From a virus: a DNA stretch of 25,705 nucleotides. The DNA is taken from positions 1-25,705 of IMG/VR virus record IMGVR_UViG_3300031977_002105. One strand, given 5' to 3'. The notes below the pieces were generated by a model that was given only the letters and a program-made list of their open reading frames with translations, was not told the DNA's origin and made no database searches. Shown piece by piece: positions 1 to 25,705 of the stretch (positions within the stretch are counted from its first letter, which is position 1; the number at the start of each line of letters is the position of its first letter). The translations under genes and the position numbers were made by a program.

Positions 1-6
1 GGCATA

Positions 7-714
7 TCAGAAAAAATTCTGCATACCCTCAACAATTCTATCGTTTTCCTCGTTACAGTCTGTACATGTAAATTGTAAGTGATAGGTTGTTTTTGGCATA
101 TCCTGTAGAAATGCAGCAACCTTTGCAAATTGTCCTGAAGTCATTGATTCCAAAAACTCGTCAATTGCCTCTTGTGGTTCATCGTCCAATGAGACTCGTT
201 CATCTGATGTGCGAATAGCTTCCATACACTTTGAGATTAACATGAATGCATTCTTGGACGAATCGTCAAGTTCTACTTGACCTTCTGATAAATGTTTGTA
301 TGAAGGGTAACGCATCTCGACACTGATGTCATCGTTCAGTTTGATGATGTTATTAATCTTTTCAGGCATACTGACCTTCACTTGTTCAAGGTCAATCTCA
401 ACATCGTTTTGAATATTACAGTGCGAACACTTAACTGATACCTTTGTTTTCTCGCCAACAGATTTTGCACGAATCTGAGTAAACATATACTCAACGTCAA
501 AGGTAGTAAGTTTGTTTCGGTTGATAGTATCTTCAACGCACGATTCGATTGTATCAAGTACTGCTCGAAGGGTTGCCTTCTCATCTCCTGATTCGAATGC
601 CATTAAAAGGACTTTTTCTTCTTTCACAAGATAAGGTCTAAACCTCACCATTTTTTGAGTTGACGGAATTGTCAATTCATATCTGGGTGCATCATTTAAC
701 TTGGGTAACGCCAT
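7..714 (-). CDS. T4 gp26/gp51-family baseplate hub protein
   Basis: A 235-aa protein that resembles the T4 base plate protein family containing gp26 and gp51, which act in assembling the central hub below gp27/gp5. Visible features are the N-terminal LPKLNDAPRYELTIPST segment followed by FRPYLVKEEKVLLMAFESGD, typical of this family in T4-like phages, and two CxxC pairs (C96/C99 and C217/C220) that could form one split zinc ribbon. The start is the ATG at 714-712, preceded by GGAG (plus-strand 724-727) at a spacing of 9. It is the last complete gene of a minus-strand group with gp4 and the gp54-like gene. Which of gp26 or gp51 it replaces cannot be decided from sequence alone. The family call is fairly sure; the individual role is inferred. 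Confidence 0.75.
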   Translation of the reverse strand: MALPKLNDAPRYELTIPSTQKMVRFRPYLVKEEKVLLMAFESGDEKATLRAVLDTIESCVEDTINRNKLTTFDVEYMFTQIRAKSVGEKTKVSVKCSHCNIQNDVEIDLEQVKVSMPEKINNIIKLNDDISVEMRYPSYKHLSEGQVELDDSSKNAFMLISKCMEAIRTSDERVSLDDEPQEAIDEFLESMTSGQFAKVAAFLQDMPKTTYHLQFTCTDCNEENDRIVEGMQNFF

Positions 715-742
715 TTCATTATTCTCCGTTTATATAATAAAG

Positions 743-1438
743 TCATATTCCAGGTCCTCTGCGACTACGTTGTGGTTTACTGTTTACCAATAAATTACGT
801 TGTCTTTGTTGTTCCGTTGATTCGAATGTGCTTGCAGAAGATGAGTTAACTTCTCTCCAATTTTTATATACAAAATCAACTGATATTTCTACTAACTGAT
901 CTGGTTGGTCACTGTATGATGGACCAGTCATCGTTACTGGATATGCATCTTCAAGTAAACAATTGTATACAACACTGTACTCTTGATTTATATCGGATTT
1001 ATTTCCAGCATTCGTTGCTTGTTCAGCTTTATTATTAGAAATTTTTTGAGCGAGACCTTCAACAGTAGTTTTTTTCATTAGTTGTTGGATATTAATATTT
1101 CTGGTATAATCACTATAGTAACCCAGCTGATACGTTTTATTATCTACTACCAGATTCATCCACTGTTCAAAAAATGTTCTAACAAAGGGATTGTTTAATA
1201 CCAAAAAAGTCATGGTAACGTTTGGTTTTTCATAACCATAAGCGACAGTTTGTTTAGTCAATCCTATAAGTCTTTCGTTTGTCAAAATAGAACGTCCAGG
1301 CATATTTGTCGAACGACACAAGAGATCTAAGTTTTTAGCCTGTTCTTGTGCGGGCAAAATAACCCTGAAAAGGTTGCCTAAAGCAACACCATCATTGGAA
1401 CCAATAACGTTTTTTAACTGTTCTATACTATAGGCCAC
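743..1438 (-). CDS. Tail-tube-fold protein, probable gp54-like tube initiator
   Basis: A 231-aa protein with the architecture of the T4 gp19/gp54 tail tube family. It has an N-terminal beta segment (GNLFRVILPA, residues 21-30), the CRSTNMPGRS loop (41-50), YGYEKPNVTMTFLV (67-80), FEQWM (90-94) and a closing strand pair around residues 155-195 (LLEDAYPVTM, VEISVDFVYKNW). About 35 polar residues (120-155) are inserted before the last strands, and a basic disordered tail follows residue 200. It begins with GTG, supported by AAGGGA eight bases upstream, inside the end of the preceding gene (11-bp overlap). Location among hub genes, away from a sheath gene, favours the baseplate tube initiator gp54 over the major tube protein gp19, which remains possible. 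Confidence 0.7.
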   Translation of the reverse strand: MAYSIEQLKNVIGSNDGVALGNLFRVILPAQEQAKNLDLLCRSTNMPGRSILTNERLIGLTKQTVAYGYEKPNVTMTFLVLNNPFVRTFFEQWMNLVVDNKTYQLGYYSDYTRNINIQQLMKKTTVEGLAQKISNNKAEQATNAGNKSDINQEYSVVYNCLLEDAYPVTMTGPSYSDQPDQLVEISVDFVYKNWREVNSSSASTFESTEQQRQRNLLVNSKPQRSRRGPGI

Positions 1439-2036
1439 TTATGACTTCCCTTGTGTTTTTGTATACAGCAGATTGACCTGCGCCTCTCCATTGTGCCGTT
1501 GGTAGAAAGGTTGCAATCTCCCACTCTGGCGCGGGTACGAATGCCAACTTGTCTTCTACCTGTCTGGTTAAGTAATGTTTAAAACAAGGTTGAAACATTT
1601 TCAACCGTGAAGTATTCTTTAACATTGTGTATGTGATACCCAACCTTGTATCTTCATCATAGTTATTATCAGTCGTATAGTTCATTAACGAATCAAGAAA
1701 CTTCGCTCTCAATGCGATTGGTAGATAATGTAGATTCAACCCATAGAACCCTTTAGGTGCTGGGCCTGCAATAATCACGAGAGGAAACGCATCCCAATAT
1801 GGTAATGTGTCTCTATGTTTTGCATCATAAAAGAACATCGCCATCTTACCAATCACTGCTTTATTTCTTCCAGCACTTGCAGACTGTCTATCGATAGGGT
1901 CTTCTTTCATTAACGCACGTCGATTGACCTGCATGTTCTGAACTTTTTTTCTAAACCACTCTCGTGATTCACGAGAACGAGGAGTGATGCCCGCTCTAAA
2001 CGCCTGCTGTTCTACTTTTTGGAAAAGATTACTCAT
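1428..2036 (-). CDS. Conserved T4-like phage protein of unknown function (hub/neck region)
   Basis: A 202-aa protein that I cannot name with confidence. It starts with a basic helical segment (about residues 1-60, many Arg/Lys). The core has the striking motifs GKMAMFFYDAKHRDTLPYWD (63-82) and FPLVIIAGPAPKGFYGLNLHYLP (84-106), followed by helices through MLKNTSRLKMFQPCFKHYL. The core pattern (short aromatic stretch, LPYWDxFPLV, GFxGLNLHYL) is one I associate with uncharacterised structural proteins of T4-like marine phages. It lies six bases downstream of gp4 and overlaps the gp54-like gene, so a role in the hub or head-tail joining is plausible. A counterpart of T4 gp28 or gp51 is possible but unproven. 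No SD is obvious at its ATG. Confidence 0.55.
   Translation of the reverse strand: MSNLFQKVEQQAFRAGITPRSRESREWFRKKVQNMQVNRRALMKEDPIDRQSASAGRNKAVIGKMAMFFYDAKHRDTLPYWDAFPLVIIAGPAPKGFYGLNLHYLPIALRAKFLDSLMNYTTDNNYDEDTRLGITYTMLKNTSRLKMFQPCFKHYLTRQVEDKLAFVPAPEWEIATFLPTAQWRGAGQSAVYKNTREVISGL
1447..1452 (-). promoter_or_regulatory. Shine-Dalgarno deciding the GTG start of the gp54-like gene
   Basis: On the minus strand this reads AAGGGA and stands eight bases before the GTG at 1438-1436. It lies inside the coding region of the preceding gene. It supports the overlapping GTG as the true start, and no better in-frame ATG is close by. Confidence 0.6.
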
Positions 2037-2041
2037 GGAAA

Positions 2042-2530
2042 CTATTTAGTCTTTTTTCTAGAATATTTCGGAAGGGGCTTTAGTTTTTTGAGAGGCTTGG
2101 GCATGATACCCATCAACCTCAGTTCAACTTCTGTCCATATCTCAAACTTCCACCCTCTATCTTGTGCATATTCGTTTGCCGCTTCCCATTTGTTTCGATT
2201 CTTGATATAAGTATATGCTTCAGTAATATATCTTTTAGTTCGTTTGTTACCCTTGGGTGGTTCGGTTTCTTTGTGGGGTTTTACTTCAACTAACGATGTT
2301 GTGCCTGTTTTCCATGTGACTGTAAAGTCGGGATAGTAACGATGGTATTTCTTGTCAGCCTCATAGTAATATGGTATAATAACTTCTTCACTAGACCAAG
2401 AGACAACATCATTCGAGTTGTCGAAGTACATCATGCAGTATTTCTCCCACATGCTTCTGTAAAAAACACGTGATGAGTCGCCTTTATACTTCTTGGGGTT
2501 TTTAACTCTGTAATTACCCGAATATGTCAT
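2042..2530 (-). CDS. 4: gp4-like head completion nuclease
   Basis: A 162-aa protein close to the length of T4 gp4 (also called gp50/65), which is needed to complete DNA-filled heads before tail joining. It shows the TnsA-like PD-(D/E)xK nuclease pattern: SMWEKY with E29 in the first helix, YPDFTV with D68, and VEVKP with E82 and K84. The N-terminal NPKKYKG...VFYRSMWEKY block is typical of the T4 family, and the C-terminus is very basic. It is the first gene of the minus-strand group, starting at ATG 2530 about 21 bases from a near-consensus late promoter core on the same strand. All apparent catalytic residues are present. The head-completion assignment rests on family resemblance. Confidence 0.85.
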   Translation of the reverse strand: MTYSGNYRVKNPKKYKGDSSRVFYRSMWEKYCMMYFDNSNDVVSWSSEEVIIPYYYEADKKYHRYYPDFTVTWKTGTTSLVEVKPHKETEPPKGNKRTKRYITEAYTYIKNRNKWEAANEYAQDRGWKFEIWTEVELRLMGIMPKPLKKLKPLPKYSRKKTK

Positions 2531-2539
2531 AGAATCACT

Positions 2540-2547
2540 TATAAATA
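2540..2547 (+). promoter_or_regulatory. T4-type late promoter core TATAAATA (gp48 operon)
   Basis: A perfect match to the T4 late promoter -10 box, 25 bases before the gp48-like ATG at 2573. T4 late promoters are read by host polymerase carrying gp55 and gp33, so this predicts late, replication-linked expression of the baseplate operon. Confidence 0.75.
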
Positions 2548-2551
2548 AAAT

Positions 2552-2559
2552 TATTTATT
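2552..2559 (-). promoter_or_regulatory. Near-consensus late promoter core for the gp4 group
   Basis: On the minus strand this reads AATAAATA, one mismatch from TATAAATA, 21 bases before the gp4 ATG. Together with the plus-strand box it forms an inverted repeat (TAAATAA at 2542-2548, TTATTTA at 2551-2557, two-base spacer). This would give divergent late transcription from a 42-bp intergenic region. Confidence 0.5.
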
Positions 2560-2572
2560 AGAGTTTCAAATA

Positions 2573-3649
2573 ATGGCTGAAACACAGTTACAGACAAGCA
2601 AAACAAACTTAATTGCTGGTAAGGTTATCGCAGACACTACTTTTTCTGACAGGGGAGATCAAGAAAGTGCGGTGTTTCCTTTAAATTACAGAAATGATTA
2701 TTCGGGTAAAGTTGTATTTTCTGTTATTGAAGAAGAAGAAACCAATATTGATGAAATAAGAGATGCTGTAAGAGTAGAAAAAGAAGCAATAGCAGCGAGA
2801 GACAACTCTTTGGATGAAAGGGGTGAACCTGTAAAAAAATCTACCCAACAACAAAATCAGGAATTGAAAGATAAAACACAAGCAAGGGCGCAAGGAAACA
2901 GACCTAGTACAGTAAACTCATCAGCTCAGAAAAAAGATCCTCCAGCTGCGTTAAAAAGTGCAACTTTATTTTTACCCCAATCAATAACATTCGCTGATGG
3001 TGTTCAATATGAAAATGTTGATCTCGGAGCGATTGGTGGTTTAGCACAACAAGGTGCTCAAGGAGCTTTAGGTGGTGATGGTTTTATAGGTTCTATGGGT
3101 GGTGGCATACAGTCTATCATGGACTCTTTTAAAGGTGGAACCAGTGCGGGTGCTGGTAGACTTGCTGCAAATGCGGTAAGTAATGTTTTTGGTAGTGCCG
3201 GTTCTGCTGGCGTAAGGGCCGCAACCAGGGTCACAATGAATCCTAATACAAGGGCACTGTTCAAATCTGTAAACATGAGAGCCTTTACCTTTACTTTTAA
3301 AATGATTCCGCTCTCATTAGAAGAGTCATTGGAAATACAAAAAGTCATTAAGTTTTTCAGAACCGAACTGTATCCAGAACAAATTCTTTTAGGTGAAGAA
3401 CAGGACAAAGAGGGTCAGGTTCCTTTAGGTTATAGGTTTCCTAACAAAATTTTAATAGAAATGTTTTATAACGAAAAAAACGTCGCCACAAAAATTCTCC
3501 CTTGTTATCTGGAAAGTATGCAGACAGTGTATAATCCAAGTTCTATGGGTATGCACGCCGATGGTTCGTTTCAAGAAGTTGATATTTCACTCAATTTTAG
3601 AGAGGCTAGAACCCTGAGTAGAGATGACATTGTTAGTGGAGGTTACTAA
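2573..3649 (+). CDS. 48: gp48-like baseplate tail tube cap
   Basis: A 358-aa protein, near the length of T4 gp48 (364 aa), which caps the hub and nucleates tail tube growth. The N-terminal 130 residues are charged and partly helical. Residues 150-215 are Gly/Ala-rich and flexible. The C-terminal domain (about 217-355) has the tube-fold features MNPNTRALFKSVNMRAFTFTF, a helix with IQKVIKFFRTELYP, and the strands ILPCYLESMQTVYNPSS and FQEVDISLNFREARTLSRDDI near the end. It is the first gene of the plus-strand operon behind a late promoter and is followed after two bases by gp53, as in T4-like cyanophages. gp48 and gp54 are related folds, so the exact number is slightly uncertain. Confidence 0.75.
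   Translation: MAETQLQTSKTNLIAGKVIADTTFSDRGDQESAVFPLNYRNDYSGKVVFSVIEEEETNIDEIRDAVRVEKEAIAARDNSLDERGEPVKKSTQQQNQELKDKTQARAQGNRPSTVNSSAQKKDPPAALKSATLFLPQSITFADGVQYENVDLGAIGGLAQQGAQGALGGDGFIGSMGGGIQSIMDSFKGGTSAGAGRLAANAVSNVFGSAGSAGVRAATRVTMNPNTRALFKSVNMRAFTFTFKMIPLSLEESLEIQKVIKFFRTELYPEQILLGEEQDKEGQVPLGYRFPNKILIEMFYNEKNVATKILPCYLESMQTVYNPSSMGMHADGSFQEVDISLNFREARTLSRDDIVSGGY
3638..3642 (+). promoter_or_regulatory. Strong Shine-Dalgarno for gp53
   Basis: GGAGG sits nine bases before the gp53 ATG at 3652 and is embedded in the last codons of the gp48-like gene. It is one of the few textbook SD sequences in the window. Confidence 0.6.
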
Positions 3650-3651
3650 AC

Positions 3652-4455
3652 ATGGCTAATTTTTATTTTAGAAACTTTCCATTTATAAAGTATTCTTTTG
3701 GTGATGATGAACCAGAGGTCTATTTTCAAAAGATGTCTGCGGCGATTGATTTGTTCGATAACATCAAACAGGATGTGAGTTTCACAACCAAACAAACTAT
3801 CCTTGATTTTGAAAGACCGGATACTCTCTCGTATCGACTTTATAAAACCGTTGATTATTACTGGACTTTCTTTTTGATGAACGACAAACTAAGAGAGTCC
3901 GGATGGCCTCTTCATACGGATAGAGAACAAGAGGTCATTGAAGAAAGATATCCTTATTGGGTATTCAGTACTAATGATTTCTTCTCTGGTTTATTATCGA
4001 AAGACCAAGAACTGTTTTTGGTCGGAAACAACGTTAATCAATATGGTTCTGTAGTTAGGTCCGATCCATCGAAGGGTCAGATTATATTTGCACCTAAGTA
4101 CCAAAAACAAAATACCATTGATCCCAATGGTCCTAGACAAGATGTTAGTCAGGCTGTTGTCAATTCTGCATTTCCTGGTATCACGGGCGTACAATTTGAA
4201 ACTAACAACGTTCTCTATAATCTTGCAAGTTTTCAACCTACCGTACTTGAGTATAATGGTACGCATCATTGGGAAACATCTTTAGGCGACTATGCAGATT
4301 ATTATCCTCTTACGGGAGATATTAGTGGATTAACTAAAGTTACGTATAAAGAAAACTTTCAAGCAAGAAATCAAGACCTAAGAGAAATAGCAGTTTTAAG
4401 ACCAGGAATTGTTGGCCAGGTCGTTGGTGAATTTCAAAAATTGATAAGAACATGA
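3652..4455 (+). CDS. 53: gp53-like baseplate wedge protein
   Basis: A 267-aa protein of the T4 gp53 family, the wedge component that clamps wedges around the hub at the end of baseplate assembly. Recognisable parts are the N-terminal NFYFRNFPFIKYSF and the conserved RPDTLSYRLYKTVDYYWTFFLMN region (about residues 54-77), where T4-like gp53 proteins share the pattern D-x-LS-x-x-xY-x-x-x-x-x-YWT. It is somewhat longer than the T4 protein (196 aa), the extra length lying in the C-terminal half. It has a strong SD and ends in an ATGA overlap with the gp27-like gene, so its translation is likely coupled to that of the hub protein. Confidence 0.85.
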   Translation: MANFYFRNFPFIKYSFGDDEPEVYFQKMSAAIDLFDNIKQDVSFTTKQTILDFERPDTLSYRLYKTVDYYWTFFLMNDKLRESGWPLHTDREQEVIEERYPYWVFSTNDFFSGLLSKDQELFLVGNNVNQYGSVVRSDPSKGQIIFAPKYQKQNTIDPNGPRQDVSQAVVNSAFPGITGVQFETNNVLYNLASFQPTVLEYNGTHHWETSLGDYADYYPLTGDISGLTKVTYKENFQARNQDLREIAVLRPGIVGQVVGEFQKLIRT

Positions 4456-5834
4456 CACAACAAAATATTTCACAACAATATAAATTATTGAAAGCTGAAA
4501 TATCTTCAGATAGATTGGGAGATAGAACAGTAGATGTTAGGGCTCTAATACCAGAATTAACTTTCTTTGAAAATTTAGAATTGCCTTATGTGACCGGAAA
4601 AATGTTACTCGTCGATGATAATGGGTTGTTTGACCTTTTAGATTTTAGAGGCACAGAAAAAATAACCTTTGAAATTTCAGGTATCGGAAATTCTTTAGAA
4701 CCGTCGATTGGTGGAAAAGACGAAAGGGTTAAAACTTTTATTATGACCAAAATTGAAAAAACTGTTCGTAATAACGACAAGACAGACGTAATGTTGATAT
4801 CTTTGGTTGAAGAACATTTTTTTAAAAACAAGTTGGTTAAAGTCAGTAAAGCATTTACTGCAAGTATAGAGACAACGATTACTGAGATTCTTTACAGTTA
4901 TTTAAATAAGAATGTAGACCAATCTTATCTCACGAAATCATCGCAAGGTGTTCGTAAAATTAATGTTCCATATATGAACCCACTTGATGCTGTTGAATGG
5001 TTAAGAGATAGAATAACAACAGAAATTGGTGCGCCATATTTTATTCATTCATCTATATTTGATAACAATATTAGGGTGTCTAGTCTAGACGGATTTTTGT
5101 CGCAAAAACCATTCAATAGAAAAATACCATTCGTATATTCTGCAAGTGTGGCTGGTAGTGCTGAAGCACTATCTGAAAATCAAAGAAGTTTTCTAATAGA
5201 AAACTATAAAAGGGATGCTTCTGAAGATACGTTAATGATGGTCACTAAAGGTTCTTTGGGTGCGTTATATACTAACACCGATGTTGGAACTGGTATAACA
5301 ACCCGAAATCGTTTTAACATGCGAGACATTTTGTTAGATATGAAAGCGAAAGAACTTATACCTGATACAGCATCACAAATAATTTTTGATGATGCACAAG
5401 TCGTTGATAACAAATATATTGACGAATATGATTCAAAGGTTTATCATCAAATATCATCTACAGGCACATACGATACGTTTCTGGGTTACCACGATGTCGT
5501 TGATAGTTTAGATAATACTCTTAAACTAAAAAACATTGCGTTACGTAATGCCTTATATCGCAATATGGTTAATATGGTTATACCAGGGGTAGCGTTTATG
5601 TATTCTAAAGCTAGTGTTGGAGATATAATGAGATGTGTTTTCAATAGTAGTTCTGCTGACCCGAACATTAAAGATGCTGATAATTTGACTGATAAACAAA
5701 AATCCGGAAATTATTTAATATATGCAACAAGACATATGTTCAAAGGTTCCAAACATTCAGTTTCTATTAACGCTACAAAAATAACTAAAGAATACCCACA
5801 AACATCTTATAATGGAGAATCTGGTTTTGTTTAG
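4452..5834 (+). CDS. 27: gp27-like baseplate central hub protein
   Basis: A 460-aa protein resembling T4 gp27 (391 aa), the trimeric hub ring that links the tail tube to the gp5 spike complex. The N-terminal half carries the family pattern FFENLELPYVTGKMLLVDDN (about residues 37-56), describing a beta-barrel of the tube-like hub. It continues with TISKVEKTVRNNDK-like strands and a middle region PYMNPLDAVEWLRDRITTE (about 174-192). Position directly before the OB-fold spike gene matches its known partner. It starts with an ATGA overlap with gp53, and its last 23 bases overlap the annotated start of the next gene. Length exceeds T4 gp27, as is common in marine relatives. Confidence 0.8.
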   Translation: MTQQNISQQYKLLKAEISSDRLGDRTVDVRALIPELTFFENLELPYVTGKMLLVDDNGLFDLLDFRGTEKITFEISGIGNSLEPSIGGKDERVKTFIMTKIEKTVRNNDKTDVMLISLVEEHFFKNKLVKVSKAFTASIETTITEILYSYLNKNVDQSYLTKSSQGVRKINVPYMNPLDAVEWLRDRITTEIGAPYFIHSSIFDNNIRVSSLDGFLSQKPFNRKIPFVYSASVAGSAEALSENQRSFLIENYKRDASEDTLMMVTKGSLGALYTNTDVGTGITTRNRFNMRDILLDMKAKELIPDTASQIIFDDAQVVDNKYIDEYDSKVYHQISSTGTYDTFLGYHDVVDSLDNTLKLKNIALRNALYRNMVNMVIPGVAFMYSKASVGDIMRCVFNSSSADPNIKDADNLTDKQKSGNYLIYATRHMFKGSKHSVSINATKITKEYPQTSYNGESGFV

Positions 5835-6756
5835 GTCTATAGAAACAGAATATTATGGGGATCAAACCAGATGGTTCGTAGCAACGGTAATCAATTCCTC
5901 ACCACCCCCTGGATTAGAGGGCCGAGTTAGAATTCGTATTCATGGTATACACGATCCTTATACTGGAAATGTTTCCGAATCGGATTTGCCGTGGGCGAAT
6001 GTCGCTATTCCTCTTACTGAAGGCGGTAGTTCAGGTATTGGTAAAATACCACAGGTTTTGCCAGGAGCTTTCGTTTATGGTGTTTTCATGGATGGTAAAT
6101 CATCTCAAACACCTCTTATTTTGGGGTCATTAAATAAAATAGAATTTCCTACTGAAGTTCAGGTGAGAAGTTCTAAAGATAAAACTTTAAGCGTTTTCAA
6201 ATCAGACTATGACCCAGAAAGAAAGGTTGATATAATAACTGAAGAAATTACGGACGATAGACTTGCTTCAACAACCGTAGGTATTAGAAGAAGTCAGTGT
6301 ATGCGTTTCTTCATTGATAATGGATATACACCAAGACAGGCCGCAGGAATTACTGGATGTTTAGAAGCAACATCTGCTTTTGAAACGTATAATGATGATG
6401 AACCTAATCTTCAGTTCTTTGGCATAGCAAAATGGGATAAAAATGGAACTAGATATAGAAACCTAATAACATTCGCAACACAAATACAAAAACGTTCGTC
6501 CATTAAAAGATTCTCAATTCAACTTCAATATGTTTTATATGAACTGAGAACATTATTTTCGAATGTTAATGCTAAACTTTTAAGGTCAGAATTGATTGAT
6601 GGTACTGGTGGTTCTGTGGATATTATTAGTAGACTTTATCTAAAAAATCGTTTCATTGCTGGTGGAAATCCATCAATATTTAAAATGATTGATGATAGAA
6701 AAAGAAACGAATCGATTAAATTAGCAACTAAAGCATATAACGAAGTCACGGTTTAG
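5812..6756 (+). CDS. 5: gp5-like spike base: OB-fold plus degenerate tail lysozyme domain
   Basis: A 314-aa protein corresponding to the first two domains of T4 gp5. Residues 20-110 form the gp5 OB-fold (WFVATVINSS, GRVRIRIHGIHDP, LPWANVAIPL, GAFVYGVFMDG, PLILGSL), which in T4 binds the gp27 ring. After a linker, residues 157-310 match the phage tail lysozyme pattern: FFIDNGYTPRQAAGITG (166-182), FFGIAKWDKNGTRYRNL (202-218), QLQYVLYELR (237-246) and RKRNESIKLATKAYN. In active members the second motif continues LxxESGF; here it is LEATSAF (184-190), so the catalytic Glu position is T187, with E185 two residues away. ATG 5812 lacks an SD. TTG 5827 has GGAGA nine bases upstream and could be the real start. 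No beta-helix follows. Confidence 0.8.
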   Translation: MENLVLFRSIETEYYGDQTRWFVATVINSSPPPGLEGRVRIRIHGIHDPYTGNVSESDLPWANVAIPLTEGGSSGIGKIPQVLPGAFVYGVFMDGKSSQTPLILGSLNKIEFPTEVQVRSSKDKTLSVFKSDYDPERKVDIITEEITDDRLASTTVGIRRSQCMRFFIDNGYTPRQAAGITGCLEATSAFETYNDDEPNLQFFGIAKWDKNGTRYRNLITFATQIQKRSSIKRFSIQLQYVLYELRTLFSNVNAKLLRSELIDGTGGSVDIISRLYLKNRFIAGGNPSIFKMIDDRKRNESIKLATKAYNEVTV

Positions 6757-6760
6757 TAAG

Positions 6761-8515
6761 ATGTCAGTAACTAAAGAACAAATAGATAAAGAGTTATCAT
6801 CGTCTAAAAGTAGAGTCTCATATAATAATGTTGAGACCGCATCTTCTAACGTCAAAGAAACTTTTGACAATGTTAAAAAAACAGAGGTCGGTAAAAATAC
6901 CGGCGAAGTTATTGGAGGCATTCAGTCAGTCACAAGTAAAACAGATGATTTAAATAATACGATAAACAATACACCGACTGAAGGCCTGGTCACTTCTGGA
7001 GCATTAGACGCTGTTAACCCTGCACTAAACACTGACATCGGTGGACTGAGTGCGCCCATTGGTGTTCCAGTATCGATTACCTATACTGACAGTGGTGCAG
7101 TTGATACAATTGATACGAGCAGTAAAAAAACCAGTGGTTCCCTATCTTCTATTCTTAGCGGCATAACTGGGTTGGGTGTAGCACCTGGTTATCTACAAAA
7201 TATGATATCTAACGCTAACTCAAAAGGACTGAACACTTCTTTAAATTCTGTTAATGGTAAAGTCGGTGCGTTTTCAAGTATCTCTTCGGTGAATGCACTA
7301 TCGTCCAGAACACAAAGTGTTATAAACACTATTACCTCAAACGCTTCTACTGACGGTTCATCCATATCGAGCACGTATCTTAATAATTTTTCTACTGAAG
7401 GAACAAGTGCAATTAACGATGTCGCTATCACAGTAACCAAAGCCACATCTGCTTCAAAAACGCTAAATGTTCTCGAAGCAATTTCTGGTACTAAAGGTTC
7501 TGATGTTCTCCCCCAAGTTAGAAACTACAAGAATACTAGAGCTGGCGTTGTTAATCAAAGAAACAAATTCCTTTCTGATTTAAACAGAGCGATTCCTTTA
7601 AATAATCTTGGGTTTATGCAAAACGTGGTTCGGAAGATAGACCCAGCAAGTTTGGATACTGTATTCACAGTCAATAAGATCATTTTAGAAGAAAACGAAA
7701 AAGCGGAAATAATCGAATTATCTCAAGGATCACCACAACAAAAACTAAAAGCTAAAAACATATTACGTAAGAAGACCGGAAAAACAACAAGAGAAATTGA
7801 AGAGTTTTTGAATCAACTGGATTCCACGGTTGCGGGTTCTGTTATTGTTGATACCTCGAACAGTGTATTCGAAGATCCGTTTTCTATTGGTGGCACAGAT
7901 GGTCAATGGAACAATGGTGTTGGTGCTGAAGATTTTACATTTTCCTTTATATCTTCAGTTGAAGAACTCGACGCAGAGTTTCGTTCTATTTTTAGAGAAG
8001 TTACTGAAATGGTTGTTCATTGGACAGAAACATATTCTAACTCCAACATAGGTGCTGAAGAAATTAATAAAACACAACTTGCACTTGGTTTAGACGGTAT
8101 TGGATATCACTATGTGATACGAAGAGATGGTTCTGTTCAACGAGGTCGCCCAGTAAATAATCAGGGACAACACGCTGATATTAATGGTCACAACGAAAGA
8201 AGTATTGGTGTTGTGTTCGTTGGAGGTATTAATGCGCCAACAGGAACACCTAATCCGTTAGAATATAAATCTGTCAATTCATTGACTAGGAGTCAGTTTA
8301 CCTCATTTCAAGAAATATGTAAAGCGTTTTATCGTGTTTTTCCTGGAGGACAGATTCTTGGACATAACGATCTAGATCCCCTTGAAGATGACCCTGGTTT
8401 CGATGTTAGGGATTTCTGTGAAGATGTGTTCGGTAAGAAGTCTTTATTTGTTGATACTACCAGTGAAAGTCCATTTACGGCTGCACAGATTAATCAGACA
8501 GAAGTTCCATCATGA
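6761..8515 (+). CDS. Baseplate-associated N-acetylmuramoyl-L-alanine amidase
   Basis: A 584-aa protein with a C-terminal amidase_2 (T7 lysozyme-type) domain, which cuts the amide bond between MurNAc and the stem peptide. Ligands and active-site features are intact: VVHWTET with H420, GIGYHYVIRRDG with Y449, HNERSIGVVFVGG with H477, and GHNDLDP with H535 followed by DDPGFDV with D544 in the place where T7 lysozyme has Cys. Residues 1-225 are Ser/Thr/Asn-rich and low in complexity, perhaps a fibrous or flexible arm. Residues 225-370 are helical and charged. It sits between the OB/lysozyme gene and the spike gene and overlaps the latter by ATGA. It is therefore likely a virion-borne wall-cutting enzyme used at injection, not a free endolysin. 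Enzyme family is sure; virion location is inferred. Confidence 0.85.
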   Translation: MSVTKEQIDKELSSSKSRVSYNNVETASSNVKETFDNVKKTEVGKNTGEVIGGIQSVTSKTDDLNNTINNTPTEGLVTSGALDAVNPALNTDIGGLSAPIGVPVSITYTDSGAVDTIDTSSKKTSGSLSSILSGITGLGVAPGYLQNMISNANSKGLNTSLNSVNGKVGAFSSISSVNALSSRTQSVINTITSNASTDGSSISSTYLNNFSTEGTSAINDVAITVTKATSASKTLNVLEAISGTKGSDVLPQVRNYKNTRAGVVNQRNKFLSDLNRAIPLNNLGFMQNVVRKIDPASLDTVFTVNKIILEENEKAEIIELSQGSPQQKLKAKNILRKKTGKTTREIEEFLNQLDSTVAGSVIVDTSNSVFEDPFSIGGTDGQWNNGVGAEDFTFSFISSVEELDAEFRSIFREVTEMVVHWTETYSNSNIGAEEINKTQLALGLDGIGYHYVIRRDGSVQRGRPVNNQGQHADINGHNERSIGVVFVGGINAPTGTPNPLEYKSVNSLTRSQFTSFQEICKAFYRVFPGGQILGHNDLDPLEDDPGFDVRDFCEDVFGKKSLFVDTTSESPFTAAQINQTEVPS

Positions 8516-9966
8516 CAACATTACTAGACAATTTTAAAAACAGAATTAAATCATTAGGAACTGGTAAAGAAGAAACTCAGGGTGTTCCTAGAGAAGGTTT
8601 CAATGAAGCTTCTGGGGAATTTCCTAAAAGAGATTACTTCTTTGGTTCTTCTATTAATAAATCAGCAAGGGGCGAAACGGCACAAAATCTCTTTGCAGGT
8701 GGTGGAGACTACGACGTATCCATAAAATTTTCTGATCAAAAACCCTCATTGTTTCCTTACAATCAGGTTCAAGAAACAACTTCTGGTCATGCGATTCATG
8801 TAGACGATACACCTGGTGGTGAACGAATACTCATCAAACACCGAACAGGTGCGGGTTTAGAACTTAGAGCAGACGGTAGTGTTTTATTTTCATCTGTCAA
8901 TAAGAAAGTATCTGTTACTGGTGGCGATGATGTTGTGATTGTTGAAGGTCAAGCAGACCTTGTATACAAAGGCAATGTCAATGTCAAGATTGCTGGTGAT
9001 TACAACCTTGAAGTAGAAGGAAATATTAACATCACTACGGCTGGTAATAAGACAGAAAAGATTCACCGTAACCACACCAAGACAGTTGATGAAAATCAGA
9101 ATCACGTGGTAAAAGGTTCTCGTTCTCTTCGAGTAGTAGATGTTAATACAGAAACATTATTATCAGACCGCAATGTATTTGTCAAGGGCGAACAGAAGAA
9201 TTATGTTGAAGGTAGTGTAGAGTTTACTAGTGGAGATAAGTTGATTACTACTGCCGTAAACGAATGGGTCGCCTCTTCACAGGTCGCAATGTTAGACGCT
9301 GATACTGTTTCCGTGATTGGTGTGACAGGAACGATTGGTGGTCAGTTAATAGATCACTACGGTAAAGTCTTCTCAGGTCCTCCCGGCGGTTCTGGTTTGG
9401 GTGGCACAACACACTACGGTACTTTTATCGGTAAAGCGACGGAGGCAATCACGTCAGACTTTGCAAACAAGGCAGGAGAATCTTCATGGGCTAAATCTGC
9501 TCCGGCTGAAGTAGGAACAGCAACAGGTGCTTCTAAGACAAGGAATCCTAAAACTTATCCAACCAAGATGCCTTACGTTCAAATTGAACCCACAGCAGAT
9601 ATGCCAACAACCGCAATCATAACACCTTTACTTTCGTCTGGCAACTATGGAATAAGAAACGTTGCTGTTGATCCTGGCGATGAACTTAAATTAGAGATTT
9701 TAAAAACTGATGATTATGATGGACTGTTCAATCGGGAACCCTCTATTCACGAAATTCGTTCTAAACTAAGAGACCCTGCAAACTTACAAAATTCAAATTT
9801 GATTGGTGCGTTGATTGGTGAAGGTAGATTGTCTAGTAAGTATTCCGAAATTAGACCCTCAAGAATAGGTAGAGCATACAATAAAAACCCAAGCTTACAA
9901 TTTGGTAGAAATCTTCTGGGCAACAACCCGGCTGAAAATAGAAGTAAGAGGTTCACTCCATCATGA
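8512..9966 (+). CDS. Beta-helical baseplate spike (gp5 C-terminal-like)
   Basis: A 484-aa protein equivalent to the membrane-piercing needle that forms the C-terminal third of T4 gp5. Residues 85-130 (SGHAIHVDDTPGGERILIKH, GAGLELRADGSVLF) are the entry region common to gp5/VgrG-type spikes. About residues 130-265 are short VxG-type strand repeats (VEGQADLVYKGNVNVKIAG, YNLEVEGNINITTAG, VVKGSRSLRVVD, FVKGEQKNYVEGSVEF), as expected for a triple-stranded beta-helix. A Gly-rich stretch (289-303) and roughly 180 further residues follow, including EIRSKLRDPAN, so the helix is not the end of the protein. No PAAR tip or metal-binding HxH is evident. It is coupled by ATGA to both neighbours. Confidence 0.8.
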   Translation: MTTLLDNFKNRIKSLGTGKEETQGVPREGFNEASGEFPKRDYFFGSSINKSARGETAQNLFAGGGDYDVSIKFSDQKPSLFPYNQVQETTSGHAIHVDDTPGGERILIKHRTGAGLELRADGSVLFSSVNKKVSVTGGDDVVIVEGQADLVYKGNVNVKIAGDYNLEVEGNINITTAGNKTEKIHRNHTKTVDENQNHVVKGSRSLRVVDVNTETLLSDRNVFVKGEQKNYVEGSVEFTSGDKLITTAVNEWVASSQVAMLDADTVSVIGVTGTIGGQLIDHYGKVFSGPPGGSGLGGTTHYGTFIGKATEAITSDFANKAGESSWAKSAPAEVGTATGASKTRNPKTYPTKMPYVQIEPTADMPTTAIITPLLSSGNYGIRNVAVDPGDELKLEILKTDDYDGLFNREPSIHEIRSKLRDPANLQNSNLIGALIGEGRLSSKYSEIRPSRIGRAYNKNPSLQFGRNLLGNNPAENRSKRFTPS

Positions 9967-10553
9967 TATATCTTGTTGACCCCGTATACAATCCGAACTT
10001 TCAGTCGGAAATTACTTCCGCAACACCTCTTGCACCTGGTATTACCATAGCCAAGTTTCTAGGGTCTAAGGGTTCTCGTTTACAGTTTGAACAAATGACT
10101 GGTGATAAAAAACTTATCGCACGCCAACTCTATCTTCAGGCGGAAGTAATGCGAACAGTAATCACGAACAAAACTTTTGAAAAAAACCGATTGATTGTGT
10201 CAGAAGGTTTATATAAACCAGCGCCTGGAGAAACACCTACAAGAAACTCCATTAACGATTACAAACAAACTGGACGTGCGATTGTTTATCAATTACTTGG
10301 AGAAGACGGTAAGATCGATTTTGAGAACTCGTTTGAACTATCCGTGTATTGGAAAGACTTTTTGAAGTATCAAGAACTTATTCTTGATTACGATACATAT
10401 GACCCTTCAGGTGAACTCAGTTGTCAACTAGTAATGATTATGCCAGTGGCAAATGAAAACTTCGATTTATCGTTTAGTAAGAACTTGAAAACTACGTACA
10501 ATGGATATACTTTATCCCTCAATGAAGTTATTGAAGTATTAAAACCCATATAA
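9963..10553 (+). CDS. Conserved baseplate-region protein, possible inactive M15-like peptidase fold
   Basis: A 196-aa protein, not recognised with certainty. Its segment order resembles M15 D,D-carboxypeptidase-like domains: a helix with AEVMRTVI (60-67), LIVSEGLYKP (77-86) where M15_3 enzymes have a VxSGYRSP strand, YKQTGRAIVY (100-109) where they have SxHxxGxAxD, and YQELILDYDTYD (136-147) resembling FDQLIxEyG. The metal ligands are all gone: the His position is K101, the Asp position V108, and the final HVS strand reads LSCQLVM (152-158). If the relation is real, the protein is structural or binding, not enzymatic. It is coupled by ATGA to the spike gene and its stop codon overlaps a late promoter for gp25. 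The M15 link is my inference. Confidence 0.45.
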   Translation: MIYLVDPVYNPNFQSEITSATPLAPGITIAKFLGSKGSRLQFEQMTGDKKLIARQLYLQAEVMRTVITNKTFEKNRLIVSEGLYKPAPGETPTRNSINDYKQTGRAIVYQLLGEDGKIDFENSFELSVYWKDFLKYQELILDYDTYDPSGELSCQLVMIMPVANENFDLSFSKNLKTTYNGYTLSLNEVIEVLKPI

Positions 10554-10556
10554 ATA
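10549..10556 (+). promoter_or_regulatory. T4-type late promoter core TATAAATA (gp25)
   Basis: A perfect box overlapping the stop codon of the preceding gene (10551-10553) and lying 26 bases before the gp25 ATG at 10583, the same geometry as at 2540 and 14009. Confidence 0.75.
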
Positions 10557-10582
10557 AAATTAATATTTTCGAGTAACAGTAA

Positions 10583-11026
10583 ATGACATCTAGAGTTTTT
10601 TCATTAGAAGATGCTAATATCTCCAAAATTAGTGTCACTAGTACAAGGATTAAACCGTATAAAGATTTAGATTTGTCTTTTACTGCTAGTGATGTGGGCA
10701 ATATTTTCAAAAAAACTGAAGGTGCTGCAGTAAAACAAGCAATAAAAACCTTATTGAATTCAAATAAACTGGATAAACCATTTGATCCTAACTTTGGAGT
10801 TGATTTGCGGCGGTTTTTGTTTGAACTTGCTGACGGACAAACAGGGGGGAGAATAACAGAACGAGTTAAATCTACGATAGAAGCTTATGAACCAAGAGCA
10901 TCAGTACGTTCTATAAAAGTAGGTGTACAAGAAGATATTAACGCAGTGAACGTTCTACTCACATTCTCGATAAAAAATACAGATCAAACTATAACATTAG
11001 AAACCACAATTTCGAGGTTAAGATAA
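10583..11026 (+). CDS. 25: gp25-like baseplate wedge protein
   Basis: A 147-aa member of the GpW/gp25 family (T4 gp25 is 132 aa). gp25 forms the core bundle of the wedge with gp6 and contacts the sheath. Typical features are VKQAIKTLLNSNKLDKPFDPNFG (about 50-72), where the fold begins, LRRFLFE, and the EPR motif (E103-P104-R105) followed by ASVRSIKVGV and two closing strands. It starts 26 bases after a late promoter, and its stop codon directly abuts the gp6 ATG (TAAATG). The SD is weak. Identity and synteny with gp6 make this a secure call. Confidence 0.92.
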   Translation: MTSRVFSLEDANISKISVTSTRIKPYKDLDLSFTASDVGNIFKKTEGAAVKQAIKTLLNSNKLDKPFDPNFGVDLRRFLFELADGQTGGRITERVKSTIEAYEPRASVRSIKVGVQEDINAVNVLLTFSIKNTDQTITLETTISRLR

Positions 11027-12895
11027 ATGTCAACCACTATTAAGTCAACTGCTTTAGATTTTAATACTATTAAAAATAATCTAAAGACATTTTTTGAGGC
11101 ACAAAGTGAATTTACCGATTATGACTTCGAAGCTTCTGGTTTATCTAATTTGTTAGATGTTCTTGCGTATAATACTCACTATAATGCGCTTATTGCTAAC
11201 TATGCTCTAAACGAATCTTTTCTTGGTACAGCACAACTTCGCAGTTCGATTGTAGCCCTCGCATCAGCCATTGGTTATATTCCTGGTTCAAGAACATCTT
11301 CTAGTGCGAAAGTAGAACTAACAGCAAGTTTGGATGTTGGAAACGAACCCGCTACAATCACTATTCCTAGAAATTTTAAATTTAACGCTACTATCGATGA
11401 TGTATCCTACTCGTTTATTACGACAGAAGCTGTTAGTGCTTCTTATAATCAGGGTGTCTATTCTTTCCAACTTTCTAGTGGCGACAATCCAGAACAAATT
11501 CAAATTTACGAAGGTGCTATTAAAACTCGTACATTCCTAGTTGGTTCTTCTGACGAAAATGAAATATATGTTATTCCCGATAAAAATCTTGACAGGTCTA
11601 CCGTGTTTGTTCGTGTTTATGATACGCCATCATCAACAGATTTTCAGTTGTATACACCAATTAACGAAGCGACTGAAATTACTGAAAGTTCGTTGATTTA
11701 TGTTTTAAAAGAAACTCCGAACGGGTTTTTTGAGTTGTCGTTTGGTAATGGTAATACTTTGGGCCCGACACCCGAAGCAGGTAATAAAATCGTCGTAGAG
11801 TATATCAGTTGTAGTGGTAGTGTTGCTAATGGTGGTAAAGTGTTCACAGCGGCAGAAAAATTAAGTGTCACATTAACCAATAGTGAAATTGCCGAAGTTG
11901 ATGTTATTGCCACAACAATTTCTAATTCGTCCGGTGGTGCAGAAAAAGAAACGAACGAATCGATTAAAAAGAATGCACCGTTTCAGTATACCACACAGAA
12001 CAGAATGGTGGTCGCGGGAGATTACTCAACTCTTGTGTTTGCTAGATTTAGACAATACATTGAAGAAATTAATTCTTGGGGTGGAGAAGATAATGATCCA
12101 CCTGAATATGGTGCGGTCTATATGAGTATACGATGGAGAGCTGGTTTGTCTGCGTCTGACATATCCGATTTAAAAATTTCTATTGAAAATTATGTCAATC
12201 AACTATCTATTGTTTCTTGGCAGTTAAGGTTCCTAGATCCAATCACCACTTATATAGAAACAGCAGTATACTATCAATATAACCCAAGATTTACTACGTT
12301 AGGTTTAAATGCAATTAAGAACCTTGTTGGTGCTGCAGTTGAGAATTATTTCAATGCAACTATCGGAAGTTTTGGACAATCATTTAGACGTTCCAATTTG
12401 TTAACCCAAGTTGATAATGTCGATCCTTCAGTTCTTTCAAGTAGAGCTGATATTAAAATGCAACAAAGACTAACACCAACTGGACTTAACGGCAGCGGAC
12501 AAGAAATAAGTCTTTTGGGGAAACAGTCCAATTACAATTTCTACTTCCCACAAGATATTGCTTCGCCTGAAAATTTAGATGTAGTGGTTTCATCTTCACA
12601 ATTTAAACTGAATGGTAAAACGTGTTTTATCAGAAACCGTTCTCGAAGCACCGTTTTACAAGTAGTTCAAACAGGAACTTTAGTCCCCCTTGTTGACAAT
12701 GTTGGTGAATATTTTACCGATGGTCGAGTTCGATTAATTTCTTTACAAATAGACAGTATTTTAGGTGGTGATGATTTTCTCAAAATCTCTATTGTTCCTG
12801 GAAATCAAAGTGCTGTTTCGCCATCTAGAAATAACATCCTTCTGTTTGATGATGAAATTTCCTTTGAAACGCCTGTAGAAGTAACGAGTACTTAA
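11027..12895 (+). CDS. 6: gp6-like baseplate wedge protein (baseplate J family)
   Basis: A 622-aa protein close to T4 gp6 (660 aa), which dimerises to form the inner ring of the baseplate and pairs with gp25. The N-terminus shows the conserved pattern DFNTIKNNLKTFFEAQSEF then DYDFEASGLSNLLDVLAYNT (about residues 12-50) and SFLGTAQLRSSIVALASAIGY. The middle has NRMVVAGDYSTLVFARFRQY (about 325-344), the part shared with baseplate J proteins. The SD GAGG (11014-11017) is nine bases upstream of the ATG. It follows gp25 without a gap and leads into the gp7-like gene four bases later. Confidence 0.92.
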   Translation: MSTTIKSTALDFNTIKNNLKTFFEAQSEFTDYDFEASGLSNLLDVLAYNTHYNALIANYALNESFLGTAQLRSSIVALASAIGYIPGSRTSSSAKVELTASLDVGNEPATITIPRNFKFNATIDDVSYSFITTEAVSASYNQGVYSFQLSSGDNPEQIQIYEGAIKTRTFLVGSSDENEIYVIPDKNLDRSTVFVRVYDTPSSTDFQLYTPINEATEITESSLIYVLKETPNGFFELSFGNGNTLGPTPEAGNKIVVEYISCSGSVANGGKVFTAAEKLSVTLTNSEIAEVDVIATTISNSSGGAEKETNESIKKNAPFQYTTQNRMVVAGDYSTLVFARFRQYIEEINSWGGEDNDPPEYGAVYMSIRWRAGLSASDISDLKISIENYVNQLSIVSWQLRFLDPITTYIETAVYYQYNPRFTTLGLNAIKNLVGAAVENYFNATIGSFGQSFRRSNLLTQVDNVDPSVLSSRADIKMQQRLTPTGLNGSGQEISLLGKQSNYNFYFPQDIASPENLDVVVSSSQFKLNGKTCFIRNRSRSTVLQVVQTGTLVPLVDNVGEYFTDGRVRLISLQIDSILGGDDFLKISIVPGNQSAVSPSRNNILLFDDEISFETPVEVTST

Positions 12896-12899
12896 ACTA

Positions 12900-14006
12900 A
12901 TGGCTCACTTTGGATACAAAGAGACTAATCGTCGAGAACTTTCTTTATATGATAGGAAAGTTAAAGATGTTTTGCCGGATCATTTCATCGAAGATTATCC
13001 TCAATTTATCACTTTCCTGGAAAAGTATTACGAGTGGGTAGAAAGTGAAGAATCGCCAGCTGAACTGGTGGACCACCTTTTCGAAACAAAAGATATTGTC
13101 GAAACGGATTTATCTCTCTTATCTTTTTTAGAAGACGAATTGTTGTTGGGAGAAAGTTATTTCCAAGGGTTTCCAGACAAAAGAGGCGCAGCACAAATTG
13201 CAAGTAACCTCTATAGATCAAAAGGTTCTAAACTTGCTATTCAACAGTTTTTCCGTTCGTTCTTTGGCGAAGATCCGGACGTTGTGTATACGAAAGAAAA
13301 TATCTTTCTTTTAAACAATTCGGAAATTGGCCCGTTAAGTAATCGTTTTATAACAGACGATAAACTATATCAAACGTTTGCCATTCTAATCAAGATAGGC
13401 ATTCCTATTACTGTTTGGCGGGAAGTGTATAAACTTTTTGTTCATCCAGCTGGATTTTATTTGTCAGGTCAGATCCAAGCAATTGGCGAGGCTGGGTTTG
13501 GTGGGTCTCCGTTTGATGGTTATGATGAAATGGATAGTGCAGGACCGTTAGACCCAGTACTTATACTCTTAACAGATTCCGCACAGTTTTCGGTATTGTC
13601 AGCATCACAAGACGAACTCAGTCATTATGCTATTTACGACTCTACATATACTGGAGGTCTTGGTAAAGTTAAGGTTTCTTTGGATAGATATCATGTAAAC
13701 CAATTCGAAGAGTACACATTAAATCCTTTGGCCACATTCTCACCAACCACATTAAAAATGTTGGGCGGTTTTGTGGTACCAGGAGAAAGAGACGCATATG
13801 CTGGTGTTGATGGTAATAATGCACTAGTCGGTAACATTGGTGTTGATTACGATTCTTCATATGTAACACCGAAACTTGCTTCCTTCGATATGGATAGTAG
13901 TGCACATGCTGATCAAATCTTGGGTAGTGTAATAGACTTCTCTATGAATTCAGATTCATCATTAACAACCTTTATGGGAACTTTTGCAACATTCGATAGA
14001 AAATAA
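12900..14006 (+). CDS. Short gp7-like baseplate wedge protein
   Basis: A 368-aa protein in the position of gp7, right after gp6. Its first ~190 residues carry a pattern seen at the start of wedge proteins of T4-like marine phages: LPDHFIEDYPQFITFLEKYYEWVE, then DIVETDLSLLSFLEDEL, then KRGAAQIASNLYRSKGSKLAIQQFFRSFFGEDP, probably a helical domain. The remainder (about 200-368) is beta-rich and Asp/Ser-rich with no domain I recognise. T4 gp7 has 1032 residues, so this is only about a third of that length. The other parts of gp7 are missing or sit in another protein such as the 2001-aa neighbour. It ends two bases before a late promoter. gp7 equivalence is inferred from order and N-terminal pattern. 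Confidence 0.6.
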   Translation: MAHFGYKETNRRELSLYDRKVKDVLPDHFIEDYPQFITFLEKYYEWVESEESPAELVDHLFETKDIVETDLSLLSFLEDELLLGESYFQGFPDKRGAAQIASNLYRSKGSKLAIQQFFRSFFGEDPDVVYTKENIFLLNNSEIGPLSNRFITDDKLYQTFAILIKIGIPITVWREVYKLFVHPAGFYLSGQIQAIGEAGFGGSPFDGYDEMDSAGPLDPVLILLTDSAQFSVLSASQDELSHYAIYDSTYTGGLGKVKVSLDRYHVNQFEEYTLNPLATFSPTTLKMLGGFVVPGERDAYAGVDGNNALVGNIGVDYDSSYVTPKLASFDMDSSAHADQILGSVIDFSMNSDSSLTTFMGTFATFDRK

Positions 14007-14008
14007 CT

Positions 14009-14016
14009 TATAAATA
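14009..14016 (+). promoter_or_regulatory. T4-type late promoter core TATAAATA (gp10-like/gp8 genes)
   Basis: A perfect box in the 36-bp gap between the gp7-like and gp10-like genes, 26 bases before the ATG at 14043. Confidence 0.75.
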
Positions 14017-14042
14017 ACAACTAAGGTAAATTGGATTAAAAC

Positions 14043-15053
14043 ATGACAAGGCAGATTATTTCTATTGGTTCACAGGCCAACGATGGAACGGGGGACACCC
14101 TCCGTGATGGTGCTGTTAAAATCAATTCTAACTTCCAAGAAATTTATGAGACGTTCGGTCCTGATGGTTTAATTATTGGGACAAGAATCGATTTTGATAG
14201 CGCAAGTCTTAATTTCCTTGATGTTAGTTTAACGAACGCTACCAATTTAAGTGCAGAAGGACCTACGCAAAACAACTTTATTGTTTTTCCAGACTATTCA
14301 GCAAATGTGGTTCTCGATTCAGCTTCTCAAACTTTATTGAACAAGTCTCTAGATTCATGTGTTCTTATTAACCCATTAATCGCAGATGCTTCACAAACAC
14401 ATTACTATAATGTTAAAAGTGGTGAACTATCTGCTTCTCATAATGTATATTTACCGATTCTTACTGACAGCGATACGTTCGTCGTTGCTAATCAGACACA
14501 GACGATAAAAAACAAAACACTGGATTCCTGCTCAATAATCAACGCTATTATACCGGATGGCGATTGGAACGATGCTTCGGGTAATACTATCCTCAGTTTT
14601 GACAATGCAGTAAACGCAGTAGATTATATAGTTATAAGAAACGCTGATGCTGGAGCTTCTGTAGATTTAGAAACGCGTGGTTCAAGTGGAAACATTGATT
14701 TAAGACTTTTGCCTAAAGGTTCTGGTGCAGTAGAATTAGCAGGAAATGTGGTGTTTGGAGATGGAACGATTCCACCGCTGAATACAACTGGTCAAGCTCT
14801 AGCAACAAATGAACCGTTTCTTATTATATCATACAACGGTGGATCAGAAACTTATACCTTACCCAATGGAGTATCTAAAGGTCAGGTAATTTATATTTTA
14901 AATCAAGCGGCCGGGCAGAATCATACTATAAGTCCAACAACCTTTGCACAAGGAAGTTCGTTCACTCTTAATAGCAACACGATTGCACATATGTTGTGGG
15001 ACGGTTCTACGTGGTATGTAATTAATCAAAGTGATGTAACGATAACTCCATAA
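14043..15053 (+). CDS. gp9/gp10-like baseplate wedge or fibre connector
   Basis: A 336-aa protein whose start, SIGSQANDGTGDTLRDG then VKINSNFQEIYETFG (residues 7-39), matches the shared N-terminal motif of T4 gp9 and gp10 (DDGTGDYLRKGGIKINENF in gp10). Those proteins attach short and long tail fibres to the wedge. The middle contains two related segments, LLNKSLDSCVLIN (about 99-111) and IKNKTLDSCSIIN (about 155-167), typical of fibre-like beta repeats. The last ~80 residues (FLIISYNGGSETYTLPNGV, then GQVIYILNQAAGQ, AHMLWDGSTWYVIN) resemble the small beta-domain that follows the motif in T4 gp10. It has its own late promoter and lies just before gp8. Connector role is inferred. Confidence 0.65.
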   Translation: MTRQIISIGSQANDGTGDTLRDGAVKINSNFQEIYETFGPDGLIIGTRIDFDSASLNFLDVSLTNATNLSAEGPTQNNFIVFPDYSANVVLDSASQTLLNKSLDSCVLINPLIADASQTHYYNVKSGELSASHNVYLPILTDSDTFVVANQTQTIKNKTLDSCSIINAIIPDGDWNDASGNTILSFDNAVNAVDYIVIRNADAGASVDLETRGSSGNIDLRLLPKGSGAVELAGNVVFGDGTIPPLNTTGQALATNEPFLIISYNGGSETYTLPNGVSKGQVIYILNQAAGQNHTISPTTFAQGSSFTLNSNTIAHMLWDGSTWYVINQSDVTITP

Positions 15054-15058
15054 TAAAT

Positions 15059-15066
15059 GATGAATA
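15059..15066 (+). promoter_or_regulatory. Possible weak late promoter before gp8
   Basis: GATGAATA differs from TATAAATA at two positions, yet stands 25 bases before the gp8 ATG, where the perfect boxes of other genes lie (25-26 bases). It is followed by AAATTAAC, much like the AAATTAAT that follows the gp25 box. Tentative. Confidence 0.25.
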
Positions 15067-15091
15067 AAATTAACAACAAGGTTAAACAGAA

Positions 15092-16534
15092 ATGACAGCA
15101 ACAATAACTGATCAATTCAAACGAGAACTAACTCAGGAAATCCTTAACGATTCTGCGGGAACTGGTAATAGGTATTATATTACTATTGGTCGAACAGAAA
15201 CCTGGAATGAAACTGACACCGCTCCGAATATCTCACAGGCGGACTATCTACAATCTCCTTCATATTCCAGGTTAACGAGAAACGCATTCCAGTCTTCGAA
15301 ACTGGTGAGTAATATCAGTTATGTTATTCCTCGTTATAATTGGACTTCTGGTACCATTTATTATGGATATAATGATGATTTTACTGGACACGATCCAGAT
15401 TCTAAAAAATATTATGTATTGAATGATCAGAACCAGGTTTATATGTGTTTAAAAACTGCCACTGCCGGTGGTGTTTTTCTAGATGCTGAAACAGGTAACA
15501 CGGTTCCAAACCTGGCGATTTCTACTGTACAACCGACTGGTGGATTAAACGGTATTCCTTTTAAAACTGGTGATGGTTATTTCTGGAAGTTTCTGTATAC
15601 AATCAGTGTTGCTGATACTGACAACTATGTAACATCCCGTTTTATTCCAGTTAAATATGTTGATTCTGCGGGTGTTGATGATCCTGCAACAGATATTCAA
15701 CAAAAAGCAATACAAGATGCGGCTATTCCAAAACAAATCGTAGGATTTGAGATTTTAAATGCTGGCAATGGTTCGTATAGTACTCCTCCAACTATAACAA
15801 TTCAAGGTAATGGAACTGGTGCAGTAGGAAAGTCTGTTATTGACGCCGATGGTTATTTGGTGGGTATTGAAATTGACAGTAACGGTACCAGTACCGGATG
15901 GTTATTTGGTACAGGGTATGATTATGCTAGAGTTTTAGTTAATTCTGTTCCGGATTTGGCTCGTGTAATATTCTCACCGAAAAATGGCATTGGTGCTGAT
16001 CCAACTGTCGATTTACGTGCAACACAAATGATGTTTAACGTACAGATGTCGGGCAATGAAGATTTAACAATTGTTCCTTTTAGAACTGGTTATAACACAT
16101 ATTTTAGACAAATCTCTCTTGTCAAAAATCCAACTACTACAGTAAATGATAGTGATTATTTTACAGATCTGACAGGTAACAATTTAAGAGGATTCACTAC
16201 TACATTAACTTCTGGTAGTGTAAAATTCCAACCAGGCGATCTCATTACTGGAAGTGTTAGTTCGGCACAAGCTATTGTTGATCATTACTGGGATAGTTCT
16301 GATAATAATGGACAGTTATATTATCATCAGAACGATTCGACTGGATATTCCGCCTTTTCCATAGGTTCTGATACCATCTCCAGGTCCACCGGCGGTATTA
16401 CAGTTAGCGCTAATGCGTCTATTACCCCCGATATAGATAATTATTCTGGTGAACTTCTATACATCGATAGTCGAGGAGAAATTCCAAGAGACTTTGAATC
16501 TAGACAAGACCTAAAAGTTGTTGTTACATTTTAA
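15092..16534 (+). CDS. 8: gp8-like baseplate wedge protein with inserted beta modules
   Basis: A 480-aa protein related to T4 gp8 (334 aa), which links gp6/gp7/gp10 in the wedge. Direct parallels are YYITIGRTETW (28-38; T4 has FITFGRSEPW), VIPRYNW (78-84), KTGDGYFWKFLYTI (158-171), YFRQISLVKNP (337-347) and the end GELLYIDSRGEI to VVVTF (453-480). The extra length comes from two segments absent in T4: residues 216-285 with PPTITIQGNGTGA and GTGYDYA, and 360-448 with FQPGDLITGSVSSAQAIV, which look like small beta modules that are frequent in marine phage structural proteins. The SD AAGG lies upstream at 15077-15080. A secure family call. Confidence 0.88.
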   Translation: MTATITDQFKRELTQEILNDSAGTGNRYYITIGRTETWNETDTAPNISQADYLQSPSYSRLTRNAFQSSKLVSNISYVIPRYNWTSGTIYYGYNDDFTGHDPDSKKYYVLNDQNQVYMCLKTATAGGVFLDAETGNTVPNLAISTVQPTGGLNGIPFKTGDGYFWKFLYTISVADTDNYVTSRFIPVKYVDSAGVDDPATDIQQKAIQDAAIPKQIVGFEILNAGNGSYSTPPTITIQGNGTGAVGKSVIDADGYLVGIEIDSNGTSTGWLFGTGYDYARVLVNSVPDLARVIFSPKNGIGADPTVDLRATQMMFNVQMSGNEDLTIVPFRTGYNTYFRQISLVKNPTTTVNDSDYFTDLTGNNLRGFTTTLTSGSVKFQPGDLITGSVSSAQAIVDHYWDSSDNNGQLYYHQNDSTGYSAFSIGSDTISRSTGGITVSANASITPDIDNYSGELLYIDSRGEIPRDFESRQDLKVVVTF

Positions 16535-16546
16535 GGATTATTAAAA

Positions 16547-19500
16547 ATGCCCACTACCTATAATCAGAATATAGAGAGAACTACTTATAAAGACGATTAT
16601 GATGCTGCCAAAGGTTATCATAAAGTCTTGTTCAACTCTGGTCGGCCTCTTCAAGCGCGAGAACTGAATCAATTACAGACAATAATTCAAAAAGAAATCG
16701 GTCGTTTGGGTGCCAATTTATTTAAAAACGGTGCTGCTGTAAAACCAGGTGGGATTACTGTTAACAATGCTTATGAATATGTACGTTTACAAACTGTTAA
16801 TAATCCAACAAGCGCTCTCGTCGGAAAAACATTAACCAGTTCATCTACACCAACCATTACTGCTAAAGTAGTTCAGTTTGTACCCAAGTCAGATATAAAC
16901 AATGATACTACAAACGTACCAACCGTTTTTGTTGTGTATCAAGAAACAACACCCCAGTCTGCTGATCCTAATATTCCCGATAATTCTGGTCCAGCTCCTG
17001 TAAGATTTGCTGCAAACGATATATTATCAGTTAGTGGTGGTGGTACAGTACAGGTTGTGGATGGTTCTAATCCCAACATTACTCCTACTGGAAGGGGGTG
17101 TAAAGTTGGCGTTGGAGCAGGCACATATTTCGTTTTAGGACATTTTGTTGAAGTTCCAAAGCAAGCATTAATCCTTTCAAAATATTTTCAGGGTTATACT
17201 GGTGACATCGGGTTTAAAGTTTTTCAGGATATTTTAACAGCGACTGACAGTAACTTACTATATGATAATCAGGGGGCTACACCTAATCTAAATTCACCTG
17301 GCGCAGATAGATATCGAATTCGTTTAAAATTGACACGAAGGGAAGATTGTCTCGCATCAGAAAACTTTATCTTTTTAGCTAGAGTCGCAAACGGAGTAAT
17401 TGCAAATCAGGTTACTGGTCTAAACGAATATAATAAAATTAATGATGTTTTGGCTCAAAGAACGAAAGAAGAATCAGGTAACTACATTGTAGACCCTTTC
17501 AAGATTCGATTCGTTGAAATTGATTCATCAGCCGCAGAAGATAGGTTATATCTTGAAGTTTCTAGAGGTGTTGCATATATTAACGGTTATCGTTCAGAGA
17601 ACCCGACAGTAAAAAAACTTGTCATTCCAAAACCAACCGTTTCTGAATTAGTATCAGGGGAAAATATTCCAGTAATCTATGATCGATATTTTAATGTCAA
17701 TGCAACCGACCTAAACACACACAAAGGAACGCTTGCATTAAATTCTACTGTTTCTTTATGGACAGGTGATAGTGCTAATGGATCAGAATTAGCCAAAGTT
17801 AAAGTTCGTTCTATAGAAAGCACTACGGGTTCTTTTGGTGGAGTAAGCTCAGTTCATCGTGTTTATATTTCGAGCGCTGATGATATTTCAGCTTCTATAC
17901 GAACAGCTAGAAGTATCGGAACTGGACCTACCAATTACTACAAACTTGTTCTTGAGGGTAATCCTCCTAGAGCACTTGTAAAAGGCGCCCAGAAAAATAA
18001 AGATCTTCTTTTTAAACTACCCAGATCAAGACCATCAAATGTTGACCCATTAGATTACAATTACATTTTTCAACAGACTTTTACAACAGATGCTGATGGT
18101 ACAAAACTGATCAGTGGTACAGATTTCACTAATACCTCATCATGGATTGTGTCAAGCGTTGATTCGGGATCAGTATCTTTTGGTGGAACATTAGGCGGCA
18201 ATGCGGATACTTTCGATTTTCAAAGTGGTTTATTAGGATCAAAACAATACACCGTAACTGGATATCAGAGACTATCAAACGCAACAGCAAAAACAAAGAC
18301 ACCTACTGAAACTAGTATTACTGGAACTGTATCCTCGGGTCAACCTTTTAGTCTAGGGGAATACGATATTAAGTCAGTTTCCGAAATCAAAGATAGTGCT
18401 AATGGAACAAGTATCTTTGGGTTTTTCACACTCGACAATGGTCAGAGAGATACTCACTACGCTAAGGGAAGACTTCTTCAGGTAGCACCCTATTCTGGTC
18501 CAATTTATGCGAAGTTCCGATATTGGGCAAGAGGTGGTACTGGTAATTATTATTCTAAGAATTCATACATTCCTAATAATTCAGTTATCCCGAATATACC
18601 GGCTCCTTATAACGAAATTCCTAGTTACAAACCGAATTACGATACAACTACCAGATTGTATAATGTTATTGATTTTAGGCCAGATTTTGATAGTGCTAGT
18701 GGAACGTTTGATAATGGTACCAATCTATTTTATCTCCCTCAAAGAGCGTCTCTTTTGACCGGAGATGTTAGTTATTATCTTCCTCGAGCTGACAAGTTGA
18801 TGATGTCTCAAGAGGGTAAACTTCTGTATATTAGGGGTGTTCCTGATAGAAACCCACAATTTAAGAAAACTCCAGAAGGTTCATTAGATCTCTATAAAAT
18901 TATAATGAACGCCAACACTTTAACTCCTGAAGATGTTTCAATTACAAAAATTGAAGCTAAACGGTATACGATGAAAGATATTGGCAAACTAGAGAAAAAA
19001 CTTGATCGTTTAGAGGAAGTTACTACACTTAGTTTATTAGAACTTGATACGAAAAACCTCAACCTTCTTGATGCAGATGGTAACGTTCGAACCAAGTCTG
19101 GTTTCTTTGTAGATAACTTTAAAGATCAAACTCTATCGGCCACAGCTTCAAAGGAATATCGTGCTGCACTTGATTTTCAGGGAAATGTCTGTAGACCTAG
19201 ATTCACTCAGGATAATATTCGTTTAATTTGGGATAGTGTCAATTCAGATGGTGTTGTTCGAAAAGGTGATATGTTGTATCTAGATTATCAAGAAGTTAAC
19301 TGGAAATCTGTTCAGATTGCGTCTCGTACAGAATCAGTCAACCCATTTATTATAGGTATTTTTAATGGTACTATGGATCTTTCTCCAGCCTCAGATGAAT
19401 GGAAAGATACCAAATACACGGCACCGAAAATTATTCCAAATGGCACGAGAATAGAAAACACTGAAGTTGGTTTTATTTGGAATGAACATGAAACCAATTG

Positions 19501-22500
19501 GTCAGGACAAAATCCTGATGATTTGGAAGTCGGACAGGTTACTGGTGTCACATCAAGCATCGCTGGTTCAGAAACGAATGTTAATACAACGTCTACTACT
19601 AATGATCTTAACGGCGCCTTCGTTGAAAGTGTAACGACAGACGTAACTACAACCACTACCACAACGACCACTAAACATACGGTTACTAAAATTGTAGCAG
19701 AAGAAACCGTTGAAGAATATGTTGGGGAAAGGGTTGTTCAGGTTTTTGCTGCACCTTGGATGCGTTCTAGAAAGATTTACTTTAAAGCGGAAGGTATGAG
19801 ACCCAACATTAGAGTTTATCCTTTCTTTAATAACAAGAATGTTTCTAAGTGGTGTAGACAAGAAGATTTTGTTCGTTATTCTGATAGAACAACGGATGAA
19901 GGTAACTTAAATACACAGTACACTTCTCATCCAGATGGTTCAACTCCTTTGGTTACCAATCAGTTCGGTGAAGTTTCCGGATCGTTTCTAATCCCAAGAG
20001 TTGTGAATTCAGAAAAGTATTATGAAACTGCTTTAGGTATAGAATCCTATGATCCGAAACAGGACGTTGATCGTTTTCCTTGTGGTAGTTTAGAATTCAA
20101 GTTGCTTGACATCAGTCAAGCTGCTGACCAGGCTGCAACAACAAAAGCGTTTGCAATCTACAGTGCGAAAGGAACGATAGAACAGAAACAAAAAGACTAC
20201 CTGAGTACACGTGTTTTATATCAGGCGAAAGCAGATTTTTATAGTGATAATACTAGGGTGTCTACAACGTCTAGTACATCACTAAAACAGAATAAGGAAA
20301 CAGAAGATAAACTCACAGCCACCATTTCTAAAGTGGAGGATATTGAAACAGAAGTTGCTGACATAAAACAAACCCAAGACTATATTTTAGACGAACTTGA
20401 TGCACTAGAAACTGAGATAATAACTAATCAGCAGGCGATATCTAACATTCATGATGCCATAGAAGCTAACGCCATTCAAGAAACTACTACCCAGACAGAA
20501 AACAGTGCTGTTGGTAGTGACGTTGGCAATGGTAATAGCGAAGGCATCGGTGCGGTCGCTACTAGTACAACAACTATCACCCATATAGACATTAGTGCTG
20601 AAGGTGATAATGGTTCTCAATCAACACAAACTACGGTAGTATTTAATGTTAATAATAGTGGTGAAGCGGTTGTTGGAACTGCGAATGGTGTTACTATAAT
20701 TAACAGCGAAGACGAGGATACGGGTGTTATATTAGTTGATGGTACTCAAGATGGTGATCGCGGTGGGGTATTAGAATCGGGCGGTGATATCGATAGTACT
20801 TATGAAGGTCAAAAAAATCCGGTTGATAATTCGGGGACCACAGTTGGCGGTTCAGCCGCTGCAGCAGCCAATCCAGCGGAAAGTTTTAACGTTGATGAAA
20901 TAGATGTGTCCAAAATTGCGTCTTTACAAAATATTGGGAACTTGGGAATAGATTTAGGATGTATTTATGGGGACCCCGTAGCGCAAACCTTTCTCGTTGA
21001 TAACGAATATGGTGTTTTCATCACCAAAGTGGGATTGTTTTTTGCTACTAAAGATTTAGAAATTCCAGTTCAGGTACAGATTAGACCGACAGTTAATGGT
21101 GCACCATCATCAAACGAAATCATTGCTAAAAAATATTTAGCACCGTCTCAAGTCCAAGTTCCGGCCGCAAGTGATAGAAGAAATCTAACAGCGGTTAAAG
21201 CAAAAGAAACGGTTTTCGAATTTGATGAACCAGTATTTCTTAATCCGTTTACTGAATATGCTATTTGTGTACTTGCATCAAATACACCATTATATACATT
21301 ATATGTTTCTGAAATGGAACAGTGGGTTCTTGGTTCGACAGATCAAAGAATTTTGACTCAACCTTCTTTGGGTTCTTTCTTTAAGTCGCAAAACTCTCAG
21401 ATTTGGGAACCCGACCAAAATGTTGATATGATGTATAAATTATATCGTGCAAATTTTAGATTTGGTGGTAAGGCCGTATTTCATAATGCTACAGTTCCAT
21501 CGGAACTTCTAGATCCAGATCCAATCAATACAACTGCTGGTTCTAATGAAATTTATGTGGCGCATTATAATCATGGTTTGACAGTGGGTGATCAAGCAGT
21601 ACTTTCCGGTATAGACTCTGCTACAATATATGGTGGAACTGGTGGTATTTTAGGTTCATCTATGTTAGGTTCTAGAACTGTAACAAAGATTGATGCTTTT
21701 GGATATACATTCAATGCTGATAGTACTGCTCCAAGAACAGGTATGTTTGGAGGAACCGCTGTTACTTCACAAAGAAACATTCAGTTTAATGTTGCTAACG
21801 TTACCGTTGATACAGCTCTTCCGGATTTAACTTCCGTATCAGCTGCTTATAAATTTACAACTGGTAGTGTGATTGCTCCAGCTGATCCGGTTCCTGTAAT
21901 TGCTTGGAGTAAAGATACGAACTGGCAAAGAATCACACCGAAGATAAACACTTCTTTCACTTGGCCAAGGGTTATTGGAAGTAGTTACAATGAAACTACT
22001 CAAAGTCTAACTTATAATAAGTCGGTTGATTTTAAAGTTGATATGAAGAGTGGTCATGAATTTGTGTCTCCTATGTTAGATCTTCAAAGATGTTCTATGA
22101 CAATGATCGAAAACATTGTTGATTATCAAGATTCGGCTGATGCAAATGCGGGTAATATTCCAATCAGATTTACATCTGAAACCGACCCTTATAGTGGTTC
22201 TCATCCAGCAAAACACATTACTAAACCAATTACCTTGGCGGAAGATGCTGTTGGATTAAAGATTCTTTATGCTGCTAATATTCCTCCCAATTCAGAGGTT
22301 GATCTATATTATAGAACAGCAATCGAAGGTGAATCTATTATTGATAAAAACTGGATTTATGATGCACCAGAAAATGAATTGCCGAAAGATGAAAATCCTG
22401 CAATATTCAGGGAATATACCAATTTAGTTGGTGGTGATGACGGGTCTTTAGATGCGTTTACAGAATTCCAGATAAAACTTGTGTTCCGTTCTCGCAATTC

Positions 22501-22552
22501 ATCTAAAGTGCCTTTGGTGAGAGATTTAAGAGCAATAGCGTTGGTGGATTAA
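16547..22552 (+). CDS. Giant baseplate/tail-fibre structural protein (2001 aa)
   Basis: A 2001-aa protein. The start (YNQNIERTTYKDDYD, FNSGRPLQARELNQLQTIIQ) matches the DUF4815-type domain at the head of large structural proteins of T4-like cyanophages. Later parts, in order: a helical KDIGKLEKKLDRLEEVTTLS segment near residue 810; a Thr run (about 1033-1041); AAPWMRSRKIYF and GMRPNIRVYPFF (about 1068-1095); a coiled coil (1246-1305); a Gly/Ser/Asp-rich linker (about 1310-1450); GDPVAQTFLVDNEYGVFIT (from 1475); a segment with QPSLGSFFKSQNSQIWEPDQ; and a beta-rich C-terminus. It may combine roles of T4 wedge and fibre-anchoring proteins such as gp10 or the missing part of gp7. The SD AAGGA (16533-16537) overlaps the gp8 stop. 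Structural role is likely; exact position in the virion is unknown. Confidence 0.75.
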   Translation: MPTTYNQNIERTTYKDDYDAAKGYHKVLFNSGRPLQARELNQLQTIIQKEIGRLGANLFKNGAAVKPGGITVNNAYEYVRLQTVNNPTSALVGKTLTSSSTPTITAKVVQFVPKSDINNDTTNVPTVFVVYQETTPQSADPNIPDNSGPAPVRFAANDILSVSGGGTVQVVDGSNPNITPTGRGCKVGVGAGTYFVLGHFVEVPKQALILSKYFQGYTGDIGFKVFQDILTATDSNLLYDNQGATPNLNSPGADRYRIRLKLTRREDCLASENFIFLARVANGVIANQVTGLNEYNKINDVLAQRTKEESGNYIVDPFKIRFVEIDSSAAEDRLYLEVSRGVAYINGYRSENPTVKKLVIPKPTVSELVSGENIPVIYDRYFNVNATDLNTHKGTLALNSTVSLWTGDSANGSELAKVKVRSIESTTGSFGGVSSVHRVYISSADDISASIRTARSIGTGPTNYYKLVLEGNPPRALVKGAQKNKDLLFKLPRSRPSNVDPLDYNYIFQQTFTTDADGTKLISGTDFTNTSSWIVSSVDSGSVSFGGTLGGNADTFDFQSGLLGSKQYTVTGYQRLSNATAKTKTPTETSITGTVSSGQPFSLGEYDIKSVSEIKDSANGTSIFGFFTLDNGQRDTHYAKGRLLQVAPYSGPIYAKFRYWARGGTGNYYSKNSYIPNNSVIPNIPAPYNEIPSYKPNYDTTTRLYNVIDFRPDFDSASGTFDNGTNLFYLPQRASLLTGDVSYYLPRADKLMMSQEGKLLYIRGVPDRNPQFKKTPEGSLDLYKIIMNANTLTPEDVSITKIEAKRYTMKDIGKLEKKLDRLEEVTTLSLLELDTKNLNLLDADGNVRTKSGFFVDNFKDQTLSATASKEYRAALDFQGNVCRPRFTQDNIRLIWDSVNSDGVVRKGDMLYLDYQEVNWKSVQIASRTESVNPFIIGIFNGTMDLSPASDEWKDTKYTAPKIIPNGTRIENTEVGFIWNEHETNWSGQNPDDLEVGQVTGVTSSIAGSETNVNTTSTTNDLNGAFVESVTTDVTTTTTTTTTKHTVTKIVAEETVEEYVGERVVQVFAAPWMRSRKIYFKAEGMRPNIRVYPFFNNKNVSKWCRQEDFVRYSDRTTDEGNLNTQYTSHPDGSTPLVTNQFGEVSGSFLIPRVVNSEKYYETALGIESYDPKQDVDRFPCGSLEFKLLDISQAADQAATTKAFAIYSAKGTIEQKQKDYLSTRVLYQAKADFYSDNTRVSTTSSTSLKQNKETEDKLTATISKVEDIETEVADIKQTQDYILDELDALETEIITNQQAISNIHDAIEANAIQETTTQTENSAVGSDVGNGNSEGIGAVATSTTTITHIDISAEGDNGSQSTQTTVVFNVNNSGEAVVGTANGVTIINSEDEDTGVILVDGTQDGDRGGVLESGGDIDSTYEGQKNPVDNSGTTVGGSAAAAANPAESFNVDEIDVSKIASLQNIGNLGIDLGCIYGDPVAQTFLVDNEYGVFITKVGLFFATKDLEIPVQVQIRPTVNGAPSSNEIIAKKYLAPSQVQVPAASDRRNLTAVKAKETVFEFDEPVFLNPFTEYAICVLASNTPLYTLYVSEMEQWVLGSTDQRILTQPSLGSFFKSQNSQIWEPDQNVDMMYKLYRANFRFGGKAVFHNATVPSELLDPDPINTTAGSNEIYVAHYNHGLTVGDQAVLSGIDSATIYGGTGGILGSSMLGSRTVTKIDAFGYTFNADSTAPRTGMFGGTAVTSQRNIQFNVANVTVDTALPDLTSVSAAYKFTTGSVIAPADPVPVIAWSKDTNWQRITPKINTSFTWPRVIGSSYNETTQSLTYNKSVDFKVDMKSGHEFVSPMLDLQRCSMTMIENIVDYQDSADANAGNIPIRFTSETDPYSGSHPAKHITKPITLAEDAVGLKILYAANIPPNSEVDLYYRTAIEGESIIDKNWIYDAPENELPKDENPAIFREYTNLVGGDDGSLDAFTEFQIKLVFRSRNSSKVPLVRDLRAIALVD

Positions 22553-22556
22553 TATA

Positions 22557-22781
22557 GTGGATTTAATTAAAGTTGATGGACATACCGGCCTTGGAAGAGA
22601 TTCAAAAACGGGTGCAATTATTAATATAAATAGAAAAGAAGTTGAAACGGCTCGTGAACGTAAAAAGAAAAGACTTGAGTCAAAAAGAAATCAAGAAAAA
22701 CTTGCTGCTCAAGTCGATTCTTTAGAGAATGAAGTCGCCGATATCAAAGACATGTTAACTAAGATATTAGAGAAACTATAA
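22557..22781 (+). CDS. Small coiled-coil protein
   Basis: A 74-aa protein starting with GTG four bases after the giant gene. The N-terminal third (LIKVDGHTGLGRDSKTGAII) looks like a short beta-hairpin of a kind seen in small proteins at this position in T4-like marine phages. It is followed by a basic helix (about 28-45) and a C-terminal heptad helix, QVDSLENEVADIKDMLTKIL (about 52-71), that should trimerise or dimerise. The core EVADIK also occurs in the coiled coil of the 2001-aa protein, where the sequence is IETEVADIKQTQDYIL. Its stop overlaps the fibre ATG (TAATG). It could be a small joint or chaperone for fibre attachment; this is inference. I do not know a T4 counterpart. Confidence 0.65.
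   Translation: MDLIKVDGHTGLGRDSKTGAIININRKEVETARERKKKRLESKRNQEKLAAQVDSLENEVADIKDMLTKILEKL
22625..22632 (+). promoter_or_regulatory. Internal TATAAATA box upstream of the fibre gene
   Basis: A perfect late promoter core inside the 74-aa gene, followed by GAAAAG. It lies 148 bases before the fibre ATG, much farther than the 25-26 bases at the other genes. It could give the fibre gene extra late transcripts, or may be a chance match encoding N-I-N in AT-rich DNA. Confidence 0.3.
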
Positions 22782-25705
22782 TGGCAGACCCTTACGGATA
22801 CGACCGTCCTACAGTTGTTGACCTCAATGATAACGTCAACACCTTTCGTCGAAAAGTAAATCAGATCAGTGATGATTTGGGAGATAAAAGACGTTTATTA
22901 AACTGGCCTGGAACCTCTCTTGCTACTGACAGTGATATAGTAGGTAATTTGATTGAGTTAGATTATCGTCTAAATCAAACAAGTGCAGATCTATACCTTC
23001 GTGCAGATGGAGGTAGTCTTTATATTCAGAATGGCACAACCTCAACTATCGCTGCTGAATTCTTATACGATAGTGCCGCAGGTAATCTAAGTCTCATCAC
23101 ACCAATGTCTGGAGATTTCACCATCGATACAGTTGGTGATATTATTCTTGACGCTGATGGTAATGACATTCGATTTAAGAATGGCGGTGGTAATGATGAA
23201 GTCATTCATACTTTGGCAAATACTGGTGTCTATACTATTACTGCACCCGATAACTATATCATTGATGTTCAGGGCACTGGTGATATCACATTAGACGCCG
23301 CTGGTCAAAACATTTATTTTGATGATGCTGGTAATAGAAGAATCACATATACTCTTGGTGCAACTACTGACACATATCTTGCAGGCAATTACACGTTAAA
23401 CGTCGATGGTTCAATTGCAGATTCAGCAGGCACTACATATTCTCTTGTTGCTGGAACAAATATCACACAGACTTCGACTACTGGTTACACTACGCATATT
23501 TCAGGAACTACGACTACTCATACGGTAGGAACCGACTATGCGTTAACAGCTGGTGGAAACTATACAGTAGATGTTGATGGTTCAATCACAGATTCAGCAA
23601 ATTCTATTTCTAGAATTTCTACTACTACAACAACAGATACAGTAGGGACCAATTACACATTAACAGCTGGCGGAAACTACACGGTTGATGTTGATGGTGC
23701 TATTAAAGATTCTGCTGGTACTTCTATCACTCATGTATCAGGCACAACCACAACCCACACCGTAGGAACAAACTATGCGTTGACAGCTGGTGGAAACTAT
23801 ACTGTCGATGTGGATGGTTCACTCGCTGATTCTGCCGATACTATTTCTAGAACTTCTGGAACAACTACTACTGACACGGTTGGTAGTGATTACACATTAA
23901 CAGCTGGTGGAAACTACACGGTTGATGTTGATGGTTCAATTGCGGATTTGGCGGGAACCACAATCTCCAGAACTGCTGGTACCAATATTACTGATACTGC
24001 GTCTACTGGATCATATACGTTAACCGCAGATACTAACATTAGTCAAACGGCTACTACGGGAACAATTACGCAAACTTCTGGTACTACTTTTGACCAGGTA
24101 TCTGGTGGAAACTTTACTACTACTGTTACGGGTAATGTTCTTGTAGATGCATCCGGCGACATCACTCTCGATGCTGACGGAAATGACATTTTCTTCAGAG
24201 ACGGAAATACCCTAAGGCTTCAATTTAATTTAGGTAACAATAACAACGAGAATTGGACTGGCAACCTTACTCGCAATGTATCCGGATCAATTATTGACTC
24301 AGCTGGAACATCTATACAAACCGTTTCCACTACTACAACAACTCATACAGTAGGTACTGACTACGCATTAACCGCTGGTGGTAACTACACCGTTGACGTT
24401 GATGGTTCTATTGCGGATTCTGCTGGAACCACAATCTCCAGAACAGCTGGTACAAATATTACGGACACGGCTACTACTGGATCAATTACACAAACATCAG
24501 GTACGACATTTAACCAAGTATCCGGTGGTAATTTCACCACTACGGTTACCGGCGATGTTCTTGTAGACGCTTCAGGTGATATTACCCTTGATGCTGCTGG
24601 ACAACAAATTAACTTTGTTGATGCAACTAACACAAGAATGGTGTTCAACCTTGATGCGACACCACAAATTGACGTAACAGGTAATTACACGGTTTCGGGT
24701 TCAGGTTCAATTCTTCAGTCTTCTACTACTACACAAGAATTGACAGGTACAGATATTACCCTGGACGCATCAAACAACATCTATCTTGAGGCTGATGGTG
24801 ACCAGATTCATCTTCGTGCTATTACTGCTAATAAATTTATCTTTGGTGTAGCAGCATCACCGACTCTTGACATTACTGGAAACTATACTGAAACAGGTTC
24901 AGGTTTCCTTTACACCAAGGCTGGAACGTACCTCAAAGATTCTGCTGCAACAACTTCTACGTTGACTGCAAATAGTGCTATTACACGAACTTCTGTAAAC
25001 AGTACAATTACAGATGTTGCTAAGACTAATATTTCACAGACAGCAACTACGGGTTCTTATTCACAATCTTCTGGTACAACGTTTACACAAACGTCTGGTG
25101 GCGCATTTACACAAACGTCTGGTGGTAATTTTACCAATAACGTTACGGGTAATATTCTAATTGACGCAACTGGATTTTACGATTTGGCGACAGGTGGAAC
25201 TATTAAAGATTCTGCTGGTACTGCTCATACAACAATTGCGGGTACTCAGGTTGTTAGAACTTCAGGGACAACTACTACCGACACGGCGGGGACTGATTAT
25301 ACACTGACTGCCGCAGATAATATTAGTCAAACAGCAACTGCTGGTACCATCACACAAACTTCTGGTACGACATTTGATCAGGTGTCTGGTGGAAACTTTA
25401 CGACTACCGTAACAGGCAATTTCACAGTTGATGCTTCTGGTATAATCGTATTAGATACGGAAAGTGATACTGTTACATTTAAAGATGGTGCTGCTGGTCA
25501 TTCTGTGACTCACGTGTTTACTCCTGCGAATGGTGATTACACGGTTAGTGCACCAAGAGACTATACGCTTGATATTGTCGGCGATATTATCCTTGACGCT
25601 GACGGTGGAGATATAATCCTTAGAGATGCTGGTACGGAAGACTATCGGTTTGCTACAGATGGGACATTCTCACGAACAGGTAACTTGACAATTGATGCCA
25701 GTGGT
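22781..25705 (+). CDS. Repeat-rich tail fibre-like protein, partial (open at right edge)
   Basis: An open frame of 975 codons without a stop, running off the window. It begins with ATG overlapping the previous stop (TAATG). Residues 1-45 (DLNDNVNTFRRKVNQISDDLGD) form a polar helix, probably a coiled-coil anchor to the baseplate. The rest is low-complexity beta repeat, rich in Thr/Gly/Ser/Asp. One repeat family is built on LTAGGNYTVDVDGSIADSAG (39-40 aa units), another on ITQTSGTTFDQVSGGNFTTT plus LVDASGDITLDADGNDI. The latter GDIxLDAxGxxIxF motif recurs at least six times. This is the make-up of a long trimeric fibre or whisker with repeated shaft modules; the receptor-binding tip and any self-cleaving chaperone domain would lie beyond the edge. 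Frame checked codon by codon. Confidence 0.8.
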   Translation, partial: MADPYGYDRPTVVDLNDNVNTFRRKVNQISDDLGDKRRLLNWPGTSLATDSDIVGNLIELDYRLNQTSADLYLRADGGSLYIQNGTTSTIAAEFLYDSAAGNLSLITPMSGDFTIDTVGDIILDADGNDIRFKNGGGNDEVIHTLANTGVYTITAPDNYIIDVQGTGDITLDAAGQNIYFDDAGNRRITYTLGATTDTYLAGNYTLNVDGSIADSAGTTYSLVAGTNITQTSTTGYTTHISGTTTTHTVGTDYALTAGGNYTVDVDGSITDSANSISRISTTTTTDTVGTNYTLTAGGNYTVDVDGAIKDSAGTSITHVSGTTTTHTVGTNYALTAGGNYTVDVDGSLADSADTISRTSGTTTTDTVGSDYTLTAGGNYTVDVDGSIADLAGTTISRTAGTNITDTASTGSYTLTADTNISQTATTGTITQTSGTTFDQVSGGNFTTTVTGNVLVDASGDITLDADGNDIFFRDGNTLRLQFNLGNNNNENWTGNLTRNVSGSIIDSAGTSIQTVSTTTTTHTVGTDYALTAGGNYTVDVDGSIADSAGTTISRTAGTNITDTATTGSITQTSGTTFNQVSGGNFTTTVTGDVLVDASGDITLDAAGQQINFVDATNTRMVFNLDATPQIDVTGNYTVSGSGSILQSSTTTQELTGTDITLDASNNIYLEADGDQIHLRAITANKFIFGVAASPTLDITGNYTETGSGFLYTKAGTYLKDSAATTSTLTANSAITRTSVNSTITDVAKTNISQTATTGSYSQSSGTTFTQTSGGAFTQTSGGNFTNNVTGNILIDATGFYDLATGGTIKDSAGTAHTTIAGTQVVRTSGTTTTDTAGTDYTLTAADNISQTATAGTITQTSGTTFDQVSGGNFTTTVTGNFTVDASGIIVLDTESDTVTFKDGAAGHSVTHVFTPANGDYTVSAPRDYTLDIVGDIILDADGGDIILRDAGTEDYRFATDGTFSRTGNLTIDASG
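23519..23989 (+). repeat. Four tandem 39-40-aa shaft repeats
   Basis: Units begin at 23519, 23636, 23756 and 23873 (periods 117, 120 and 117 bp) and each contains LTAGGNYTVDVDG. Units alternate: 1 and 3 start HTVGTxYALT, 2 and 4 start DTVGxxYTLT. Codons differ at synonymous sites, so the copies are not freshly duplicated. A fifth unit of the H type stands at 24344. Confidence 0.85.
23873..24616 (+). repeat. Duplicated 140-aa block, copies at 23873 and 24344
   Basis: The order TVG-LTAGGNYTVDVDG, TTISRTAGTNITDTA, ITQTSGTTF, VSGGNFTTTVTG, LVDASGDITLDA is found at 23873-24196 and again at 24344-24616. The offset is 471 bp in the first half and 420 bp in the second, because copy 2 lacks 17 codons (the segment around SYTLTADTNISQTATTG, 24008-24060 of copy 1). 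A third, partial copy of the second half begins near 25346. Confidence 0.75.
25082..25129 (+). repeat. 24-bp in-frame tandem duplication
   Basis: Two adjacent 24-bp units encode FTQTSGGA and FTQTSGGN. Their first 20 bases are identical, in contrast to the synonymous drift of the other repeats in this gene, so this duplication looks recent. Confidence 0.8.

Follow-up and report, generated by a model that had tools for sequence, protein, structure and literature searches.

A phage gene of the T4-type baseplate cassette, whose start codon overlaps the stop codon of the preceding spike gene, very probably encodes, judging from predicted models, a protein with the M15/Hedgehog fold but without the metal site. 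The explanation which we favor as a whole, and which we consider reasonably likely, is that this protein represents the M15 tip of the gp5 spike, which was split off, disarmed and is now a non-enzymatic part of the spike.

The gene is located on a 25,705-base fragment of an uncultured virus (hereafter the window), on which the tail and baseplate genes form a cassette of T4 type. The minus strand encodes hub, tube, gp2-like and gp4-like genes; after this block follow a tube-cap gene, a gp53-like gene, a tail protein, the gp5 protein with OB and lysozyme-like domains and the amidase, and then the spike, the gene under study (here termed the pseudo-M15 gene), gp25-like and gp6-like genes and further wedge or fiber genes (Table 1). 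In the window, gp5 is distributed over three genes between positions 5812 and 9966 (OB and lysozyme-like domains, amidase, and spike), and the long N-terminal half of the amidase matches nothing in Pfam. Further downstream, a 2001-aa protein (16547-22552) belongs to phrog_358, a group of unknown function, and another ORF of at least 975 aa (22781-25705) runs off the end of the fragment.

Table 1 Features of the spike region in the window and the positions that align with the M15 active site.
Feature	Position	Strand	Basis or occurrence
gp5 N-terminal OB domain and Phage_lysozyme2 domain	5812..6756	+	Pfam and PHROG scans
Amidase_2 protein of the same cassette	6761..8515	+	Domain match; in 97/144 family loci
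gp5-type spike (beta-helix) with C-terminal tail ending LGNNPAENRSKRFTPS	8512..9966	+	Tail motif conserved in the clade
Pseudo-M15 protein (putative Hedgehog/D,D-peptidase fold), 196 aa	9963..10553	+	ORF and predicted models
ATGA, overlap of spike stop and pseudo-M15 start	9963..9966	+	4 nt in 57/67, 1 nt in 7/67
K101 codon, where M15 has its first zinc His	10263..10265	+	
V108 codon, where M15 has its zinc Asp	10284..10286	+	
D142 codon, in the column of the Glu that never varies in gp5 M15 domains	10386..10388	+	
Final sheet strand, residues 153-159, no His; expected place of the last zinc His	10419..10439	+	
gp25-like baseplate wedge protein, next gene downstream	10583..11026	+	

The ORF begins with ATG and is a real gene under strong purifying selection, since the comparison with the relative L005 yielded a dN of 0.067 versus a dS of 1.41 and since 356 relatives were found. 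Its coordinates as given in the preliminary description hold, and so do the segments named there, namely VSEGLYKP (residues 79-86), GRAIV (residues 104-108) and YQELILDYDTYD (residues 136-147), as well as the residues K101 and V108. The proposed coupling to the spike gene agrees with the sequence: the ATG (9963-9965) overlaps the spike TGA (9964-9966) by four bases, an arrangement which would allow translational coupling of both genes.

In IMG/VR, one query yielded 19 loci, a profile counted 235 relatives, and wider profiles counted 344 and 356, with 80 loci obtained from each profile search. The phages that carry the pseudo-M15 family are numerous, uncultured and for the most part marine. A tblastn search with three family members against 50,697 phage records gave only chance-level matches (best E 0.7), and a bacterial genome collection, searched for hints at the host, contained two family loci (L242 and L243), both on contigs of metagenome-assembled genomes (MAGs). 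Because the phage records did not match and the bacterial hits are restricted to MAG contigs, the family is confined to uncultured material within these collections. The respective bins are a Sphingobacteriales and a Thiotrichaceae MAG, into which phage contigs may have been binned.

The AlphaFold2 model of the window protein (alignment of 31 rows; pLDDT 85.8, pTM 0.84) comprises a helix (residues 49-67), a strand (76-81), a helix (97-101), a strand (106-112), a helix (120-133), a strand (138-144), the final strand of the sheet and a C-terminal hairpin (174-179/182-186), and the predicted elements fall in the order that had been read from the sequence in the preliminary description. A second model was obtained for L134, a member that is 45% identical to the window protein (46 rows; pLDDT 93.1, pTM 0.89), and the core order of the Hedgehog/M15 D,D-peptidase fold, helix-strand-helix-strand-helix-strand-strand, is present in both predicted models. 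The N-terminal DPxYNP segment is conserved in the family and is modeled with low confidence in the window protein and with confidence in L134.

When the window model was compared with the PDB by VIA, Hedgehog N-domains filled rows 1-29, with Z values of 5.2-6.2 and an rmsd of 2.8-4.7 across 95-119 residues, and were followed by the M15 chains ChiX, LysB4 and MepA; with the L134 model, rows 1-23 were all Hedgehog (Z 5.2-6.0), and Ply500 came next. At Z values below 8 a common arrangement of elements could explain the resemblance, and such values alone are little proof, yet in both lists one superfamily precedes all unrelated rows. With Foldseek, no PDB chain matched the window model significantly, LysB4 coming closest at an E value of 0.23. 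In a library of predicted viral structures, gp5 of phage pf16 was the top match of both searches, with E values of 5.1e-8 for the window model (TMq 0.62) and 1.5e-9 for the L134 model (TMq 0.64, alignment over 205 columns), and among the seven top rows of the L134 search, one carries no name and the other six are named as gp5 OB-domain or M15A proteins. The structure comparison proposed in the preliminary description thus delivered an M15 match with aligned ligand columns, with Hedgehog and M15 chains ahead of unrelated ones. Its assignment to M15 stands with respect to the predicted fold, which both models display, but not with respect to the closest relatives, which are the C-terminal M15 domains of gp5 and not free carboxypeptidases.

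The ligand columns were counted over 77 distinct family members and 85 distinct gp5-type M15 domains, using a register on which hhalign and three MAFFT modes agree and which was not set by hand; N-L, G, A and Q are mostly retained between both groups in this register. All 85 gp5-type M15 domains keep His, Asp, His and Glu. In the family, by contrast, the column of the first zinc His is occupied by Arg in 50 and by Lys in 27 members, and the column of the zinc Asp by Val in 66 and otherwise by Gly, Ala, Ile or Ser, with Asp in none of the 77. The Arg of the SGxR (SGFR) motif, which is present in 85/85 M15 domains, is Tyr in 77/77 family members, and the Glu that is invariant among gp5 M15 domains, putatively the catalytic acid, is replaced by Asp in 76 and retained in one. 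The position of the second His column is less secure than that of the first His and the Asp columns: MAFFT aligns the last zinc His with Pro, Asn, Ser or Gly of the family because of gap placement, whereas the strand order points to the vicinity of C154/Q155, and neither placement holds His. No family member carries His in the strand of the third ligand, and all 77 members are free of His at the positions that correspond to window residues 76-111; from window residue 113 on, 68 members lack His and the nine exceptions have it outside 150-157, while the window protein contains no His along its full length. The loss of all three ligands, for which the preliminary description had listed K101, V108 and non-His residues in the window protein, extends to the 77 family members compared.

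Neither the two His and one Asp that bind zinc in M15 enzymes nor the SGxR Arg are found in the family, and the protein is pseudo-enzyme-like and falls outside the M15 peptidases in the enzymatic sense. The positions aligned with the active site carry new residues that are equally conserved (Y84, K/R101 and D142), and Asp is kept at D119, D132, D142, D144 and D147 in 76-77 of the 77 members. In a subgroup, the members of the L051-L083 type, about 40 residues are inserted behind the YEPN motif, within the loop that leads up to the site of the lost first zinc ligand.

On the level of sequence, the support for a kinship with M15 is modest but above controls. The profile-profile comparison gave a score of 27.7 (P 0.0015, or 0.0006 when the row order and the match setting were changed), which was reached by none of 200 column-permuted controls (best 24.8) and exceeded the reversed control (14.9) as well as 15 decoy families of baseplate and tail proteins (highest score 20.2); hhalign probabilities for family-M15 pairs ranged from 6 to 29%. 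Neither the protein nor family alignments matched M15 in Pfam or PHROG or with the Peptidase_M15_3 model (PF08291), whose curated cut-off was not reached. This model is insensitive here, since 0/11 gp5-M15 proteins exceeded the cut-off in hmmscan, although pf16 did so in a genome search. The PHROG matches obtained, phrog_4074 (E 0.034, one member) and phrog_27543 (E 0.0074, one of 31), were unusable, and the lone match in a profile search of PDB sequences, beta-lactoglobulin (E 1.5), was taken as chance; the same search with M15 domains found nothing either.

The top viral match led to the likely parent of the family, the C-terminal M15 domain of gp5. In pf16, gp5 consists of an OB domain and a spike, followed at the C-terminus by an M15 domain in which the SQHLKGEAVD and PWIHVS motifs are intact, and a tblastn search with this M15 domain matched 147 phage records, two of which are pf16 itself. 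In Cr30, Melnitz and Milchi the M15 domain closes a gp5 or PAAR protein near gp25; among ten matched records inspected, M15 occurred as a free small protein in two. A profile of eleven M15 domains was used to fetch 80 of 551 IMG/VR relatives. In 93/93 fetched loci the M15 domain lies at the end of its ORF (within 40 residues), and in 64 of the 93 (duplicates included and some loci being incomplete) gp25 follows downstream. Two of ten M15-bearing gp5 proteins scanned also contain a T4-type lysozyme domain, so that the M15 enzyme is not the sole wall cutter there. Intact M15 C-termini on gp5 or PAAR proteins, as in L151 (725-2254), L152-L159 and the fetched IMG/VR loci, are widespread among myophages, although the annotation often reads hypothetical, lysozyme, endolysin or PAAR. 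In L176 (2096-2866), an M15 domain with intact ligands is encoded on its own ORF directly after one that is gp5-like, which may illustrate that the domain can be split off with its ligands retained.

The pseudo-M15 gene occupies the place of a gp5 tip domain between spike and gp25: across 144 family loci (window and duplicates included), the spike is upstream in 131 and gp25 downstream in 143. It is not part of the same polypeptide as gp5 or PAAR, and among 67 distinct members with a clear start, the start overlaps the spike stop in 64 and is spaced by 3 nt in one, which gives 65 members with an overlapping or closely spaced start, while in two it is 1,224 nt away. In L041 and L045, about 1.2 kb (about 4771-6000) separate both genes. 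No locus contained both families, which is partly due to how the loci were obtained, each having been fetched by one family with up to about 6 kb on either side. The amidase was found in 97 of the 144 family loci (the rest being cut short or undetected) versus 0/93 M15 loci, which suggests a swap of the wall-cutting tool from M15 to amidase. A GNNP..SKRF motif in the conserved C-terminal tail is present in 63 of 67 family spikes and absent from every ORF of the 93 M15 loci, so that the tail might be where the separated domain docks. A replacement of PAAR was considered as well, but PF05488, which was absent from the window and eight related records and also from pf16, C48C1 and S-CAM8, was detected in 5 of 17 records and decides nothing on this point.

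In a gp6 tree (FastTree, 135 rows, midpoint root, several long branches), the 85 family rows lie on one side of a single branch (support 97) beside C48C1, and M15-bearing rows surround this group solely under midpoint rooting. C48C1, the sister record and nearest named relative, has neither the pseudo-M15 gene nor the amidase in the slot; a location of the domain elsewhere in this phage was considered, but tblastn revealed no family member and the insensitive PF08291 model nothing.

We propose that a C-terminal M15 domain on gp5, as in other T4-like phages, would be the ancestral state and that this tip split off to form its own gene, a descent which we regard as probable. The separated domain would then have been disarmed by loss of the zinc ligands and, according to the alignment, of the SGxR Arg, perhaps once the amidase had joined the cassette. 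The resulting non-enzymatic protein, made together with the spike, would dock on the conserved C-terminal tail of the latter and act as a tip, plug or adaptor in the baseplate, with wall cutting left to the lysozyme-like domain and the amidase; such a role at the spike tip or as an adaptor is plausible, albeit with slightly less than even confidence. The fold could instead have been acquired separately, from an endolysin or another M15 protein, or by convergence, as might be expected from the weak sequence similarity to gp5 M15, from C48C1 lacking both genes and from the fact that no intact separate M15 intermediate was seen inside the family clade. We consider this rather unlikely, given that the best structural matches are gp5 tip domains over 205 columns, that the gene lies in the same slot with an overlapping start, and that the profile score is above all controls.

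With respect to function, the predicted fold might have kept its old substrate groove in order to bind peptidoglycan stem peptides uncut and thereby hold the spike, the lysozyme-like domain and the amidase on the wall. The retained fold, the equally conserved Y84, K/R101 and D142 at the active-site positions and the adjoining lysozyme-like domain and amidase would agree with this, but the Arg of SGxR, which we take as substrate-binding, is Tyr in 77/77 members, and we judge wall binding to be improbable. In the D-Ala-D-Ala carboxypeptidase this Arg (R138) is listed apart from the metal and catalytic residues (PMC11266112). Comparably unlikely in our view is an assembly helper or a baseplate part away from the spike tip, which would work with gp25 and the wedge; gp25 downstream in nearly every locus and the conserved DPxYNP segment speak for it, whereas it is the spike gene that the start overlaps, and in relatives the domain is a part of the spike. 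A metalloenzyme with a new site built from the five invariant Asp residues (D119 to D147) draws on their conservation, but with no His in the window protein and no known M15 ligand left it appears highly improbable, and to our knowledge no enzyme of the M15/Hedgehog fold has an all-Asp metal site.

The proposed disarmed spike part shares its predicted fold, element order, C-terminal hairpin and place between spike and gp25 with the M15 domains of gp5 (pf16 gp208, Cr30, Melnitz) and PAAR (Milchi, Vibrio phage 1.244.A) proteins of T4-like and other myophages, but those are fused and keep His-Asp-His and Glu in 85/85, whereas the window family is encoded by a separate gene and has none of them (Glu being replaced by Asp). 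The M15 endolysins LysB4 and Ply500, which are among the next best PDB matches after Hedgehog and have the same fold, are active zinc enzymes for lysis and not baseplate parts. Hedgehog, whose N-terminal signaling domain has the fold in common with the window protein, is described in PMC11266112 as a recognized M15-like pseudopeptidase with zinc ligands H140, D147 and H182; it keeps these ligands and serves in animal signaling, while the window protein keeps none and belongs to a phage tail. A baseplate protein with a wall peptidase domain is the gp15 hub of cyanophage A-1(L), which is reported to be active in assays (PMC10966104) and which is comparable in this feature. Among the PMC articles listed in our searches, preprints excluded, we recognized none on an inactivated M15 fold as a component of a phage baseplate.

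These results describe a family without a significant tblastn match in phage records (three members searched) and draw attention to the intact M15 tips on gp5 and PAAR proteins, which are common in myophages and often annotated otherwise. They suggest how a phage injection device could swap an enzyme at its piercing tip for a non-enzymatic part. In its most far-reaching form, which we put forward as tentative, the peptidase at the spike tip would have become, in this clade, a protein of its own that is free of metal, serves for recognition or as a plug and docks on a tail which the spike evolved to match it, with a newly gained amidase as the cutter. The protein would be a metal-free counterpart to the Hedgehog pseudo-peptidase and, if this is true, a viral parallel to Hedgehog across a whole phage clade.
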